Shown: piece after piece, positions 1 to 64,000 of the stretch
How positions within the stretch are numbered: position 1 is the stretch's first letter
Layout of the letters: the number at the start of each line of letters is the position of its first letter
Made by a program: the position numbers and the translations under genes
Notes under the pieces: model-generated
The model's input: the letters and a program-made list of their open reading frames with translations, nothing else
Told to the model about the DNA's origin: nothing
Database searches by the model: none
From: Phytohabitans maris
GTDB taxonomy: Bacteria; Actinomycetota; Actinomycetes; Mycobacteriales; Micromonosporaceae
Length of the DNA: 64,000 nucleotides
Reading direction: 5' to 3'
Assembly: GCF_031085175.1 (NCBI RefSeq)
Contig: NZ_JAVHUY010000020.1
Span: 1-64,000 of the forward strand

Positions 1-1
1 G

Positions 2-1024
2 GTCAGCATCCGTGACGTGGCCAGCCACGCCGGGGTATCCGTCGGCACCGTCTCCAACGTCCTCAACCGCCCCGACATCGTCGCCCCCACCACCCGCACC
101 CGCGTCCTGGCCGCCATCACCGAACTCGGCTTCGTCCCCAACGACGCCGCCCGCCAACTACGCCGCGGCAAAGGCCGCACCCTCGGCCTCGTCGTCCTCG
201 ACGTCGCCAACCCCTTCTTCACCGACGTCGCCAAAGGCGTCGAAGACACCACCGGCGCCGCCGGCATGGCCGTCATCTTCTGCAACAGCGACGGCAACCT
301 CACCAAAGAAAACGCCTACCTCGACCTCCTCGAAGAACAACGCGTCCAAGGCGTCCTCATCACCCCCATCCACGACGCCAGCACACGCCTCCACCAACTC
401 CGCGACCGCGGCGTGCTCGTGGTCCTGCTCGACCGGCGGTCGCGGCAGCCCGACATCTGTTCGGTCTCCGTGGACGACCGGCTCGGTGGCGAGCTCGCCA
501 TGCGCCACCTGGTCGAAAGTGGACACCGCCGGATCGCGTTCGTCGGCGGACCACACCGCCTCGAACAAGTCCACGACCGCTACCACGGCGCCATCCAAGC
601 CCTCACCGACGCCGGACTCACCGAAGAAGAACACCTACGCCGGTACGACACACCAGCCCTCACCGTCACCGCCGGACGAGACGCCGCCGCCCGCATCCTC
701 GGCCAACCCAAAAACACCCGCGCCACCGCCATCTTCTGCGCCAACGACCTCCTCGCCCTCGGCGCCCTGCAAGTCCTCACCCGCCAACAAATCCGCGTAC
801 CCCACGACATCGCCCTCGTCGGCTACGACGACATCGAATTCGCCGCCGCCGCAGCCGTACCCCTCTCCTCCGTCCGCCAACCCCGCCAACGCCTCGGCCA
901 AACCGCCGCCGAACTCCTCCTCGACGAAGCCAACAACCCCCAAACCCACCAACACCACCAAGTCATCTTCGAACCCGAACTCGTCGTACGAGAGTCGAGC
1001 CAGCGGATCGTCGCCGAGACGTGA
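2..1024 (+). CDS. LacI-family transcriptional regulator (5' partial)
   Basis: Sugar-responsive DNA-binding repressor. The reading frame is open to the window edge, so the first few residues (normally Met plus one or two) are missing. The visible N-terminus carries the LacI helix-turn-helix with RDVASHAGVSVGTVSNVLN at the very start. A periplasmic-binding-protein-like ligand domain fills the rest, with typical ANPFFTDVAKGVE and GYDDIEFAAA segments. Length (about 340 residues) is normal for the family. The target operon is not visible; it may lie upstream of the window. Codon use is patchy: the ends (about 60-410 and 560-980) are strongly C-ending and A-tolerant, while about 411-540 looks like the rest of the genome. 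Confidence 0.95.
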   Translation, partial: VSIRDVASHAGVSVGTVSNVLNRPDIVAPTTRTRVLAAITELGFVPNDAARQLRRGKGRTLGLVVLDVANPFFTDVAKGVEDTTGAAGMAVIFCNSDGNLTKENAYLDLLEEQRVQGVLITPIHDASTRLHQLRDRGVLVVLLDRRSRQPDICSVSVDDRLGGELAMRHLVESGHRRIAFVGGPHRLEQVHDRYHGAIQALTDAGLTEEEHLRRYDTPALTVTAGRDAAARILGQPKNTRATAIFCANDLLALGALQVLTRQQIRVPHDIALVGYDDIEFAAAAAVPLSSVRQPRQRLGQTAAELLLDEANNPQTHQHHQVIFEPELVVRESSQRIVAET

Positions 1025-1025
1025 G

Positions 1026-1060
1026 CCGGCCGGACGTCCACGACGGGACGGTCCGGCCGG
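1026..1060. terminator. Perfect 10-bp hairpin between convergent genes
   Basis: CCGGCCGGAC at 1026-1035 pairs exactly with GTCCGGCCGG at 1051-1060 around a 15-nt loop. It lies two bases after the LacI stop and just before the stop of the minus-strand gene, so it probably terminates both. Confidence 0.7.
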
Positions 1061-1076
1061 ATCGTTTCACGAGTGG

Positions 1077-1292
1077 TCAGTAGCCCGGCGCCCAGAGAGC
1101 CCAGCCGCCGGTGACCTCGTAGCAGGAGTAGTAGTTCCAGAGCCGGCCGACGCCCTGCTGGCCGACGTGGTGGCAGGACTCCGCGCTGGGGTAGACACCC
1201 ACCACCCCGGCGCTCGCCGGTGCCGCCACCGCGCCCCCGAAGGCCGCCGCGACCACGGCCACGATCGCCAGCCTGTACAGCGCTCGCTTCAT
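1077..1292 (-). CDS. Small secreted protein, unknown function
   Basis: A 71-residue exported protein. The ATG at 1292 is chosen over an in-frame ATG 12 bases upstream because GGGAGA sits just ahead of it. A signal peptide covers about residues 1-28 (basic MKRALYRL, hydrophobic core, then AAPASA with likely cleavage after Ala). The mature part of about 43 residues has two cysteines (ESCHHV and YYSCYE) that could form one disulfide, and a tyrosine/tryptophan-rich end. No catalytic motif is visible. Small Cys-pair proteins of this kind are common in actinobacterial secretomes, and the function is unknown. Confidence 0.7.
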   Translation of the reverse strand: MKRALYRLAIVAVVAAAFGGAVAAPASAGVVGVYPSAESCHHVGQQGVGRLWNYYSCYEVTGGWALWAPGY

Positions 1293-1320
1293 CGTTTCTC
1301 CCATCCAGGAGTTCGCATGG

Positions 1321-1342
1321 ATTAACGTTTAAGGAAGTTAAC
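1321..1342. promoter_or_regulatory. AT-rich inverted repeat upstream of the small secreted gene
   Basis: TTAAC and GTTAA half-sites (1322-1326 and 1337-1341) stand out as an AT-rich spot in very GC-rich DNA, about 30 bases upstream of the minus-strand start at 1292. It could be a promoter or operator; no factor is assigned. Confidence 0.3.
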
Positions 1343-1489
1343 AGATCCAGGCGTACCGCCAGAAGCGAAGCGCGTAAACCCGCAACTGCGTCGCCGTGCG
1401 TACGCCCGATGCCGCTCTGGAGCCGACGCCCCGGACGGCGGCCGGGGACACGATTTCCCTATCGAGGGCGAACGGCAAAGGAGATCGTG

Positions 1490-1762
1490 ATGATGGCAGA
1501 GCTGGCGAGCTACGCGGCGTACGCCCACCCGGGCCCGGGCTGGGACGGCGACGGCTGGGACGGGCCCGGCTGGTGGGTGCTCGTGCCCATCGCCTTCTGG
1601 GTGGTCGTGCTCTCCGCCGTGGGCTACCTGATCTACCGGTTCTCCCCGCGGCGGGCCGCGCGTACGGCGGCCGAGCGCACGCTGGCCGAGCGGTTCGCGC
1701 GTGGCGAGATCGACGCCGAGGAGCTGGAGCAGCGGCGGTCCGTGCTGCGCGGCAAGGGCTGA
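1490..1762 (+). CDS. Small membrane protein with SHOCT domain
   Basis: A 90-residue protein. The start is the first of two adjacent ATGs, preceded by AAAGGAG. After a Gly/Trp/Asp-rich N-terminus there is one transmembrane helix (about residues 28-50, WVLVPIAFWVVVLSAVGYLI). A basic linker follows, then a C-terminal SHOCT motif (about residues 62-87, LAERFARGEIDAEELEQRR). SHOCT segments are short helical modules at protein ends, thought to mediate oligomerisation. The gene stands alone and is followed by its own hairpin terminator. The role is unknown beyond membrane association. Confidence 0.85.
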   Translation: MMAELASYAAYAHPGPGWDGDGWDGPGWWVLVPIAFWVVVLSAVGYLIYRFSPRRAARTAAERTLAERFARGEIDAEELEQRRSVLRGKG

Positions 1763-1775
1763 GCTGCGGGACCAG

Positions 1776-1803
1776 GGGCGGGACGGCACGCGCCGTCCCG
1801 CCC
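1776..1803 (+). terminator. Hairpin terminator after the SHOCT gene
   Basis: GGGCGGGACGGC at 1776-1787 pairs perfectly over 12 bp with GCCGTCCCGCCC at 1792-1803, with a 4-nt loop. There is no strong T-run, as is usual for actinobacteria. Confidence 0.75.
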
Positions 1804-1896
1804 GCGCCCGCGCCGGATGTCCATCTGGCGACATGTCGCCTTTGCGCGCGCACGGAGGTAGTGACCCTCGCGCGCACCCGACCACAGACTCACGCC

Positions 1897-4800
1897 ATGG
1901 TTCGTATCGCGCGCCGGACGCTGGCCACCGTCACCGGGGTCCTGGTCGCTGTCACCTCGCCGGCCGCACTGGCCAGGCCGGTCGCGGCGGCACCACTCGG
2001 GACGCCGGCGGAAGGCGCGGCCACCGCCGCAACGGGGACGTCCCGGGTCACCCTGATCACCGGCGACGTCGTAGACCTCGCACCCGCCGGTGGCGGCCGG
2101 TACGCGGCGTCGGTACGGCCCGGTCCGGGGCGCGAACGGATCACGTTCCACACCGTGGAGGCGGACGGTGGGCTGCGGCTGCTCCCCAGCGACGCCGCGC
2201 CCTACGTCTCCGCCGGCGTGATCGACCCCGACCTCTTCGACATCGAGGAACTCGTCGCCGACGGGTACGCCGACGCGTCGACCGGCAGCCTGCCGCTGAT
2301 CGTCCGGTACGCCGGCGGGCGGGCACCCGCGGTCAGCGCGTTCTCCAGCGCCCGGTCGGTACACCCGCTGCCGAGCGTGGGCGGCGCGGCCGTCGCGGCC
2401 GACAAGGGTTCGCTCGGCGAGCTGTGGCGGTCGGTCACCGCCACGCCCGCCGCGGCCCGGACGCCCACCGCGGCGCTCGGCGGCGGCCTCGCCGGCATCT
2501 GGCTCGACGGCCGGGTGCGCGCCAGCCTCGACCGGAGCGTCCCGCAGATCGGGGCGCCGGCCGCGTGGCAGGCCGGGTACGACGGCAGCGGTGTCGACGT
2601 CGCGGTCCTCGACACCGGTGTCGACGCGGCGCACCCGGACCTGGCCGGCAAGGTCGTGGAGCAGCGAAACTTCAGCGACGCCACCGACGCGACCGACCAC
2701 TTCGGACACGGTACGCACGTCGCGGCCACGATCGCCGGCACCGGCGCGGCCTCCGGCGGCAGCCGCAAGGGCGTGGCCCCCGGCGCCGACCTGCTCGCCG
2801 GAAAGGTGCTCAACGACGCCGGCGTCGGCTACGACTCCTGGATCATCGCCGGGATGGAGTGGGCGGTCGCCCAGGGCGCCGAGGTGGTCAACCTGAGCCT
2901 GGGCGGCGACGCGACCGACGGCACCGACCCACTCAGCGAGGCGGTCAACCGGCTCACCGCCGAGCACGGCACGCTCTTCGTAGTAGCTGCCGGCAACACC
3001 GGCCAGAGCCTGGACGTGGGTACGCCGGCCGCCGCCACCGCCGCGCTCGCCGTGGGCGCGGTGGACCGGGACGAGAGCCTCGCCTACTTCTCGAGCCGGG
3101 GCCCGCGCCTCGGCGACGAGGCGGTGAAGCCCGAGATCACCGCGCCCGGCGTCGGCATCGTCGCCGCCCGGGCCGCCGGCACCGGCCTGGACACGCCGGT
3201 GGACGACAACTACACCGCCGCCTCCGGTACTTCGATGGCCACGCCGCACGTGGCCGGGGCGGCCGCGCTGCTCGCCCAGGCCCGGCCCGGCTGGCAGGCG
3301 GCGCAGCTCAAGGACGCGCTGGTGAGTACCGCTCGGGGCAACCCCGCCATCGCGGTGGACGCGCAGGGCGGCGGCCGGGTCGACGTGGCCCGCGCGGTGA
3401 GCCAGGGCGTGTACGGCACGGCGACCGCCAACCTCGGCGTGCACCGCGAGCCGGCCACCGGTACCCGCGAGCAGAAGCTGCTGTACACGAACGCCACGGC
3501 CGCCCCGGTGACCCTCGACCTCGCGGTCGACGTGGCCGGCTCGACCGCGTTCACGCTCTCCGCCAAGCAGGTCACCGTCCAGCCTGGACAGTCGGCGACC
3601 GTGCCGCTCACGCTGGACGCGGCGAAGCTGAGCCGGGGACGGCACACCGGCCAGGTGACCGCGACCGGGCCCGGCGGGGTGCTGGTGCGCACGGTGGTCG
3701 GCGCGACGCTGGAGCCGCCGATCCACAAGGTCACGTTTCGGGCGGTCGACCGGCGCGGCGAGAAGGCCTCGGTCCCGGTGATCCTGCTCTTCGGCGACGA
3801 GCAGCGCAAGGACCGGTCCGGCTACATCATGCCGTGGGACGAGGGCAAGGCCGTCGAGGTGTACGAGGGTACGTACGTCATGAACGCCCTCGTCGAGGAC
3901 GGCGGCCCCCTCGACGAGCAGGCCACCTTCATCACCAACCCGGAGCTGCGGGTCACCGGTGACCTGGAGATCCTGCTGGACGCGCGGACCGGCACCCCGA
4001 TCCGGATCGAGACGCCGAAGCCGGCCGAGCAGCAGAGCGTCATCAGCTACTACGAGCGGCGGGTACACGCGAACGGGCGATCCACCGCGCACGGCGTCAT
4101 GCACTTCAGCACCGTCCAGCAGGTCAACGTCACGCCGACGAGGCGACCCTCGGCCGGCCAGTACGAGTTCTCCTCCCGCTGGCAACTCGTCGCGCCGATG
4201 GTGCGGATCAAGGTGCCCGGCGTCGCCGGCCCGCTCGACGTCAACCTGCTGCACCGCTCCCCCGTGTACGACGGCACCCGCCGGTACCGCCTCGTGCTCT
4301 TCGACAAAGCGCTCTCCGACAAGGGTTCGGTGCGCGGCGCCGCCGCGCTGATCGTCGGCGCGGAGGACCGGTCGGAGCAGGAGCAGATCGGGGCGGCGGC
4401 CGAGGCGGGCGCGGCGGTGGCCATCATCGTGCGTACCCCGGACATGCCGGCCTGGACCGTCTGGCGGCCGACCGGCGACCGGGAGCCGATCCCCTCGCTG
4501 GTCGTCGCGAACGACGACGGCCAGCGGTTGCTCAAGGCCGCCGCCGGCCGCCCCACCATCGACCTCACCCTCCAGGCCTCCAGCCCCTACCTGTACGACG
4601 TCATCCACGTGGAACGGGGCCGGGTGCCGGAGCGGATCGTGCACCGGGTGACCCGCGACAACACCGTGCGGATCACGTCGGAGTACGGGGAGAACGGCGG
4701 CTTCGGCTGGGCCAAGGAGCAGCGCTTCGGCTGGCGGCCGTGGCAGGAGTACGCCTGGAACGACACGCAGCGGTTCGTACAGACGCCCAAGGTGCGCGAG

Positions 4801-5592
4801 GAGTGGGTGTCGGCGGGTGACTCCGTCTGGCAGCACCGCGTGCACTACTACTACACCTGGGACGACATGAACCCCATCGGCGGAGGAATGACCGAGGTGC
4901 CGCGGAGCTACGCGGCGCGCAGCACGCGAACGGAGGGGTGGTTTACGCCGGTCGTCCGCCCCGCCGCCGTACCGGGCATGGTCTCCGCCCGTACGGCCGA
5001 CACGCTCGCGTTGTGGGTACCCGAGTTCGTCGACGCGACCCGCGGCCACTTCCAGGTGGCCGACGGCGACCCGGTGACCGCCAAGCTGTGGCGGGACGGC
5101 AAGCTCCTCGCCGACCTGCCCGACGCCCGCCGGGACGTGGCGACGAGCGCCGAGCGGGCCGGGTACCGGCTGGAGCTGACCACCGAGCGGAGCGGCGAGG
5201 AGTGGCAGTGGGCCACCCGCACCGAGACGGCGTGGGAGTTTCGCTCCGGGCGCCCGGCGGCCGGGCGCACCGAGCCGCTGCCGCTGCTCCAGATCGGGTA
5301 CGCCGTACCGGCCGACCTCAGCGGCTACGTCTCCGGCCGGCACCCGCACCTGATCGGGCTGACCCTGTGGCACCAGGAAGGGCTGCGCGAGCCGCGCGGC
5401 ACCACGCTGCGGGCCGAGGTGTCGCTCGACGAGGGCGCGACCTGGCTCCGGGTGCCGGTGATCCGGAACGGCGACGGCTACCGCGCCCTGGTACCGGCCG
5501 GCACGGGCAGCGTCTCACTCCGGGTGCACGCCAGCGACGCGGCGGGCAACACGGTGACCCAGACGGTGATCCGCGCCTACGGCCTCCACTAG
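1897..5592 (+). CDS. Secreted S8 family serine peptidase (subtilase), 1231 aa
   Basis: A large exported subtilisin-like protease. The ATG at 1897 opens a clear signal peptide (about residues 1-35); the frame is open further upstream but that part is not protein-like. The catalytic triad is intact: Asp239 in AVLDTGVD, His271 in GHGTHVA and Ser446 in SGTSMATPHVAG, with oxyanion Asn367 in AAGNTG. Residues about 40-190 form the propeptide. The region after 500 is beta-rich, and about residues 805-880 resemble a PA-type protease-associated insert (AALIVGAEDR, then AGAAVAIIV). The architecture matches long Streptomyces/Micromonospora subtilases of 1100-1250 residues. It is monocistronic and ends directly in a palindromic repeat. 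Confidence 0.95.
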   Translation: MVRIARRTLATVTGVLVAVTSPAALARPVAAAPLGTPAEGAATAATGTSRVTLITGDVVDLAPAGGGRYAASVRPGPGRERITFHTVEADGGLRLLPSDAAPYVSAGVIDPDLFDIEELVADGYADASTGSLPLIVRYAGGRAPAVSAFSSARSVHPLPSVGGAAVAADKGSLGELWRSVTATPAAARTPTAALGGGLAGIWLDGRVRASLDRSVPQIGAPAAWQAGYDGSGVDVAVLDTGVDAAHPDLAGKVVEQRNFSDATDATDHFGHGTHVAATIAGTGAASGGSRKGVAPGADLLAGKVLNDAGVGYDSWIIAGMEWAVAQGAEVVNLSLGGDATDGTDPLSEAVNRLTAEHGTLFVVAAGNTGQSLDVGTPAAATAALAVGAVDRDESLAYFSSRGPRLGDEAVKPEITAPGVGIVAARAAGTGLDTPVDDNYTAASGTSMATPHVAGAAALLAQARPGWQAAQLKDALVSTARGNPAIAVDAQGGGRVDVARAVSQGVYGTATANLGVHREPATGTREQKLLYTNATAAPVTLDLAVDVAGSTAFTLSAKQVTVQPGQSATVPLTLDAAKLSRGRHTGQVTATGPGGVLVRTVVGATLEPPIHKVTFRAVDRRGEKASVPVILLFGDEQRKDRSGYIMPWDEGKAVEVYEGTYVMNALVEDGGPLDEQATFITNPELRVTGDLEILLDARTGTPIRIETPKPAEQQSVISYYERRVHANGRSTAHGVMHFSTVQQVNVTPTRRPSAGQYEFSSRWQLVAPMVRIKVPGVAGPLDVNLLHRSPVYDGTRRYRLVLFDKALSDKGSVRGAAALIVGAEDRSEQEQIGAAAEAGAAVAIIVRTPDMPAWTVWRPTGDREPIPSLVVANDDGQRLLKAAAGRPTIDLTLQASSPYLYDVIHVERGRVPERIVHRVTRDNTVRITSEYGENGGFGWAKEQRFGWRPWQEYAWNDTQRFVQTPKVREEWVSAGDSVWQHRVHYYYTWDDMNPIGGGMTEVPRSYAARSTRTEGWFTPVVRPAAVPGMVSARTADTLALWVPEFVDATRGHFQVADGDPVTAKLWRDGKLLADLPDARRDVATSAERAGYRLELTTERSGEEWQWATRTETAWEFRSGRPAAGRTEPLPLLQIGYAVPADLSGYVSGRHPHLIGLTLWHQEGLREPRGTTLRAEVSLDEGATWLRVPVIRNGDGYRALVPAGTGSVSLRVHASDAAGNTVTQTVIRAYGLH

Positions 5593-5593
5593 C

Positions 5594-5653
5594 CCGGTGA
5601 TCGAAGCTCCCGTCAAGTCGCTAGAGCGACGTGGAGGGAGCTTCGATCACCGG
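5594..5653. repeat. Palindromic repeat family A, copy 1 (likely bidirectional terminator)
   Basis: A nearly perfect 60-bp palindrome. The outer arm, CCGGTGATCGAAGCTCCC, is repeated as its reverse complement at 5636-5653, and an inner stem GTCGC-TAGA-GCGAC sits at the centre. It lies between the stops of convergent genes at 5592 and 5661. Related copies are at 11451, 45679 and 58391, all with the same arms and a central CTAG. Confidence 0.85.
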
Positions 5654-5660
5654 CGGGTCG

Positions 5661-6638
5661 CTAGAGCCAGCCGCGCCGGGCGGCTTGGAAGGCCAGGCCG
5701 GGCCGTGTGTCGACGCCGGCGAGCGCCATCAGGCGGTCCAGGCGGCGCTGCACCGTACGGCGGCTCACCCCCATCTGGGAGGCGATCGACTTGTCCGGTA
5801 CGCCGGCCACGAGCAGCGACAGCACGAACCGCTCGGACTCGTCCGGCAGGTCCGGCACCTCGTCCGGCAGCCCGCCGTCGATCCGCACCGGCGTGGCCAC
5901 GTCCCAGTGGCTCTCGAAGAGCGCGATCAGCGCGTCGAGCAGCTGGCTGCGCCCGATGATCGCGGCCGACGGCTCGCCGATGTCACCCTCGTCGCCGCGG
6001 ATGAGCGGGCAGATCGCGGTCGTCCGGTCCGCGACGGCCAGCCGCACCGGCAGCGTACGCAGGCTGCGCGCCTCCTCGCCGCGGCGCACGCCCTCGGCGA
6101 CGTTGGCCTGCATGCCCGGCTCCATCAGCAACGCCCGTTCGTAGATCACCTGGTAGTGGACGCCCCGGTCGAGCGCGTCGAACTCCTCGGTGTTGTCGGC
6201 GCTCTCCATCGCCACCGCGTTCGCCCGGCAGAGCCAGAGCATCTCGGTCCTGGCCGTGTCCTGGAGCCGGCGGATCCGCTCCCGCAGCGCCGCCGCCCCG
6301 ACCACCACCTCCACGAGCTGGTCCGCGTGCCGGCGGCGGGCGCTGGTCAGGTACTCCTCGCTGAGCGCCGCCAGCCCGCGCCGCGCCTCTTCCAGCGACT
6401 CCTGCCGGCGCAGCAGCTCGGTGCCGAGCGCCGGCTCGGGCGGCAGCGGGCGGTACATGTCCGCGCCGTCCGCCGCCACCAACCCCCGGTCACCGAGCCC
6501 TTTCAGCAGCCGCAGCACGTCCTCCGACGCGAGCGACATCCGTTCCGCCACCTCGTCCGCGCGGGCCGTGCCGAGGCGCACCAGCAGCCGGTACGCCCAC
6601 TCCTCCTCCGCCCCGAGCAGAGCCTCCCCGTTTCGCAT
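5661..6638 (-). CDS. LuxR/TrmB-type helix-turn-helix regulator
   Basis: A 325-residue regulator of the actinobacterial type with an N-terminal TrmB-like winged helix (about residues 10-60), a middle PLD-like domain and a C-terminal LuxR-type HTH. The C-terminal HTH is visible at about 268-310 (LLVAGVPDKSIASQMGVSRRTVQRRLDRL, read as two short helices). There is no REC domain, so it is not a classical response regulator. Family members often control adjacent secreted proteases or secondary-metabolite genes. Here it converges on the subtilase and follows the ABC exporter on the same strand, separated by a palindrome. The ligand is unknown. Confidence 0.85.
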   Translation of the reverse strand: MRNGEALLGAEEEWAYRLLVRLGTARADEVAERMSLASEDVLRLLKGLGDRGLVAADGADMYRPLPPEPALGTELLRRQESLEEARRGLAALSEEYLTSARRRHADQLVEVVVGAAALRERIRRLQDTARTEMLWLCRANAVAMESADNTEEFDALDRGVHYQVIYERALLMEPGMQANVAEGVRRGEEARSLRTLPVRLAVADRTTAICPLIRGDEGDIGEPSAAIIGRSQLLDALIALFESHWDVATPVRIDGGLPDEVPDLPDESERFVLSLLVAGVPDKSIASQMGVSRRTVQRRLDRLMALAGVDTRPGLAFQAARRGWL

Positions 6639-6731
6639 GTCTTAACGATGCACCCGACCCCAGAGATTGATCAATGATCGCGTCGGCATCCCCTATCCCG
6701 TGATCTGAGAGAGCCAACCATCGTTTCGGCA

Positions 6732-6779
6732 GATCATGGTATTTAGGTGCCCCGCAGGGGGCACTGGAATACCACGATC
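6732..6779. repeat. Palindromic repeat family B, copy 1
   Basis: A 48-bp inverted repeat. GATCATGGTATTT opens it and AATACCACGATC closes it, with an inner GTGCCCC/GGGGGCAC stem. It lies between two tandem minus-strand genes and should end transcription of the ABC permease. A second copy of identical length is at 36316-36363. Confidence 0.8.
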
Positions 6780-6830
6780 GCCGTACGCCGACCGGGCGTC
6801 GCGGCAGCTGACGATCGTGTCGCAACCCGG

Positions 6831-9119
6831 TCATTCGTTGTGCAGTACCTCGGCGATCGTGACCCGGGCGGCCGACCTCGCCGGCATCAGCGCGCCCACC
6901 GCGGCGATCGCCACGCCGGCCAGGGCGAGCAGGGCCAGTATGGGCAGCTTGTAGACGTCGAGGACGGAGGCGGGGAAGCCGACCTGGGCGGCGTCGGCCA
7001 TCGCCGGCAGCACCACGCGGTGGGCGGCCACGCCGATCGGGATGCCGAGCAGGCCGCCCAGCGCGCCGAGCGCCGCCATCGAGGTCACCACCATCACGAC
7101 GACCTGGCCGGGGGTCATCCCGATCGACTTGAGCATGCCCAGGTCGCGGCGGCGTTCGCGGGTGCTGAGCACGGCCGTGTTGAAGACGCCGAGCGCGGCC
7201 ACCACGGCCAGCATCAGCGTCAGCAACGTGACGGTCACCAGCACGATCCAGACGAACTGCTCCGCGCCCTCGGGCGGCACCGCCACCAGGTTCGGCGCGG
7301 CCTTCGTCACCTCGGCCATGTACGCCTGCGGGTCGGTACCCTCGGCCAGCTGCACCTCGAAGCGGTCGAGGACCGCGTCCGGCGCGACGAGCGCGGCGGT
7401 GGACCAGTCCGCGACGATCGTCTCGGTCTCGTTGTAGAGCACCATGCCGACGATCCGCACCGGTACCGGACCCTGGCCCGCCTCGATCGTGAAGGTGTCC
7501 CCTATGGACAGTCCACGCTGGACGAGAAAGCGCTTGGCCACCGCCACCTCACCCGGCCCGGACGGCCACCGTCCATCGAGGACCTGCTGGCCAAGGGGGC
7601 CGGTGTCTCCCTTGTAGAGCCTCAGCATCGTCTGCTCGTTGTTGCCGACCTGGCGTACCGGCACGTCGGCGCTGCCGAGCACGTAGCGGGTGCCGGGCAC
7701 CGACCGCAGCAGCGCCTCGTCACCCGGCGAGCCGCCACGCGGGCCACCGGCGGGAAACACCTCCACCTGCACCGCACCCGAGCGCGCCTCGGCCCGCTGG
7801 TACCGGTTCAGCGAGTCGCCCAGCCCGATCGCCAGCGTCACGCTCGTCACGCCGAGCACCACCGCGGCCATCGTCAGCGCGCTGCGCGCCGGCCGGGCGA
7901 AGGGCAGGCCGAGGCCGAGGCTCACCGCGCGGGGCAGCCGGGTGCCGCTGAGCCAGCGCTGCGCCCGCAGGCCGCGCCCGGCGTGCTGCGCGCTCCCGGC
8001 GCTGATCGCCTCGGCCGCCGGCAGCCGCCGGGCCCGCAGCGCCGGCACGAGGGCGGAGAGGGCGACCATCAGCGGTACGCCGAGCAGCGCCGCGACGCTC
8101 ACCCAGGCCGGTACGCCGATCCCCGCGCTGCCCAGGTTGCGAAACGCCTGGGACAGCAGCGGCCGGGCCAGCACGTTGCCCAGCACCGTGCCGAGCGCGC
8201 ACCCGGCGACCGCGGGCACCGAGACCATCGTCAGGTACACGACGAGCACCTGGGTCGGGGTGAAGCCGAGCGCCTTGAGCACGCCGATGTGCCGGAAACC
8301 GGCGACCACGGCGCCGCTGACCACGTTCGCCACGATGAGGATCGCGACGGCGAGGCCGAGCAGGCCGAACGCGACCAGGAACGTCACGTACGTCGCCGCC
8401 TCGCGGGCCGCCTCGTTCCGGAGCACCAGGTACGAGGTCGAGCCGAGCCGAGCCTGCGCCGGTACCCCCTTGGTCACCTCGGCCTGGCCCGCCTCGACCT
8501 GCGCGGTGGTGCCCGCGGCGGCGAACCGGTACAGCATCTGGGTCGCCGTCGGTCCCAGCGTGGCCATCTGCTCCGGGCTGACCCAGGCGTCCGCCGAGCG
8601 GCTCATGCTGAACGCCCGCCCGACCACGGTCAGCGTGCCGCCCTCGGGGGTCGTGACCTGGTCGCCGATGCGGAAGAAGAAGCCCTGGCCGACCGGGTTC
8701 TGGTTGACCACGATCTCGCCGGGCGCGGTCGCCCAGCGCCCGTCCCACACGTTGAGGCGGTCCACCGGCCCCTCGGGGTCGGCCCGCCCGACCACGGTGA
8801 GCGGCTGGGCCCGCGGCCGGCCCAGGGCGCCGAGCTCCACCGTGGCCTGCGGGAACGGCCCGGCCACCGCCTCGACCCCGGACCACCCGGCGGCCGCGGT
8901 GAGCTGCGCGTCGGTCGCCTTCGCCCGGTCGTACGTGACGGCGAGGTGCGCGCCGAGCTGCCGGGCGTACGCCTGGTCGAACGGGCCGGACGAGACGGCG
9001 AGCAGCCCGAGCGCCACCACGATCATCGTGGTGGAGACGCCGACGACGATGCCCACGACGGCGGTCTGCAGCCGGCGGCGGCGTACCGCGGCCCGCGCCG
9101 CCAGCCACACGGCGCTCAT
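6831..9119 (-). CDS. ABC transporter permease, FtsX/MacB-like
   Basis: A 762-residue integral membrane protein with two FtsX modules. An N-terminal helix and a large extracellular domain are followed by three helices (about residues 255-385), a second anchor near 420, another extracellular domain, and three C-terminal helices (about 620-755, VIVLVTVTLLTLMLAVVAALG). This layout belongs to type VII (MacB/LolCDE-like) exporters, which use transmembrane conformational change to expel lipids, peptides or antibiotics or to control envelope hydrolases. Its ATG overlaps the ATPase stop by 4 bp, so the two are translationally coupled. Substrate not predictable. Confidence 0.93.
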   Translation of the reverse strand: MSAVWLAARAAVRRRRLQTAVVGIVVGVSTTMIVVALGLLAVSSGPFDQAYARQLGAHLAVTYDRAKATDAQLTAAAGWSGVEAVAGPFPQATVELGALGRPRAQPLTVVGRADPEGPVDRLNVWDGRWATAPGEIVVNQNPVGQGFFFRIGDQVTTPEGGTLTVVGRAFSMSRSADAWVSPEQMATLGPTATQMLYRFAAAGTTAQVEAGQAEVTKGVPAQARLGSTSYLVLRNEAAREAATYVTFLVAFGLLGLAVAILIVANVVSGAVVAGFRHIGVLKALGFTPTQVLVVYLTMVSVPAVAGCALGTVLGNVLARPLLSQAFRNLGSAGIGVPAWVSVAALLGVPLMVALSALVPALRARRLPAAEAISAGSAQHAGRGLRAQRWLSGTRLPRAVSLGLGLPFARPARSALTMAAVVLGVTSVTLAIGLGDSLNRYQRAEARSGAVQVEVFPAGGPRGGSPGDEALLRSVPGTRYVLGSADVPVRQVGNNEQTMLRLYKGDTGPLGQQVLDGRWPSGPGEVAVAKRFLVQRGLSIGDTFTIEAGQGPVPVRIVGMVLYNETETIVADWSTAALVAPDAVLDRFEVQLAEGTDPQAYMAEVTKAAPNLVAVPPEGAEQFVWIVLVTVTLLTLMLAVVAALGVFNTAVLSTRERRRDLGMLKSIGMTPGQVVVMVVTSMAALGALGGLLGIPIGVAAHRVVLPAMADAAQVGFPASVLDVYKLPILALLALAGVAIAAVGALMPARSAARVTIAEVLHNE

Positions 9120-9826
9120 GAAGTGCGCTCCAGGGTGCGTTCGCGGGCGACCCGGCCGTCGACGATCTCGATCACGCGGCTGGCGCAGCGGGTGGCGAGC
9201 CGCTCGTCGTGGGTGACCATCAGCAGCGTCTGGCCGATCTGGTTGAGGTCGAGCAGCAGGTCCATCACCTGCTCGCCGACCCGGCTGTCCAGCGCGCCGG
9301 TGGGCTCGTCGGCGAGCAGCAGGGCGGGCCGGTTCATCAGTGCCCGGGCCACCGCCACCCGCTGCCGCTCGCCGCCGCTGAGCTGCGCCGGGTACGTGTT
9401 GCGCCGCCCCGCGATGCCCAGCTCGTCGAGCAGCTCCAGCGCACGGCGGCGGGCGTGCGGCGCGGCCACGCCGGCGAGCTGGGCGGCGAGCGCCACGTTG
9501 TCGAGGGCGGGCAGGTCGTCGATGAGGTTGAAGAACTGGAAGATCATCCCGATCCGGCGGCGGCGAAAGAGCGCCAGCCCCTTCTCGTCCAGCCGTCCCA
9601 GGTCGTCACCGTGCACGACGACCGAGCCGCCGGTCGGCCGGTCCAGCCCGGCGATGACGTTGAGCAGGGTCGACTTGCCGCTGCCCGAGGGGCCCATCAC
9701 GGCGACCGCCTCGCCGGCCCGGACCTCCAGCGAGACCCCGTCGAGGGCGATCGCGTCGCCGTACTCCTTGCGGACGCCGGAGAGCTGGACGACCGCCGGC
9801 TCGTTCGCTTCGTCACTCATAGTCAT
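9116..9826 (-). CDS. ABC transporter ATP-binding protein
   Basis: The cytosolic ATPase that energises the adjacent permease. Motifs in order: Walker A (GPSGSGKST), Q-loop (FQFFNLID), signature (LSGGERQRVAVARAL), Walker B (LLLADEPTGALDS) and the switch His (MVTHDERL). This is the MacB/LolD class of about 230 residues. The start is uncertain: ATG at 9826 is used, but GTG at 9847 and ATG at 9820 are in frame and none has a strong ribosome site. The operon is divergent from the histidine kinase at 9961, the usual arrangement when a two-component system controls an exporter. Confidence 0.92.
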   Translation of the reverse strand: MTMSDEANEPAVVQLSGVRKEYGDAIALDGVSLEVRAGEAVAVMGPSGSGKSTLLNVIAGLDRPTGGSVVVHGDDLGRLDEKGLALFRRRRIGMIFQFFNLIDDLPALDNVALAAQLAGVAAPHARRRALELLDELGIAGRRNTYPAQLSGGERQRVAVARALMNRPALLLADEPTGALDSRVGEQVMDLLLDLNQIGQTLLMVTHDERLATRCASRVIEIVDGRVARERTLERTS

Positions 9827-9888
9827 AGAGAGTGGCCCGCCGGGCACCGGTCGGGCATCGGCTCGCGGTGGTAACTCCCGGCGCGTCT

Positions 9889-9923
9889 CATCCCGGGGAT
9901 GTAGGCGCTGCCTCCCCGGGATG
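9889..9923. promoter_or_regulatory. Inverted repeat between ABC operon and histidine kinase (candidate operator)
   Basis: CATCCCGGGG (9889-9898) and its exact complement CCCCGGGATG (9914-9923) are 15 bases apart in the 134-bp divergent promoter region. The location suits binding of the neighbouring response regulator to control both directions. The target is inferred from position only. Confidence 0.5.
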
Positions 9924-9960
9924 ATGTGCTGGCCGGTGGCCGCCTGAGAGAGTGGTTCCC

Positions 9961-10758
9961 ATGGTGGGTTGGCTGGTCGCGGCGGTGGCGGCGCTGGTCG
10001 CCGCGCTGCTCGCGGTGCGGCTGGTCCGCACCCGGCGTGCCTTCACCCGGGCGCTGGAGGAGCGCGGCTGGCTGCTGGAGCGGGAGCGGGAGGCGGCCGC
10101 CCGTGGCGCGGTCGACGCCGAGCGCGCCCGGATCGCCCGCGAGCTGCACGACATCGTCAGCCACAACGTGAGCCTCATGGTGGTCCAGGCCGGCGCCGCC
10201 CGCCAGGTGGTCGACGCCGACGCCGACGAGGCCACCGCGGCGCTGCGGGCGGTGGAGAGCGCCGGCCGCGACACGATGACCGAGCTGCGCCACCTGCTCG
10301 GCGTGCTCGCCCCGTCGGCCGGCGGCGAAGACGAGGTCGACCTCGCGCCGCAGCCCAGCCTGAGCCAGCTCAGCCCGCTGGTCGACCGCATCGCGTTCGC
10401 CGGGCTGCCGGTGGAGGTCCGCATCTCCGGCGAGCCTCGGCCGCTGCCGTCCGGCGTCGACCTGACCGCCTACCGGATCATCCAGGAGGCCCTCACCAAC
10501 GCCCTCAAGCACGGCGACGGCGTCAAGGCCGAGGTCACCGTCCGCTACGCGGAGAAGTACCTGCGCGTCGAGGTGCTCAACACCGGACCGAGCGTCCTCT
10601 CCGGCAGCAGCCCACGACCGCCCGGCAACCCCGGCGAGGGGCGCGGCCTGCTCGGCCTGCGCCAGCGGGTCGCGGTCTTCGGCGGCGACCTCGACGCGCG
10701 GCGCCGGCTGGGTGGTGGGTTTCGGGTCCGCGCCAAAATCCCTCTGGAACGCCCGTGA
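9961..10758 (+). CDS. Sensor histidine kinase (NarL-type, single TM)
   Basis: Autophosphorylating sensor of the HisKA_3 family. ATG at 9961 is preferred to GTG at 9952 because GAGAG-type purines sit at the right distance. One N-terminal transmembrane helix (about residues 3-22) is followed by a coiled linker and the phosphoacceptor His63 in ARELHDIVSHN. A HATPase_c domain follows, with ALTNALKHG (N box) and GRGLLGLRQRV (G box). There is almost no extracellular part, so it is an intramembrane-sensing kinase of the LiaS/BceS kind. Such kinases usually detect cell-wall stress, and that fits the neighbouring exporter. Its stop overlaps the regulator start by 4 bp. Confidence 0.93.
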   Translation: MVGWLVAAVAALVAALLAVRLVRTRRAFTRALEERGWLLEREREAAARGAVDAERARIARELHDIVSHNVSLMVVQAGAARQVVDADADEATAALRAVESAGRDTMTELRHLLGVLAPSAGGEDEVDLAPQPSLSQLSPLVDRIAFAGLPVEVRISGEPRPLPSGVDLTAYRIIQEALTNALKHGDGVKAEVTVRYAEKYLRVEVLNTGPSVLSGSSPRPPGNPGEGRGLLGLRQRVAVFGGDLDARRRLGGGFRVRAKIPLERP

Positions 10759-11423
10759 GCACGGCCCCGCCCCGGGTGGTCATCGCCGACGACCAGGCCT
10801 TGGTACGCAGCGGCTTCCGCATGATCCTGACGGCCGGCGGCATCGAGGTGGTAGGCGAGGCGGCCGACGGCGCGGAGGCGGTCGCCGCGGTCCGCCGGCT
10901 CCGCCCGGACGTCACGCTGATGGACATCCGCATGCCCGGCATGGACGGCCTGGAGGCCACCCGCCGGGTGCTGGAGCAGGCGCCGGAGTGCCGCGTGCTG
11001 ATGCTGACCACGTTCGACCTCGACCGGTACGTGTACGCCGCACTGGCCGCCGGCGCCAGCGGCTTCCTCCTCAAGGACGTGACGCCCGAGCACCTGGTCG
11101 CCGCCGTACGCCTGGTCGACACCGGCGACGCCCTGCTGGCCCCGTCGATCACCCGCCGCCTGGTGGAACGCTTCGCCGCTCCCGACGCCTCCGCCCCACC
11201 CGCCCTCCACCGCGACCTCGCCGGGCTGACGCCGCGTGAGCGGGAGGTGCTCACGCTGATGGGGCGCGGCCTGTCGAACGGGGAGATCGCCGCCGCGCTC
11301 ACCCTGAGCGAAGCCACCGTCAAGACCCACGCCGCGCACATCTTCGGCAAGCTGAGCCTGCGCGACCGCGCCCAGGCGGTGGTGCTCGCCTACGAGACCG
11401 GCCTGGTCAAGCCCGGCACCTGA
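10755..11423 (+). CDS. Response regulator, NarL/LuxR family
   Basis: Partner of the preceding kinase. It starts at GTG 10755, inside the kinase stop (GTGA overlap). The REC domain holds the acidic pair DD at 12-13, phosphoacceptor Asp57 in LMDIRMPGMDG, and the conserved Lys in FLLKD. The C-terminal LuxR HTH (about residues 155-215) reads LTPREREVLTLMGRGLSNGEI across helix 1 and ATVKTHAAHIFGKL as recognition helix. The 222-residue length is typical. It probably regulates the divergent ABC exporter through the inverted repeat at 9889-9923. Confidence 0.95.
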   Translation: MSTAPPRVVIADDQALVRSGFRMILTAGGIEVVGEAADGAEAVAAVRRLRPDVTLMDIRMPGMDGLEATRRVLEQAPECRVLMLTTFDLDRYVYAALAAGASGFLLKDVTPEHLVAAVRLVDTGDALLAPSITRRLVERFAAPDASAPPALHRDLAGLTPREREVLTLMGRGLSNGEIAAALTLSEATVKTHAAHIFGKLSLRDRAQAVVLAYETGLVKPGT

Positions 11424-11450
11424 CCGCACCGCACCCACCCCACCCCACGT

Positions 11451-11508
11451 CTGTGATCGAAGCTCCCGTCAAGTCGTTCTAGCGACTTGGGGGGAGCTTC
11501 GATCACAG
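11451..11508. repeat. Palindromic repeat family A, copy 2
   Basis: A 58-bp palindrome with arms CTGTGATCGAAGCTCCC and its complement ending at 11508, and a CTAG-containing centre. It sits between the stops of convergent response-regulator genes (11423 and 11513). The arms match copies at 5594 and 45679. Confidence 0.85.
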
Positions 11509-11512
11509 GCCA

Positions 11513-12166
11513 TCACCTCGCTAGGCCGGTCTCGTAGGCAACGACCACGAGCTGGGCCCGGTCGCGGGCGCCGAGCTTGACCATCGCGCGGCTCACATGG
11601 GTACGGGCGGTGGCCGGGCTGAGCGTCAGCTCGGCGGCGATCTCCTCGTTGCTCAGCCCGCGCCCCACCAGCGCGACCACCTCGCGCTCCCGCTGGGTGA
11701 GTACGGCCAGCCGGTGCTCGGCCGCGTGCCGGGCGCTCCGCGCGGCGGTGAACTGGCCGATCAGCCGCCGGGTGATCCGCGGCGCGAGCAGTGCCTCGCC
11801 GGCGGCGACCACCCGGATCGCGTGCAGCAGCTCGGCCGGCCCGGCGTCCTTGAGCAGGAAGCCGCTCGCCCCCGCCTCCAGCGCGTCGAAGACGTACTCG
11901 TCGGTGTCGTACGTGGTCAGGATCAGCACCCGCGTCCGCTCCAGCCCGGGCGTGGCGGCGATCTGCGCGGTGGCCTTGATGCCGTCGAGCTTGGGCATGC
12001 GGATGTCCATCAGCACCACGTCGGGCCGGTGCGCGCGGGCCAGGTCCACCGCCTCCCGCCCGTCCGCCGCCTCGCCCACCACGGTGATGTCGTCTTCGAG
12101 GTCGAGCAGCATCGTGAAGCCGGTGCGCACGAGCACCTGGTCGTCGGCGACCAGGACCCGGATCAC
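11513..12166 (-). CDS. Response regulator, NarL/LuxR family
   Basis: A 217-residue regulator. The GTG start at 12166 overlaps the stop of the upstream kinase (GTGA), which identifies it as the cognate partner. REC features: DD at residues 8-9, phosphoacceptor Asp54 in LMDIRMPKLDG and Lys in FLLKDAG. The LuxR HTH is at about 150-205 (LTQREREVVALVGRGLSNEEI then SPATARTHVSRAM). It is convergent with the previous system but is a separate pair. The target promoter is unknown. Confidence 0.94.
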   Translation of the reverse strand: MIRVLVADDQVLVRTGFTMLLDLEDDITVVGEAADGREAVDLARAHRPDVVLMDIRMPKLDGIKATAQIAATPGLERTRVLILTTYDTDEYVFDALEAGASGFLLKDAGPAELLHAIRVVAAGEALLAPRITRRLIGQFTAARSARHAAEHRLAVLTQREREVVALVGRGLSNEEIAAELTLSPATARTHVSRAMVKLGARDRAQLVVVAYETGLAR

Positions 12167-13338
12167 GCGGACCCCACCAGCGGCAGCCGCGCGTACACCT
12201 CGAATCCGCCGCCGGACCGCGGCCCGGCGGTGAGGTCGCCACCGAGCAGGGCGCAGCGCTCCCGCATGCCCTCGATGCCGCGGCCGGCGCCGCCCCCGCC
12301 GTCGCAGCCGCTGCCGTCGTCGGTGACCCGGATCCGCAGTTCGGAGGGGTCGTACGCGACCTCGACAGTGACCCGCGCCGGCCCGGCGTGCCGGATCACG
12401 TTGGTGATCGACTCCTGGAGGATGCGGTATGCCGCCTGGTCGACCGCGGAGGCCAGCTCGCGCGGCGGCGCCGCCACCTCCACCTTGACGTCGAGGCCGG
12501 CCTCCCGGGCCAGCCCGGCCAGCTCCTCGATCCGGTCCAGGCCCGGCGCGGGGGCGCGGCCGTCGCCGGCGTCCCGCAGTACCCCGAGCGTGGCGCGCAG
12601 CTCGCGCAGCGCCCGCGCGCTGGTCCGCTCGATCGTGTGCAGCGTCTCCCGTACCTGCTCGGGCCGCTTGTCGAGCACGTGCGCGGTGACCCCGGCCTGT
12701 ACGTTGATCACGGCGATCGCGTGTGCCACGGTGTCGTGGACCTCGCGGGCGATGTGCAGCCGCTCGGCGTCCACCCGGCGGCGCGCCTCCTCCTCGCGGG
12801 TGCGCTCGGCCCGTTCCGCCCGCTCCTGCGCCTCGGTGGCGAGCACCCGGCGCATGCGCATCGACTCGCCGAGCACCGCGGCCATGATGGCGGTCCCGAT
12901 CCGGAACGCCAGCCAGCCGATCCCGTCGCCCGGCGGGTACATGATCGCGGCGAGCAACCAGCCCGCGACGAGCACGCCGAGGCCGGCCCGCACGATCCAC
13001 GGCCGGCGCCCGTCGCCGTACGCGGTGACCGTGTAGACCGCGACGAAGACGCCGATCCAGTTAGGGCCGTCCGGATAGCCGGAGCCGTAGTACATGACGC
13101 TGGTCGCGACCTCGAACGCGAACACGGGCACCGGCCACCGCCGCCGCACCGCGAGGCTCAGCCCGCTGAGCACCAGCAGGATGGCGTGCAGGTAGATGCC
13201 GACCGGGCTCAGCCGGTCGAACGCCTCCTGGGCGCCGACCTGCTGGGTGCCCTGCACCTGCAGGAACGCGACGAACGCGGCGAGCAGCAGGTCCTGCGCC
13301 CACACCGGCAGGCGCAGCCGGGGGTCAAGCGCGGCCAT
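12163..13338 (-). CDS. Sensor histidine kinase (NarL-type, multi-TM)
   Basis: A 391-residue membrane kinase. ATG at 13338 is taken as start; an in-frame ATG at 13395 would add 19 charged residues with no membrane logic. Four or five transmembrane helices occupy about residues 10-150. They are followed by a HisKA_3 segment with His in AREVHDTVAHA and a HATPase_c domain with ITNVIRHAG (N box) and GRGIEGMRERC (G box). This is the DUF7134/HisKA_3 type common in actinobacteria, in which the membrane block senses envelope or membrane state. It is co-transcribed with the regulator at 11513-12166. Confidence 0.92.
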   Translation of the reverse strand: MAALDPRLRLPVWAQDLLLAAFVAFLQVQGTQQVGAQEAFDRLSPVGIYLHAILLVLSGLSLAVRRRWPVPVFAFEVATSVMYYGSGYPDGPNWIGVFVAVYTVTAYGDGRRPWIVRAGLGVLVAGWLLAAIMYPPGDGIGWLAFRIGTAIMAAVLGESMRMRRVLATEAQERAERAERTREEEARRRVDAERLHIAREVHDTVAHAIAVINVQAGVTAHVLDKRPEQVRETLHTIERTSARALRELRATLGVLRDAGDGRAPAPGLDRIEELAGLAREAGLDVKVEVAAPPRELASAVDQAAYRILQESITNVIRHAGPARVTVEVAYDPSELRIRVTDDGSGCDGGGGAGRGIEGMRERCALLGGDLTAGPRSGGGFEVYARLPLVGSA

Positions 13339-13518
13339 GGCGCGATCGTATCCGCCGTTCCGGTCCACCAGATCCGCCTTGGGGCGTAGGCGCATACGTC
13401 AGCCTGCGTACGGCTGGCGGCCGCCCGGCCGTGCGGTGACGTAGGGCGATGCCGCTGACGGGCAGACGTGCCGGCGCGCCCCGGCCCGCAGGATCAGCGG
13501 TGACGAAAGGAGTACGCC

Positions 13519-13971
13519 ATGCGCAGGGTCTTCGTGGTCCTCTCCGGCCTGCTGTTCCTCGCCATCCTGGCGCAGTTCTACTTCGCCGCGGTGGGCGCCT
13601 TCGACCGGCCGCAGGACGACGACTCGTTCGCGCTCCACAGCACCACCGGCATGATGATCATCCCGCTCCTCTCCATCCTCACCACGCTCGCCGCCGCGCT
13701 CGCCCGGGCGCCCGGCCGGCTCATCGGGATGTCGCTCGCCCCGCTCGGGCTCGTGGTGGTGCAGGTGCTCATCATCGTCGTCGGCAACGCCATCTCCGGC
13801 GGCTCGGACGAGGAGACCGGCGCGGCCGGGCTCTTCGTCTTCGGCCTGCACGCGGTCAACGCACTCCTCGTCATGGGCGCCGCCGGCGCGGTGCTCCGCC
13901 GGGCGAGGGCGTTCGCCGCCGATACCTCCACTGTAGACACTCCACAGCCGACGGTTACGCCGGCGGCATGA
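13519..13971 (+). CDS. DUF6220 family membrane protein
   Basis: A 150-residue protein with four predicted transmembrane helices (about residues 5-25, 42-60, 70-92 and 103-125). The start has a strong GAAAGGAG site. Conserved histidines in FALHSTTGM and FGLHAVNALL lie at membrane edges, a pattern found in small heme- or quinone-associated proteins; no cofactor is shown here. The ATGA overlap with the multicopper oxidase makes an operon almost certain, so it may support copper or redox function of that enzyme. The family has no assigned function. Confidence 0.82.
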   Translation: MRRVFVVLSGLLFLAILAQFYFAAVGAFDRPQDDDSFALHSTTGMMIIPLLSILTTLAAALARAPGRLIGMSLAPLGLVVVQVLIIVVGNAISGGSDEETGAAGLFVFGLHAVNALLVMGAAGAVLRRARAFAADTSTVDTPQPTVTPAA

Positions 13972-15824
13972 GTACCGCACAGCTCATCGCGCTCGACCTG
14001 CTGGCCACGCTGCTCGCCGCGGCCGGCTGGGTGGGCGCGGGTGTCGCGGCGGCGGCCCGGCACGCCCGAGCCGCGCTCGCCCTCCTGGTGGTCGCGGTCG
14101 TGGTGACCCTGGCACGGGTCACGACCTCCGTCGCACTCGCCACCGGCGGCTGGTGGTTCGCGCAGGACCGCGTGGTCCTGACCGGGCCGCTGCTGGGCGT
14201 GGCCGGGCTCGCCGCCGTCCTCGTCGCCGGCCCGCGCCTGCTCTACGCGGTGCGGGCCGGCACGCCGGGCAACTCACCCACCGCCGTGGTCCCGCTGCTC
14301 GTCGCCGGGTACGCGGGCGCGGCCGGCCTGCTCTTCCCGCTCCTCGTCGGGTACCCGGCGACCTGGGGGGACGTGCTCGTGACGGTGGCGCTGGTCGGGG
14401 TGGCCGGCCTGGTGACCTGGCGGGTGGCCGGCTCGGGTCCACCACTGTGGACATTCCTGCCGGTGCTCGCGATGGGGCTGGCCGGCGTCGGGGCCGGGTT
14501 CGCAACGGGGGCGGACCTCGACGCCGGCGGCGGCCCCACCGCCCACCACCCGGCCGGGCACGGCGTCTCCGTGACCGACCTGCGCGGCCCGACCACACCG
14601 ACGCCGGGCGGGCAGGTGCGGCGGTACGAGTTCACGGCGCGCACGACGACCATCCAGGTGGGTGGGCGGGCGGTCGAGGCGTGGGGGTACGACGGCCAGG
14701 TGCCCGGCCCGCCGATCACGGCCCGCCAGGGCGACCTCGTCGAGGTGACGCTCCACAACGCGGACATCACGCGCGGCGTGACACTGCACTGGCACGGCTA
14801 CGACGTGCCGGCCGGCGAGGACGGCGCACCCGGCCTGACCCAGGACGCCGTGCCGCCCGGCGGGGAGTTCGTCTACCGCTTCCGGGCCGACCAGGTGGGC
14901 ACCTACTGGTACCACACCCACCAGGCCTCCGACGTGGGCGTGAAGATGGGCCTCTACGGCACGCTCGTGGTCGGTCCGCCCGCGGCGGGTGTCGACGTGA
15001 CGCTGCCGGTGCACACGTTCGGCGCCACGACCGTGGTCGGCCCGGTCGACCCGCCGGCGGCCGCACCCGGCACGCCCGTGCGGCTGCGCCTGGTCAACAC
15101 CGACGGGGTACCGCACCGGTTCGCGCTCACCGGCACGGCGTACCGGCTGGTGGCGATCGACGGCAGCGACCTCAACGAGCCCGGCGAGCTACGCGAGGCG
15201 ACGCTGCGCCTGCCCGCCGGCGGCCGGTACGACCTGTCGTTCACGATGCCCGCCGCCCCGGTGACCCTCTTCGTCGACGGCGATCCGGGGCCGCGGCTGG
15301 GCGCGGGTGGTGGCACGCCGCCGCCCGCGCCGGAAGGCTGGCCGGAGCTGGACATCACCGGGTACGGCACGCCGGCGGCCACCCCGTTCGGCCCGGAGAG
15401 CGACTTCGACCGCGGCTTCACACTGGTGCTCGACCGCGGCATCGCGCTCGTGGACGGCACCCCCCGGTACGCGTACACGGTCAACGGCCGCGCGTTCCCG
15501 AACATACCGGCGCAGCTCGTGCGCGAAGGCGACCTGGTGGAGGTGACGGTGGCCAACCGCGGCTTCGACACCCACCCCTGGCACCTGCACGGCCACCGGG
15601 TACTGGTCCTGGAGCGCAACGGCCACCGGGTGACCGGCAGTCCACTGTGGCTGGACACGTTCGACGTACAGCCGGGCGAGGTCTGGCGGGTCGCCTTCGA
15701 GGCCGGCAACCCGGGCGAGTGGATGAACCACTGCCACAACCTCGCGCACGCCGCGCTGGGCATGGCCCTCCACCTCCGCTACGACGGCGTGACCACCCCC
15801 TATCACGGCGCCCACGGCGGCTAG
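13968..15824 (+). CDS. Membrane-anchored multicopper oxidase
   Basis: A 618-residue fusion. The N-terminal 200 residues hold five or six transmembrane helices; the rest is a cupredoxin-type multicopper oxidase facing outside. All copper-ligand motifs are present: HWHG (His274, His276), YWYHTHQ (His316, His318), HPWHLHGH (His536, 539, 541, 543) and HCHNLAH (His588, Cys589, His590, His594, with the axial Met four residues later). It should oxidise a substrate (metal ion, phenolic or nitrogen oxide) and reduce oxygen to water. An anchored laccase/nitrite-reductase-like enzyme is the best description. It is translationally coupled to the DUF6220 gene. Confidence 0.92.
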   Translation: MSTAQLIALDLLATLLAAAGWVGAGVAAAARHARAALALLVVAVVVTLARVTTSVALATGGWWFAQDRVVLTGPLLGVAGLAAVLVAGPRLLYAVRAGTPGNSPTAVVPLLVAGYAGAAGLLFPLLVGYPATWGDVLVTVALVGVAGLVTWRVAGSGPPLWTFLPVLAMGLAGVGAGFATGADLDAGGGPTAHHPAGHGVSVTDLRGPTTPTPGGQVRRYEFTARTTTIQVGGRAVEAWGYDGQVPGPPITARQGDLVEVTLHNADITRGVTLHWHGYDVPAGEDGAPGLTQDAVPPGGEFVYRFRADQVGTYWYHTHQASDVGVKMGLYGTLVVGPPAAGVDVTLPVHTFGATTVVGPVDPPAAAPGTPVRLRLVNTDGVPHRFALTGTAYRLVAIDGSDLNEPGELREATLRLPAGGRYDLSFTMPAAPVTLFVDGDPGPRLGAGGGTPPPAPEGWPELDITGYGTPAATPFGPESDFDRGFTLVLDRGIALVDGTPRYAYTVNGRAFPNIPAQLVREGDLVEVTVANRGFDTHPWHLHGHRVLVLERNGHRVTGSPLWLDTFDVQPGEVWRVAFEAGNPGEWMNHCHNLAHAALGMALHLRYDGVTTPYHGAHGG

Positions 15825-16023
15825 CCGGGGTGGGCTTGTGCCGCGGGCCCGGCAGCGGGGGCCGGGGCAGTCGGCGAGCACCAGCGAGCCGCCGGCCTCC
15901 GCGGTGCCCGCGGGAGCAAACGGTCCGCCGCTGCCGCGGACCGGGGCACATCTGCCGCGCCCCCGATGCGAAGAGCTTCCTGGTCAGCGCGCCTCGCCGG
16001 CCGCGGGCGGGTTTAATCGGGGC

Positions 16024-17253
<1,230 letters not shown>

Positions 17254-17342
17254 CGCCCCGTCACCCTTTGGGCGACCTGGTGCGCCCGGCGGCCCGCTCC
17301 TCGATCGACGGTCACCGGCCGGCTCGGCAGGCGGCACCAGGG

Positions 17343-18092
17343 TCAGATCTTCGTGAGGGTCCAGATCAGGCCGTCGGTGTCGGTGTCGCCCTTGAGGATC
17401 AGGGTCGAGCCCTGGCAGGTGTAGGCGCCGGCGCCCAGGATCGGGTCGGTCTCGATGGCCTGCCCGCTCTGCTCGGCCGCGTCGTCGATGTAGTCGCCGA
17501 TCGGCGCGTTGTCCAGCAGCCGGGCCTGCACCGGCTTGCTCAGCTCCAGCGTCAGCCGCAGGGCGCTCCAGTCGATCTGCCCCACCGGCTCCCAGATGCC
17601 TTCCTCGGCCGCCGAACCCGATGCGCTGGGAGACGGCGCCGCGCTTGCCGAGCCGGTCGGGGCCGGTGGAGTGCCGGGTGTGGCCGGCGACGCGGTCGAC
17701 CGGGTGCTCGCCTTGATCGTGGCGGTGCCCTGCCCGCCGTACGTGGCCGCGCCCGCGACCGCGTTACCGGCCACCTCGGCGGTGAACGACAGCGGCTCCA
17801 TGCCGTTGAAGTCGGCCCGCACCTGCCCGTTCGGGCTGATCGTGAGCGTGGCGCCGCTGCCGCCGGAGATGCTGCCGCTGGCGGCGGCGCTGGCCGCGTG
17901 GCCGCTGACCTGGGTGGTGCGCCAGGTGCCGACCATGCAGCCGGACGCCGTACCGCTGACGGTCGGCGCGGGCGCGGCCGAAGTCGTGGTGTCGGGCGTG
18001 GGTCCGGACGCGCCCGGCTCGGTGCCGGCACACCCGCCCGCGGCGAGGCCGAGGCCGGCCAGGGTCAGGACCGCGACCGTCGAGACGCGCAT
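17343..18092 (-). CDS. Secreted lipoprotein, unknown function
   Basis: A 249-residue protein with a lipoprotein signal peptide. A hydrophobic core ends in the lipobox LAAGGC, with Cys21 the likely lipidated residue. A Ser/Thr/Pro/Ala linker of about 25 residues follows. The mature domain begins with CMVGTWRTTQVSG, contains a lipocalin-like beta pattern (repeated GTxTI strands, FNGMEPLSFTAEV), and has a low-complexity Ala/Ser/Pro insert at about 140-165. The start-of-domain phrase GTWR is usual in lipocalin-like proteins. Function unknown; it is convergent with the sigma factor gene. Confidence 0.75.
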   Translation of the reverse strand: MRVSTVAVLTLAGLGLAAGGCAGTEPGASGPTPDTTTSAAPAPTVSGTASGCMVGTWRTTQVSGHAASAAASGSISGGSGATLTISPNGQVRADFNGMEPLSFTAEVAGNAVAGAATYGGQGTATIKASTRSTASPATPGTPPAPTGSASAAPSPSASGSAAEEGIWEPVGQIDWSALRLTLELSKPVQARLLDNAPIGDYIDDAAEQSGQAIETDPILGAGAYTCQGSTLILKGDTDTDGLIWTLTKI

Positions 18093-18300
18093 GATTCCTC
18101 CACAGGGGACATGAACATGTCGGTCGATGCGCGTACCTTGCTACCCGCCCGCGCCGCGCCGGAAACAACCTCCCGCTCACACGCTGTCCCGAGAGAAGAC
18201 CGTCCCTGATCCGACCGAGACGAGGTGTAGCGCCGAGTGCCCGCGCATGCGAACATCGATTGACGTTTGCTTGGCCCGCAGTCCCTATCAGGACGGATTC

Positions 18301-19136
18301 ATGGCGCAAACACTCTTCGGCCCTCTAGGACACGAGCCAGAACCCAAGCCGGACGGCGATATCCGGCGGCGCCTGACGGTGCTTGTGACTGTAAAGGCGG
18401 CTCCAAATCCGTCCGAAAAGTACGGTGAGACGGTCTGCGTGGCAGGAATACACGCGGACCTTGTCCGTCGCGGGTGGGTTCGGCTGTACCCGATCAACTT
18501 TCGGGATCTTCCCTCAGAGGAGTCATTCCCCAAGTATCAGTTCATTACGCTTGAAGCTTTCCCGGCGAGGAATGATCAACGCCGCGAGAGCTGGCGGCCG
18601 GTCCTCTCGTCCTCGTCCGGGGCGAGACACTGAAGCCGTGGAAGCCACGTCAGAGCTGGTTGGATGAGTACGTCGAGGACTCGATGTGTCGGCTCAACGC
18701 CGACGCTCGGACCCGTTCGGACGCCAAATCGTTGGCACTGATCCGACCCCGGGAGGTCTACCGACTCCAGATAGAGCGCCATCCAGGCTGGACGCGAGAT
18801 GAGCAACGAAAGATCGACCAGTACGTCCGCCAGATGGACCTGCTCAACCCCCGAGACAAAAAGCCCCTCCAGGCCCCTCGGTTCCGAGCGCGCTACCAGT
18901 ACCGGTGCCACGAGGCTGGTTGCAAGGGACACGAGCAAGGCTTGTTGGACTGGGAGTTTGTGGCACTACAACGGAATCTGGTAGGTCGGACGGACGACGA
19001 GGTTCGGGCGCAATTGGAGGCGAGGTTTCTGACGATGATGTTCGACGCTGCCCGGGCACCCGCGTTCTACGTCGGCAATCAAGCAAAGCGGGCACATGTG
19101 TTTAGCGTGCTCGGGATCTACTACCCACAGCGGTGA
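18301..19136 (+). pseudogene. Uncharacterised protein disrupted by a frameshift
   Basis: Two adjoining frames form one protein of about 278 residues. Frame 1 runs from ATG 18301 through RRESWRPVLSS and stops at 18633. The next frame resumes with LVRGETLKPWKPRQSWLDEY and continues to 19136. The break falls in the slippage-prone stretch CTCTCGTCCTCGTCC at about 18604-18618 and is explained by loss of one base. The C-terminal half has a CHEAGCKGHEQGLLDWEF segment with a His-Cys cluster that could bind metal. The last 35 bases overlap the end of the DUF488 gene. GC is visibly lower than in neighbours, which suggests acquired DNA. No function is known to me; the break could also be a sequencing error. 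Confidence 0.7.
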
Positions 19137-19566
19137 TGGTCCTCTCGGCAATCTCGGCCAGCACAACGTCCCTGTGACAGCGGGCTTGATCGGCCTCGAA
19201 GCAGAGGACTGCTATCAGTTCCTCACGGGATCGAGCGGCAAGGCTATCAAGCGTCTGGACCGCCGCAGGGAGACGCAACATGTCGGCATAGATCCTCCGC
19301 GCCTGGTCGAGTTGGTCGCGGTCACCAGCGAATCCCGCTCGATTCACCTTCGGGTTGCCGAGCTCGGGGCGATGCTCGTATCCAATACCCACCTCGGACA
19401 GTGCTCTGCTCAGGGCGGTCTTGCTGAATCCGGGCTTACGGGATATGGGTGTCAGTCGTACATCCACCAGACGCCCTACGCCGTCGGCCAAGAGCCCATC
19501 GACGAACTCCGTCAGCGTCCGACTCTCATAGCCGACACCCACGATGCCAGCTGCGCTGGTGATCAT
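19102..19566 (-). CDS. DUF488 domain protein
   Basis: A 154-residue protein with a strong AGGGGGG ribosome site before ATG 19566. DUF488 features are clear: the opening IVGVGYESRTLTEFVDGL, the VDVRLTPISRKPGFS segment and the C-terminal LCFEADQARCHRDVV with two conserved cysteines and a His. The domain is seen in standalone proteins often found beside DNA-repair or defence genes, but no activity is established. It converges on and overlaps the frameshifted gene, and both share lower GC, so they probably arrived together. Confidence 0.85.
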   Translation of the reverse strand: MITSAAGIVGVGYESRTLTEFVDGLLADGVGRLVDVRLTPISRKPGFSKTALSRALSEVGIGYEHRPELGNPKVNRAGFAGDRDQLDQARRIYADMLRLPAAVQTLDSLAARSREELIAVLCFEADQARCHRDVVLAEIAERTITAVGSRSRAR

Positions 19567-19737
19567 TGCGCCCCCCTTCTACGCCGCTCAGCCGTATTGC
19601 ACCATATCGCCCGACGGTCACGGCGCCAGCTTCGGTCCGCGCGGAAGACCTTCTCGTTCGTGCATGTAAGCGCCGCGGTGGGTACCGCATGCTCCGGCTC
19701 GCGGGCGTCCGCCGTTTCCCAGCCGGGTTCCTGTTGC

Positions 19738-20550
19738 TCAGGTACAAGCTGGCGCAATGAAGTTCAACAGGGGGTCGCGGAGGGCTTGCGGGTCGCGCAG
19801 CACGCCGTGGTCCTGGCCCTCGACGGTCAGGTAGCTGGCACCCGGGATCGCTTCGGCGACCGCCTGGGCGGCAGCGGGCAGCCAGGCCGGGCTGGCGCCG
19901 CCGGCCATCGTGAGCGTGGGGACGGCGACGGTCGCCAGGCGGTCGACGGGGACGGCCAGGTCGGGGCCGCAGACCGCGACGTCGTACGGGAGTGTGTGGG
20001 CGAGCCGCGCCAGGAACGGCCAGGCCGGGCCGGCCCGCAGGCCGTCGACCGTCTCGGCGGGCACCGATGCCTCCTCGGTGAGGAAGAGGTGGACGGCGTC
20101 GTCGCGGCGTTCCTCGGCGATCAGGGTGCGGATCCGCTCGGCGGTGCCCTCGGCCGGCAGCGGGCGCAGTCCACCCACGACGAACGGGGGCTCGTAGACG
20201 GCGAGCCGCTCGACCGGCAGCCCCCGTACGGCCGCCTCCAGCGCGAGGACGCCGCCCGAGGAGTGGCCGAAGAGGCTGGCCCGGCCGCCGGCCACCGCGA
20301 TGAGCGCGGCCAGGTCTTCGATCTCGGGCCGCACCGCGAACGCGTCCGCGTTGTCGCCGCTGCCGCCCCGGCCGCGCCGGTCGTACGCGATGGCGGTGAC
20401 CCGGGACGCGAGCGTGGCGGCGAGCGCGGCGACGGACGTACGGTCGTCCAGGGCGCCGCCGACGAGGATCACCGGCGGGCCGTCACCGGTCACCTCGTAC
20501 GCGATGGGCGTGCCGTCGGCCGAGGCCACGGTTTGCGGGGTTTTGCTCAT
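19738..20550 (-). CDS. Alpha/beta hydrolase
   Basis: A 270-residue alpha/beta-fold enzyme with a GAGGAGG site before ATG 20550. The nucleophile elbow is GHSSGG (Ser at about residue 96), the oxyanion region is VILVGGALDDR, and the catalytic His is in EGQDHGVL near the C-terminus, with an Asp in between. It resembles the small esterases/haloperoxidase-like hydrolases that are common and promiscuous. It is divergent from the 74-residue gene at 20669 and has no operon partner, so the substrate is open. Confidence 0.88.
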   Translation of the reverse strand: MSKTPQTVASADGTPIAYEVTGDGPPVILVGGALDDRTSVAALAATLASRVTAIAYDRRGRGGSGDNADAFAVRPEIEDLAALIAVAGGRASLFGHSSGGVLALEAAVRGLPVERLAVYEPPFVVGGLRPLPAEGTAERIRTLIAEERRDDAVHLFLTEEASVPAETVDGLRAGPAWPFLARLAHTLPYDVAVCGPDLAVPVDRLATVAVPTLTMAGGASPAWLPAAAQAVAEAIPGASYLTVEGQDHGVLRDPQALRDPLLNFIAPACT

Positions 20551-20668
20551 CGGTCCTCCTCGGCAACGGCGTGCCGGTACTCGACAGGGTCGCTTGGCGG
20601 GTTTGTAGGGTGTGGGCGTCAGTCCCTGGCCACCCGGTCAGGGTGATATACCCAAATGTGGAGGACCT

Positions 20669-20893
20669 GTGGCTGTCAGTGCGGATCTCGCGAAGCTCCT
20701 CGACAAGGCGTTCGAGGACAAGACCCTCGCCGAGCTCGTGGATGCCCCGGTGGCTGCTCTCTCGGGCGTGAGCGAGGGCGACGCGCAGCTTCTGAAGAGC
20801 GCCTTCAACATCACCACGATCGGCGACCTCGGTCGCAGCAAGTACTTCAAGGCCGCCCAGGCGCTGGTCAACCTCGCCGACGGCAGCAAGTAA
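20669..20893 (+). CDS. Conserved small helical protein
   Basis: A 74-residue protein starting at GTG just after GGAGGA. It is entirely helical and acidic/lysine-rich: AKLLDKAFEDKTLAELVDAP, then a GVSEGDAQLLKSAF segment that resembles a helix-hairpin-helix turn, then NITTIGDLGRSKYFKAAQAL. The repeated theme of an alpha hairpin plus TIGDL is like the Pol-beta thumb or SAM-like helical domains that bind DNA or proteins. To my knowledge near-identical proteins occur across Micromonosporaceae. The function is unknown. It is monocistronic. Confidence 0.8.
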   Translation: MAVSADLAKLLDKAFEDKTLAELVDAPVAALSGVSEGDAQLLKSAFNITTIGDLGRSKYFKAAQALVNLADGSK

Positions 20894-20899
20894 GGCTCA

Positions 20900-22222
20900 T
20901 CAGTCCACTCCGGCGTACTCCTCGCGCGCGAGCGCGGCCAGCGTTTCCAGGGCGCCGGCGAGCACGGGGAGGGGCGGGGCCGCGAGGGCGAGGCGCACCG
21001 CGTTGGGCGAGTGCGCCGGACCCACGGCGAACGCCGCCGCCGGGGTGACCGCGATGCCGTGGCGGGCCGCGGCGGCCACGAAGGTCTCCGCCCGCCACGG
21101 CTCCGGCAGCTCCCACCAGCAGTGATAGGCGTGCGGGTCGGCGCGCAACGCGTACCCGCCGAGGATCTTGCCGGCGATCAGCTGGCGCTCCGCCGCGTCG
21201 CGCCGCTTGGCGCGGACCAGGCCGGCGGTCGTGCCGTCGGCCATCCAGCCGGTCGCGGCGGCGAGCGCGAACCCGCCGGCCGCCCACCCGCCGGAACGCA
21301 GCGCGGCGGCCACCCGGTCCCGGACGGCGCCCGGCGGCGTGACCAGGAAGCCCAGCGTGAGGCCGGGCGACAGCCGCTTCGACAGGCTCTCGACCACAAG
21401 GGTCCGCGCGGGCGCGGCGGCCGCCAGCGGGGCGGGCTCGTCGCGCAGGAACGAATACACCGCGTCCTCGATCGCGAAGATCTCCAGCTCGTCCAGCACG
21501 GCGGCCAGCGCGGCGCGGCGGGCCGGCGGCATCGTCACGCCGAGCGGGTTGTGCAGCGTGGGCTGGACGTAGACGGCGCGCACGCGGGCCTCGCGCAGCG
21601 CCTCCGGCACCAGGCCGTCGGGGTCCATCGGCAGCGGAACGAGCGTGACGCCGAGCCGCGCGGCGATGCCCTTGACCACCGGGTACGTCAGCGCCTCCAC
21701 GCCCAGCCGCGCGCCGACCGGCACCAGCGCGGACACCGCCGCGGCGATCGCCTGCCGGCCGTTGCCGGCGAAGAGGACGCGCTCCGGGTCGGGCGTCCAG
21801 CCGGCGCGGGTGAGCACCTGCGCGGCCGCCTCGCGGGCGCCGGGCGGGCCGGTGACCGTGGCCGGGGCGAGCGCGGGCCCGAGCGCGTCCGGGCGGAGCA
21901 GCCGCTCCAGCCCCGGTGCGAGCAGCGCGGGCTGCTCGGGCGGCACGGGGAAGTTGAGCTCCAGGTCGACCCGGGCGCCGGCCGGCTCGGCCAGCGGCGG
22001 GTGGGCCGGCGGCGCGGCGGCGCGGACGAACGTGCCCCGCCCCACCTCGCCGGTGGCCAGGCCGCGGCGGACCAGCTCGCCGTAGACGCGGGCGGCGGTG
22101 GAGGGGGCGATGCCCCGGGACCGGGCGAACGCCCGCTGCGGCGGCAGCCGGTCGCCGGGGCGCAGCCGCCCGGCCGCGATGTCGCCGGCCAGCGCCTCGG
22201 CGATCAACCGGTAGTCGTCCAC
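20900..22222 (-). CDS. MocR-type GntR/aminotransferase regulator
   Basis: A 440-residue fusion of a GntR winged helix (about residues 1-70, GDRLPPQRAFARSRGIAPST) with a fold-type I aminotransferase domain. PLP-site features include QPTLHNPLGVTMP and the lysine in VVESLSKRLSPGLTLGF that would form the Schiff base. MocR proteins use PLP or an amino-acid adduct as effector. The GTG at 22222 is chosen because GGAGG precedes it by five bases. It is divergent from the hydrolase at 22297, with ATTGCAC repeats between the two, and that gene is the likely target besides itself. Confidence 0.92.
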   Translation of the reverse strand: MDDYRLIAEALAGDIAAGRLRPGDRLPPQRAFARSRGIAPSTAARVYGELVRRGLATGEVGRGTFVRAAAPPAHPPLAEPAGARVDLELNFPVPPEQPALLAPGLERLLRPDALGPALAPATVTGPPGAREAAAQVLTRAGWTPDPERVLFAGNGRQAIAAAVSALVPVGARLGVEALTYPVVKGIAARLGVTLVPLPMDPDGLVPEALREARVRAVYVQPTLHNPLGVTMPPARRAALAAVLDELEIFAIEDAVYSFLRDEPAPLAAAAPARTLVVESLSKRLSPGLTLGFLVTPPGAVRDRVAAALRSGGWAAGGFALAAATGWMADGTTAGLVRAKRRDAAERQLIAGKILGGYALRADPHAYHCWWELPEPWRAETFVAAAARHGIAVTPAAAFAVGPAHSPNAVRLALAAPPLPVLAGALETLAALAREEYAGVD

Positions 22223-22237
22223 GGCCACCTCCGGAAC

Positions 22238-22280
22238 ATTGCACCGAGCGCAATGCAAGCATTGCACTCGGCTATTGCAC
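22238..22280. promoter_or_regulatory. ATTGCAC repeats, candidate MocR operator
   Basis: Three direct ATTGCAC units begin at 22238, 22261 and 22274. The middle one forms half of the 16-bp palindrome GCAATGCAAGCATTGC at 22250-22265. They fill the 74-bp gap between the divergent MocR gene and the hydrolase, as expected for an autoregulatory operator overlapping both promoters. Confidence 0.6.
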
Positions 22281-22296
22281 CACATAGCCTCGACGG

Positions 22297-23082
22297 ATGG
22301 CTACGGCGACCATCGGGGACATCACCATCGGGTACGAGGACGAGGGCGCCGGCGACACGCTGGTGCTGGTGCACGGGCACCCGTTCGACCGGAGCATGTG
22401 GCGGCCGCAGGTCGCGCGCCTCAGCCGGGCCGGCTGGCGGGTGATCGCCCCCGACCTGCGCGGATACGGCGAGAGCACGGTCGTGCCCGGCAAGACCACA
22501 TTGGACGTCTTCGCCCGCGACGTCGCCGGGCTGCTCGACCGGCTGGGCGTCGAGCGGTTCGTCCTCGGTGGACTGTCGATGGGCGGCCAGGTCGTGCTGG
22601 AGTGCCACCGCCTCTTCGCGCACCGGCTGCGCGGGCTGGTGCTCGCCGACACCTCGGCGCCGGCCGACACCCCCGCGATGCGCGGGTGGCGCCGGAGCAC
22701 CGCCGAGCGGCTGCTGCGCGAGGGCATGGGTCCGTACGCGGAGGAGGTGCTGCACAAGATGGTGTCCCGAAGCGCTCCGCCCGAGGTGGCCGCGCACGTG
22801 CTGGGCATGATGCGCGGCACCGACCCCGCGGGGGCGGCGGCCGCGCTGCGCGGGCGGGCCGAGCGGCCGGACTACGTCGCGATGCTCGCCGGGGTGGCGG
22901 TGCCCGCGCTGGTCGTGGTCGGCGCGGACGACGAGTTCACGCCGCTGGCCGACGCGCGGCTGATGAGTGACGCGCTCCCGGACGCCACGCTCGTCGTGGT
23001 CGAGGGCGCGGCGCACATGCCCAATCTCGAGCGCCCCGCCGACTTCGACGGGGCGCTCCAGGCGTTCCTCAAAGCGCTGTGA
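22297..23082 (+). CDS. Alpha/beta hydrolase
   Basis: A 261-residue enzyme. Motifs are VHGHPFDRSMW (oxyanion hole), GLSMGG nucleophile elbow (Ser at about residue 94), an Asp in VVGADDEFTP and His in EGAAHMPNLE. This is the pimeloyl-CoA methylesterase/3-oxoadipate enol-lactonase-like group, which hydrolyses small esters or lactones. It is divergent from the MocR regulator and likely controlled by it. Its last codons lie in a 25-bp repeat unit shared with the end of the next, convergent gene. Confidence 0.88.
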   Translation: MATATIGDITIGYEDEGAGDTLVLVHGHPFDRSMWRPQVARLSRAGWRVIAPDLRGYGESTVVPGKTTLDVFARDVAGLLDRLGVERFVLGGLSMGGQVVLECHRLFAHRLRGLVLADTSAPADTPAMRGWRRSTAERLLREGMGPYAEEVLHKMVSRSAPPEVAAHVLGMMRGTDPAGAAAALRGRAERPDYVAMLAGVAVPALVVVGADDEFTPLADARLMSDALPDATLVVVEGAAHMPNLERPADFDGALQAFLKAL

Positions 23083-23138
23083 AGAACGCGTTTGTCAAAG
23101 CGCTCTGGAGAACTCGTTCTCAAAGCGCTGTGAAGAAC
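23068..23138. repeat. Three tandem 20-bp units at a convergent gene junction
   Basis: CTCAAAGCGCTGTGAAGAAC at 23068-23087 recurs exactly at 23119-23138, with a slightly changed copy at 23094-23113. The period is 25-26 bp. The first unit contains the stop of the plus-strand hydrolase and the third the stop of the minus-strand epoxide hydrolase. Confidence 0.8.
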
Positions 23139-24256
23139 TCGCGCACGTCCGCGACCAGCAGGTCGGGGGCCTCCAGGGCGGCGAAGTGGCCGCCGCGGTC
23201 GTACTCGGCCCAGTGCCTGATCGTGTGCGCCGCCTCGGCGAAGCGGCGGATCGCCACGTCGGTGGTGAAGACGGCCACCCCGGTCGGCACCGGCGAGACG
23301 CCACGCGGGGCCCACATCGCGGCGTCGTGGAAGCGCTCGTAGTACGAGTTCGCCGACGAGCGGGCGGTGTTGGTGAGCCAGTAGATCATCACGTTGGTGA
23401 GCAGCCGGTCCCGGTCGACCGCCTCCTCGGGCAGCTTGGCGGCCGGATCGGTCCACTCGTGAAACTTCTCCACGATCCAGGCGAGCTGGCCGGTGGGCGA
23501 GTCGGTGAGCGCGTACGCGAGCGTCTGCGGCCGGGTGCCCTGGATCTGCATGTACCCGCTCATGTCGTCCTGGAAGCGCTGAAACAGCGCCATCCGCTGC
23601 TGTTCGCGTTCGGTCAGCGAGGCCGCCTCGCCGGTCGGAAACGTGACGAGCGCGTTCACGTGTACGCCGATCACCTTCTCCGGCGCGAGGCGCCCCATCT
23701 CCGGCGCCACGAAGGCACCCACGTCACCGCCCTGCACGCCGTACCGCTCGTAGCCGAGCCGCGCCATCAGCTCGGTGAGCGCCTTCGCCACCCGCCCGTC
23801 CGTCCAGCCCGCCTCGGCGATCGGGCCGGAGAAGCCGTGCCCGGGGAGCGAGGGGATGACCAGGTGGAACGCGGCGGCCGGGTCACCGCCGTGCGCGGCC
23901 GGGTCGGTCAGCGGCCCGATCACGTCGAGGAACTCCACCACCGACCCCGGCCACCCGTGGATCAGCATCAGCGGCGTGGCGCCCTCGACCGCCGAGCGGA
24001 CGTGCAGGAAGTGCAGGCGGGTGCCGTCGATCTCGGTGGTGAACTGCGGGATCTCGTTGAGCCGTGCCTCGTGCGCGCGCCAGTCGTACCCGTGGCGCCA
24101 GTGGTCGGCCAGCTCCTTCAGGTACGCCACCGGCACGCCCCGGGTCCAGCCGACGCCGGGCAGCTCGTCCGGCCAGCGGGTGGCGTCGAGGCGGCGGCGC
24201 AGGTCGTCGAGGTCGGCCTGGGGTACGTCGATGCGAAAGCTCTCGATGCTCGTCAT
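23120..24256 (-). CDS. Epoxide hydrolase (EHN-type alpha/beta hydrolase)
   Basis: A 378-residue enzyme that opens epoxides to diols through an aspartyl-ester intermediate. The N-terminal EHN domain (about residues 3-110) has [23 protein letters not shown] and the [14 protein letters not shown] segment. The hydrolase core carries [12 protein letters not shown], the nucleophile region [12 protein letters not shown] (Asp in GGD), and a C-terminal His in [13 protein letters not shown]. Start at ATG 24256; ATG 24262 and GTG 24265 are also possible. It is divergent from a WYL regulator, which probably represses it. Confidence 0.93.
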
Positions 24257-24266
24257 GCACATCACG

Positions 24267-24298
24267 CTAGGAGCCGGTTAGGTCAAGTTCGGTCCTAG
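24267..24298. promoter_or_regulatory. CTAGGA/TCCTAG inverted repeat, candidate WYL operator
   Basis: CTAGGAGCCGG begins at 24267 and its near mirror CGGTCCTAG ends at 24298, filling the 64-bp gap between the divergent epoxide hydrolase and WYL genes. The centre (GTTAGGTCAAGTT) is AT-rich for this genome and could hold overlapping promoters. Confidence 0.5.
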
Positions 24299-24320
24299 CC
24301 TTCGTGGCAGTCTGAAGCGC

Positions 24321-25268
24321 ATGTGGGAGACGTCGGCACGGCTGCTCAAGCTCCTGTCCCTGCTGCAAAATCGGCGCGACTGGTCCGGCGCGGAGCTCGC
24401 CGAGCGGCTCGGCGTGACCGCGCGCACGGTGCGGCGCGACGTCGACCGGCTGCGCGGCCTCGGCTACCCGGTGCACGCGGCGCCCGGCATCGCCGGCTAC
24501 CGCCTGGGTCCGGGCGCCGCGCTCCCCCCGCTGCTGCTCGACGACGAGGAGGCGGTCGCCGTCGCGGTCGGCCTCCGCACGGCCGCCGGCGGGTCCGTGG
24601 CCGGGATCGAGGAGACGTCGGTACGCGCGCTCGCCAAGCTGGAGCAGGTGCTCCCGTCCCGCCTCCGGCACCGGGTCAACGCGCTGCAGAGCGTCACGGT
24701 CCCGCTGACCGCCGGTGGCGCGACGGTCGACCCGGCGACGCTGACCGCGATCGCGGCCGCCTGCCGGGACAGCCACCGGCTCCGCTTCGACTACCGGCAG
24801 CCGGACGGCGTGGAGAGCCGGCGGGACGTGGAGCCGTACCGGCTGGTCCACACCGGACGCCGCTGGTACCTGGTCGCGTGGGACACCGGGCGGGCGGACT
24901 GGCGCACGTTCCGGGTGGACCGGCTCACCCCGCGCATCCCCACCGGCCCCCGCTTCCAGCCGCGCGACCTGCCCGCCGACGCGGCCGCGTACGTGTCCCG
25001 CTCGGTCTCCTCCGCGCCGTACCGCTACCAGGCCCGGATCCTGATGCACGCGCCGCTGGCGGTCGTCGCGGAGGTGGCGTCGCCCACGGCGGGACGGCTG
25101 GAGCCGGTCGACGAGCACAGCTGTGTACTGCACACCGGCGGCAACTCGCTCGACGAGATGGCGATCTATATAGGACTGAAGGGGATCGACTTCGAGGTGC
25201 TGGAACCGCCGGAGCTCGTGGAACACATCCGGGCGCTGGCCCAGCGACTCGCGAGAGCCAGCGGGTGA
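24321..25268 (+). CDS. WYL-domain transcriptional regulator (DeoR-like HTH)
   Basis: A 315-residue regulator with an N-terminal helix-turn-helix (about residues 8-58, ELAERLGVTARTVRRDVDRL) and a WYL domain at about 145-215 with RRWYLVAWDTGR as the ligand-binding signature. A WCX-like C-terminal extension completes it. WYL proteins respond to nucleic acids or small ligands, and in actinobacteria many control adjacent detoxification enzymes. The divergent epoxide hydrolase is the obvious target. A clean hairpin terminator follows at 25310. Confidence 0.92.
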   Translation: MWETSARLLKLLSLLQNRRDWSGAELAERLGVTARTVRRDVDRLRGLGYPVHAAPGIAGYRLGPGAALPPLLLDDEEAVAVAVGLRTAAGGSVAGIEETSVRALAKLEQVLPSRLRHRVNALQSVTVPLTAGGATVDPATLTAIAAACRDSHRLRFDYRQPDGVESRRDVEPYRLVHTGRRWYLVAWDTGRADWRTFRVDRLTPRIPTGPRFQPRDLPADAAAYVSRSVSSAPYRYQARILMHAPLAVVAEVASPTAGRLEPVDEHSCVLHTGGNSLDEMAIYIGLKGIDFEVLEPPELVEHIRALAQRLARASG

Positions 25269-25309
25269 TCGGTTCACCACTGATCGTGTTTGTCATGTCC
25301 TTCATCCGC

Positions 25310-25334
25310 GAAAGGCGCCAATACGGCGCCTTTC
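25310..25334 (+). terminator. Hairpin terminator after the WYL gene
   Basis: GAAAGGCGCC (25310-25319) pairs perfectly with GGCGCCTTTC (25325-25334) around a 5-nt loop, followed by a pyrimidine-rich stretch. Confidence 0.8.
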
Positions 25335-25373
25335 GATCTCCCCCTGGCCCGCCCTAGCGTGGCGTCTGGAGAT

Positions 25374-25449
25374 TTGGGTCCCGGGGCCTGCGCCGCCCGA
25401 CGCGAGGAGCGGAGCGACGAGAGAGGGCGGCGCAAGCTGCGGGTCCCAA
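25374..25449 (+). promoter_or_regulatory. Long imperfect hairpin in the leader of the surface-protein gene
   Basis: A 25-base arm starting TTGGGTCCCGGGG and ending TGCGCCGCCC at about 25398 can pair with GGGCGGCGC...GGGTCCCAA at 25425-25449, leaving a 26-nt purine-rich loop. It ends about 48 bases before the GTG at 25498 and is followed by a GCGAGCGGAGCGAGC motif. It could be an RNA switch, attenuator or terminator; the sequence alone does not decide. Confidence 0.5.
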
Positions 25450-25497
25450 GCGAGCGGAGCGAGCGCAGCCAGCAGGGTCTCTAGGGGGTGAGAAAGC

Positions 25498-26289
25498 GTG
25501 TGGCGTTTCGCGGGCCGGTTGAGCCTGGTGCTCGGCCTCCTCGTCGTGTCCACCGCCGTGGTCGCCGCGCCGGCGTCCGCGGCACAGGGCGTCACCGTGC
25601 GGATCTCCGAGGTCACCGGGCGGTTCGAGGCGGGCGCGACGCCGGCCCAGATGACCGTGGTGGCCACCAAGCGCACCCGTGAGTGCATCAAGGTGCGCTG
25701 GTCGCTGGTGCTGCGCGTGGAAGACATGAGCCTCGACCAGATCACCGTCGACCGGCGCGAGGAGGACGGCTCGTTTCCGGTCGAGTTCCAGGACAACGGC
25801 GCCGAGGGGCGGCTGACCGACGAGCGGCTCGACCCCGGCACGCTCTGCCGCAACCGCACGGTGACCGCGCGATACACGATCGCGTTCGACGACGACGCCA
25901 GCGGCGGGCGGGTGACGCTCCGCGCGGAGGCGTTCGACGCGCGCAACGAGTTCCTGGAGAGCGACACCGCCACCCGCAACGTCCAGGGCGACGAGTCGCC
26001 CTCACCCTCACCCACCCCCGCCCAGGAGGAGACCGTCGAGCCGACCGAGGAGGCCGAGGCGCCGATCGCCGGCGGCGGCATCGGCGAGCCGACCACGCCG
26101 GCCGCGGGCACCGGCGGTTCCGGTCTGCTCCCGGTGGGCCTGGCGGTCGGCGGGATGATGGTCTTCCTCGGCCTGACGCTGCTGCTGCGGGCGCGGAGCA
26201 AGCTGCTGCGCGGCCAGCCCGCCGGTCGCCCCGGCATCCGCGGCACCTGGCAGAGCAACGCCGCGCGCACCATCCGGGAACGCCGCTGA
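25498..26289 (+). CDS. Secreted, C-terminally membrane-anchored protein of unknown function
   Basis: A 263-residue protein starting at GTG. Signal peptide about residues 1-28 (ends APASAAQG), then a beta-rich extracellular domain (about 30-165) with two cysteines (RECIKVRW and GTLCRNR). A Ser/Pro/Glu-rich linker follows (about 166-195), then a transmembrane helix (about 208-230, LLPVGLAVGGMMVFLGLTLLL) and a basic cytosolic tail. The layout is like sortase substrates, but no LPxTG motif is present, so it is probably held only by its helix. No enzymatic motif. It stands alone behind a long hairpin. Confidence 0.78.
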   Translation: MWRFAGRLSLVLGLLVVSTAVVAAPASAAQGVTVRISEVTGRFEAGATPAQMTVVATKRTRECIKVRWSLVLRVEDMSLDQITVDRREEDGSFPVEFQDNGAEGRLTDERLDPGTLCRNRTVTARYTIAFDDDASGGRVTLRAEAFDARNEFLESDTATRNVQGDESPSPSPTPAQEETVEPTEEAEAPIAGGGIGEPTTPAAGTGGSGLLPVGLAVGGMMVFLGLTLLLRARSKLLRGQPAGRPGIRGTWQSNAARTIRERR

Positions 26290-26377
26290 CCCGCCGGTTG
26301 ACCTCAACTCCTGGCCGCCAGACTACGTATGTAGGGCAGAATCGAGCCATTGCTCGGCCGTGAGGGAGGAAGACCTA

Positions 26378-27802
26378 ATGACGGAGTTGGCGCGCATCGG
26401 GGTCACGGGGCTGGCGGTCATGGGCCGCAACCTCGCCCGAAACCTGGCGCGGCACGGCCATCCGGTGGCGGTGCACAACCGCTCGTACGGCCGGACCAAG
26501 GAGCTGGTCGAGGAGTTCGGCCACGAGGGCACCTTCCTGCCGGCGGAGACCGCGGAGCAGTTCGTGGCGAGCCTGGAGCGCCCGCGCCGCCTTGTGATCA
26601 TGGTCAAGGCCGGTGGGCCCACCGACGCCGTGATCGACGAGTTCGCACCGCTGCTCGAGCCGGGCGACATGATCGTCGACGGTGGCAACGCGCACTTCGC
26701 CGACACCCGCCGCCGCGAGCAGGCGTTGCGCGAGCGCGGGCTGCACTTCGTCGGCACCGGCATCTCCGGTGGCGAGGAGGGCGCGCTGCACGGGCCCAGC
26801 ATCATGCCCGGCGGCTCCGCCGAGTCGTACGAGGCACTCGGCCCGCTGCTGGAAGACATCTCGGCGAAGGTCGACGGCACGCCCTGCTGCACCCACGTCG
26901 GCCCGGACGGCGCCGGACACTTCGTGAAGATGGTGCACAACGGCATCGAGTACGCGGACATGCAGCTCATCGCCGAGGCGTACGACCTGCTGCGCCGGGG
27001 CGCCGGCCGGCAGCCCGCCGAGATCGCCGACATCTTCCGCGGGTGGAACGAGGGGCGGCTCGGGTCGTACCTCATCGAGATCACGTCCGAGGTGCTCGCG
27101 CACACCGACGCGGCCACCGGCAAGCCGTTCGTCGACGTGGTGCTCGACCAGGCCGAGCAGAAGGGGACCGGCCGCTGGACCGTGCAGATCGCGCTCGACC
27201 TGGGCGTACCGGTCAGCGGCATCGCCGAGGCGGTCTTCGCCCGCTCGCTCTCCGGCGACGCCGACCTGCGCTCCGCCGCCCGCGGGCTGCCCGGCCCGGT
27301 GCCGACCGGCGCCTCCGACGTGCTGGTCGACGACGTGGAGCAGGCGCTGTACGCGTCGAAGATCGTCGCCTACGCGCAGGGCTTCAACCAGATCCAGGCC
27401 GGCAGCGCGGAGTACAACTGGAACATCGACGCGGGCGCCATGGCCACCATCTGGCGGGGCGGCTGCATCATCCGGGCCAAGTTCCTCGACCGCATCAAGG
27501 CGGCGTACGACGGCGACCCCGGCCTCCCCTCGCTGCTCGTGGACGACCACTTCCAGGAAGCCGTACGGGGTGCGCAGGACGCCTGGCGGCGGGTCGTGGC
27601 GACGGCGACGACGATGGGCATCCCGGTGCCCGGCTTCTCGTCCGCGCTGGCGTACTACGACGGCCTGCGCGCCGAGCGGCTGCCCGCCGCGCTCGTGCAG
27701 GGGCAGCGCGACTTCTTCGGCGCGCACACCTACCGCCGGGTCGACCGCGAGGGCAGCTTCCACGTGCTGTGGGGCGGCGACCGCGGCGAGGTCACTGCCT
27801 GA
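26378..27802 (+). CDS. gnd: 6-phosphogluconate dehydrogenase, decarboxylating
   Basis: Converts 6-phosphogluconate to ribulose 5-phosphate and CO2 with reduction of NADP, in the oxidative pentose phosphate pathway. The 474-residue length is that of the long (GndA) form. The N-terminal Rossmann motif GVTGLAVMGRNLARNL is followed by the substrate-binding GTGISGGEEGALHGPSIMPG and the catalytic-Lys segment HFVKMVHNGIEYADMQ. The C-terminal helical domain includes WNRGGCIIRAKFLD-type sequence (here WRGGCIIRAKFLD). ATG 26378 has GAGGAAGA upstream. It stands alone with a strong terminator after it. Confidence 0.97.
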   Translation: MTELARIGVTGLAVMGRNLARNLARHGHPVAVHNRSYGRTKELVEEFGHEGTFLPAETAEQFVASLERPRRLVIMVKAGGPTDAVIDEFAPLLEPGDMIVDGGNAHFADTRRREQALRERGLHFVGTGISGGEEGALHGPSIMPGGSAESYEALGPLLEDISAKVDGTPCCTHVGPDGAGHFVKMVHNGIEYADMQLIAEAYDLLRRGAGRQPAEIADIFRGWNEGRLGSYLIEITSEVLAHTDAATGKPFVDVVLDQAEQKGTGRWTVQIALDLGVPVSGIAEAVFARSLSGDADLRSAARGLPGPVPTGASDVLVDDVEQALYASKIVAYAQGFNQIQAGSAEYNWNIDAGAMATIWRGGCIIRAKFLDRIKAAYDGDPGLPSLLVDDHFQEAVRGAQDAWRRVVATATTMGIPVPGFSSALAYYDGLRAERLPAALVQGQRDFFGAHTYRRVDREGSFHVLWGGDRGEVTA

Positions 27803-27813
27803 TCCGAAACGTT

Positions 27814-27850
27814 GCGGGTGGCGGGTCCCACGGCGGGACCCGCCACCCGC
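27814..27850. terminator. Strong bidirectional hairpin terminator
   Basis: A perfect 16-bp stem (GCGGGTGGCGGGTCCC and its complement) with a 5-nt loop lies between the stops of gnd (27802) and the convergent minus-strand gene (27855). Confidence 0.9.
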
Positions 27851-27854
27851 CGTA

Positions 27855-28436
27855 TCAGGAGTCGATCTCGCCCTGTGCCTTTTGGCACGCGGTGGTCGCC
27901 TGGCGCAGCGCGGTCTCCAGCGCGGCCTCGTTGTTGGAGTCGGCCGCGTCGACCGCCTCGACGAAGCGGCGCATGCAGGGCAGTAGCACGTCGCGCTCCT
28001 TGGTGACCTTGTCGAGCGACTCCTTGTTCTTCGTCAGCTCGTCGTTGGCCGTCTTGAGGTCCGCCTCCAGCTTGGTGATCCGGTCGGAGTTGGCCTTGAT
28101 GGTGTCGTCGCGCTCGGCGACCTGGCTGTTGAGCCTGTCGCGGGTGTCGCCGAGCTGGCTGCTCTTGGCCACGTAGAGCCCGGTCATCACGCCGGCCAGC
28201 AGGAAGAGCGCGACCGCCGCCACGACCGCCACCAGCATCGGTGCCCGCCCGGCCGGCGGCTGCTGCTGTCCATAAGGGACACTGGCCGGCTGCGGCGCGC
28301 CGGAGACCGCGTACGGCGGGGGGCTCGACGCAGGCCAGCTCCCGGTCGGCTGGGACGGCGGCGGGTAGCCAGGGTAGGCCGGCGACTGCGGCGGGTACTG
28401 CTGCGGGTCTTCCGGCGGGTACCCGGGGTGGGTCAT
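27855..28436 (-). CDS. Proline-rich single-pass membrane protein with coiled coil
   Basis: A 193-residue protein in three parts. A cytosolic Pro/Tyr/Gly-rich head (about residues 1-65, repeats like YPPQ and PGYPPP) is followed by a transmembrane helix (about 67-90, MLVAVVAAVALFLLAGVMTGL). The outside part begins as a coiled coil (about 95-145, RLNSQVAERDDTIKANSDRI) and ends with two cysteines (LLPCMRRF and TTACQKAQ). No catalytic motif. It lies 35 bp downstream of the HtrA-like protease gene and has the same head-TM-coil plan, so the two are probably co-expressed and may interact. Confidence 0.78.
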   Translation of the reverse strand: MTHPGYPPEDPQQYPPQSPAYPGYPPPSQPTGSWPASSPPPYAVSGAPQPASVPYGQQQPPAGRAPMLVAVVAAVALFLLAGVMTGLYVAKSSQLGDTRDRLNSQVAERDDTIKANSDRITKLEADLKTANDELTKNKESLDKVTKERDVLLPCMRRFVEAVDAADSNNEAALETALRQATTACQKAQGEIDS

Positions 28437-28471
28437 CGCACTTCCTCCTGAGGGGCTGGACTCGGGCTCGG

Positions 28472-29560
28472 CTAGCAGACCCGAAACTTGGTGCAGGCGG
28501 TCTGGATCGGGGTGGCCAGCCCGATCCCTTCGGAATCCCGGGCCTTGAGGCTGGCGATGCCCACCACCTGCTTCGCGGTGTTGACCACGGGGCCGCCCGA
28601 GTTGCCGGGATTGATCGAGGCGTCGAACTGGATGAGGTCTCCGGCGCCGGCCTCACCCTTGCGCAGCGCGCTCACCACGCCCACGGTGACGCTGTCGGTC
28701 AGGCCGAGGGGCGAGCCGACCACGACGATCTGCTGCCCCGACTGGACCGGCTCGGTAGACGTGGCGAGCCCGGCGAACTCGAACGGCGCCGACAGCACCG
28801 CGATGTCGTTGGCCTGGTCGACGTCGGTCACCGTGGCGCTGTAGGTCTCGCTGTCGCGCTCCAGCTGCACCCGGTTGCCACCGCGTCCCCAGACCTCCTG
28901 CACCACGTGGTACGCGGTCAGCAGGCGGCTGGTGCCCGAGCTGGGGCTGCCGACGGCGAACGCGGTGCCGGTGACCTTGCCCGCGGTGATCCGGAAGACG
29001 CTGGGCAGCACCGCAGCGGCCACCGCCTGCGGGTCGAAGACCTTGCCGGCCTGCTCGCCGAGCTGGGTGACCTGCCCCTCCAGGCTGTCGAGCCGCTGGT
29101 CGTCGCCGGCCTGCACGCGGTCGGCGTCGGCACGGGCCCGGTCGAGGTCGCCGCGCAGGTCGCTGATCTGGCGGGCCTGGACGATCGCGACCGCGCCGAG
29201 CACGAGGGTGAACACGACCGCCACCACGGCCAGCACGAAGCCCGCCCGGCGCGGCCTGGGCGGGGCCGGCGCACCGGAGACCGCCACGCCGGAGACCGGT
29301 GCCGGCATGGGGGGCGGACCCATCGGCGGCGGCGGACCCATCGCCGGCGATGGGCTCATTGCCGGCGACGGACCCATCGGCGGGGGCGGGCCCATCGGCG
29401 GCGGCGGATGGGCGGGCGGAAGATGGACGGGTGCGGGCTGCTGGGCGGGCACGGGCTGGGGCTGGGGTGCGGGTGCTCCACCCTGGGCCGGCAACGGGAT
29501 CCGGCCGGTCGGCTCGTCGGAGCCCGGGCCACCTCCCCCGGGGCCGTGCGCAGTGGTCAC
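28472..29560 (-). CDS. HtrA-like trypsin-fold serine protease, membrane-anchored
   Basis: A 362-residue protein. The N-terminal 100 residues are Pro/Met/Gly-rich with repeats of PPPPMGP and PSPAMGP, followed by a transmembrane helix (about 107-130) and a short coiled coil. The rest is a trypsin-like domain with the full triad: His in TAYHVV, Asp in ANDIAVL and Ser in NPGNSGGP. There is no PDZ domain, unlike classical HtrA/DegP. The last residues contain two cysteines (TACTKFRVC). It probably degrades or processes proteins outside the membrane. The PPxMG repeat may vary in copy number. Confidence 0.9.
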   Translation of the reverse strand: MTTAHGPGGGGPGSDEPTGRIPLPAQGGAPAPQPQPVPAQQPAPVHLPPAHPPPPMGPPPPMGPSPAMSPSPAMGPPPPMGPPPMPAPVSGVAVSGAPAPPRPRRAGFVLAVVAVVFTLVLGAVAIVQARQISDLRGDLDRARADADRVQAGDDQRLDSLEGQVTQLGEQAGKVFDPQAVAAAVLPSVFRITAGKVTGTAFAVGSPSSGTSRLLTAYHVVQEVWGRGGNRVQLERDSETYSATVTDVDQANDIAVLSAPFEFAGLATSTEPVQSGQQIVVVGSPLGLTDSVTVGVVSALRKGEAGAGDLIQFDASINPGNSGGPVVNTAKQVVGIASLKARDSEGIGLATPIQTACTKFRVC

Positions 29561-29691
29561 CGGTCAAGGATCGCATCGCGGCGCAAGCTCGCCCATATCA
29601 CCGCCATATCAATAGGGCGGGGTAGCGTCGGCCAGGTGAACCACCCAACGAAAACGCTCCGCTCCGCTCCACGTTTCCGCCGGGGCCCGGG

Positions 29692-29941
29692 GTGATCCGG
29701 GTGTTGCTCGCCGACGACGAGGCGATGATCCGGGCCGGGGTGAAGGCCATCCTCGCCGCCGACCCCGAGATCGAGGTCGTGGCCGAGGCCGGCGACGGCC
29801 GCGAGGCGGTCGACCTCGCGCTGGCCCACCGCCCGCAGGTGGCGCTGCTGGACATCCGCCCTGACCCGGCTGGGCGTGCGCAACAGGGTGCAGGCGGCGA
29901 TCATCGCGTACGAGGCGGGGCTGGTCGCAGCAGCCGAGTGA
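29692..29941 (+). pseudogene. Response regulator gutted by an internal deletion
   Basis: The first 56 residues are a good REC start: RVLLADDEAMIRAG, then phosphoacceptor Asp54 in ALLDIR. Immediately after, at about 29860, the sequence jumps in another frame to the very end of a LuxR HTH domain ([20 protein letters not shown], stop at 29941). About 130 codons of the normal 215 are missing, including the rest of REC and the DNA-reading helices. The end overlaps the last 41 bases of the P-type ATPase gene. The orphan kinase at 32321 may be its former partner. Confidence 0.85.
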
Positions 29942-32210
29942 CGAGCTCCATCAGCAGGCCCGCGGCCACGGCGATCGTCACCGCCAGGGTGGGCGCGCGG
30001 CTGCCGACCAGTTCGAGCTGGAAGAAGTCCTGCAGGAACGGCACCACCAACACCACCGCGAACGCGCCGCCCATCCCGGCCACCAGGAGGATCCGCCACC
30101 ACGTGTACGGCCGGGCGATGATCGCCAGTGCCCAGAGCGCGACGAGGAAGAGCGTGAGCGTGGCGGCCGAGGTCTCGGCGTCCAGGTTGCCGTCGTAGAC
30201 GGAGCGTGCCGTCAGGTACGACGCGAACGTGGCGGCCGCCGCGAGCAGCCCGGCCGGTACCGCGAACCGCAGCACCCGCCCGACGAAGCCGCCCTGGGCC
30301 CGCTCGGTGTTCGGCGCGAGCGCGAGGAAGAACGCCGGGATGCCGATCGTCAGCGACCCGATGAGCGTGAGGTGGCGGGGCAGGAACGGGTACGGCACCT
30401 GGCTCAGCACCACGATGACGGCGAGCAGCACCGAGTACACGGTCTTGGTGAGGAAGAGGTTGGCGACCCGCTCGATGTTGCCGATCACCCGCCGCCCCTC
30501 GGCCACCACCGACGGGAGCGCGGCGAAACTGTTGTCCAGCAACACGATCTGAGCCACCGCACGGGTCGCCGGGCTGCCCGAGCCCATCGCCACGCCGATG
30601 TCGGCGTCCTTGAGCGCGAGTACGTCGTTGACCCCGTCGCCGGTCATCGCGACCGTGTGGCCGCGGGACTGGAGCGCGGCCACGATCTCCCGCTTCTGCC
30701 GCGGCCCCACCCGCCCGAAGACGGTGCCCGCCTCGACCGCGTCGGCCAGCGCCGCCGGGTCGTCCTCGGGGAGGGTACGGGCGTCCACCGGCCGGTCGGC
30801 GCCGGGCAGGTCGAGCGACTGCGCCACCGCGCCGACCGAGACCGGGTTGTCACCCGAGATCACCTTGACCGCGACGCCCTGGTCCGCGAAGTAGCGCAGG
30901 GTCTCGGACGCGTCCGCGCGCAGCCGCTGGGCGAGCACGACGAGCGCGACCGGCCCGTCCTCGCCGGCCAGCAGCAGCACCCGCAGCCCGCGTGCCCCGT
31001 ACTCGTCGGCCTCGGCGAGGGCCGGGTGCCCGGCGGGCAGGAGTACGTCGGGGGCACCGATCCGCCAGGTCGCCGTGCTCCCGTCGGGCGCGGTGAGCGT
31101 GGCCCCGCTCCACCGCCGCGCGGAGGAGAACGGCGTCCGCTCGCCGATCGTCCACTGTGGTAGCTCAGGGTACGTGGCGGCGATCGCCCGCATGCTCGGG
31201 TTGGGGCGCTCGTCCGCGGCGGCGAGCGCGCCGAGCACCCCCTCGACCGGGGCGTCGGGCCCCAGCCGGCGTACCTCGTCGACCGTCATCTCCGCGTCGG
31301 TGAGCGTGCCGGTCTTGTCGAGCGCGACCACGCTCACCCGGGCCAGGCCCTCGATCGCCGGCAGCTCCTGCACGAGCGTGTTGCGCCGGCCGAGCCGGAT
31401 CACGCCGACCGCGAACGCCACCGAGGTGAGCAGCACCAGCCCCTCGGGCACCATCGGCACCAGGCCGCCGACCATGCGGCGTACCGCTTCGGGCAGGTCG
31501 TCGCGGTTGACCAGGAGCTGGCTCGCCACGAGCGCCAGCCCGGTCGGGATGATCATCCAGGTGACCACCCGCAGGATCGTGTTGATGCCGTTGCGCAGCT
31601 TCGAGTCGACGAGCGTGAAGCGGCTGGCCTCCTCGGCGAGCTGGGCCGCGTACGCCTCGTGCCCCACCTTGGTCGCCGTGAAGGAGCCGGCGCCGGAGAC
31701 CACGAAGCTGCCGGAGAGCACCTGGTCGCCCGGCTCCTTGACGACCGGGTCCGCCTCGCCGGTGAGCAGCGACTCGTCCACCTCCAGGTGGTCGGCCTCG
31801 GCGACCACCCCGTCCACGACGATCTTGTCGCCGGCGCCGAGCTCGATCAGGTCGTCGAGCACGATCTCCGAGGCGTCCACCTCGACCGCCTCGCCGTCGC
31901 GGCGTACCACGGGGCGGGCCGCGCCGACGATCGCCAGCCGGTCAAGCGTTCGCTTGGCGCGCAGCTCCTGGATGACGCCGATCAGCGTGTTGGCGATGAT
32001 CACGCCGCCGAAGAGCGCGTCCTGGATCGGCCCGACCGCCAGGATCATGATCAGGAGTACGCCGATGATCGCGTTGATCCGGGTGAAGAGGTTGGCCCGG
32101 ACGATCTCGCCCACGCTCCGGCTGGACCGCGCCGGGACGTCGTTGACCTGGCCGGCCGCGATCCGCTCGGCCACCTCGGGTGCGGTCAGCCCCGTCTCCA
32201 CGCGCAACAT
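29901..32210 (-). CDS. ctpE: Cation-transporting P-type ATPase, CtpE-like
   Basis: A 769-residue ion pump that moves a cation across the membrane using ATP. The phosphorylated Asp298 lies in the signature DKTGTLT. The actuator motif is ESLLTGEAD, the hinge is [18 protein letters not shown], and about ten transmembrane helices are arranged 2+2+6. There is no N-terminal heavy-metal domain, and a PEGL motif ([13 protein letters not shown]) replaces CPC, pointing to a calcium/magnesium-type pump. The sequence closely resembles mycobacterial CtpE, a calcium-uptake ATPase, from memory of that family. ATG 32210 is preferred over 32300. Its 3' end runs into the response-regulator remnant. Confidence 0.9.
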
Positions 32211-32320
32211 GGCCCAACCGTAGATCGCCCGCGGGGCCGGCCGCCCCGGCCTAACGTCGTCCGGTGGCCCTGACTTTAGACAGGGTTTGACCGGCGGCAA
32301 GCAGGGCTAACGTCGAGGCT

Positions 32321-33781
32321 GTGCGGCGTACGGCGACCGACATCCTGCTCTGGGTGGTGCTCGCCGTGCCCGTCGTGCTCGCCTGGCCGGGCCACAACGC
32401 GTACCCGTTGTGGCTGCTCCTGCTCTCGATCGCCGCGCTCGGCGCGGCGGTGGGGGTGAGCCGGCGCTACCCGCTCGCGTCGCTCTTCGTCGTGGTCGCG
32501 CTCACCGCCGTGGACGGCAACTTCTCGTTCTCCCTGCCGGTGGTGAGCTACCTGGTCGGCCGGCGCATGGCGAGCGTGCTCCCGGCCGCGATCGGGTTCC
32601 TGGCGATCGTGGCGGTCGCCACACCGTACGTGCTGGTCGACGCCGGCTTCTTCGTCTGGACCCAGATGGCCGGCGTCCTGGTGTACGCGGGGCTCTTCCC
32701 CTGGCTCGTCGGCCGCTACCGGCGGCAGCAGCAGGACCTGGTCGCCGCCGGATGGGAGCACGCCGAGCAGCTCGAACGCGAGCAGCGGATGGCCGCCGAC
32801 CAGGTACGGCTGCGCGAGCGGACCCGGATCGCCGAGGACATGCACGACTCGCTCGGCCACGAGCTGAGCCTCATCGCGCTCCGAGCCGGCGCGCTGGAGC
32901 TCGACCCCGACCTGGACGAGCGGCACCGGGACGCCGCTGGCGAGCTGCGGGCCAGCGCCGGCGCGGCCACCGAGCGGCTGCGCGAGATCATCGGCGTACT
33001 CCGCGACCAGACCGAGCCGGCCCCGGTCCGACCGGTCGACGAGGACATCGCCGAGCTGGTCCGCCGGGCCAAGGACTCGGGCATGGCCGTCGACCTCGCC
33101 TACGAGGGGGAGATCGGCCCGCTGCCGCCGATGGTCGACCGGGCCGCGTACCGGGTCGTCCAGGAAGCGCTGACCAACGCCAACAAGCACGCCCCCGGCG
33201 CCGCCGTCACCGTCCGGATCCGGCGCGGCGAGACGGCGGCGACGGTCACCGTCCGCAACGCGGCGCCGCCCGCCGGCCCGCTGCCCGCGCCCGTGCCGGG
33301 GCGGCGCGGCCTGGTCGGGATGACCGAGCGGGTACGGCTGGCCGGCGGCACGCTCAGCGCCGCGCGGCCGCCCAGCGGCGGGTTCGAGGTGGTGGCCCGC
33401 CTGCCCTACGCGGCCGCACCCGCACCGCCTACACCGGAGACCTCGACCGACCGGCGGCGGCTCGTGCAGCGGCAGGCCCGGCGCGGGCTGATCGCGGCGT
33501 TCGCGGTGCCGGTGGCGCTGGGCGCGGTGGTGGGCGGGACGGCGCTGGCCTACTACGCCTACGTGACGGCCAACTCGGTGCTGCCGCCCGCCGAGTACGC
33601 CCCCGGCTCAGCGTCGGCATGGACCGGGCTGCGGTCGAGCGGGTGCTGCCGGACCGGGAGTGGCTGGACGCCCCGGCCCGGGACGGCGGCCCGGGCGACT
33701 GCCGCTACTACCGCTCCAACGGCGACCTGCTGCGCGCACGGCTCGACATCTACCGCCTCTGCTTCGCGGACGGCCGCCTGA
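32321..33781 (+). CDS. Sensor histidine kinase with frameshifted C-terminal extension
   Basis: A GTG-started kinase of the NarL family. Four or five N-terminal helices (about residues 5-130) precede His in IAEDMHDSLGHELS and a complete HATPase_c domain (LTNANKHAPG, GRRGLVGMTERV) ending near residue 365. An extra helix follows (about 390-412, AFAVPVALGAVVGGTALAYY). At about 33595-33605 the frame breaks: coding sense continues as LSVGMDRAAVERVLPDREW in another frame to 33813, giving an extracellular tail with two cysteines. The run GCCCCCGG at the break suggests a small indel or sequencing error. The kinase core is intact, but the regulator partner is missing nearby. Confidence 0.85.
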   Translation: MRRTATDILLWVVLAVPVVLAWPGHNAYPLWLLLLSIAALGAAVGVSRRYPLASLFVVVALTAVDGNFSFSLPVVSYLVGRRMASVLPAAIGFLAIVAVATPYVLVDAGFFVWTQMAGVLVYAGLFPWLVGRYRRQQQDLVAAGWEHAEQLEREQRMAADQVRLRERTRIAEDMHDSLGHELSLIALRAGALELDPDLDERHRDAAGELRASAGAATERLREIIGVLRDQTEPAPVRPVDEDIAELVRRAKDSGMAVDLAYEGEIGPLPPMVDRAAYRVVQEALTNANKHAPGAAVTVRIRRGETAATVTVRNAAPPAGPLPAPVPGRRGLVGMTERVRLAGGTLSAARPPSGGFEVVARLPYAAAPAPPTPETSTDRRRLVQRQARRGLIAAFAVPVALGAVVGGTALAYYAYVTANSVLPPAEYAPGSASAWTGLRSSGCCRTGSGWTPRPGTAARATAATTAPTATCCAHGSTSTASASRTAA

Positions 33782-33813
33782 TCACGAAGGACACGATCTC
33801 CTCCACGGCGTGA

Positions 33814-34112
33814 CCGGCCCGAGCCCGGGAACTGTCCCGTGTCTGACAGGTCCGCGCCGGGCGGCGACACGGGGCGCCCTTGCCCTCGGCGTCGCCAGCC
33901 CGGCCGGAGATTGGAAGGAGCGGGGGCTGGAGGCAGCTTGGCAGGCTTTGCGAGAGCCCGCCGCTCCTGTCACATGAGCATGGCTTGTGCGAGTCGCAAT
34001 TGCAAGCGACTCAACATGATCACTCATGGTACGTTTCGGCCGCCGGGCTTGGATCCACGCCGCCGCGGCCGCATGTTCAAATGTGTCGTATCCCGGAGCG
34101 GGAGGAGGAGTC
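33814..34112. promoter_or_regulatory. Upstream region of the XRE gene with an inverted repeat
   Basis: No gene is supported here. GAGTCGC (33991-33997) and GCGACTC (34006-34012) form a perfect 7-bp inverted repeat around AATTGCAA, in a patch (33960-34035) of lower GC than the surroundings. It is a plausible promoter/operator region for the XRE-DUF397 genes downstream. Confidence 0.4.
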
Positions 34113-34967
34113 GTGGACGGCACGAGCCCGACCGTCCAGCGGCGCCGGCTCGGACTCGCTTTGCGCACATTGCGGCAGGAGCGGGGGCTGACCGGTGAGC
34201 AGGCCGGCGAGCGGGTAGAACGCTCCGCGTCGTGGATCTCCCGTGTGGAGGGTGGCCGGATCGGCATCCGCGGCCGGGATCTGCGCGACCTCCTCGATCT
34301 GTACCACGTGGACGATGCCGCCCGCCGCACCGAGCTGCTCTCGCTCGCCGAAAAGGGGCGTGCGCGCAGCTGGTGGAGCGAGTTCAGCGGGGCGATCTCC
34401 GAGGCGTACGCCACGTTCATCGGCTTCGAAGACGAGGCGACCCGCTTCGAGTCGTACGAGCCGATGGTCGTGCCCGGCCTGCTCCAGCTCGAGTCGTACG
34501 CCCGGGCGCTGGTCGAGAGCGGCCTGCCCCGGCTCAGCCCGAGCCAGGTGGAAGACCGGATCCAGGTGCGGCTGCGCCGGCAGGAGGTGCTCCGCAAGCC
34601 CGATCCCCTGCACCTCTCGCTCATCCTCCAGGAGAGCGTGCTGCGCCAGCGGGTGGGTGGCGCCGAGATCATGCGCGACCAGCTGGGCCACCTGATCGAT
34701 GCGGCCGGCCTGCCAAACGTGGACCTGCGGATCCTCCTCGACGAGCACACGAGCCCGATCGGCAGCTTCCATCACTTCGTATTGATCTATCTGGAATCCG
34801 ATACACCCGAGACGGTGTACGTCGAAGACTTCGCCGGGGGGCGATTTGAACGGACCGGTAGCATCCGTCCGTACCAAGAAACGTTCGAGCGTTTTAACCG
34901 TCTTGCACTCGATCCAGGCGAGTCGATAACTAAGATCGAACTCGCCATGCAAGAAACAGCCCCCTAG
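34113..34967 (+). CDS. XRE-family regulator with DUF5753 domain
   Basis: A 284-residue protein. The GTG at 34113 is preceded by GGGAGGAGGAG; the longer frame from 34026 lacks such a site. The N-terminal Cro/C1 HTH (about residues 10-65, LGLALRTLRQERGLTGEQAG, then SWISRVEGG) is followed by a DUF5753 domain (WWSEFSGAISEAYATFIGFE, GLLQLESYARAL, FHHFVLIYLESD). This pair of domains, with a DUF397 gene 18 bp downstream, is a signature actinobacterial module linked to developmental control (BldB/WhiJ-like) and proposed to act like a toxin-antitoxin system. The last third uses less GC-rich codons. Confidence 0.93.
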   Translation: MDGTSPTVQRRRLGLALRTLRQERGLTGEQAGERVERSASWISRVEGGRIGIRGRDLRDLLDLYHVDDAARRTELLSLAEKGRARSWWSEFSGAISEAYATFIGFEDEATRFESYEPMVVPGLLQLESYARALVESGLPRLSPSQVEDRIQVRLRRQEVLRKPDPLHLSLILQESVLRQRVGGAEIMRDQLGHLIDAAGLPNVDLRILLDEHTSPIGSFHHFVLIYLESDTPETVYVEDFAGGRFERTGSIRPYQETFERFNRLALDPGESITKIELAMQETAP

Positions 34968-34985
34968 GAATGTGAGAACAACTCT

Positions 34986-35177
34986 GTGTTGACGGACTCT
35001 TGGCGCAAGAGCTCGCGCAGCTACAACAACGGCGACTGCGTGGAAGCGCGCCGCCACGCCGCCACCGTCGAGATGCGAGACAGCAAGGACCGCGGTGGGC
35101 CGGTGCTCGGCTTCCCGCAGGACCGCTGGCAGGAGTTTCTGGACGGCGTCCAGCTCGGCGAGTTCGACCGCACGTAG
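34986..35177 (+). CDS. DUF397 domain protein
   Basis: A 63-residue partner of the XRE protein. It shows the DUF397 signature: WRKSSRSYNNGDCVEAR at residues 6-22, then VEMRDSKDRGGPVLGF and the terminal WQEFLDGVQLGEF. Members are small, usually encoded right after an XRE-DUF5753 gene, and are thought to bind and neutralise it or be controlled by it. The start at GTG 34986 follows the upstream stop by 18 bp. Confidence 0.92.
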   Translation: MLTDSWRKSSRSYNNGDCVEARRHAATVEMRDSKDRGGPVLGFPQDRWQEFLDGVQLGEFDRT

Positions 35178-35190
35178 CCCCATGGGTCAA

Positions 35191-35217
35191 GGGAGTGCGG
35201 CCGGTCGCCGCACTCCC
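35191..35217. terminator. Hairpin terminator after DUF397
   Basis: GGGAGTGCGG (35191-35200) pairs perfectly with CCGCACTCCC (35208-35217) around a 7-nt loop, 14 bases after the DUF397 stop. Confidence 0.8.
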
Positions 35218-35226
35218 GCGCGTCGT

Positions 35227-35598
35227 TCAGGCGTCCCGTTTCCGCAGCACCGCATAGCCGGCCGCGAGGACCGTGCCGGTCCAGGCCACCTGCCCGCGGA
35301 CCGGCACCGCCCGCGGCGTGGACCGGATCGCGCCGGTCGAGTACTCCGCGGTGATCACCAGCATGGCCAGCGCGAACTGGGCGAGCGACACGTCGAGCAG
35401 CGCAGCGCACCCACTGTCCGAAGTGGAGTCTTCAGCTCGGCGTACGGCTTGCCGTTGACGAGCGCGGTGCCCGCGGTGGGCCGGTCGAGTCCGAGGATCA
35501 TGCGGATGGTGGTCGACTTGCCCGAGCCGTTCGGCCCGAGAAACCCGGTCACCCGGCCCGGCGCGATCCGCAGCGAGATGTCGTGCGCAGGGCACGAT
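35227..35598 (-). pseudogene. Remnant of an ABC transporter (ATPase start fused to permease end)
   Basis: Read on the minus strand, the segment from about 35598 to 35405 encodes a broken ATPase: DISLRIAPGRVTGFLGPN, Walker A GPNGSGKSTT, then GKPYAELKTPLRTVGAL. At about 35400 it jumps frame into the end of a permease (DVSLAQFALAMLVITAEYST, GAIRSTPRAVPVRG), then directly to the terminal LAAGYAVLRKRDA. The ATPase start and everything after its first 60 residues, most of the permease, and a loop near its end are gone. At least two deletions are needed. The original looks like a Nat/YhaP-type drug exporter. Confidence 0.85.
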
Positions 35599-35805
35599 CG
35601 TCACCCGCATCCCCTGACTCTCGTCAGGAGCCGGCCCCGCTTATCCGCCCTTTGCCCTGCGTGCGTACGGTGCGGCGGCTACGGTGAGGCTGAGGCGCTC
35701 CGCCTCGGGCACCGCGCGAGCGCCGCCGCCCACCGGCCCCGGCCACGCGGCCGGAGGGAAGTCGTCCACCGGCCTCGTCGATGCGGCCGGAGGAAGGAGA
35801 GCACC

Positions 35806-36234
35806 ATGAACACCGCTCGCGACATCATGCACCCGGGAGCCGAGTGCATCGGCGAAAACGACACGCTGGAGAGCGCCGCCCGCATGATGCGGCAACTCCG
35901 CGTGGGCGCGCTGCCCATCTGCGGCAACGACGATCGGCTGCACGGCATCATCACCGACCGCGACATCGTGGTGCGGTGCGTCGCCGAGGGCGGCGACCCG
36001 CGCACGATGACCGCGCGCGAGATGGCGCAGGGCACCCCGATCTGGGTCGACGTGGACGCCGACCAGGACGAGGTGCTGCGCCTGATGGAGAGCAACAAGA
36101 TCCGTCGCCTGCCGGTGATGGAGGAGCAGCGCATCGTCGGCATGATCAGCGAGGCCGACCTCGCCGTACACCTCGACGAGCACCGCATGCACCAGTTCGC
36201 CGAGAGCATCTACTCGGCCCAGCCCAACAGCTGA
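35806..36234 (+). CDS. CBS-domain pair protein
   Basis: A 142-residue protein made almost entirely of a Bateman module. The first CBS repeat is about residues 7-62 (DIMHPGAECIGENDTLESAA, ending GIITDRDIVVRCV) and the second about 72-125 (REMAQGTPIWVDVDADQDE, ending GMISEADLAVHL). Such pairs bind adenine nucleotides or sense redox/energy state. Related standalone actinobacterial proteins (hypoxic response protein type) are stress-induced. AGGAAGGAG precedes the ATG. A hairpin terminator follows at once. Confidence 0.93.
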   Translation: MNTARDIMHPGAECIGENDTLESAARMMRQLRVGALPICGNDDRLHGIITDRDIVVRCVAEGGDPRTMTAREMAQGTPIWVDVDADQDEVLRLMESNKIRRLPVMEEQRIVGMISEADLAVHLDEHRMHQFAESIYSAQPNS

Positions 36235-36244
36235 CCACTCGCCC

Positions 36245-36276
36245 GATCGGGGGCACCCACGCGGGCGCCCCCGATC
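36245..36276 (+). terminator. Hairpin terminator after the CBS gene
   Basis: GATCGGGGGC (36245-36254) and GCCCCCGATC (36267-36276) form a perfect 10-bp stem, 11 bases after the stop. Confidence 0.8.
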
Positions 36277-36315
36277 CCGCCCGGCCCCGCGCCCCACGCC
36301 CCGCGCCCAGCCGGT

Positions 36316-36363
36316 GATCGTGGTATTTGAGTGCCCCTCTGGGGGCAGCTAAGTACCACGATC
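36316..36363. repeat. Palindromic repeat family B, copy 2
   Basis: A 48-bp palindrome opening GATCGTGGTATTTGAGTGCC and closing GTACCACGATC with a GCCCC/GGGGC inner stem. It has the same length and outer arms as the copy at 6732-6779. It lies between convergent genes ending at 36234 and 36503. Confidence 0.8.
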
Positions 36364-36502
36364 TGATTCCGCGACGCCGCCTCGCTCGCCTGCGCGGCCC
36401 AGCCGTTTACAAAGCTCAGCGTCCGTCCGCAGCCGCCGGCCGTCCCGGGATGGATCGTCTCGATCAACGAGCGAGAAGCGGGGCGCAGGGGCGCGTGCCT
36501 GA

Positions 36503-37495
36503 TCAGGCGGGCGGGGCGGCGACCAGGATGGTCGCCTCGGCGCCGGCGAGGCGGATCGGGTGGTGGGCGAGGATCGGCCAGGCGGGCGGTGGGGCTTCGC
36601 GCACGAGGGCGACCAGGCGGCCGCCGGGGCTGAGGACGCGGCGAAGCTCGGTCCAGAGGCGGGACGGGCCTTGGGCGATCCGCCCGCGGGCGGCGACCTG
36701 GCGGTCCCAGGGCGGGTTGACCAGGATGCGGTCGACGCTGGCCGTATGCAGCGGGAGGGCGCCGGCGTCGGCGTGGATCCAGCGGGCGCCGAGCCCGTCC
36801 GCGTTGCTGCCCGCGGCCCGCAGCGCGGTCGTGTCGGCGTCCGCGCCGAGCAGGTGGGCACCGGTGCCGGCCGCCTCGATCAGGAGGGTACCGGCGCCGC
36901 AGCACGGGTCGAGCAGCACGTGGCCGGGTTCGACGGCGGCCAGCCGTACCATCGCGGCGGCCACCGGCGGGTGCAGCGTGCCGGGTACGCTCGCCCGCTT
37001 GTAGTCGCGGCGGTGGCTGGGGCGGTCGCCCGGGCGTACGGCCACGGTGGCCCGCTTGCCCTCGATCGTCACCCGCCACGAGGTGGTACCGGGTGGTGGG
37101 CGCAGACCGCCGCGGCGCGAGTGGTACGGCACGCCGAGCGCTCTCGACAGGTGTGTGCCGAGGGCGTCCTCGACGTCGTACCGGCCGAAGCGGCGCGCTC
37201 CCACCACCGTGGCGGAGACGTCGAGGGGACGGCGCGGCGCCCAGGAGATGTCGCCCAGCTCCCCGAGCCGGCGCAGGTCTTCTTTCGTGTGGCCGATGCC
37301 GTGGATGACGGCGGCCACGAGCAGTACGTCGTCGGCGGTGGGCAGGGCGTGGATCACGGCGGCCGGATCCGGCGAGGTGAAGTGCACCTCGCGGTGGCCG
37401 ATCAGGTCGACGTGACCGAGGCCGCGTGCGCGGATCTCGTCGGCGACCAGGGTCTCCATGCCTCGCACCGTCCGCGCCAGGAGGCGCGCGTGCAT
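36503..37495 (-). CDS. THUMP-domain RNA guanine-N2 methyltransferase (Trm11/Trm14-like)
   Basis: A 330-residue enzyme that should transfer a methyl group from SAM to the N2 of a guanine in tRNA or rRNA. The N-terminal part (about residues 1-150) is THUMP-like (GMETLVADEIRARGLG, IHGIGHTKEDL, RFGRYDVEDALG). The Rossmann domain has SAM motif I LLDPCCGAGTLLIEAA and the catalytic motif IV NPPWD, which replaces the common NPPY. This composition fits Trm14/RlmL-like enzymes. It is monocistronic. The exact substrate cannot be told from sequence alone. Confidence 0.88.
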   Translation of the reverse strand: MHARLLARTVRGMETLVADEIRARGLGHVDLIGHREVHFTSPDPAAVIHALPTADDVLLVAAVIHGIGHTKEDLRRLGELGDISWAPRRPLDVSATVVGARRFGRYDVEDALGTHLSRALGVPYHSRRGGLRPPPGTTSWRVTIEGKRATVAVRPGDRPSHRRDYKRASVPGTLHPPVAAAMVRLAAVEPGHVLLDPCCGAGTLLIEAAGTGAHLLGADADTTALRAAGSNADGLGARWIHADAGALPLHTASVDRILVNPPWDRQVAARGRIAQGPSRLWTELRRVLSPGGRLVALVREAPPPAWPILAHHPIRLAGAEATILVAAPPA

Positions 37496-37643
37496 CGTTC
37501 TTCTCCCGCGGCAGGACCCGGGACGGCGCGGCGCCGCCCCGCATCACCAGCGGTGGGTGGGCCCGCGACCCGCCGGTGGGGTCAGCGGGCGAGGAAGAAG
37601 AACGTCACACGATCAGACTAGCGGCACCGGAAAGCGATATTTC

Positions 37644-38402
37644 TCAGTCCTCCACGGCCACGAGCGCCACCACCGGCACGGTCGGCTTCTGGGAGCCGCT
37701 CGCCGGCTCGATCGTGACGCCGAGGTTTTCCATGCCCCGGATGTCTTCGACCAGCTTTGTCGCCCCGCCCTCGCCGGCCGGGAGGACACCGCGCGAGTTG
37801 GCCGCGCCGCCGGCGATGGACCAGAGCTGGTACGCGCGGTCGGCGCCGGGCGGCCGGGCGCCGGAGAGCATGACCACACCCTCGTCGCGGCTCTCCGAGA
37901 GCACCATCGTGATCTGCCCGCCGCCGGTGACCGCACCGGTGCGCAGCCGCGCGTCGGAGGCGGCGAGCACCGCCTCGATCCGGGCCGACTCGGCGCGCAG
38001 GGCCTCGGCGGTCGCGCGCTCGTCCCGTACCCGCTGCTCTTGGGCCACATAGGAGACCGTGCCCGTGCCCGCGGCCAGGACCACGGCGGCGGCCGCGGCC
38101 ACGACCACCGACCTGCGCCGCCAGCCGCCGGCGGCGGGTGCGGCAGCGCGGGCCGGGCGGTCCGGGCGGCCGGGAGGCAGCTGGCGGGTCTGGCGGATCT
38201 CGGCGAGCACGTTGTCGCGCAGGCGGGGCGGGGGCACCGACCAGGCGCCGTCGGCCAGCCGCGCGGCGGTCTCCCGCAGCTCGGCGACCTCGTGCGCGCA
38301 GGACTCGCACTCGGCCAGGTGGCGGGCGAAGGCGGCCCGCTCGATGTCGGAGAGGGCGTGCAGCGCGTACGCCCCGGCGAGCGCGTGGACGTCCGTCGTC
38401 AT
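37644..38402 (-). CDS. rskA: Anti-sigma factor, RskA type
   Basis: A 252-residue membrane protein that holds its sigma factor inactive. The N-terminal zinc-finger-like anti-sigma domain has HALSDIERAAFARHLAECES, with the H-x3-C-x2-C pattern completed as HLAECESC. One transmembrane helix (about residues 100-122, VVVAAAAAVVLAAGTGTVSY) leads to an extracellular RskA domain (DEGVVMLSGARPPGADRAYQ, then GVTIEPASGSQKPT). Start ATG 38402 overlaps the sigma stop (ATGA). In mycobacteria RskA is cut by regulated proteolysis under redox stress to release SigK, and the same is inferred here. Confidence 0.92.
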   Translation of the reverse strand: MTTDVHALAGAYALHALSDIERAAFARHLAECESCAHEVAELRETAARLADGAWSVPPPRLRDNVLAEIRQTRQLPPGRPDRPARAAAPAAGGWRRRSVVVAAAAAVVLAAGTGTVSYVAQEQRVRDERATAEALRAESARIEAVLAASDARLRTGAVTGGGQITMVLSESRDEGVVMLSGARPPGADRAYQLWSIAGGAANSRGVLPAGEGGATKLVEDIRGMENLGVTIEPASGSQKPTVPVVALVAVED

Positions 38403-39025
38403 GCTGTCACCTCCACGCCCAGGCAGTCGCGCAGCCGGATGAGCCCGTCCCGCATGCGCGTCTTGATGGTCGGCAGCGCGGTGCCGAGCAGCTCGGCGAC
38501 CTCGCGGTACGTGTAGCCGCCGTAGTAGGCCAGCGTGATCGCCTCGCGCTGCAGCCCGGTGAGCGTCTGGATGCAGCGCCGCACCTGCTGCTGCTCCAGG
38601 TGGGTGGTGGCCTGGTCGACCACCTCGTCGTACGGCGTCTCGCTCTGCCCGGCCGCCAGCCGGCGGGCCCGCTCGGCGCCGGCCTGTTCGGAGCGGACCC
38701 GGTCGACGGCGCGGCGGTGGGCGATCGTGAAGATCCAGGCGGTGGCCGAGCCGCGCGCCGGGTCGAAACGGCTGGCGGTGCGCCACACCTCGACGAGCAC
38801 CTCCTGCGCCACCTCCTCGGCCTGCGCCGGGTCGCGGACGACGCGCCGGGCCAGGCCGTACACCCGCGCGGCCACCAGGTCGTAGAGGCGGGTGAACGCG
38901 GCCTCGTCGCCCCGGGCGACCGCGCGCAGCAGCTCGTTGGCCTCCGCGGTGGGGTCCGGCGGCGGCGTGGGCACGGCCGACAGGTGCTCCGCCCGACGCG
39001 TCCCGTCGTTGGCACCGTCGCTCAT
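38399..39025 (-). CDS. sigK: ECF sigma factor, SigK-like
   Basis: A 208-residue sigma factor. ATG 39025 has GAGGA upstream and opens a typical variable head; the frame is open further but not conserved-looking. Region 2 (about residues 30-100) shows RLYDLVAARVYGLARRVVRD and AWIFTIAHRRAVDRVR. Region 4 (about 140-200) has LQREAITLAYYGGYTYREVA and LPTIKTRMRDGL. Coupled to rskA by a 4-bp overlap. It is divergent from two Hsp70-like genes, which may belong to its regulon. Confidence 0.93.
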   Translation of the reverse strand: MSDGANDGTRRAEHLSAVPTPPPDPTAEANELLRAVARGDEAAFTRLYDLVAARVYGLARRVVRDPAQAEEVAQEVLVEVWRTASRFDPARGSATAWIFTIAHRRAVDRVRSEQAGAERARRLAAGQSETPYDEVVDQATTHLEQQQVRRCIQTLTGLQREAITLAYYGGYTYREVAELLGTALPTIKTRMRDGLIRLRDCLGVEVTA

Positions 39026-39341
39026 GACCGTCCTCGCTTCGCTGCGGGCGGCGGCCATGAGGCTCCAGTCGCACTGTGCCCGTCGATTCGCTCGCTCATA
39101 AATGCCAGCCCCGCTCATCGCCTGCGCACCCATGTCGGTACTTCGGAGCCGTACGGTACCCGGATTGGTCGATCGATTGTTACCGACCTGTTTCCGGTGC
39201 ATCCATATCGTCCCCTCAGCTTGTGCACTGCCCCTCTGGAGGGTGGACGCGGCCGTAAGACTCGCGGAAACTATGCCGGAACTCCCTGTAGTGCGAAACT
39301 CCCAGCCGCCCCTCAATCCCCCCAACCCCCGAGGACCGCTC
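39026..39341. promoter_or_regulatory. Divergent promoter region, sigK / Hsp70-like genes
   Basis: A 316-bp spacer without a supportable gene. It is less GC-rich than its flanks, especially around 39140-39220 (several TT/AT-rich patches such as TCGATCGATTGTTACC), and should contain both promoters. No clear sigma box or operator was recognised. Confidence 0.4.
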
Positions 39342-41399
39342 ATGGCCGAGCCGATCCTGGTGGTCGATGTCGGCACGTCGGCCACCCGCGTGGCATTGGT
39401 CGTCGGTGACCAGTCCGGGCTCCTGCGCGAGCCGGGCACCGGCAGCCTGGTGTGGCCGTCCTCGGTGTGCCTCGACGACGGCGGCTACCTGGTCGGCACC
39501 GCTGCCGAGCGGCGCAAGCGGGCCATCCCCCGGCGCTACATCGACGGCCCGCGGCGGGCGGTCGACGCGCAGGCCTCGATGTGGCTGGAGGGGCGGGAGG
39601 TCACCGGCGGCGAGGCGCTGGGTGCCTACCTGACGGTCGTGCGCGCCGAGGCCCGGCAGCAGTTCGGCGCTGACGTCGACCGCGTGACGCTCACCACACC
39701 CGCGGCGTACCTGCCCGGCGACCCGCGCGGCGACGTGCTGATCGCGGCCGGCGAGGCGGCGGGTTTCTCCGATGTGGAGCTGCTGTCGAGCGCGGTGGCG
39801 GTGGCGGTCGACCCGGAGACCGGCGGCGGGCTGCCCGGCGGCGCGCTCGTGCTGACCTGCGTGCTCGGCGCCACGTGGACGGTCTCGCTGGTGCAGGTGC
39901 GCGGCAACCACACCGTCCAGCTCGCCCAGGAGACCTCGGCCGCCGGTCACGACCTCGACGCCCTGCTGATCAACGATCTCCGTTCCGAGGGGCGCGCCTG
40001 GCTGGAGCCGCTGCTGGCCGCGCCGGGCGACGCCGGCCTGCGGGCCTACTACGAGGCGATCGACTTCGTGCGCCGGCTCAAGCACCAGCTCGCCGACGCC
40101 GAAGAGGTCGCCGACCACCTCACGCCGATCACCCCGCCCTACCGGCTGACCCGGGAGTGGCTGGCGGCGTTCGCCGAGCCGGTGCTGCGGTGGCTGGCCA
40201 CCAGCTGCCACGCGGTGCTCGCCGCCGCCGGCGCCACCCCGGCCGACCTGGGCGCCGTCGTGCTCGCCGGTGGCGGCGCGCGGCTGCCGATGGCCGAGCC
40301 GACCCTCCGTGCGGCGCTCGGCCATCCCGTGCGCCGGGCGGCCGAGCCGGAGCTGGCGGCGGCCCGTGGCGCGGCCCGCTGGTCGGTCGGCGCGCTCAGC
40401 CGCGCGGTGCCGGCCGAGCGGCCGAGCTGGCGGATCGAGCCGGTCGCCTGGGACGTCCCGGGCGGCCGGGGCGAGCTGGTGCGGTGGCTGGTGCCCGAGG
40501 GCGAGCCGTACCCGGCCGGTGCCGTCGTGGCCCGGGTGCGGGTGCCCGACGACCGGGTGTTCGACCTCGTCGCGCCCCAGGCGGGCACCCTGCTCGCCCA
40601 CCGCGCCACCCCCGGCCAGCAGGTCGGTCCGGTGCTGGTCGCCTCGGCCGCCAAGACGCCCAAGGCGCTCGCCGAGCACCCGCCCCCGCTCGAGCACCGG
40701 CTGGAGGTCGCCGGCTCGTGGCTGCTCACCCCCGACCGCAAGCGGCTGGTCGAGTGCGACGGCGCCGGGCGATACGTGCGCTACCGCGCGGTCGGCGACA
40801 CCGCGGTGATCGGCGAGTTCGTTCCCGAGGCGAGCGGCGCGGCCCCGGTCGGCGGCCGGGTGTTCGTGGGTCCGGACGGGCGGCTCTGCCTGGTCGCCTG
40901 GGACTCGGAGAGCTGGTTTTCGGTCTGGGACGTCGACACGGGCAAGCTGGTGACCCGCTTCCGCGACCCGGCCGGCGCCTCCGACGTCCGGGTCAACGAG
41001 ATCGAGTGGCGGCTGGCCACCGAGGCCGAGGGCAAGGCGGTGGGGCGCTACCGGCGCTCCACGTTCACGATCTGGGACCTGCGCACCGGCGGCCGGGTCG
41101 ACAAGGTCACCGACGAGGCGTGGATCCGCCGCCACCCCGACTACTCCGGGCGCAGCCGCACCCAGGGCTTCGGCGCCACGGTCGCCAGCCCCGACGGGCA
41201 GTTGCGCGCCGCGATGGCGGAGGCCGGCGCCGGCTCGTGGGTGCTGCTGGTCCACGACATCGCGACCGAGCAGGAGGTGTTCCGGGCCCGCGAGTCACCG
41301 GACCGGCGGGCGCTGGTCGGGTTCAGCGCCGACGGGCGGCACCTGCTGGCCAACTGGGAGTCCGAGGGCAGGAGCCTGGTCGATGTCTGGCACGTCTGA
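39342..41399 (+). CDS. Hsp70-like ATPase-fold protein with lipoyl-like and WD-like tail
   Basis: A 685-residue protein; ATG 39342 follows GAGGA and opens directly on the nucleotide fold. Phosphate-1 is VVDVGTSATRVAL (residues 7-19) and the adenosine motif is VVLAGGGARLP (about 306-316). At the phosphate-2 position, where active members have DLGGGTFD, there is CVLGATWTVS, so ATP hydrolysis is doubtful. Residues about 376-435 (RWLVPEGEPYPAG, APQAGTLLAHR, PGQQVGPVL) resemble a biotinyl/lipoyl carrier sandwich without the modifiable lysine motif. The last 230 residues look like beta-propeller blades (GRLCLVAWDSESWFSVWDV, STFTIWDLRTGG). It overlaps the next gene by 17 bp. Confidence 0.85.
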   Translation: MAEPILVVDVGTSATRVALVVGDQSGLLREPGTGSLVWPSSVCLDDGGYLVGTAAERRKRAIPRRYIDGPRRAVDAQASMWLEGREVTGGEALGAYLTVVRAEARQQFGADVDRVTLTTPAAYLPGDPRGDVLIAAGEAAGFSDVELLSSAVAVAVDPETGGGLPGGALVLTCVLGATWTVSLVQVRGNHTVQLAQETSAAGHDLDALLINDLRSEGRAWLEPLLAAPGDAGLRAYYEAIDFVRRLKHQLADAEEVADHLTPITPPYRLTREWLAAFAEPVLRWLATSCHAVLAAAGATPADLGAVVLAGGGARLPMAEPTLRAALGHPVRRAAEPELAAARGAARWSVGALSRAVPAERPSWRIEPVAWDVPGGRGELVRWLVPEGEPYPAGAVVARVRVPDDRVFDLVAPQAGTLLAHRATPGQQVGPVLVASAAKTPKALAEHPPPLEHRLEVAGSWLLTPDRKRLVECDGAGRYVRYRAVGDTAVIGEFVPEASGAAPVGGRVFVGPDGRLCLVAWDSESWFSVWDVDTGKLVTRFRDPAGASDVRVNEIEWRLATEAEGKAVGRYRRSTFTIWDLRTGGRVDKVTDEAWIRRHPDYSGRSRTQGFGATVASPDGQLRAAMAEAGAGSWVLLVHDIATEQEVFRARESPDRRALVGFSADGRHLLANWESEGRSLVDVWHV

Positions 41400-42765
41400 G
41401 TCCCCGCCCTCGTCCCGGCCGCGCGACACGCCCGTGCTCGTGGTCGACTTCGGCACCACGACCTCGGCCGCGACCGTGGTCGCCGGCGAGGAGGCGTGGC
41501 CGGTGCCCGAGCCGGTGACCGGGGCCGCCACCTGGCCGTCCGCCGTCTTCTGGGACGGGCAGCAGATGCTCGTCGGCGCGCTGGCCGAGCGGCGCAAGCG
41601 CTCCGAGCCCGAGTCGTTCGCCGCCGAGTTCAAGCGGGGCCTGGCGGCCGACTCGTCGGTGGTGCTCGGCCGCCGGAGGTTTCGCCCGGTCGAGCAGGTC
41701 GTCGCGCTGCTCGCGGCGGTCCGCGCCGAGGCCGAGCGCCTGCACGGCGCCGCGATCAGCCGCGTGCTGATCACCGTGCCCGCCGGCTACGGCCCGAGCG
41801 ACCCGCGCCGCGCCCGCATGATCGCCGCCGCCGAGGCCGCCGGCCTCGACACCGTCGAGCTGCTGCCCGAGCCGGTCGCCGCCGCGTTCGCGCCGATGGC
41901 CGGCCCGCCCTTCGCCCCCGGCGACCTCGTCCTCGTGTACGACCTGGGTGGCGGCTCCTTCGACGCCGCGCTCGTGCGCATCGGCGAGCGGTGGCACGAG
42001 GTGCTCGGCCACGCCACGCTCGACGACTGCGGCGGCCGCGACCTCGACGCGCTGCTCGCCGGCCGCATCCACGCCGACGGGCAGGAGTGGCTCGCCCCGC
42101 TGCTCTCCTCCGCCGCCGCGAGCCCGTCCGACCCGGCGACGCTGCGGCTGGGCATGGCCGTCACCGACTTCGCCCGGCGCCTCAAGCACCAGCTCAGCGC
42201 CGCCCCCGCGGTCGAAGACTTCTTCCTGCCCAACGCCCCTGCCTACCGGCTCACCCAGGCCGACCTGCGGGCGCTCGCCGCGCCGCTGCTCGGCCGCACG
42301 GTCGCCTGCTGCACCGACCTGCTCGCCCGCGTGGGCGTGCCGCCACACCAGGTCGCGGCGATCCTCACCGTGGGCGGCGGGTCGCGCATGCCCGCGGTGG
42401 GCGAGCTCCTCCAGCAGGCGCTGCGCCTCCCGCTCCACAAGGTCGAAGACCCAGACCTCGCCGTGGTACGCGGTGCGGCTCGCTGGCTCCCCCACAGCGG
42501 CCCGCGCCGGGTGCCCGCCGCCACCTCGCCCGAGCCGTCGATCCCGCTGTCGTTCGCCATCCCGGGCGGCTCGGCCCGGCTGCTGCGCTGGCTGGTCGCG
42601 CCCGGCCAGGCGTACGTGGCGGGCGTGCCACTGGCCCGCGTCCGCCTCCCCGGCGGCGCCCTGTGGGACCTGACCGCCCGCGTGCCCGGCACCCTGGACC
42701 GGCTGCTGGCGGCTCCCGGCTCCGAGGTAACCGCCCACGAGTGGCTGGCCCTGGCCCGCCCGTAG
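41383..42765 (+). CDS. Hsp70-like ATPase with C-terminal lipoyl-like segment
   Basis: A 460-residue paralogue of the preceding protein. Its nucleotide site is complete: phosphate-1 VVDFGTTTSAATVV (about residues 20-33), phosphate-2 YDLGGGSFD (Asp187) and adenosine ILTVGGGSRMP. The Hsp70 peptide-binding domain is absent; instead, residues about 395-455 repeat the partner's lipoyl-like segment (RWLVAPGQAYVAGVPLARVR, then GTLDRLLAAPGSEVTAHEW). Shared AERRKR and FxRRLKHQL motifs show recent common descent. The 17-bp overlap with an AGGAG site implies joint expression, perhaps as an active/inactive heteromer. No DnaJ or GrpE is nearby. Confidence 0.88.
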   Translation: MSGTSESPPSSRPRDTPVLVVDFGTTTSAATVVAGEEAWPVPEPVTGAATWPSAVFWDGQQMLVGALAERRKRSEPESFAAEFKRGLAADSSVVLGRRRFRPVEQVVALLAAVRAEAERLHGAAISRVLITVPAGYGPSDPRRARMIAAAEAAGLDTVELLPEPVAAAFAPMAGPPFAPGDLVLVYDLGGGSFDAALVRIGERWHEVLGHATLDDCGGRDLDALLAGRIHADGQEWLAPLLSSAAASPSDPATLRLGMAVTDFARRLKHQLSAAPAVEDFFLPNAPAYRLTQADLRALAAPLLGRTVACCTDLLARVGVPPHQVAAILTVGGGSRMPAVGELLQQALRLPLHKVEDPDLAVVRGAARWLPHSGPRRVPAATSPEPSIPLSFAIPGGSARLLRWLVAPGQAYVAGVPLARVRLPGGALWDLTARVPGTLDRLLAAPGSEVTAHEWLALARP

Positions 42766-42791
42766 ACGCTCGGTGCCCACGGGCCCGCGAC

Positions 42792-42838
42792 GGTCTGGAC
42801 CACCGCGGACGTCGCGGTAGCTCAATCTTTGGGTTGAG
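42792..42838 (+). repeat. Dispersed repeat family C, copy 1
   Basis: A 47-bp element from GGTCTGGACCACC through GTCGCGGTAGCTC to a small hairpin CTCAA-TCTTTGGG-TTGAG. It lies between convergent genes ending at 42765 and 42882. A close copy in opposite orientation is at 56322-56369, also between convergent genes. Confidence 0.7.
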
Positions 42839-42881
42839 GGATCCTGGGGGTCAGGCGCCGGTGCAGGCGGCCCGCAGCGCG

Positions 42882-43736
42882 CTACGGGCAGCGTCCGGTG
42901 TGGACGGTGCGGGCGTCGAGCCAGTAGAGGTCGTCGCGGAGGCCGAGCCAGGCGGTGTCGGCCGAGTCGAGGAGCCGGTCCCAGGCGTCCAGGTCGGCGG
43001 GGTCCAGCAGGCCGGCGGGGCGCAGGTGGTCGACCCGGTGGGTCAGCTTGTCGAGCACGCGGTTGACCTCGGCGTCGGTGAGCGGCAGTTCGCGCTCGAA
43101 GAGCGTCGTGCGGGCGGTCACGCCGGTGAGGCCGGCGCGGCGCAGGCACTCGCTCCAGCCGTACGGCATGCGCACCGAGCCGGGCAGGCTGGCGCGCATC
43201 GCCGCAAACCAGCGGTCCTGCGCGGCGTCCAGCCGGACCTCCAGGCCGGGCTCGCCCACGCCGAGGTCCCACGGCAGGTGGCGGGCGGGCAGGCCGCCTT
43301 CGGCGAGCGCCAGCCGGCCGCCGGGGCCGAGCAGGCCGACCAGCGCGTTCACCGCGGCCTGCTGGTCGCCCGCGTGGTGTACCGACGCGGACGCCCACAC
43401 CAGGTCGGCCGGCTCGCCGAGCGCGGCGCGCAGGTCGGTGAGGTCACCGTCGAGGTCGGCGGCGACGAACTCCAGGTGCGGTGCGCGCTCCTTCGCCGCT
43501 TCCAGGATCGCCGGCTCGCCGTCCACGCCGACCGCCCGCCCCTGCGCGCCCAGGGCGGTCGCCAGCGCCCGGGTCATGCCGGCGCCGCCACAGCCCACAT
43601 CGACGGCGAGCCGGTCGTCCGGGCGGACCAGTGCGGCGGCCGTCGCCGCGTACCAGCCGGCCTCTTCGCCCGCGATGCGACCGAGATGAGCGGTTTGTTC
43701 CGACCAGACCACCGTGTACGGATCTTCACTCGTCAC
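42882..43736 (-). CDS. Class I SAM-dependent methyltransferase
   Basis: A 284-residue enzyme starting at GTG 43736. SAM motif I is AVDVGCGGAGMTRALA, followed by GVDGEPAILEAAKERAP (motif II acidic residue), ADLDGDLTDL and a VWASASVHHAGDQ post-motif. This is the Methyltransf_25-like group that modifies small molecules. The C-terminal 100 residues (LTDAEVNRVLDKLTHRVDHL) are helical and probably select the substrate. Nothing next to it indicates a pathway; it is convergent with the Hsp70-like pair and divergent from a histidine kinase. Confidence 0.88.
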   Translation of the reverse strand: MTSEDPYTVVWSEQTAHLGRIAGEEAGWYAATAAALVRPDDRLAVDVGCGGAGMTRALATALGAQGRAVGVDGEPAILEAAKERAPHLEFVAADLDGDLTDLRAALGEPADLVWASASVHHAGDQQAAVNALVGLLGPGGRLALAEGGLPARHLPWDLGVGEPGLEVRLDAAQDRWFAAMRASLPGSVRMPYGWSECLRRAGLTGVTARTTLFERELPLTDAEVNRVLDKLTHRVDHLRPAGLLDPADLDAWDRLLDSADTAWLGLRDDLYWLDARTVHTGRCP

Positions 43737-43804
43737 CGGCCCATTGTGTCGTCTCCTGCCGCGGCAGGAGGCCAGCACGTCCGTCCGGGGCCTACTGTTC
43801 GAAT

Positions 43805-45034
43805 GTGGTGACCCAGTGGATCGGCCGGCTCTTCGACGAGCGGGCCTGGCCGGCGCGCCTGACGCTGCTGCTCGTGTTGACCGTCGGCTATCTGGTGCTG
43901 CTGCGCGCCCCCGCACCGCCGCCGACCATGGCCGACTGGGTGATCGCCCTCGCCGCCGTGGGGCTGAGCGCGGGCGGCGGGCGGTGGCCGCTGGCGACCT
44001 CCGTCGCGCAGTCCGGGCTGCTCATGCTGGCGTACGAGGTGGGCAACAACGCCGCCGTCGTCGTGAAGATCGCGGCGGCCGTCGCCCTCTTCGAGCTCGC
44101 CATGCGCCGCTCCGGCTGGCAGGTGCTGGTCGGCGCGCTCGCTCCGGCGACCGTCTACGTCCTGCACCCGAGCGACGGCCTGCCCTCCCTGCTGTACCGG
44201 GCCGCGGTCATGGTCGGCGCGCCGGTGCTGATCGGCGCGTACATCCGCTCGGTGCGCCAGACCGCCGCCCAGGCGCAGCAGCGGGTGGCCGAGGAGCAGC
44301 GGCGCCGCCTCTCCGAGACGCGGGCCGCGCGGGCCACCGAGCGTACGGCGATCGCCCGCGAGCTGCACGACGTCGTCGCCCACCACGTCGCCTCGATCGT
44401 GCTGCGGGTCGGCGTCGCGCGGCACGTGCTGCCGACCGACGACCCCAGCGTGCGCGAGGTGCTCGACGACGTTCACGGCAGCGGCACCGCCACGCTGTCG
44501 GCCCTGCGCCGGCTGGTCACCGTGCTGCGCGACCCGGAGGTGGGCGACACCCCGCCGTTCGTGGAGCCGGGCGAGCTGCACGCCGCGCTCGACGAGGTGG
44601 TGCAGCGCGGCCGCCAGGTGGGGCTCGACATCGCGTCCTCGGTCGACCCCGCGGTGGGTGGGCTCGATCCGGTACGCGGGCTCGCCGTCCTGCGCCTCAC
44701 CCAGGAGGGCCTCACGAACGTGGCGAAGCACGCCGGTACCGCCGCCCACGCCGAGGTCTCCATGCGCCTCACGCCCGACGACGCGGTGCTGCTGGAGATC
44801 GTCGACGACGGTGGCGCCAGCCCGCCGGCCCTCCCCACCGCCGGCGGCGCCCCCGGCCACGGGCTGGTCGGCATGCGGGAGCGGGTCGAGCTGCTCGGCG
44901 GCTCGCTGTCGGTGGGACGCGCGGGGCGGGGGTGGCGCCTGTCGGCCCTGCTCCCCTCGGCCACGCCACCGGTCACCGCCCGCACCACGAAGACCTGCCA
45001 CCAGAAGCCGGCACCGGTGGAGGCCCGAGCGTGA
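43805..45034 (+). CDS. Sensor histidine kinase (NarL-type, multi-TM)
   Basis: A 409-residue membrane kinase. It starts at GTG 43805 (a second GTG follows directly). Four or five helices fill about residues 15-140 (LTLLLVLTVGYLVLL, ALAAVGLSAGGG). The HisKA_3 segment has His in ARELHDVVAHHVAS, and the ATPase domain carries LTNVAKHAGT and GHGLVGMRERVELLGG. The kinase core is conventional; the membrane block is the likely sensor. The C-terminal 25 residues after the G2 region are basic and unstructured. Coupled to the regulator by GTGA overlap. Confidence 0.92.
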   Translation: MVTQWIGRLFDERAWPARLTLLLVLTVGYLVLLRAPAPPPTMADWVIALAAVGLSAGGGRWPLATSVAQSGLLMLAYEVGNNAAVVVKIAAAVALFELAMRRSGWQVLVGALAPATVYVLHPSDGLPSLLYRAAVMVGAPVLIGAYIRSVRQTAAQAQQRVAEEQRRRLSETRAARATERTAIARELHDVVAHHVASIVLRVGVARHVLPTDDPSVREVLDDVHGSGTATLSALRRLVTVLRDPEVGDTPPFVEPGELHAALDEVVQRGRQVGLDIASSVDPAVGGLDPVRGLAVLRLTQEGLTNVAKHAGTAAHAEVSMRLTPDDAVLLEIVDDGGASPPALPTAGGAPGHGLVGMRERVELLGGSLSVGRAGRGWRLSALLPSATPPVTARTTKTCHQKPAPVEARA

Positions 45035-45678
45035 TCCGGGTGCTGCTCGCCGACGACCAGCACCTGGTCCGCGCCGGGCTGCGCATGCTCTGCGCCGCGG
45101 CACCCGACCTGGAGGTGGTGGGCGAGGCCGACAACGGCGCCGACGCCGTACGCCTCGCCGACCAGGTGCTGCCCGACGTCATCCTGATGGACCTGCGGAT
45201 GCCGGGCGTCGACGGCATCACCGCCACCGCACGGGTCCTCGCCGCCCGCCCGGCCGTACGGGTGGTCGTGCTCACCACGTTCGACGACGACGACCACCTC
45301 TACCCGGCCCTGGCCGCCGGCGCCTGCGGCTTCCTGGTCAAGGACGCCGCCCCCGAGGACCTGCTGGACGGGGTGCGCCGGGCGGCCGCGGGCGACTCTC
45401 CGTTCAGCCCGGCCGTGCTGCGCCGCCTCGTCGCGTCCGCGGTGCACAGCCGTTCCGCGCCCGCGTACCCGGCCCGGCCGGACTTCGGGCTCACACCGCG
45501 GGAGACCGAGGTGCTCGCCCTGGTCGGCGAGGGCCTGTCGAACGGCGAGATCGCGGAGCGCCTCCACCTCGGGGTCACCACGGTGAAGACGCACATCGCG
45601 AGCCTCATGACCAAGACCGGGACACCCAACCGGGTACGCCTGGCGGTGCTGGCCGTCCAATCAGGAGTGACGGCTTAG
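45031..45678 (+). CDS. Response regulator, NarL/LuxR family
   Basis: A 215-residue regulator and cognate partner of the preceding kinase. REC: DD at residues 8-9, phosphoacceptor Asp54 in LMDLRMPGVDG, Lys in FLVKDAA. LuxR HTH at about 150-205 (LTPRETEVLALVGEGLSNGEI, then VTTVKTHIASLMTK). It ends right at a family A palindrome. The regulated genes are not adjacent in an obvious way; the convergent erm gene is not an expected target. Confidence 0.95.
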   Translation: MIRVLLADDQHLVRAGLRMLCAAAPDLEVVGEADNGADAVRLADQVLPDVILMDLRMPGVDGITATARVLAARPAVRVVVLTTFDDDDHLYPALAAGACGFLVKDAAPEDLLDGVRRAAAGDSPFSPAVLRRLVASAVHSRSAPAYPARPDFGLTPRETEVLALVGEGLSNGEIAERLHLGVTTVKTHIASLMTKTGTPNRVRLAVLAVQSGVTA

Positions 45679-45737
45679 CCGGTGATCGAAGCTCCCTTCA
45701 CGTCGCTAGAACGGCATGAAGGGAGCTTCGATCACGG
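45679..45737. repeat. Palindromic repeat family A, copy 3
   Basis: A 59-bp palindrome with arms CCGGTGATCGAAGCTCCCTT and its complement ending at 45737, and central GTCGCTAGAACGGC. It starts one base after the response-regulator stop and lies before the convergent erm gene. Confidence 0.85.
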
Positions 45738-45776
45738 GGGGGGGCGAAGGTCACGGGCGGGAGGCGGGGGCGAGGG

Positions 45777-46589
45777 TTACGGGCGGGGGGCCTGCAGCAG
45801 GCGGAAGAGGAGCAGCCACTGCTCCGGCCACACGTGACCGACCACAGTGGATGCCTCCAGCCGCGCCGCCCGGAAGGCCCCGTCCACCCGGCGAGCTGGG
45901 TACCGCCGGCGCAGTGAGGCGTGCAGCGAGCCGCCCACGCCGCCGAAGCCGAGGTCCACAAAGGACTGGTAGGCGGCCATCCGCCCGGCGGGCACGAGCG
46001 GCACCGGTCGCCGTTCCAGCCGCAGGATGCCGGAGTCGACGCGGGGCACCGGCCGGAAGGCCCGCCGCGGGATGCGCCCGGACAGTCCCCAGTGGAACTC
46101 CGGCCACGTCGACACGGTCAGCCGGCTCCACCGTCCATAGTCGCCGGTGCGCTTGCGCGCGTACTCCAGCTGGGTCACCAGCGTCGCCGCGGTGAGCGCA
46201 GGCGCCCGCAGGCACCACTGCACGATGGGTGCGGTGAGCGCGTACGGGATGTTGCCCACCACCGCGAACGGCTCGCGGGGCGCCCGGGCGGTCAGGAAGT
46301 CCTGGTGCCGTACGGCCACGTTCTCCGGTACCGCCAGGGTGGTGGCGAGAGCGGGGTCGACCTCGTACGCCACGACCCGCCCGGCCACCTTGGCCAGCCG
46401 CCGGGTGAGCCGCCCGTCGCCGGCGCCCACCTCCAGTACCAGGTCGCCGCGGCCCGGATCGGCGGCCCGTACCACGCGGTCCAGCTCGTCCGGGTCGTGC
46501 AGGAACGTCTGCGACAGCACGCGGCGGCTGCGGTCGCGCTCGTTGTGGATTCGTTGGGTATTGCGGCTTGATCGGGTGTTGTGCGCCAC
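45777..46589 (-). CDS. erm: 23S rRNA (adenine-N6) methyltransferase, Erm family
   Basis: A 270-residue enzyme that methylates A2058 of 23S rRNA and blocks macrolide, lincosamide and streptogramin B binding. The N-terminal basic arm (HNTRSSRNTQRIHNERDR) leads to LSQTFLHD, the SAM site LEVGAGDGRL (53-61), VAYEVDP and the catalytic NIPY (113-116). The C-terminal domain includes RRAFRPVPRVDSG, as in actinobacterial Erm proteins. GTG 46589 is chosen because GGGAGAGG precedes it and because the longer frame crosses the stem-loops of the leader. A leader peptide and two hairpins upstream suggest drug-inducible attenuation. Confidence 0.95.
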   Translation of the reverse strand: MAHNTRSSRNTQRIHNERDRSRRVLSQTFLHDPDELDRVVRAADPGRGDLVLEVGAGDGRLTRRLAKVAGRVVAYEVDPALATTLAVPENVAVRHQDFLTARAPREPFAVVGNIPYALTAPIVQWCLRAPALTAATLVTQLEYARKRTGDYGRWSRLTVSTWPEFHWGLSGRIPRRAFRPVPRVDSGILRLERRPVPLVPAGRMAAYQSFVDLGFGGVGGSLHASLRRRYPARRVDGAFRAARLEASTVVGHVWPEQWLLLFRLLQAPRP

Positions 46590-46740
46590 TGCCGGCGTCC
46601 TCTCCCACCGGCCCACGAGCGGGCCGGCATACGCGGACAGGCCGGCGCGAAGGCTTGAGCGCGCGCGAAAGCGAGGCCTGTCCGAGACGATTCGGGGACT
46701 CGGAGGGCCCTGGAAGAGAACGCGGAGTGGGTGTGCGGCG
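46590..46740 (-). promoter_or_regulatory. Attenuator-like stem-loops in the erm leader
   Basis: Between the leader peptide and erm, GACAGGCC (46636-46643) pairs with GGCCTGTC (46675-46682), extended by adjacent GC pairs. Nearer the gene, CCGGCCC (46608-46614) pairs with GGGCCGG (46621-46627), directly upstream of the GGGAGAGG ribosome site. Such structures can hide a ribosome site or stop transcription until a ribosome stalls in the leader. The exact switching fold is inferred, not shown. Confidence 0.6.
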
Positions 46741-46839
46741 TCAGCCCAGGGCCGGACGCACCGGCCGGGGCCTGACAACCGAGGTGAGACCCCACGCACC
46801 CGTCCGGGCGGGGGTCATGTTGGTCAGGGCGTGTGCCAT
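46741..46839 (-). CDS. Putative erm leader peptide (32 aa)
   Basis: A short open frame on the erm strand, from ATG 46839 to TGA 46741; an inner ATG at 46818 would give 25 residues. The product begins MAHALTNMTPARTG and ends in VVRPRPVRPALG. Macrolide-responsive leader peptides often contain an Arg/Lys-X-Arg/Lys motif at which drug-bound ribosomes stall; RPR (residues 23-25) fits this. It ends about 150 bases before erm. Translation is not proven, but position, length and motif all agree. Confidence 0.6.
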   Translation of the reverse strand: MAHALTNMTPARTGAWGLTSVVRPRPVRPALG

Positions 46840-46917
46840 GGCGACAACGCTAGCGCGATCGCGACGCGAGGTGTATCGGATTTCCGCCAGCCCGCTCCTG
46901 TCCTGCATGAGAGAACC

Positions 46918-49431
46918 TCACCAACCGGCGCCGAAGCAGACCAGCGGCGCCAGGTCCTCCTCGGCCTTCGCCGCGCTCTCGATGGCGGCCGCCAGCGCGG
47001 CGGCCGGTGACTGCCCGTCTCGCAGCGCCGCGTGGTGGGCCGGACCGACCTGGTAAGCGACCGCGTCGGCGATCCGCGCGACGCCGGCCACGACACTCCC
47101 CGCGCCGCCGTGCAGCAGCGCGGCGGTCATCCCCAGCGTCTCCTCGCCCGGTCGCGGCCGGGCGAGGCCCAGCTCGCACGCCGACAGCACGATGTGCGCC
47201 GGCAGCCGCGGCAGCTGGTGCAGCTCGTGGCCGAAGAGCGGCCCGTCCGCCAGCTCCAGGTGTGAGAAGAGCGGGTTGTCCGGCTCGTGCACGCCGTGCG
47301 CGGCCACGTGCAGTACGTCGGCGGAGCGCACCGCGTCCCGTACCCCGGCGGTGGTGGACTCCGTCGGCGACCGCGCCGACCACACCTCCGCGACCAGCCG
47401 CACCTCCTCCGCGGCCCGGGCCACCCGCGGCCCCGCGGCCAGCGCCAGCGTGGGCCGCGACGGCAGCACGGCCCGGTCACGGGCGGCCAGCCACGCGGTC
47501 GCGGACGGCACGACCGCCAGCGGGCGCCCGCGCAGCGCCGGCAGGAGCGTCCACGGTACGGCCACGAGCCCGGCCGCCGGCGCCAGCAGCAGCGGGCCCT
47601 CGGCGAGGTGCCGGCGCAGCGGGTGCCACAGCAGCTCGTCGAGGCGGTGCAGGGAGCGGCGGCTGGCCGCGCGCACGCTGACCCGCATCGGCTCGGGCAG
47701 GTTGAGCGTGGCGAGCGCGTCGAGGTCGGCACGGACCCGGTGCAGCAGCTCGACGGCGGGCGCCGCCGGGCCGAGGTCGATCAACGCGCGGCGGCGCGGC
47801 CCGGCCACGAGCGCGTGCAGCCGGCCGCCGGAGAGCAGGTGCGCCACGTACGTCGCGTCGGCCACGCCCAGCCTGTCCTGCACGTCGCCGAGCGGGGCGG
47901 GCGCGAGTGTCTGCCCCGGCCCCGGCGTGTACCAGGAGCGCTGCCGGATCAGCCGCTCGAGCTGGGCGCAGCGGGCGCGCAGACCGGGTGCGGGCTGGCC
48001 GGCGAGCACGGCGCCGCGCAGCTCGACGCGGAGGTGACGCAGCTCCTCCAGCATCGAGGCGGCCTCCGGATCGGCCGGCGGCACCACCGGCGGCAGCCGG
48101 GTGGAGAGCGCCCGGGCCCGCTCGGCCCAGCCGAAGACGGTCGCCGGCCGGCCGGAGGCCAGCGCGCGGGCGAGCCCCTGCTCGGCGAGGTGACGGCCGT
48201 GGCCGCTCACCGCGGTCTGCAGGTCGAGGCTGCCGAACGAGGCCTGGTAGCGGTGCAGGTCGGCCAGCGCCGCCCGCAGCTCGGCGTCGGCCCGCCCCGG
48301 CTCCCCTTCGGCGTCAGCGAGCCCGGCGCGCACCGAGCGGGCGGCCAGCCGGGTGGCGATCGGGTCGTCGCGGCGCAGCCGGATCGCACCGCCGGCCGCC
48401 GCCCGGATCCCCTCGACGCTCCCTTGTGGACGGACGGCGAGCAGCGCCGCCACACCGGTCAGCGTGGCCCGGCGCGCGTCGTCGTCGAGGCCGGCCGCGG
48501 CGAGCCCGGTGGCGACCCGGGCGGCGTCTTCGGCCGCGCCCCGCACCCGCTGCCCCCGCCCGACCGCCGCCGCGACGGCCACGTGCTCGGCGAGCAGCGC
48601 CCAGGCGTCGGCGCCGCGGGCCACGAAACGGCGCCGGGCCCGCTCGGCCAGGCGCCGCGCGTCGGCGTAGCGCTCTTCGAGCAGGGCGACCTGGGCCCGG
48701 GCCAGCTCCGCCTCGGCCTGGTCCTGCGGCGCCTTGGCCCCGCGGAAGAGCTCGACGGCGTGCGCGAGGTCGTCGTCCGCCTCGCGCCACAGGCCGGCGG
48801 CGAGCAGCACCTGGGCGCGGTCGATGTGGCAGACCGCCGCGTACGTCGGGGACTCGCCGGCCAGCGTGGCCCACACCGCGTCCATCTCGCGCAGCGCCTG
48901 CGGCAACGCGCCGGACAGCAGCGACAGGTAGCCGAGGTTGTGTGACGCCTTGGCGGCCAGCATGCCCAGCTCGTGCCGGCCGGCGACCTCGACGCAGCGG
49001 CGAAAGTCGGCGCGGGCCGCGGCCAGCACGCCGCGCTGCATGTGCAGGATGCCGCGGTTGAGCAGGGGGCGGCAGATGTCTTCCGGCACCGACTCGTCGA
49101 GCAGGCCCACCGCCGCGTCGAGCGCCGCGAGCGCGTCACCCGACCGGCCGGCCCGCATGTAGAGCAGGCCGCGCTGCGCGGCGACCATGCCCCGTAGCCG
49201 CTGCGGCAGGTCGGGCACCTCGTCGGCCTCGGCGAGCAGGCGCAGCCCCGCGTCGAGGCTGCGCGCCTCGGCCTGGTGGTAGGCGAGGCTGATCAGGATC
49301 CGGGCGCGCAGCTCGGGGTCGGGGCCGCTGCCCAGCGCGGCCCGCAGCAGCCGCCGAGCCGCGGCGTGCCGTCCGTGCTCGGTCTCCCGAACGGACTGGG
49401 CGTGCAGCTCGGCGGCACTGGCGACGGACAC
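46918..49431 (-). CDS. CHAT-domain (caspase-like) protease with TPR repeats
   Basis: An 837-residue protein. Residues 1 to about 450 form at least eight helical TPR-like repeats (RLLRAALGSGPDPELRARI, AALDAAVGLLDESVPEDICR). The C-terminal CHAT domain (about 540-837) has the caspase/separase-type His-Cys pair: His712 in LHVAAHGVHEPDNPLFS and Cys752 in IVLSACELGL. CHAT proteases are activated through their TPR part in response to a signal and cut partner proteins. It is the last gene of a unit with a subtilase, a small protein and a sigma factor (gaps 80, 16 and overlap), which suggests a proteolytic cascade. Start GTG 49431. Confidence 0.9.
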   Translation of the reverse strand: MSVASAAELHAQSVRETEHGRHAAARRLLRAALGSGPDPELRARILISLAYHQAEARSLDAGLRLLAEADEVPDLPQRLRGMVAAQRGLLYMRAGRSGDALAALDAAVGLLDESVPEDICRPLLNRGILHMQRGVLAAARADFRRCVEVAGRHELGMLAAKASHNLGYLSLLSGALPQALREMDAVWATLAGESPTYAAVCHIDRAQVLLAAGLWREADDDLAHAVELFRGAKAPQDQAEAELARAQVALLEERYADARRLAERARRRFVARGADAWALLAEHVAVAAAVGRGQRVRGAAEDAARVATGLAAAGLDDDARRATLTGVAALLAVRPQGSVEGIRAAAGGAIRLRRDDPIATRLAARSVRAGLADAEGEPGRADAELRAALADLHRYQASFGSLDLQTAVSGHGRHLAEQGLARALASGRPATVFGWAERARALSTRLPPVVPPADPEAASMLEELRHLRVELRGAVLAGQPAPGLRARCAQLERLIRQRSWYTPGPGQTLAPAPLGDVQDRLGVADATYVAHLLSGGRLHALVAGPRRRALIDLGPAAPAVELLHRVRADLDALATLNLPEPMRVSVRAASRRSLHRLDELLWHPLRRHLAEGPLLLAPAAGLVAVPWTLLPALRGRPLAVVPSATAWLAARDRAVLPSRPTLALAAGPRVARAAEEVRLVAEVWSARSPTESTTAGVRDAVRSADVLHVAAHGVHEPDNPLFSHLELADGPLFGHELHQLPRLPAHIVLSACELGLARPRPGEETLGMTAALLHGGAGSVVAGVARIADAVAYQVGPAHHAALRDGQSPAAALAAAIESAAKAEEDLAPLVCFGAGW

Positions 49432-49511
49432 GCCCCATCATGGCACGGCGGCCCGCGACCCCGTCTCGACCGATACTCCAGCGGCGGCGCTCCGTTTGCC
49501 GCCGCCACCCG

Positions 49512-51026
49512 TTACGGCTGCGGCCGCAGCGCCTCGATCGCCCGCTGCATCCGCTTGACCGGGTCGCTCTCGGTCATCAGCAGCGAACCCACACCGTTGG
49601 ACGCGATCAGCGCCTTGGCGATCCGGCCGGCGAGGATCGGCGCCGCGAACGAGGTGCCGCTGGAGATCGCGAACCCGCCGCCGAAGTCGTCCGGGTCGAT
49701 GTTTTCCCGGCTCCGCCCGTGGAACGGGTCGGGGTACGCCGCGCCGGCGCCCATCGCGTGGTCGAACCTCGGCATCGTGCTCACCACAGCGGCACCCGGC
49801 TCCCAGTGGCGCACCCACGAGCCGGTGTTGCTGAAGAGCGCGATCGAGCCGTTGGGGTTGAGCGCGCCCACGCTGGAGACCGGTACGGCCGGCGCGTCGA
49901 CGCCCTGCGGCGGCTCGGCGTACGCCGCGGGGAACATCGGCCGCGCGGTGGCGTCGTTGCCGGCGGCGGCCACCACCGCGACGCCGAGCTCGGCGAGCTC
50001 GCGGACCTCCTCGTAGAGCAGCGACATGTACGCGTCGTCGTCCGGCGACTCGTGGTAGAAGCCCAGCGAGAGCGAGATCACGTCGATCGCCTGGCCGCCC
50101 GCCTCCCCCGCGGCGGCCTTGCGGGCCAGCTCGCGAAGCGTCTGGAGCGCCGCGAGCAGCTCGGACTCGACGATCACGCCGTCGGAGTGGATCACCCGTA
50201 CCGGGAGGATGTCGGCGTCCGGGCAGGCCTGCCGGACCAGGCCGCAGATGAACGTGCCGTGCCCGGCGAGCGGGTCGCGCATCCCGTCGAGCGGGCCGGT
50301 CACGTCGCCCGTCGTGTCCAGCGCGGTGCCGTCGTCGCCGACGAGCGCGCTGATCGGGTCGAGCAGCCCTTCGGCGAACCAGGGGTGGTCGCCGCAACCG
50401 GTGTCGAGCACGGCCACCACCGGCCGCCGCGGGGTCACCGTCGCCTGGCGCAGCGGGGTCGGCAGGACCAGGTTGACCGGCTGGGTGGCGCCGAAACCGA
50501 GCATCCCGTACTGCGCGATCGGCCCGCCGAACGCCGAGTGGAACGGGAAGGCGGAGTGGAACGGGAACGCCGAATGGAACGGGAACGCGGAGTGGAACGG
50601 GAAGGCCGAGTGGAACGGGCTCCCCGTGATCGGCGAGCTCGTCGCGAACATGAGGTGGTCGAGGCCGAGGCCCAGAGCGCGCGAACGGGCCGCGTCCTTC
50701 GACCGGGCCGCCTGCAGCACCCGCCACGCGTCGGGAGTGGCCGGGCCACCGTTGCCGGGTGAGACGCGCACGCAGCGGCCGCCCGCGGGCGGGTCGTCGA
50801 GCTGGAGCTGGAGCCCGGCACCGACCTCGTTGAAGAGGCGCCGGTGGTCACCTCCGCCCGGGCGCATCAGCAGCCGGTTGGCGACGTAGACAGTGGACTG
50901 GAGCCGCTGGTCGGGCAGCACCTGGGCCGAGACGGGATCGAGCGCTCGGGCGCCGTGTGCTGCCAGGAGACCGGCCGGCGGTGTCGGGACGTGCTTGTCT
51001 GCGGTGGCCACGATGAAACTCCCCAC
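49512..51026 (-). CDS. S8 subtilisin-like protease with PFHSAF tandem repeat
   Basis: A 504-residue subtilase. Triad: Asp208 (VAVLDTGCGDHPWF), His256 (AGHGTFICGL), Ser459 (SSGTSFAAPILAG); oxyanion Asn357 (AAAGNDAT). There is no signal peptide, so it is probably cytosolic, unlike the subtilase at 1897. The N-terminal 200 residues look like a prodomain; it holds five exact PFHSAF hexapeptides (137-166) directly before the catalytic domain, where autocleavage would occur. It follows a small unknown gene by 16 bp and precedes the CHAT gene by 80 bp. This layout suggests a zymogen that the CHAT protease could cut. Confidence 0.92.
   Translation of the reverse strand: MGSFIVATADKHVPTPPAGLLAAHGARALDPVSAQVLPDQRLQSTVYVANRLLMRPGGGDHRRLFNEVGAGLQLQLDDPPAGGRCVRVSPGNGGPATPDAWRVLQAARSKDAARSRALGLGLDHLMFATSSPITGSPFHSAFPFHSAFPFHSAFPFHSAFPFHSAFGGPIAQYGMLGFGATQPVNLVLPTPLRQATVTPRRPVVAVLDTGCGDHPWFAEGLLDPISALVGDDGTALDTTGDVTGPLDGMRDPLAGHGTFICGLVRQACPDADILPVRVIHSDGVIVESELLAALQTLRELARKAAAGEAGGQAIDVISLSLGFYHESPDDDAYMSLLYEEVRELAELGVAVVAAAGNDATARPMFPAAYAEPPQGVDAPAVPVSSVGALNPNGSIALFSNTGSWVRHWEPGAAVVSTMPRFDHAMGAGAAYPDPFHGRSRENIDPDDFGGGFAISSGTSFAAPILAGRIAKALIASNGVGSLLMTESDPVKRMQRAIEALRPQP
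50529..50618 (-). repeat. 18-bp tandem repeat, five units, within the subtilase gene
   Basis: Five in-frame 18-bp units encode PFHSAF five times. The units differ at third positions (for example GGGAAGGCGG against GGGAACGCCG), so the amino-acid sequence rather than the DNA appears to be kept. Confidence 0.95.
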
Positions 51027-51042
51027 GAAAAGAGGTCTGGGG

Positions 51043-51501
51043 CTAAAGCTGGACCGGCGGCGTCACCACCGGGCGGTGCAGGGGTACCGTCGCCCCGGAC
51101 GTCGGATGGATCATGATTTGCACCAGGCCGGACGGCACCTCCGCGAAGGCGAACCGCCCGTCGACGTCGGCCTGGGTCTCGTGCACACCTCGCGGGGTGC
51201 GCAGCTCGACCCGAAGGGCCCCGCCTGGTGCGATCCAACCGTCGATCCGGTGCCGCTGCGGTCCCGAATCCGACACGGTCACCATCACAGTGAGGCTTTC
51301 CGCCGAAAAGGTGACCGTCGACGCGGTCTCCGGGCCACGCGCGCCGACCGGCTGGAGGGTCTCCTGCAGCCGCATGAGCTCGAATTCCAAGTCTTCCAGC
51401 CCCAGCGTGAAGAGCACGCGGTCGGCGAGGTCAGCCGGCGGCGGGTCCAACGTGTCGTACATATCGTGGACCGCACGCAACAGCGTCAGGTCGTCAGTCA
51501 C
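51043..51501 (-). CDS. Unknown protein between sigma factor and subtilase genes
   Basis: A 152-residue protein. GTG 51501 overlaps the sigma stop by 8 bp (GTG 51510 is an alternative start). The N-terminal half is helical and acidic (LRAVHDMYDTLDPPPADLAD, LEFELMRLQETLQ). The C-terminal half is beta-rich (RHRIDGWIAPGGALRVELRT, then GRFAFAEVPSGLVQIMIHP), resembling the Ig-like regulatory domain of carboxypeptidase D. Its place directly after a sigma gene and its short size suggest a sigma-binding or scaffold role. No signal peptide or transmembrane helix. Function unknown. Confidence 0.8.
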   Translation of the reverse strand: MTDDLTLLRAVHDMYDTLDPPPADLADRVLFTLGLEDLEFELMRLQETLQPVGARGPETASTVTFSAESLTVMVTVSDSGPQRHRIDGWIAPGGALRVELRTPRGVHETQADVDGRFAFAEVPSGLVQIMIHPTSGATVPLHRPVVTPPVQL

Positions 51502-52102
51502 GCCGGTCACTCCACTCCGGATCGGCGGCCAGCAGGCCGCGTAGCTTTTCGAGGCAGCGCCCGCGGGTCGGCCCGATGCTGCCCACCGCGATCCCCAACT
51601 CGGTGGAGAGGGAGGCGTAGTCCGGCCGGTCTTCGAACGCGATCACGCGCAGCAGCCGCTGGCAACGCTCGGACAACTCCGCGATGTGGCGCCACAGTGT
51701 CCGCGCGGTGCGCTCGGCGAGCACGGTGCCGTCCGGCCCACCGACCGGGGGCAGGGCGGCGTCGAGCGTCTGCGGCTCGGCCACGTCTACCCGCTTGCCG
51801 GCCCGGGCCGTGCGCCACGCCTCGCGGCGCGCGGTGGTGGTCGTCCACCGGAGCACCGCCTGCGGGTCACGCACCGAGTCCACATTGCGCACCAACGCGA
51901 GCCAGGTCGTCTGCACCACGTCTTCGGCCGACTCGCGATCGAGCCCATATGCCCGGACAAGATGCCACAACACCGGCGTCAACAGCCGAACCAGGCGGTC
52001 GAGTGCCGCCCGGTCACCGGCCCGCCACGCGGCGAACTCCCGCGCGGCCACTTCCCAGGAGGCCGCTCCGACCCCGGTGTCGTCAGAGGTCGCCGACGTC
52101 AT
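51494..52102 (-). CDS. ECF-like RNA polymerase sigma factor
   Basis: A 202-residue sigma-70 family protein. ATG 52102 has a GGGAGGGGGG site. Region 2 (about residues 28-95): LVRLLTPVLWHLVRAYGLDR, ESAEDVVQTTWLALVRN, RWTTTTARREAWRTAR. Region 4 (about 135-190): LSERCQRLLRVIAFEDRPDY, LSTELGIAVGSIGPTRGRCL. It is the first gene of the protease unit. Sigma factors of this type with CHAT and S8 genes behind them recur in actinobacteria as far as I recall. It probably drives its own operon. No anti-sigma with a transmembrane helix is present. Confidence 0.9.
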   Translation of the reverse strand: MTSATSDDTGVGAASWEVAAREFAAWRAGDRAALDRLVRLLTPVLWHLVRAYGLDRESAEDVVQTTWLALVRNVDSVRDPQAVLRWTTTTARREAWRTARAGKRVDVAEPQTLDAALPPVGGPDGTVLAERTARTLWRHIAELSERCQRLLRVIAFEDRPDYASLSTELGIAVGSIGPTRGRCLEKLRGLLAADPEWSDRRD

Positions 52103-52464
52103 CGCACCCCCCTCCCATCCGATCCCCGCCGCCAAGGCCGGGCCTGACCTGCACACTCACACACTGCGCCATCGTAGGTGCGTTTCGATATCACCGAAGC
52201 GACAGTGCGTCGCGCACAAGGGAGGAGGTGATCAAAGTCGCGCTGATACGTACCCACGAAAGAATTTTTCGGCGTATCACGGGCGCCGCTCGGTGCTCCT
52301 GTATCCGGACTTCACAGAGCCGTGCCGGCGCATGGGGGTGCGCCGCGCGGCCCGCTCCCCCTCTGGGGCTGGGGGGAGGGACGGCGGGGGTGCTTCCCGG
52401 GGGGATGCACCCCCGCTGCGTTCCTCTCCGGGCCCGGGCGCGGCGCCACGGCCGCGTCAGGCGG
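52103..52464. other. Intergenic region without a supportable gene
   Basis: A 362-bp gap that should contain the promoter of the sigma-subtilase-CHAT unit (transcribed leftwards). It includes an AT-richer stretch around 52225-52285 and an AGGAGG-GTG combination at 52222 that does not lead to a protein-like frame. The right end holds a terminator. Confidence 0.5.
52384..52416 (-). terminator. Hairpin terminator after the STAS gene
   Basis: GCGGGGGTGC (52384-52393) and GCACCCCCGC (52407-52416) form a perfect 10-bp stem with a 13-nt loop, about 50 bases past the STAS stop. Confidence 0.7.
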
Positions 52465-52860
52465 TCACAGCTCGGCGAGCGAACGGCGGATCGGCACCGG
52501 CTCCGGCCAGGGGCGGGTGACGTCCTCGGCGACCGAGGAGCCGACGATCGGGATCACCCGGTTGACCCGGGTGGCGCGGAGCGTGCGGCGGACCACCGCG
52601 TTCGGATTGCAGATGACCAGCTGCCCGCCCCGGGCGCGGGTGCGCAGATGCACCGCGACCAGCGCCCGGACCCCCGCGGCGGACAGAAAGCCGACTTCCC
52701 CCAGATCGACCCGCAGCGGCGCCGGCGTGGCCGGCAAGGCCCACAGCACCGCCCGGAACTCGTCCACGTTCGCGATGTCGATCTCACCGGCGACGCGTAC
52801 GTCGATCCCCCTCGCGCCGACGGTGACCTCGGCTTTCAACTGGTGTTGCGGTTCCCCCAT
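52465..52860 (-). CDS. STAS-domain anti-sigma factor antagonist
   Basis: A 131-residue protein of the SpoIIAA/RsbV type. The STAS fold is covered by VRVAGEIDIANVDEFRAVLW, VDLGEVGFLSAAGVRALVAV and VRRTLRATRVNRV. The usual phosphorylated Ser in a DSSG turn appears as FLSAAG, with Ser at about residue 59 still available. A partner kinase (RsbW type) and a sigma-B-like factor are not nearby, so it works with a distant partner. The C-terminal 20 residues form an extension. Confidence 0.9.
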   Translation of the reverse strand: MGEPQHQLKAEVTVGARGIDVRVAGEIDIANVDEFRAVLWALPATPAPLRVDLGEVGFLSAAGVRALVAVHLRTRARGGQLVICNPNAVVRRTLRATRVNRVIPIVGSSVAEDVTRPWPEPVPIRRSLAEL

Positions 52861-53014
52861 GCCTTCGAGCCTAGGTAGGCGTCCGGCCCGCGACGACCTA
52901 CCGGAAGTGGAATGTCACGCCCACCGGCTACGACCAAAGTCGTAGAGGATCACTCGGTCCCGGGGCGGACGATGCCCGATTCATACCTGACACCGGCTAC
53001 TTGCCTGATACCGG

Positions 53015-53650
53015 TTACTTGTCCGGGCCCACGATCTCGTCCAGCAGGCCGTACTCCTTGGCCTGCTCGGCGGTGAGCATCCGGCCGGCGGAGAGGTCGT
53101 CTTCGATCCGGCTACGCGGCTGCCCGGTGGTGGTCGCGATCCGCACCGCCAGCTCCTCCAGCTCGCGCAGGTACTGCCCCGCGGCGGCGGCCACCTCGTC
53201 GGCGGTACCGCTCACCGCCGCCGCCCGCGGCTCGCTGAGCCGGATGCGCGCGTGCCGGTACGCCAGCCGCCGTTCCGCCGCCGCGAGCAGGCCCACCGCG
53301 GCGCCGCCGGTGAGGCTGGTGACCACCGCGTGCACCGGCGCGCCCATCGAGTCGATCACGTCGATCAGCCCGAACGCGGCGGCCAGGTCGCCGTCGGGCG
53401 TGGCCAGCTGCAACCGCACCGGCTCGCTGCCGAGCGCGTCGAGCGTCATCAGCGCGGCGGCCGCCCGGGTCGCCGCGCCGTCGTCGAGCCGCCCGGTGAG
53501 CACGACCATCCGCTGGTCGAAGAGGCGCTCCTGGAGCCACGGCGGCACGCCCTCGCTGGCCGGCAGCTCGGGCGGGAGCGGCGGCTGCCCCGGCGAGCCG
53601 GGACCGAGCGGCGGGCGCCACGGCCGGAGCGGATCGTGTCGCAGGTCCAT
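53015..53650 (-). CDS. ClpP-like protein lacking the catalytic triad
   Basis: A 211-residue member of the ClpP/crotonase fold. A Pro-rich head (about residues 1-38) replaces the usual short propeptide. The core is ClpP-like: PPWLQERLFDQRMVVLTGRL, LQLATPDGDLAAAFGLIDVI, TAEQAKEYGLLDEIV. The catalytic residues are gone: the Ser of GxASx is Val119 in TGGAAVGLLAAA, the His of MIHQP is Ser139 in RLSEP, and the Asp before RF is Gly189 in SAGRML. It is probably a structural or regulatory subunit like cyanobacterial ClpR. No clpX, clpC or active clpP is next to it. Confidence 0.88.
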   Translation of the reverse strand: MDLRHDPLRPWRPPLGPGSPGQPPLPPELPASEGVPPWLQERLFDQRMVVLTGRLDDGAATRAAAALMTLDALGSEPVRLQLATPDGDLAAAFGLIDVIDSMGAPVHAVVTSLTGGAAVGLLAAAERRLAYRHARIRLSEPRAAAVSGTADEVAAAAGQYLRELEELAVRIATTTGQPRSRIEDDLSAGRMLTAEQAKEYGLLDEIVGPDK

Positions 53651-53718
53651 GAGGGGCCTCCCTGGAAGCGGTGCCCGGTGCGGTCGCCGGGTGCGTCGCT
53701 TGCCGCGACCGTAACCCC

Positions 53719-54603
53719 TCAGGCCACCGCGACCGGCCGCTTTTCGCGCAGGGCGATATCCCCCGCCTCGAGTACGGCCACCACCTCGCGCCCGAACCCG
53801 GCGTCGCACGGCTCCTGCCCGCCCGCGAGCAGCCGGTCGACCGCCGCGCCGAACGCGGAGACCGCGCTCCCCTCCGGTACCGGCATCGAGGCGACGCCGT
53901 GCTCGCCGTAGAAGTCGGTGTCCCGCAGCATCGCCCCGGCCGGCGCGTCGAGCGTCAGGGAGGCGGTCGTCACGGCACCGCCGGCGTGCCGCAGCGTCAG
54001 GTGGGTGGTGGCCCGGGGCCCGCCCACCGCGCTGACCTCGGCGACCGGGCCGAGCACCGGCAGCAGTACCGAGAGCACGTGCGGGCCGATGTCCCACAGC
54101 GCGCCCCGCTCGCGGCGCCAGGGCGAGGCGCCGTACGGGTTGCCGGGCTGGAAGATCGAGGCGAACTGGGTCACCCGGGCCCCCAGCCACCCGCCGGTCG
54201 CCGCGGTCTCCTCGACGAACCGCACGATGTTGTCGCGGAAGCGGTTGGTGAAGAAGACGACCGAGGAGAGGCCGCGCTCGCGTACCGCCGCCACGATCCG
54301 GTCCGCCGCCGCGGTGTCCATCGCGATCGGCTTGTCCAGCAGCAGGTGCTTGCCCGCCGTGGCGGCCCGTACGGCGAGGTCGGCCTGGACGTCCGGGGGC
54401 AGCGCGATCGACACGGCGTCCACTTCGGACAGCAGGGCGTCCAGGTCGGTGTACGGGGTCGCGCCGTACCGCCCGGCGAGCGCCGCCGCCTTCGCCCCGT
54501 CACGGCCCCACACCGCGACCAGGTCCACGCCGGGGTGCGCGCCCAGCGCCGCGCCCTGCGTCTCCGCCGCCCAGTGACCCGTGCCGAGCAGCCCAAATCT
54601 CAT
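53719..54603 (-). CDS. Gfo/Idh/MocA family oxidoreductase
   Basis: A 294-residue NAD(P)-dependent dehydrogenase of sugars or cyclitols. The N-terminal Rossmann domain opens with RFGLLGTGHWAAETQGAAL (GxGxxA type) and contains VDAVSIALPPDVQADLAV and HLLLDKPIAMD (the conserved EKP-type motif, here DKP). The C-terminal alpha/beta domain includes GALWDIGPHVLSVLLP, where Asp and His act in catalysis. Start ATG 54603 is preferred; a GTG six bases upstream is possible. It has no operon partner of a known pathway. Confidence 0.92.
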   Translation of the reverse strand: MRFGLLGTGHWAAETQGAALGAHPGVDLVAVWGRDGAKAAALAGRYGATPYTDLDALLSEVDAVSIALPPDVQADLAVRAATAGKHLLLDKPIAMDTAAADRIVAAVRERGLSSVVFFTNRFRDNIVRFVEETAATGGWLGARVTQFASIFQPGNPYGASPWRRERGALWDIGPHVLSVLLPVLGPVAEVSAVGGPRATTHLTLRHAGGAVTTASLTLDAPAGAMLRDTDFYGEHGVASMPVPEGSAVSAFGAAVDRLLAGGQEPCDAGFGREVVAVLEAGDIALREKRPVAVA

Positions 54604-54652
54604 TCCCACGCAGGTCACCCTAGGCGGCGGGGTGCCCGGCCGGACCGGCAGG

Positions 54653-55417
54653 TCAGCGCTTGCGCCGCTTCTTCTTCCGCCCCTCGCCCTTGCCGGCGAA
54701 CCGCTGCGTGACCAGCAGCGCCTCGTGCGCCTCCGCCGCGGCGGCCATCGCCTCACCGGACATCGCCCGCGAATCGGCCTCGGCGGCCCACAGCGCCTCG
54801 GCGGCCTGCCGGGCAAACAGCGCGGCCCGCTCGTAGGCCCGCCGCGCGGCCAGCTCCTCCGCCCGGAGGTGGTCGGCCCGCCGCTCGCGCTCCTCCTGCT
54901 CCGGATCCCAGTCGCCGGCCCGGCGCCACACCTCGCGCAGCTCGTCGACGGAGAGGTCACCGCGCCGGTACGCGGAGAGGGCGGCCCGGGAGACGTCCCG
55001 CTGCCGGTCGCCGTCGGCCCCCTCGACGTCGCCGGCCACGACCAGCTCCAGGTCGACCGTCGGAACGGCGTCACGCTCGTCCCGCGCCGCCTGCGCCTCC
55101 TGCCAGGCGGCCTGGAACGCCGCACCGGCCGCCTCCTGCGCCTGCCAGGCCTCCTCGCGGGTCTCCTCCGCCGCCGCCAGCCGCTCCCGTGCCTCGATCG
55201 CGGCCGCCGCGGCCCGCCCGGCGATGGCGTGCGTGTGACCGGCGTGGGCGGCCAGCGCGCGGGCGGCGGCGCGCAGCTTTGCCGGATCGGGGCGGGGCTG
55301 CCGGCGCGGCCGCTCGGCGATCGCGGCCAGGACCACAAGGCCGAACACGACGCAGCCAGCGACCACCAACAGAGCGGAGACGGCGGTCAACTCCACGAGG
55401 GCCTCCCCGGTGACCAT
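54653..55417 (-). CDS. Single-pass membrane protein with long helical coil
   Basis: A 254-residue protein. One N-terminal transmembrane helix (about residues 12-34, VSALLVVAGCVVFGLVVLAAI) is followed by about 200 residues of charged, alanine-rich helix (RAAARALAAHAGHTHAIAGR, EARERLAAAEETREEAW) typical of an extended coiled coil. The middle has a VDLELVVAGDVEG break, and the C-terminus is strongly basic (GKGEGRKKKRRKR), which could bind nucleic acid or anionic lipid. No enzymatic motif. Function unknown. Confidence 0.78.
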   Translation of the reverse strand: MVTGEALVELTAVSALLVVAGCVVFGLVVLAAIAERPRRQPRPDPAKLRAAARALAAHAGHTHAIAGRAAAAAIEARERLAAAEETREEAWQAQEAAGAAFQAAWQEAQAARDERDAVPTVDLELVVAGDVEGADGDRQRDVSRAALSAYRRGDLSVDELREVWRRAGDWDPEQEERERRADHLRAEELAARRAYERAALFARQAAEALWAAEADSRAMSGEAMAAAAEAHEALLVTQRFAGKGEGRKKKRRKR

Positions 55418-55529
55418 CGACCAACGTCAACTATAGGCGTCACGTGACTGATCCGTCACCGCACAATCGGTCCGACGTTGGCGCCGTTGGCGTCCCCAGC
55501 CCTACTACGTGAATTAGTAGAGTGTCCGC

Positions 55530-55895
55530 GTGAACGACTCCCTCGGGGCCATCGTCATCGTCGCGGCACTCGTGGTCGCGCTGCTGTGCCTCGTCGCGGC
55601 GATCCGCAACCGGCCGCCGGACCTCAGCCACTACGTGGGCACGGCGCTCGTCGAGGTGGCGGCGCTCGTGCTGACCGTGGTCGCCGTGATCGCGATGATC
55701 GGCGGCGACCGCCCCACCGAGGTGGGCACGTTCGTGGGCTACCTCTTCACGTTCCTCGCGCTGCCGCCGGTCGCGATCGCGCTGGCCCGCTTGGAGCCGA
55801 CCCGGTGGGGCTCGGTGATCCTGACCGTAGCCCTGCTCGTGATGCCCGTGCTCGTCGCACGGCTCAACCAGATCTGGGAGGCCACCGGTGCGTGA
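55530..55895 (+). CDS. Small four-helix membrane protein
   Basis: A 121-residue protein starting at GTG 55530 with four predicted transmembrane helices (about residues 5-24, 37-58, 66-86 and 94-112). Short loops contain conserved-looking NRPPDLSHYVG and GDRPTEVGTF. Its stop overlaps the next start by 8 bp, so they form a pair. No known motif; a two-component small transporter or permease-associated function is possible but not shown. Confidence 0.75.
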   Translation: MNDSLGAIVIVAALVVALLCLVAAIRNRPPDLSHYVGTALVEVAALVLTVVAVIAMIGGDRPTEVGTFVGYLFTFLALPPVAIALARLEPTRWGSVILTVALLVMPVLVARLNQIWEATGA

Positions 55896-56313
55896 CCGGC
55901 TCAACTCGGGGCCCGGCCTGGTCCTCGTGATCGTGTACGGGATCTTCGCGCTCTCCGCCGGTGCCCGCGCCACCGTGCAGATCGCCACCAAGTTCGACGA
56001 GGCGCCCGAGGCTTACCTGCTCTCCGCCCTCGCCGCCCTGATCTACCTGGTCGCGACGATCGGCCTGGCCCGCGGCGGCGCCTCCGGCCGGCGGCTGGCG
56101 CTGATCTGCTGCTCGGTGGAGCTGGCCGGCGTCCTGGTGGTAGGCACGCTGAGCATCGCGGACAAAGCGGCTTTTCCGGACGACTCGGTCTGGTCCGTCT
56201 ACGGCCGCGGCTACGGCTTCGTCCCGCTCGTCCTGCCGCTCATCGGCCTCTACTGGCTACGCCGCACGGCCCGCGCCGACCGCGCCGCCGCGGTCGACCA
56301 CGCACAGCCCTGA
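55888..56313 (+). CDS. Small membrane protein, partner of the preceding gene
   Basis: A 141-residue protein starting at GTG 55888 with four predicted helices (about residues 9-31, 43-62, 68-90 and 110-127). The last loop WSVYGRGYGFVPLVLP is aromatic-rich, and the C-terminus is basic then acidic. The 8-bp overlap with the upstream gene and similar size suggest a heteromeric membrane complex. The family is not one I recognise. Confidence 0.75.
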   Translation: MRDRLNSGPGLVLVIVYGIFALSAGARATVQIATKFDEAPEAYLLSALAALIYLVATIGLARGGASGRRLALICCSVELAGVLVVGTLSIADKAAFPDDSVWSVYGRGYGFVPLVLPLIGLYWLRRTARADRAAAVDHAQP

Positions 56314-56321
56314 AGACCCAT

Positions 56322-56369
56322 CTCACGACCAAATATCGAGCTACCGCGACGCCCGTCGTGGTCCGGACC
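56322..56369 (-). repeat. Dispersed repeat family C, copy 2
   Basis: Read on the minus strand it starts GGTCCGGACCACG, continues CGTCGCGGTAGCTCGATA and ends in the hairpin CTCGATATTTGGTCGTGAG. It matches the copy at 42792-42838 at about four positions in five and again lies between convergent gene ends (56313 and 56446). Confidence 0.7.
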
Positions 56370-56445
56370 GCTGCTCCCGCGGCCTCACCCTCCGCCTTCG
56401 GTCCCGGTCACCCCTCCTCCCCATCACCCCGACTCCGAGAGATCG

Positions 56446-57201
56446 CTAGTCGCGGGGGCCGCCGGCTACGTAGATCACCTGGCCGCTTACGAACGAGGCG
56501 CCCTCGCTCACCAGGTACGACACGGTGTGCGCGACGTCGTCCGGGGTGCCGGCCCGGCGCACCGGCGTCTCCGCGGCCCGCGCCTTTTGAAACTCCGCGA
56601 AGTCGACGCCGAGCCGGGCGGCCGTGGAGGCGGTCATCTCGGTGACGATGAAGCCGGGCGCGACCGCGTTGGCCGTCACGCCGAACGGGCCGAGCTCGAT
56701 CGCCAGCGTCTTCGTGAAGCCCTGCATGCCGGCCTTGGCGGCGGCGTAGTTGGCCTGGCCGCGGTTGCCCAGCGCGGAGGTGCTGGAGAGGTTGACGATA
56801 CGGCCCCACTTCGCCTGGACCATGTGCGCCTGGGTGGCCCGGCTGAAGAGGAACGCGCCGCGCAGGTGCACCGAGAGCACGGTGTCCCAGTCGTCGTCGG
56901 TCATCTTGAAGAGCAGGTTGTCGCGGAGCACGCCGGCGTTGTTGACCAGTACGGTCGGCGGCCCGAGCTCGGCCACCACCCGCTCGACCGCCGCGTCGAC
57001 CTGGGCCCGGTCGGCAACGTCCGCGCCGATGGCGAGCGCCCGCCCACCGGCGGCCACGATGCTGTCCACCGTCGCCTTGCCGGCCGCCTCGTCCAGGTCG
57101 ACCACCGCCACCGCCATGCCATCGGCGGCCAGCCGCTTGGATGTCGCCGCCCCGATACCGCGCGCGGCACCGGTCACGATCGCGATTCGCTGCTCAGTCA
57201 T
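56446..57201 (-). CDS. fabG: 3-oxoacyl-[acyl-carrier-protein] reductase-like SDR
   Basis: A 251-residue short-chain dehydrogenase. The cofactor motif is TGAARGIG (residues 11-18), VDLDEA follows strand 2, then NNAGVLRDN and the catalytic Ser (LSSTSALG) with Tyr and Lys in YAAAK. The C-terminal VSGQVIYVAGG is the FabG signature. It should reduce a 3-ketoacyl-thioester or a similar ketone with NADPH. Isolated fabG copies like this in actinobacteria often serve secondary or degradative pathways. It is divergent from the LacI regulator at 57393 and possibly controlled by it. Confidence 0.9.
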   Translation of the reverse strand: MTEQRIAIVTGAARGIGAATSKRLAADGMAVAVVDLDEAAGKATVDSIVAAGGRALAIGADVADRAQVDAAVERVVAELGPPTVLVNNAGVLRDNLLFKMTDDDWDTVLSVHLRGAFLFSRATQAHMVQAKWGRIVNLSSTSALGNRGQANYAAAKAGMQGFTKTLAIELGPFGVTANAVAPGFIVTEMTASTAARLGVDFAEFQKARAAETPVRRAGTPDDVAHTVSYLVSEGASFVSGQVIYVAGGPRD

Positions 57202-57392
57202 TCCGGCAGCGTACCGGGGAGTAATCCCGCCGTCCCCCGCGCTGAGCTGTGATTCTTTCCCTCCCTCGGGGAATTTTCGGGCAGTCCACGGGGTGCGGCG
57301 AATACGTATCGTGGTCGAGGGACATCGCAGTCCGTGCCCATTCTGCGATCATTCCGGGGCGGCAAAGCGGGGCTTCTGAGGGGGGAGGTGCC

Positions 57393-58394
57393 ATGGCGAC
57401 GATCTATGACGTCGCGCGGCGGGCGGAGGTGTCACCGGCGACGGTGTCCCGGGTCGCCAACGGACACGCCAATGTGGACCCGGCGCTGGCGGAGCGGGTC
57501 CGCGACGCCATGCGGGAGCTCGCCTACCGGCCCAACGCCGTCGCCCGCAACCTGCGGCGCAGCCGCACCACGCTCTGGGCGGTCATCATCTCCGACATCA
57601 GCAACCCGTTCTACACCTCGCTGGTCCGCGGCGTGGAGGACGGCGCCCAGCGCTCCGGGTACTCGGTCGTGCTCTGCAACACCGACGAAGATCCGGCCAA
57701 GGAAGGGCAGTACGTCGACGCGGCGCTCGCCGAGCAGATGGCCGGCGTCATCATCTCCCCCGCCGGCAAGGCGCAGCACGTCAACCGGCTGGCCGATGCC
57801 CGCGTACCGGTCGTGGTGATCGATCGCCAGCAGGGCGGCGCGCACGTCGACACCGTACTTGTCGACAACGAGCAGGGTGCCTACCTGGCCACCACCCACC
57901 TGATCGAGTCCGGCTACCGGCGGATCGCCTGCGTGACCGGGCCGGCCGGCGTCTTCACCGCCACCCGGCGGCTGCGCGGCTACCGGCGGGCCCTGGAGGA
58001 GCACGGCCGCCCGTGCGAGGAGGAGCTGGTGCGGCACGGCGACTTCCGGGAGGAGGGCGGCTACCGGGCGATGGCCGCGCTGCTCGGCCTGCGCCTCCGC
58101 CCCGACGCGCTCTTCGCGACCAACAACCTGATGACGGTCGGCGCGGTCGAGTGCCTTGTCGACAGCCGGATCCCGGTGCCGGACGAGATGGGCGTGGTGG
58201 GCTTTGACGACCTGCCCTGGGCCCACCTCGTACGCCCCTCGCTGACCACGGTCGCCCAGCCGACGTACGAGCTGGGCCGCGAGGCGGCCGCCCTGCTCAC
58301 CCAGCGGATCGCCGAGCCCGAGCGCCCGCCCATGACGCTCACCCTGGAGACAAAGCTCCAGATCCGGGACAGCTCACTGCGCCCCCGCCCGTGA
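57393..58394 (+). CDS. LacI-family transcriptional regulator
   Basis: A 333-residue repressor with GGGGGAGG before the ATG. The HTH is complete (ATIYDVARRAEVSPATVSRV), followed by the hinge YRPNAVARNLRRSRT. The sugar-binding domain has ISDISNPFYTSLVRGVED and GFDDLPWAHLVRP. It resembles ribose/purine-type LacI proteins. Whether it controls the divergent SDR or the chitinase region downstream is not clear; no LacI-type palindrome was found near either. Its stop codon lies inside a family A palindrome. Confidence 0.95.
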   Translation: MATIYDVARRAEVSPATVSRVANGHANVDPALAERVRDAMRELAYRPNAVARNLRRSRTTLWAVIISDISNPFYTSLVRGVEDGAQRSGYSVVLCNTDEDPAKEGQYVDAALAEQMAGVIISPAGKAQHVNRLADARVPVVVIDRQQGGAHVDTVLVDNEQGAYLATTHLIESGYRRIACVTGPAGVFTATRRLRGYRRALEEHGRPCEEELVRHGDFREEGGYRAMAALLGLRLRPDALFATNNLMTVGAVECLVDSRIPVPDEMGVVGFDDLPWAHLVRPSLTTVAQPTYELGREAAALLTQRIAEPERPPMTLTLETKLQIRDSSLRPRP

Positions 58395-58444
58395 TCAAAG
58401 CTCCCGTCATGCCGTTCTAGCGACGTGGCGGGAGCTTTGATCAT
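58391..58444. repeat. Palindromic repeat family A, copy 4 (diverged)
   Basis: A 54-bp palindrome GTGATCAAAGCTCCC with complementary right arm ending at 58444 and central TTCTAGCGAC. It differs from the other copies by A for G in the arm (GATCAAAG) with the matching T on the other side, so pairing is kept. It overlaps the LacI stop and lies before the chitinase stop. Confidence 0.85.
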
Positions 58445-58454
58445 GAAATGGTGG

Positions 58455-59999
58455 CTAGAAGCCGGCGGTGATCCGGGTGAACTCCCAGTCGGACTGGGAG
58501 ATGCCGCTGCAGTTGGAGACCACGCCGCCACCCGGGCAGGGCCGGTCCCGGTTGACCGCCCAGAACGCCAGCCGTGCCAGGCCACGCGCCTTGGCCCAGT
58601 CGCGGATCTGGGTCCAGGTCGCCGGGCTGGTCAGCTCCTGCTGGTCGGAGAGGCCGTTCATGCCGGAGATGCCCATGTGGCTGTAGGCGACCGCGTCGCT
58701 CCAGCCGAAGGCCGTCTTCAGCGCGTTCTTCAGCCCTTCCGAGGCGTTGACGGTGCTCTGGTACATGTTCGCGCCGCCGCCGAAGTCGAACGGCATGATC
58801 GTGAACACGTCGATGTTGGCCTGCAACGCGGCCGCCTGGTTGATCAGCCGGATACCGGTCGCGGACGGCCCGCTCGTGGTCGTACCGAACGTGATGATCG
58901 TCTTGATGCCGGGGTTGTTCTGCTTGACGATCTTCATGGCGCCCAGGATGCGGTCCTGCACCGTCGGGTTCTCGAACTCGTCGGTGTTTTCGATGTCGAC
59001 GTCGATCGCCTTCAGGCTGAACGTGTTGATCACCTGCTGGTACGCGGCGGCGAGGGCCTGCGGGGTGGAGCAGTTCGGACCGAGCTTGTTGCCGCTCCAG
59101 CCGCCGATCGACGGGATCACGTCACCGCCGGCCGCCCGGATCGCGCTGATCGTGCTGGCGTGGGTGCCGCCGGTCAGCGGGCCGCCGTCCCAGCCGGGCG
59201 TGCAGCCGCCGGCCGAGAGGATGAACGCCATCGTGAACCAGCGGATCCCGGTCGCACTCATCACAGTGGACGGTGCTGGCGGGTTGCCCCAGCCCGGATA
59301 GATGTACGGCGCCGCCGCCATCGGGCCGCCGCCGGTCGGGCAGCCGGTCGTGTTGGCGGAGACCGCGCCGGAGCGGGCCGACTCGCCCGAGGAGTTGTAC
59401 GCCGCGACCGTGTAGCTGTGCGAGGTGCAGGCGCCGAGCCCGGAAATCGTGGTCGAGGTACCGGTGACCGTGGCCCGCACGGTGGAGCCCTCGTACACCC
59501 GGTAGCCGGTGACCGTGCCGGACGAGGCGTTCCAGGCGAGGGAGACGCCGGTGTTCGTGGTACCGGTGACCCGGAAGTTGCCCGGCGTACCGGGCGCGCC
59601 GGGGTTGGTCGGGCCGCCGCCGGCGCACGAGCCGCCGTTGACCGTGCAGTTGGTCGGGTCGCCGTTGCCGGTGACGATGAAGCCGAACGACGCGGTGCCG
59701 CCCGGCGCCAGCGTCCCGTTCCACGAGCGGTTGGTGAACGTGTGGTGCTGCCCTGACGAGGTGAGCAGCGCGTCCCAGTAGGTGCCCATCGTGCTGCCGG
59801 ACGGCAGGTCGAACTGCACGTTCCAGCCGTTGATCGTGGTCGAGGTGTCGTTGGTGACGGTGAACTTGGCTTCGTACCCGGTGCCCCAGCTCGACGTGCG
59901 GGCGAAGGTCGCGGTCGCGGCGGAGGCGGGCGTGGCCACGGCGACGGCGGCGGCAGCGGCCACCGTCGACATGAGCGCGAGGGTGAGGAGTCTTCTCAC
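58455..59999 (-). CDS. Secreted chitinase: CBM2 - fibronectin III - GH18
   Basis: A 514-residue exported enzyme that cuts beta-1,4-GlcNAc polymers. Signal peptide about residues 1-28 (ends TPASAAT). A CBM2 cellulose/chitin-binding domain follows (about 29-125: FTVTNDTSTTINGWNVQFDL, SWNGTLAPGGTASFGF, two cysteines). A fibronectin type III module is at about 138-222. The GH18 domain (about 232-514) has catalytic Glu337 in IDVDIEN, fitting DxxDxDxE, and ends in AFWAVNRDRPCPGGG, as in Streptomyces ChiC/ChiD-like family 18 subfamily enzymes. It is the second of two tandem chitinase genes. Confidence 0.94.
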   Translation of the reverse strand: MRRLLTLALMSTVAAAAAVAVATPASAATATFARTSSWGTGYEAKFTVTNDTSTTINGWNVQFDLPSGSTMGTYWDALLTSSGQHHTFTNRSWNGTLAPGGTASFGFIVTGNGDPTNCTVNGGSCAGGGPTNPGAPGTPGNFRVTGTTNTGVSLAWNASSGTVTGYRVYEGSTVRATVTGTSTTISGLGACTSHSYTVAAYNSSGESARSGAVSANTTGCPTGGGPMAAAPYIYPGWGNPPAPSTVMSATGIRWFTMAFILSAGGCTPGWDGGPLTGGTHASTISAIRAAGGDVIPSIGGWSGNKLGPNCSTPQALAAAYQQVINTFSLKAIDVDIENTDEFENPTVQDRILGAMKIVKQNNPGIKTIITFGTTTSGPSATGIRLINQAAALQANIDVFTIMPFDFGGGANMYQSTVNASEGLKNALKTAFGWSDAVAYSHMGISGMNGLSDQQELTSPATWTQIRDWAKARGLARLAFWAVNRDRPCPGGGVVSNCSGISQSDWEFTRITAGF

Positions 60000-60008
60000 T
60001 GCGTACTC

Positions 60009-61394
60009 CTACGGGAGGGTGTTGAGGTGCGGCTTGACGGTGCGGGCGAAGTTGTTGCCGTTCGCGACGTCCCAGTTGATCGACCAGGTCATCGCGCCCC
60101 GGATGCCGGGGTACGTGCGCGGCGGCCGGAAGCTGCCGCAGTTGGTGGCGCGGGCCAGGCAGTCGAGCGCCTGGTTGACCACGCTGGGCGCGACGACGCC
60201 GCCACCGGCCGCACCGGGTCCGGCCGGCAGGCCGAGCGCGACCTGGTCGGGGCGGAGCCCGTTTTCGAGCTGGATGCAGGCGAGCGCGGTGAGGAAGTTG
60301 ACCGTCCCCTGGGAGTACGCGAAGGACTGGTCGCAGCCGAGCATCGAGCCGGAGTTGTAGAACTGCGTGTGTACGACCGTGAGGATGTCGACGATGTCCA
60401 GCGCTAGGCGGAAGTACGACGCGCCGGTCGACTGCATGTCGATGGTCTGCGGCGCCATCGTGATGATCAGGTTGGCGCCGACCCGGGAGCGGAGTGAGCG
60501 CAGCGCCTGACCCATGTACGTGGGGTTGAGGCCGTTCTCCAGGTCGATGTCGACGCCGTCGAAGCCGTACTCCTGCATGATCGCGAAGACCGAGTTGGCG
60601 AAGTTGGTCGCGGCACCCGAGTCACCGACGGAGACGCGGCCGGCCTCGCCGCCCACGGAGAGGATGACCTTCTTGCCGCGCGCCTTGAGCGCCTGCACGT
60701 CGGCCTTGAAGGCGGCGTTGGTGTAGCCGCCGAGCGCGCTCGCCAGCCCCGGGTCGACGCCGAAGGTCACCGCGCCGGGCGTGCTGCTCGCCTCGGCGAA
60801 GGCGACCGCCACCAGGTCGTACTCGTTGGGGACGTCGCGCAGCCGCAGCTCGACCGCGGGGTTGACGAAGTTGTGCCAGTACCCGGTGAGGAAGTGCTTG
60901 GGCAGCGGCCCGGTGTTGGGCGGCGGGCTCGTGGAAGGCGGCGGGCTCGTGGGAGGCGGCGCGGTCGTCGTGGGAGGCGCGGTGGTCGGCGTCGTTCCGC
61001 CGCCGCAGGGTTGGCCGTTGAGCGTGCAGTTGAGCGGCGACCCCGAGCCGTTGCCCAGGAAGCCGAACGAAGTGCTCGCACCCGGAGCGAGCGTCCCGTT
61101 CCAGGACCTGTTGGTAAAGGTGTACCGCTGACCCGACGACGTCATCAGCGCATCCCAGTACGTGCCGACCGTCGTACCAGCCGGCAAGTCGAAGACCACC
61201 GCCCACGACGTGATCGTCGACGCACCCCCGTTCGTAATCGTGTACTTCCCCTCCCAACCAGAACCCCAGTCAGAAGTCTTCGTGAACACAGCGGTCGGCG
61301 TCGCCGCCGACGCCGCCGGCGCCAGCCAGATCGCCGCGACCCCGGCGGTCAGGGCCATCGCGAGCGTGATGAGCAGGGCTCTGGAACGGGACAC
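60009..61394 (-). CDS. Secreted chitinase: CBM2 - GH18
   Basis: A 461-residue exported chitinase. The GTG at 61394 is chosen because GGAGG lies six bases ahead; ATG 61406 would overlap that site. Signal peptide to about residue 31 (ends APAASAAT). The CBM2 (about 32-130) is very similar to that of the neighbour (WNGTLAPG), followed by a Thr/Pro linker (TTPTTAPPTTTAPPPTSPPP). The GH18 domain (about 160-461) has Glu286 in FDGVDIDLEN and ends WSINWDVANG. Only 9 bp separate it from the second chitinase gene, so they share an operon. Divergent palindromes upstream probably control it. Confidence 0.94.
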   Translation of the reverse strand: MSRSRALLITLAMALTAGVAAIWLAPAASAATPTAVFTKTSDWGSGWEGKYTITNGGASTITSWAVVFDLPAGTTVGTYWDALMTSSGQRYTFTNRSWNGTLAPGASTSFGFLGNGSGSPLNCTLNGQPCGGGTTPTTAPPTTTAPPPTSPPPSTSPPPNTGPLPKHFLTGYWHNFVNPAVELRLRDVPNEYDLVAVAFAEASSTPGAVTFGVDPGLASALGGYTNAAFKADVQALKARGKKVILSVGGEAGRVSVGDSGAATNFANSVFAIMQEYGFDGVDIDLENGLNPTYMGQALRSLRSRVGANLIITMAPQTIDMQSTGASYFRLALDIVDILTVVHTQFYNSGSMLGCDQSFAYSQGTVNFLTALACIQLENGLRPDQVALGLPAGPGAAGGGVVAPSVVNQALDCLARATNCGSFRPPRTYPGIRGAMTWSINWDVANGNNFARTVKPHLNTLP

Positions 61395-61415
61395 GGCAAC
61401 CTCCATGGACGGTTG

Positions 61416-61440
61416 CCTAATTATTAGGACTGTTAACAGT
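61416..61440. promoter_or_regulatory. Two adjoining perfect palindromes between chitinase and GH92 genes
   Basis: CCTAATTATTAGG (61416-61428) and ACTGTTAACAGT (61429-61440) are perfect palindromes side by side. ACTGT recurs at 61443 and ACAGT at 61466. They lie 22-46 bases upstream of the chitinase start, within the 142-bp region shared with the GH92 gene, and are AT-rich against the GC-rich surroundings. They are likely operators or promoter elements for co-control of glycan degradation. Confidence 0.55.
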
Positions 61441-61536
61441 AACTGTAAAGACCCCTGAGAGGTTGACAGTTATCTGTACTGGTACTTATCTATTTCCACC
61501 CCCTGACAACGTTGTATCGAAGGCCCGGGAGGAGCC

Positions 61537-64000
61537 ATGCGGTTAGCAACGTTCTGCGTCGCCCTGCTCGCAGCCGCCGGAGGAGCGGCCATCCTCGCCC
61601 CGCCGCCGGCACAGGCGGCCGTCCTCGACCTCACCCCGCACGTCAACCCGTTCATCGGCACCGACGACAGCAACTCGCCGAACCCCGTCCCCGGCGGCGC
61701 GGGCGGGAGCACCGTGCCCGGCCCGGTGGCGCCGTTCGGCATGGTGCAGCTGAGCCCGGACACCCCCAACGCCTCGCCGTCCGGCTACCGGTTCAGCGAC
61801 ACCCAGATCCAGGAGTTCAGCTTCACCCACTTCAACGGCGCGGGCTGCGCCAACAACGAGGACCTCGGCATCCTGCCGATCACCGGGGCGGTCGGCGCCT
61901 CACCCGGGACGAGCTGGACCTCCTACTCCGCCACACAGACCAAGAGCGCCGAGGTGGCCCAGGCCGGCTACTACAAGGCCGTGCTGAGCAACTACGGCAA
62001 CACCCAGGTGGAGCTCTCGGCCACCAAGCGCACCGGCATCCTCCGCCTCACATACCCGGCGACGACCACCGCGCGGGTGCTCGTCAACCCGAGCCGGAGC
62101 GCCACCGGCAACCGCAACGGCACGATTTCGATCAGCGGCAGCACCGTCACCGGTTCGGTCACCGGCGGCGGCTTCTGCGGCAACTCCAAGCCGTACCAGA
62201 TCTTCTACCGGATGGAGTTCGACCGGGCACCGTCCGGTGTGGGCACCTGGCTGGGCGGGACGGTCAGCGCCGGCTCGACCAGCGCCAGCGGGGTCAACTC
62301 GGGCGGCTACCTCACGTTCGACACGTCGGGCAACGCGGTCGTCCAGGTGAAGGTCGGCATCTCGTACGTCAGCCAGGCCGGCGCGCAGGCCAACCTCGCG
62401 GCCGAGCAGAGCGGCTTCGACTTCGCCGGCGTACGCGCGGCCGCCAACGCCGAGTGGAACGCGATCCTCAACCGGGTGCAGGCGACCGGCGGGGCCGCCG
62501 CCGACCTGCAGAAGTTCTACACCGCGCTCTACCGGGTGCTGATCAACCCGAACATCGCCAGTGACGTCAACGGCCAGTACCGCGGCTTCGACAACGCGAT
62601 CCACACGGCCAGCCACACCGTGTACCAGAACTACTCCGGCTGGGACATCTACCGCTCGTGGGCCTCGCTGATCGCGCTGATCGCCCCGGTCGAGGCGAGC
62701 GACATCGCCAAGTCGATGGTGCTCGACGGCCAGCAGGGCGGCCTGCTGCCGAAGTGGTCGCACAACCACAACGAGGCGTTCATCATGACCGGCGACCCCG
62801 GCCCGATCATCGTCTCCAGCATGTACGCGTTCGGCGTGCGTGGCTTCGACACCACCGCCGCGCTCAACCTCATGCACGCGAGCTCCAACGGCGGCACCGC
62901 GCAGGGCAGCCCGATCCGCGGCCTGCAGAGCGGGTACGTGAGCCGGGGGTACATCCACGAGGACCCGTCGGACTCGCTGGAGTACTCGGCTTCGGACTTC
63001 GCGGTCGCCCAGTTCGCCCGGGCGCTCGGCGACACCGCGAAGTACAGCACGTACATGCAGCGGGCGCAGTTCTGGCGCAACGTCTTCAACACCGAGTCGC
63101 AGTACGTGCACGACCGCAACGACAGCGGCACCTGGCCGTGGCCGCTCGACCCCGCCAACCACAGTGGATACACCGAGGGAAACGCGTCCCAGTACACCTG
63201 GATGGTGCCGTACAACTTCGGCTCGCTGATCAACCTGATGGGTGGCCGGGAGACCGCGGTGCAGCGCCTCGACCACCACTTCACGCAGCTCAACGGCGGG
63301 CTCTCGCTGCCCTACTTCTACATCGGCAACGAGCCCGAGCACGGCGTGCCGTGGGCGTACCACTTCGCCGCCGCGCCGTACCGCACGAGCGACGTGGTGC
63401 GGCGGGTGATGACCGAGTCGTTCACCACCGGCGCGGGTGGCCTGCCCGGCAACGACGACCTCGGCGCCACCTCCGCCTGGTACGTCTGGGCGGCGCTCGG
63501 CATGTACCCGCCGACGCCCGGCGCGGACACGCTCGCCCTGCACGGCCCGCTCTTCCCGTCGATCCTGGTCGACCGGCCGAGCGGCGACATCCAGATCAAC
63601 TCCACCGGCACCGGCCGCTACGTGCAGGGCCTCTCGGTCGGCGGCACGGCGACACAGCGCCCCTGGCTGCGATACGCCGACATCGCCGGCGGGGCCACAC
63701 TCTCGTACACGATGGGTGGCTCGCCGAGCGCGTGGGGCACCAATCCCGCGGACGTCCCGCCGTCGTTCAACGATGGCTTCACGCCGCCCCCGGCGGCGCC
63801 GTCGCTCGGCACGAACCTCGCGCTGAACCGCCCGGCCACCGGCTCGGCGGCCTGCGCGGCGAGTGAGGGGCCGGCGGAGGCCTTCGACGGCCTGCTCGGC
63901 CGGGACAGCAAGTGGTGCTCCACCGCGGCCGGCACCAAGACGCTCCAGGTCGACCTGGGCGGCAGCCAGAGCGTCACCTCGTTCGTGGTCAAGCACGCCG
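61537..64000 (+). CDS. GH92 alpha-mannosidase with discoidin-type CBM (3' partial)
   Basis: An exported exo-acting alpha-1,2-mannosidase; the frame continues past the window end without a stop. ATG 61537 follows GGGAGGAG. Signal peptide about residues 1-28 (ends PAQAAV). GH92 signatures appear in order: VNPFIGTDDSNSPNPVPGG, FNGAGCANNED, YSGWDIYRSWASL, KWSHNHNEAFIMTGDP, GNEPEHGVPWAYHF (calcium-binding/catalytic Glu) and GLPGNDDLGATSAWYVWAAL (catalytic Asp pair). From about residue 765 an F5/8-type C (CBM32-like) domain starts (NLALNRPATGSA, CSTAAGTKTLQVDLGG) and is cut off. It removes mannose from fungal or plant glycoproteins. It complements the divergent chitinases in attacking fungal walls. 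Confidence 0.95.
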   Translation, partial: MRLATFCVALLAAAGGAAILAPPPAQAAVLDLTPHVNPFIGTDDSNSPNPVPGGAGGSTVPGPVAPFGMVQLSPDTPNASPSGYRFSDTQIQEFSFTHFNGAGCANNEDLGILPITGAVGASPGTSWTSYSATQTKSAEVAQAGYYKAVLSNYGNTQVELSATKRTGILRLTYPATTTARVLVNPSRSATGNRNGTISISGSTVTGSVTGGGFCGNSKPYQIFYRMEFDRAPSGVGTWLGGTVSAGSTSASGVNSGGYLTFDTSGNAVVQVKVGISYVSQAGAQANLAAEQSGFDFAGVRAAANAEWNAILNRVQATGGAAADLQKFYTALYRVLINPNIASDVNGQYRGFDNAIHTASHTVYQNYSGWDIYRSWASLIALIAPVEASDIAKSMVLDGQQGGLLPKWSHNHNEAFIMTGDPGPIIVSSMYAFGVRGFDTTAALNLMHASSNGGTAQGSPIRGLQSGYVSRGYIHEDPSDSLEYSASDFAVAQFARALGDTAKYSTYMQRAQFWRNVFNTESQYVHDRNDSGTWPWPLDPANHSGYTEGNASQYTWMVPYNFGSLINLMGGRETAVQRLDHHFTQLNGGLSLPYFYIGNEPEHGVPWAYHFAAAPYRTSDVVRRVMTESFTTGAGGLPGNDDLGATSAWYVWAALGMYPPTPGADTLALHGPLFPSILVDRPSGDIQINSTGTGRYVQGLSVGGTATQRPWLRYADIAGGATLSYTMGGSPSAWGTNPADVPPSFNDGFTPPPAAPSLGTNLALNRPATGSAACAASEGPAEAFDGLLGRDSKWCSTAAGTKTLQVDLGGSQSVTSFVVKHA

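Follow-up and report, generated by a model that had tools for sequence, protein, structure and literature searches.

A recurrent actinobacterial gene set of an ECF-like sigma factor, a small beta-sandwich protein, a subtilase with a hexapeptide array and a TPR-CHAT protease: a candidate protease-controlled sigma factor module

Four closely spaced genes, encoding an ECF-like sigma factor (SIG), a small two-part protein (SMALL), a cytosolic pro-subtilase (S8) and a TPR-CHAT protease (CHAT), recur as a set in many actinobacteria. We read them tentatively, with rather less than even confidence, as one chromosomal module in which CHAT would cut SMALL and free an autoregulated SIG, S8 being a self-locked second protease. 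The model has its precedent in the Csx29/Csx30/CASP-sigma system, in which the TPR-CHAT protease Csx29 cuts Csx30, the inhibitor of an ECF sigma factor (PMC10028731). The signal, the two cleavages and the order of events that we infer would be as follows. First, SIG would act at GTATCA-N16/17-CTCCT promoters to transcribe the operon it belongs to and a small number of further genes. Second, SIG would be held inactive by the N-terminal helical part of SMALL (DPVP/FALxLEDLDxE region). Third, a signal to the TPR part of CHAT would cause SMALL to be cut after a near-invariant Arg in the linker between its helices and its beta-sandwich, setting SIG free. Fourth, S8 would be kept off by its prodomain and a disordered linker, the Pro-hydrophobic hexapeptides of which would suit its own active site; once activated by CHAT or by self-processing, it may clear the SMALL fragments or act on another target.

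The window, i.e., the whole stretch analyzed, comprises 64,000 nucleotides of the Phytohabitans maris genome. In the preliminary description, four minus-strand genes with an 8-bp overlap followed by gaps of 16 bp and 80 bp had been reported there. The ORF list, with codon places rechecked, placed all four genes identically (Table 1), and with the start codons used in that description the spacing is exact; the prodomain and repeat read in S8 and the His/Cys pair read in CHAT were likewise borne out, as detailed below. An alternative S8 start, GTG at 51011, has a better-looking ribosome site by eye and would yield 499 aa and a 31-bp gap. SIG matched Pfam Sigma70_r2 (6.2e-10) and NCBIfam sigma70-ECF (6.1e-14); the ECF superfamily model TIGR02937 scored above its cut-off, and no ECF54 profile was among the matches.

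Table 1. Positions in the window of the four genes and of their sites and motifs.
Feature	Position	Strand	Description	Basis
SIG	51494..52102	-	ECF-like sigma factor, 202 aa from ATG at 52102 (220-aa ORF to 52156)	ORF, Pfam, NCBIfam
SMALL	51043..51501	-	152 aa from GTG at 51501; 155 aa from GTG at 51510	ORF, predicted fold
SMALL linker Arg codon	51337..51339	-	GARG, inter-domain linker; residue 56 of the modelled 153-aa stretch; proposed CHAT cut site	
S8	49512..51026	-	Cytosolic pro-subtilase, 504 aa	ORF, Pfam, predicted fold
S8 triad	50403-50405; 50259-50261; 49650-49652	-	Asp208; His256; Ser459	
S8 tandem array	50529..50618	-	PFHSAF x5, residues 137-166; in the linker from prodomain to catalytic domain, which is predicted to be disordered	
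CHAT	46918..49431	-	TPR-CHAT protease, 837 aa	
CHAT dyad	47296-47298; 47176-47178	-	His712; Cys752	
Promoter-like motif of the operon	52223..52249	-	GTATCA-N16-CTCCT, 121 nt upstream of SIG ATG	
Divergent motif copy	52274..52300	+	GTATCA-N16-CTCCT, pointing away from the operon	

The grouping is not a local one. SMALL relatives were present in 86 of 200 family genomes, the own genome counted, and the neighbourhood check suggested earlier revealed the complete set in 66 of the 79 wide loci with a hit. These loci were chosen non-randomly, by SMALL, S8 or CHAT matches, and their sequences are related, so that the counts represent non-independent events. Three main orders were observed: S8-SIG-SMALL-CHAT (31 loci), SIG-SMALL-S8-CHAT (21 loci) and CHAT divergent from S8-SIG-SMALL (8 loci). 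In all orders of the wide loci that contain SIG, it was directly followed by SMALL, while the position of S8 varied, and both genes overlapped in 22 of 36 measured pairs (gene starts heuristic). Three related loci without SIG (L062-L064) encode a SMALL with a shortened helical region and the Arg retained. Two further SMALL copies (L143, L144) have a normal helical region and no directly adjoining SIG, which lies further along in L143. In addition, no SIG or SMALL was detected near five S8-CHAT pairs on long stretches (L127, L128, L132, L135, L149). Thus, SMALL and the S8-CHAT pair may act beyond SIG. Among the neighbour clusters listed (at most 40, each in at least 3 loci), no fifth gene was common across groups; adjoining genes were mostly restricted to one genus or group, and the flanks looked ordinary chromosomal. 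Mobile spread was rejected, as the sole plasmid-collection match (S8, E 1e-20) lay in a record of 11.85 Mb.

The grouping itself is not new, since a gene context with subtilase, CHAT and carboxypeptidase domains is already in print for the ECF54 sigma group (PMC8999054). The novelty implied by the preliminary description is reduced to this extent. New here are the hexapeptide array of S8, the architecture of SMALL with its kept linker Arg, and the promoter-like motif at the operon.

The predicted fold of SMALL consists of two helices (residues 2-19 and 26-36), a flexible linker and a seven-strand beta-sandwich (62-133), with the lowest confidence in block 51-60, which contains the Arg. In this loosest linker, the Arg was kept in 72 of 74 relatives, the exceptions being one Lys and one Ser; its conservation could also be structural. 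CarboxypepD_reg, a non-catalytic domain, matched 17 of 48 SMALL members at E 0.01 (best 1.3e-5), with no match above the cut-off in the SMALL of the window. Assignment to a known anti-sigma family was discarded, as no anti-sigma or zinc-finger match was obtained in the libraries searched or among the best 50 of 585 fold matches. The earlier idea of a sigma brake or substrate fits the predicted fold and the near-invariant Arg. On this model, SMALL is probably both sigma partner and protease substrate, i.e., it would bind SIG and be cleaved to release it.

Alternatively, SMALL could primarily serve S8, as its inhibitor or adaptor, and not act as an anti-sigma factor; it would then be similar to the Ig-fold protein IPI of Bacillus, with SIG as a mere transcriptional amplifier. 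We consider this unlikely. It is true that SMALL is a small beta-sandwich protein adjoining a cytosolic subtilase, that it persists without adjoining SIG in L062-L064, L143 and L144, and that IPI provides a precedent for an intracellular protease inhibitor (PMC3901451). However, no IPI was recognised among the SMALL matches in the sequence libraries and the best 50 of 585 fold matches, SMALL lies directly behind SIG in all SIG-bearing orders while S8 moves around, and some S8-CHAT pairs have no SMALL nearby. For ECF54, it was proposed from the carboxypeptidase, subtilase and CHAT context that the neighbouring peptidases degrade the sigma factor itself to keep it off, with no anti-sigma factor (PMC8999054, section 3.3). 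Applied to SIG, this appears improbable: judging from the 17 of 48 SMALL members with CarboxypepD_reg-type, i.e., non-catalytic, matches, the published 'carboxypeptidase' is probably SMALL, which has an additional helical module and the conserved linker Arg.

CHAT and subtilase are also known from suicide and antiphage conflict systems. In such a system, S8 and CHAT would kill the cell and the sigma factor would only prime expression, and a caspase-domain gene behind CHAT in L062 and L063 is in line with this. We assign it a low probability, since PADLOC gave no match for CHAT, SMALL and SIG, the adjoining genes are mostly genus- or group-restricted within ordinary chromosomal flanks (neighbour clusters listed), and the one plasmid-collection match of S8 falls in the 11.85-Mb record. 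Filing the set as a defence system was abandoned, the PADLOC matches being weak and confined to S8 (IetS/subtilase). NucA-trypsin multi-protease conflict systems with S8 domains have been described (PMC7159879); the words CHAT and sigma are absent from the main text of that article.

In the favoured reading, SIG would control its own operon, and the motif GTATCA-N16/17-CTCCT upstream of the operon bears on this. It had 87 matches in 37 cluster-bearing genomes, with 31 of these at most 5.5 kb from the cluster as compared to 0.18 expected; the reversed-pattern control gave 29 matches in the same genomes. In 37 other genomes, 26 motif matches stood against 30 of the reversed pattern; 23 of these genomes were from the family without SMALL match at E 0.001 and 14 were others without S8 match at E 1e-40, and distant types may remain among them. 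Since the motif was found in loci that also feed the count of 31/87, the independent parts are the other genomes and the distal test, in which 23 of 52 distal sites preceded a gene start, compared with 466 of 6000 random positions. Of 56 distal matches, 55 were retrieved (all but G328:C363:194) and 52 entered this test, leaving out the third site of the own genome (L161/L217) and both motif copies ahead of SIG in G328 (L189/L190); the site L180, which lies near the cluster, was likewise omitted. Given the reversed-pattern background of 29, chance may account for as many as half of the 56 distal matches; within the distal gene-start test, the reversed-pattern control found zero sites and was hence uninformative.

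The link to gene expression suggested in the preliminary description thus gained a promoter-like motif at the cluster, with no match there in 18 of the 37 cluster-bearing genomes. These 18 include G328, since this genome carries SIG, together with a motif pair, on a different contig; in seven genomes, including G299 and G419 (both with SIG), no match was found anywhere. With a looser pattern, the own genome gave 7 matches versus 8 in the reversed control, and the count of a first motif scan (8 of 62 loci) stayed within what shuffles gave (maxima 7-11). G397, G213 and G341, where the examined locus is S8-CHAT only, had no motif match (G397 has a second S8). We infer that SIG may read the motif.

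S8 matched Pfam Peptidase_S8 (7.5e-20), and Asp208, His256 and Ser459 were invariant in 49 aligned sequences. Residues 18-127, the prodomain, were predicted to fold with high confidence; the predicted fold combines prodomain and triad-bearing catalytic domain, as in the pro-subtilisins that were its top structural matches (TM by query about 0.4). Perfect arrays like that of the window were found in 38 of 85 distinct S8 linkers, 35 of them with period 6, and not in the other 47; 24 of the 29 unit types were Pro-hydrophobic. The codon pattern of the array peptide had no other occurrence in the 9.87-Mb assembly (about 97% complete), and a copy of the array in another protein of the genome was thus dismissed. 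Array copies differed almost only silently, with 313 synonymous versus 34 non-synonymous changes (pS 0.57, pN 0.02, the latter biased low as detection starts from amino-acid identity). Most of the 34 stem from flanking units, which were included at an identity of at least 50%. That the array is a flexible spacer generated by replication slippage, with no function of its sequence, seems improbable. Close relatives differ in copy number (4-5 in the genus loci read), units are not the same from one species to the next and the region is predicted to be disordered, but the silent-site divergence of copies nearly identical in amino acids argues against it, as does the finding that about 0.4% of shuffled linkers yielded arrays, compared with the 38 of 85 observed.

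Asp, Glu, Lys or Arg are the usual cut sites of clan-CD proteases. As these residues are all absent from 16 of the 29 unit types, a clan-CD site is no common property of the arrays, and cleavage of the array by CHAT was rejected; the repeats seem to suit the subtilase itself better. The idea of a CHAT site at the conserved RRPV ahead of the S8 core was likewise discarded, since RRPV seems to be the first core strand. The CHAT-S8 cascade proposed earlier is possible. Very improbable in our estimate is a scheme in which S8 cleaves its own array behind every Pro-hydrophobic pair, thereby excising identical hexapeptides, and these are read by the TPR part of CHAT as a species-specific intracellular signal. 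If true, this signal would couple subtilase, caspase-like protease and sigma factor via a peptide code.

CHAT matched Pfam CHAT (2e-23), and TPR models reached E 1e-4, below the curated cut-offs. His712 and Cys752 were present in the aligned relatives except in cut or out-of-frame rows (both motifs in L033, the Cys motif in L039). The Pfam scan, which covered six genes of the window, gave no gasdermin match.

If the module operates as proposed, the freeing of a sigma factor by a protease, a principle familiar from one CRISPR system, would be widespread among actinobacteria in the absence of CRISPR. The set offers three entry points: a possible cut site, a promoter candidate whose regulon can be counted, and a repeat subject to unusual selection, in which protein copies are nearly identical, silent sites are diverged and units differ between species. 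The S8 array raises the question of which partner binds a hexapeptide that has to be constant within the protein yet can differ between species.

Among known systems, IPI, the Ig-fold inhibitor of Isp1 (PMC3901451), resembles SMALL, likewise a small beta-sandwich protein for which a cytosolic subtilase is a possible target. SMALL differs by its N-terminal helical module and its adjoining sigma gene, and IPI was found neither by sequence nor among the fold matches listed. Intracellular subtilisins with a LIPY/F lock (PMC6220982) share with S8 the cytosolic location and a Pro-aromatic segment, which in S8 might contact the active site. Their type, as described there, has a short pro-peptide with [LVI]-[IFLV]-P-[YFH], whereas S8 has a long pro-subtilisin-type prodomain and a tandem hexapeptide array, and the residues before its Pro are mostly small or polar rather than [LVI][IFLV]; A-F-P-F of the window unit fails at the first position. 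In RRNPP-like peptide signalling, a TPR receptor binds a short excised peptide; in the present set, an array and a TPR-bearing CHAT co-occur.

The likeness to ECF54 rests on gene context: an ECF sigma factor adjoins a subtilase, a CHAT protein and a 'carboxypeptidase' domain, and proteolytic control was proposed (PMC8999054). The same context was found here, its carboxypeptidase-type feature depending on weak CarboxypepD_reg matches in relatives. In the cited section of the review, the sigma factor is degraded and no anti-sigma factor is invoked, whereas SMALL is read here as a non-catalytic partner with a candidate cut site; the S8 array and the promoter motif go beyond the context given there. 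With Csx29/Csx30/CASP-sigma, the set shares a TPR-CHAT protease with His/Cys dyad, an ECF sigma factor and, as third component, a protein by which the sigma factor could be retained until cleavage; the match of CHAT to the Csx29 model was local and weak (24.8 bits, cut-off 300), and its TPR models stayed below cut-off. The recurrent four-gene set contains no CRISPR effector, with no Cas7-11 effector or CRISPR array seen among the neighbour clusters listed. In contrast to the Csx29 system, its third protein has about 155 aa and another architecture, and the set includes a subtilase.

The preliminary description had placed four closely spaced minus-strand genes at one locus, and all four were borne out as open reading frames in the window. 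In Pfam and NCBIfam, three of the products matched a CHAT domain (2e-23), Peptidase_S8 (7.5e-20) and an ECF-type sigma factor (6.1e-14); nothing scored above cut-off for SMALL, the 152-155 residue product of the gene behind the sigma gene (SIG). His712 and Cys752, proposed as active site of the TPR-CHAT protease (CHAT), were found in the window protein and are conserved among its relatives, as is the triad Asp208/His256/Ser459 of the subtilase (S8). P. flavus (locus L031) and P. suffuscus (L033) share 85-95% identity with the window in these proteins. In P. suffuscus, a frame change, due to sequencing error or decay, splits S8 and likewise CHAT.

Coordinates of the cluster, its neighbours and related sites
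Feature	Location	Strand	Remark
SIG, ECF-like sigma gene	51494-52102	-	
SMALL	51043-51501	-	
S8, subtilase with prodomain	49512-51026	-	
PFHSAF x5 array	50529-50618	-	in S8 linker
CHAT, TPR-CHAT protease	46918-49431	-	
rRNA adenine dimethylase family gene	45777-46799	-	directly downstream of CHAT; relative at that place in six genus-level loci, window included
STAS-domain gene	52465-52860	-	directly upstream of operon; in window and near relatives
Motif, operon copy	52223-52249	-	
Motif, divergent copy	52274-52300	+	
Inverted repeat	52384-52416		
Third motif site, own genome	L161:3697-3724 = C13:160196-160223		also in L162, L163, L165
Second, distant set, own genome (L147)	C35:8000-26000		SIG-SMALL / CHAT / S8
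Peptidase_C14 gene	L062:343-1173		
Peptidase_C14 gene	L063:2605-3495		
LuxR-type regulator gene	L206:2283-2552	-	

A search of 200 genomes from the family at E 0.001 found relatives of SMALL in 86, spanning 24 of 44 genera; at E 1e-40, 53 of 397 genomes from the order and 8 of 396 from the phylum contained relatives of S8. The own genome is counted throughout. The proposed grouping recurred: all four genes were present in 66 of the 79 wide loci with a match, a fraction that describes the company the genes keep and not their overall frequency, since loci were selected by matches to SMALL, S8 or CHAT. The order S8-SIG-SMALL-CHAT was observed in 31 of the 79, the window type SIG-SMALL-S8-CHAT in 21, and CHAT divergent from S8-SIG-SMALL in eight. 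SIG and SMALL overlapped in 22 of 36 pairs measured, with gaps of 1 to 113 nt in the remainder (heuristic starts). Other arrangements were S8-CHAT alone (six loci, one of them, L120, on a short contig), S8-SMALL-CHAT without SIG (L062-L064), loci in which CHAT was not found (L069 and, on a short contig, L119), reversed S8 (L065, L074), tandem sets (L143, L144) and CHAT alone (L148). The flanks resembled ordinary chromosomal genes, and among the neighbour clusters listed no gene adjoined the set across groups. A caspase-domain (Peptidase_C14) gene directly follows CHAT in two loci without SIG. The grouping is real and its context already known: for ECF54 sigma factors, PMC8999054, drawing on its references 7 and 47, describes a conserved neighbourhood that includes carboxypeptidase, subtilase and CHAT domains, and suggests regulation by proteolysis with no anti-sigma factor involved.

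SMALL was modelled with a mean pLDDT of 90 as two predicted modules, helices (2-19, 26-36) and a seven-strand beta-sandwich (62-133); a structure search with this model returned no solved fold resembling it at E 0.001. Of 48 SMALL relatives, 17 matched CarboxypepD_reg, a non-catalytic beta-sandwich domain, with E-values down to 1.3e-5 (threshold 0.01). What the ECF54 literature calls a 'carboxypeptidase' is therefore probably SMALL and not a peptidase. The linker between the modules carries an Arg in 72 of 74 sequences (exceptions one Lys, one Ser), with an entropy of 0.21 bits versus 1.5-3.4 at the eight positions either side, and the lowest model confidence (67) was predicted for the ten-residue block containing it. 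In L062-L064, the helical part is shortened and the Arg kept; since the SMALL copies without adjacent SIG in L143 and L144 have a normal helical part, the shortening in loci without SIG is only suggestive.

In the S8 model, residues 18-127 form a compact N-terminal domain and residues 132-185 a disordered stretch, into which the PFHSAF array falls, ahead of the subtilase core; pro-subtilisin structures were the top matches of this model (E about 2e-11, TM by query about 0.4). Perfect arrays of 2-8 copies and 29 unit types (e.g., PYYSAH, PIWEPH, PFDSPH, PFGSGV, PMTEGS) were present in 38 of 85 distinct S8 linkers, 35 with period 6; shuffled linkers gave arrays in about 0.4% of trials. By eye, array-less linkers were mostly of more distant types or bore looser repeats of 11-12 residues. 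Since adjacent copies differed by 313 synonymous versus 34 non-synonymous changes (nine and none in the window), amino-acid identity within one protein seems to be held by selection, with units changing between species. The peptide was not found elsewhere in the own genome assembly. In 24 unit types (32 arrays), Pro precedes F, Y, M, L, I or V; this pair resembles subtilisin ligands, namely the Ala-Pro-Phe inhibitor in the title of 1bh6, itself among the structural matches, and the LIPY/F lock that PMC6220982 describes for intracellular subtilisins. The array may target the active site of S8 itself, either locking it or offering sites for self-cleavage.

GTATCAG was conserved upstream of SIG in the genus alignment, and a bipartite scan plus pattern search tied GTATCA to CTCCT 16-17 nt on; the scan taken alone gave a motif count not above shuffles. 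In the own genome, GTATCA-N16/17-CTCCT occurred three times, two being the divergent pair at the cluster, versus once for the reversed control; a looser pattern gave seven matches versus eight. Across 37 genomes with S8 or SMALL, 87 matches were counted versus 29 for the reversed control. Of the 87, 31, in 19 genomes, lay no more than 5.5 kb from the cluster, where 0.18 would be expected; 18 of the 37 genomes had none near it. In 37 other genomes, 26 matches were counted versus 30 for the control. Because it sits at the sigma operon, the motif was taken as the putative promoter read by SIG. The divergent copy, also present in genus loci and several other families, faces outward from the operon and has no clear gene ahead of it; it may promote transcription of a short RNA in the direction of the inverted repeat.

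At 23 of 52 distal sites, a gene start with a ribosome-site-like word followed the motif at a distance of 30-110 nt; among random positions, the share was 7.8% (binomial p 1e-12). Ten genes behind such sites were scanned for families: four exceeded cut-off (DUF4232; Hsp70; Gmad2 with LysM; a large VRP1-hemopexin gene), one had a lectin match below it and five had none. Relatives of the VRP1 gene stood behind the motif in three genus genomes by pairwise match (L164, L211, L212; Pfam on L164), 40-68 nt downstream; this gene type resembles A-type Tc proteins, and its frame is broken in L211 and perhaps L212. A hairpin-like sequence and a T-rich run follow the third own-genome site, which is conserved in four genus genomes and could belong to a very short RNA gene. 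In L206, a small LuxR-type regulator (by eye) with a short tandem VHQTPV repeat lies behind the motif.

A cascade is plausible. By analogy with the Csx29-Csx30-CASP-sigma system, as outlined in PMC10028731, the TPR part of CHAT would sense a signal, CHAT would cut SMALL at the linker Arg, and freed SIG would boost its own operon and turn on a small regulon; S8 would add a self-locked second protease step. The existence of S8-CHAT pairs with no SIG close by points to a separate function for these two proteases as well, which counts against a purely transcriptional role. In the open-licence papers covered, a full-text search for ECF54 returned no relevant paper besides PMC8999054, and searches for S8 repeats and for CHAT with subtilase, sigma and caspase nothing closer than PMC8999054 and PMC10028731. 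Relative to these papers, what appears new is the tandem array in S8, the conserved Arg in the SMALL linker and the promoter-like motif.
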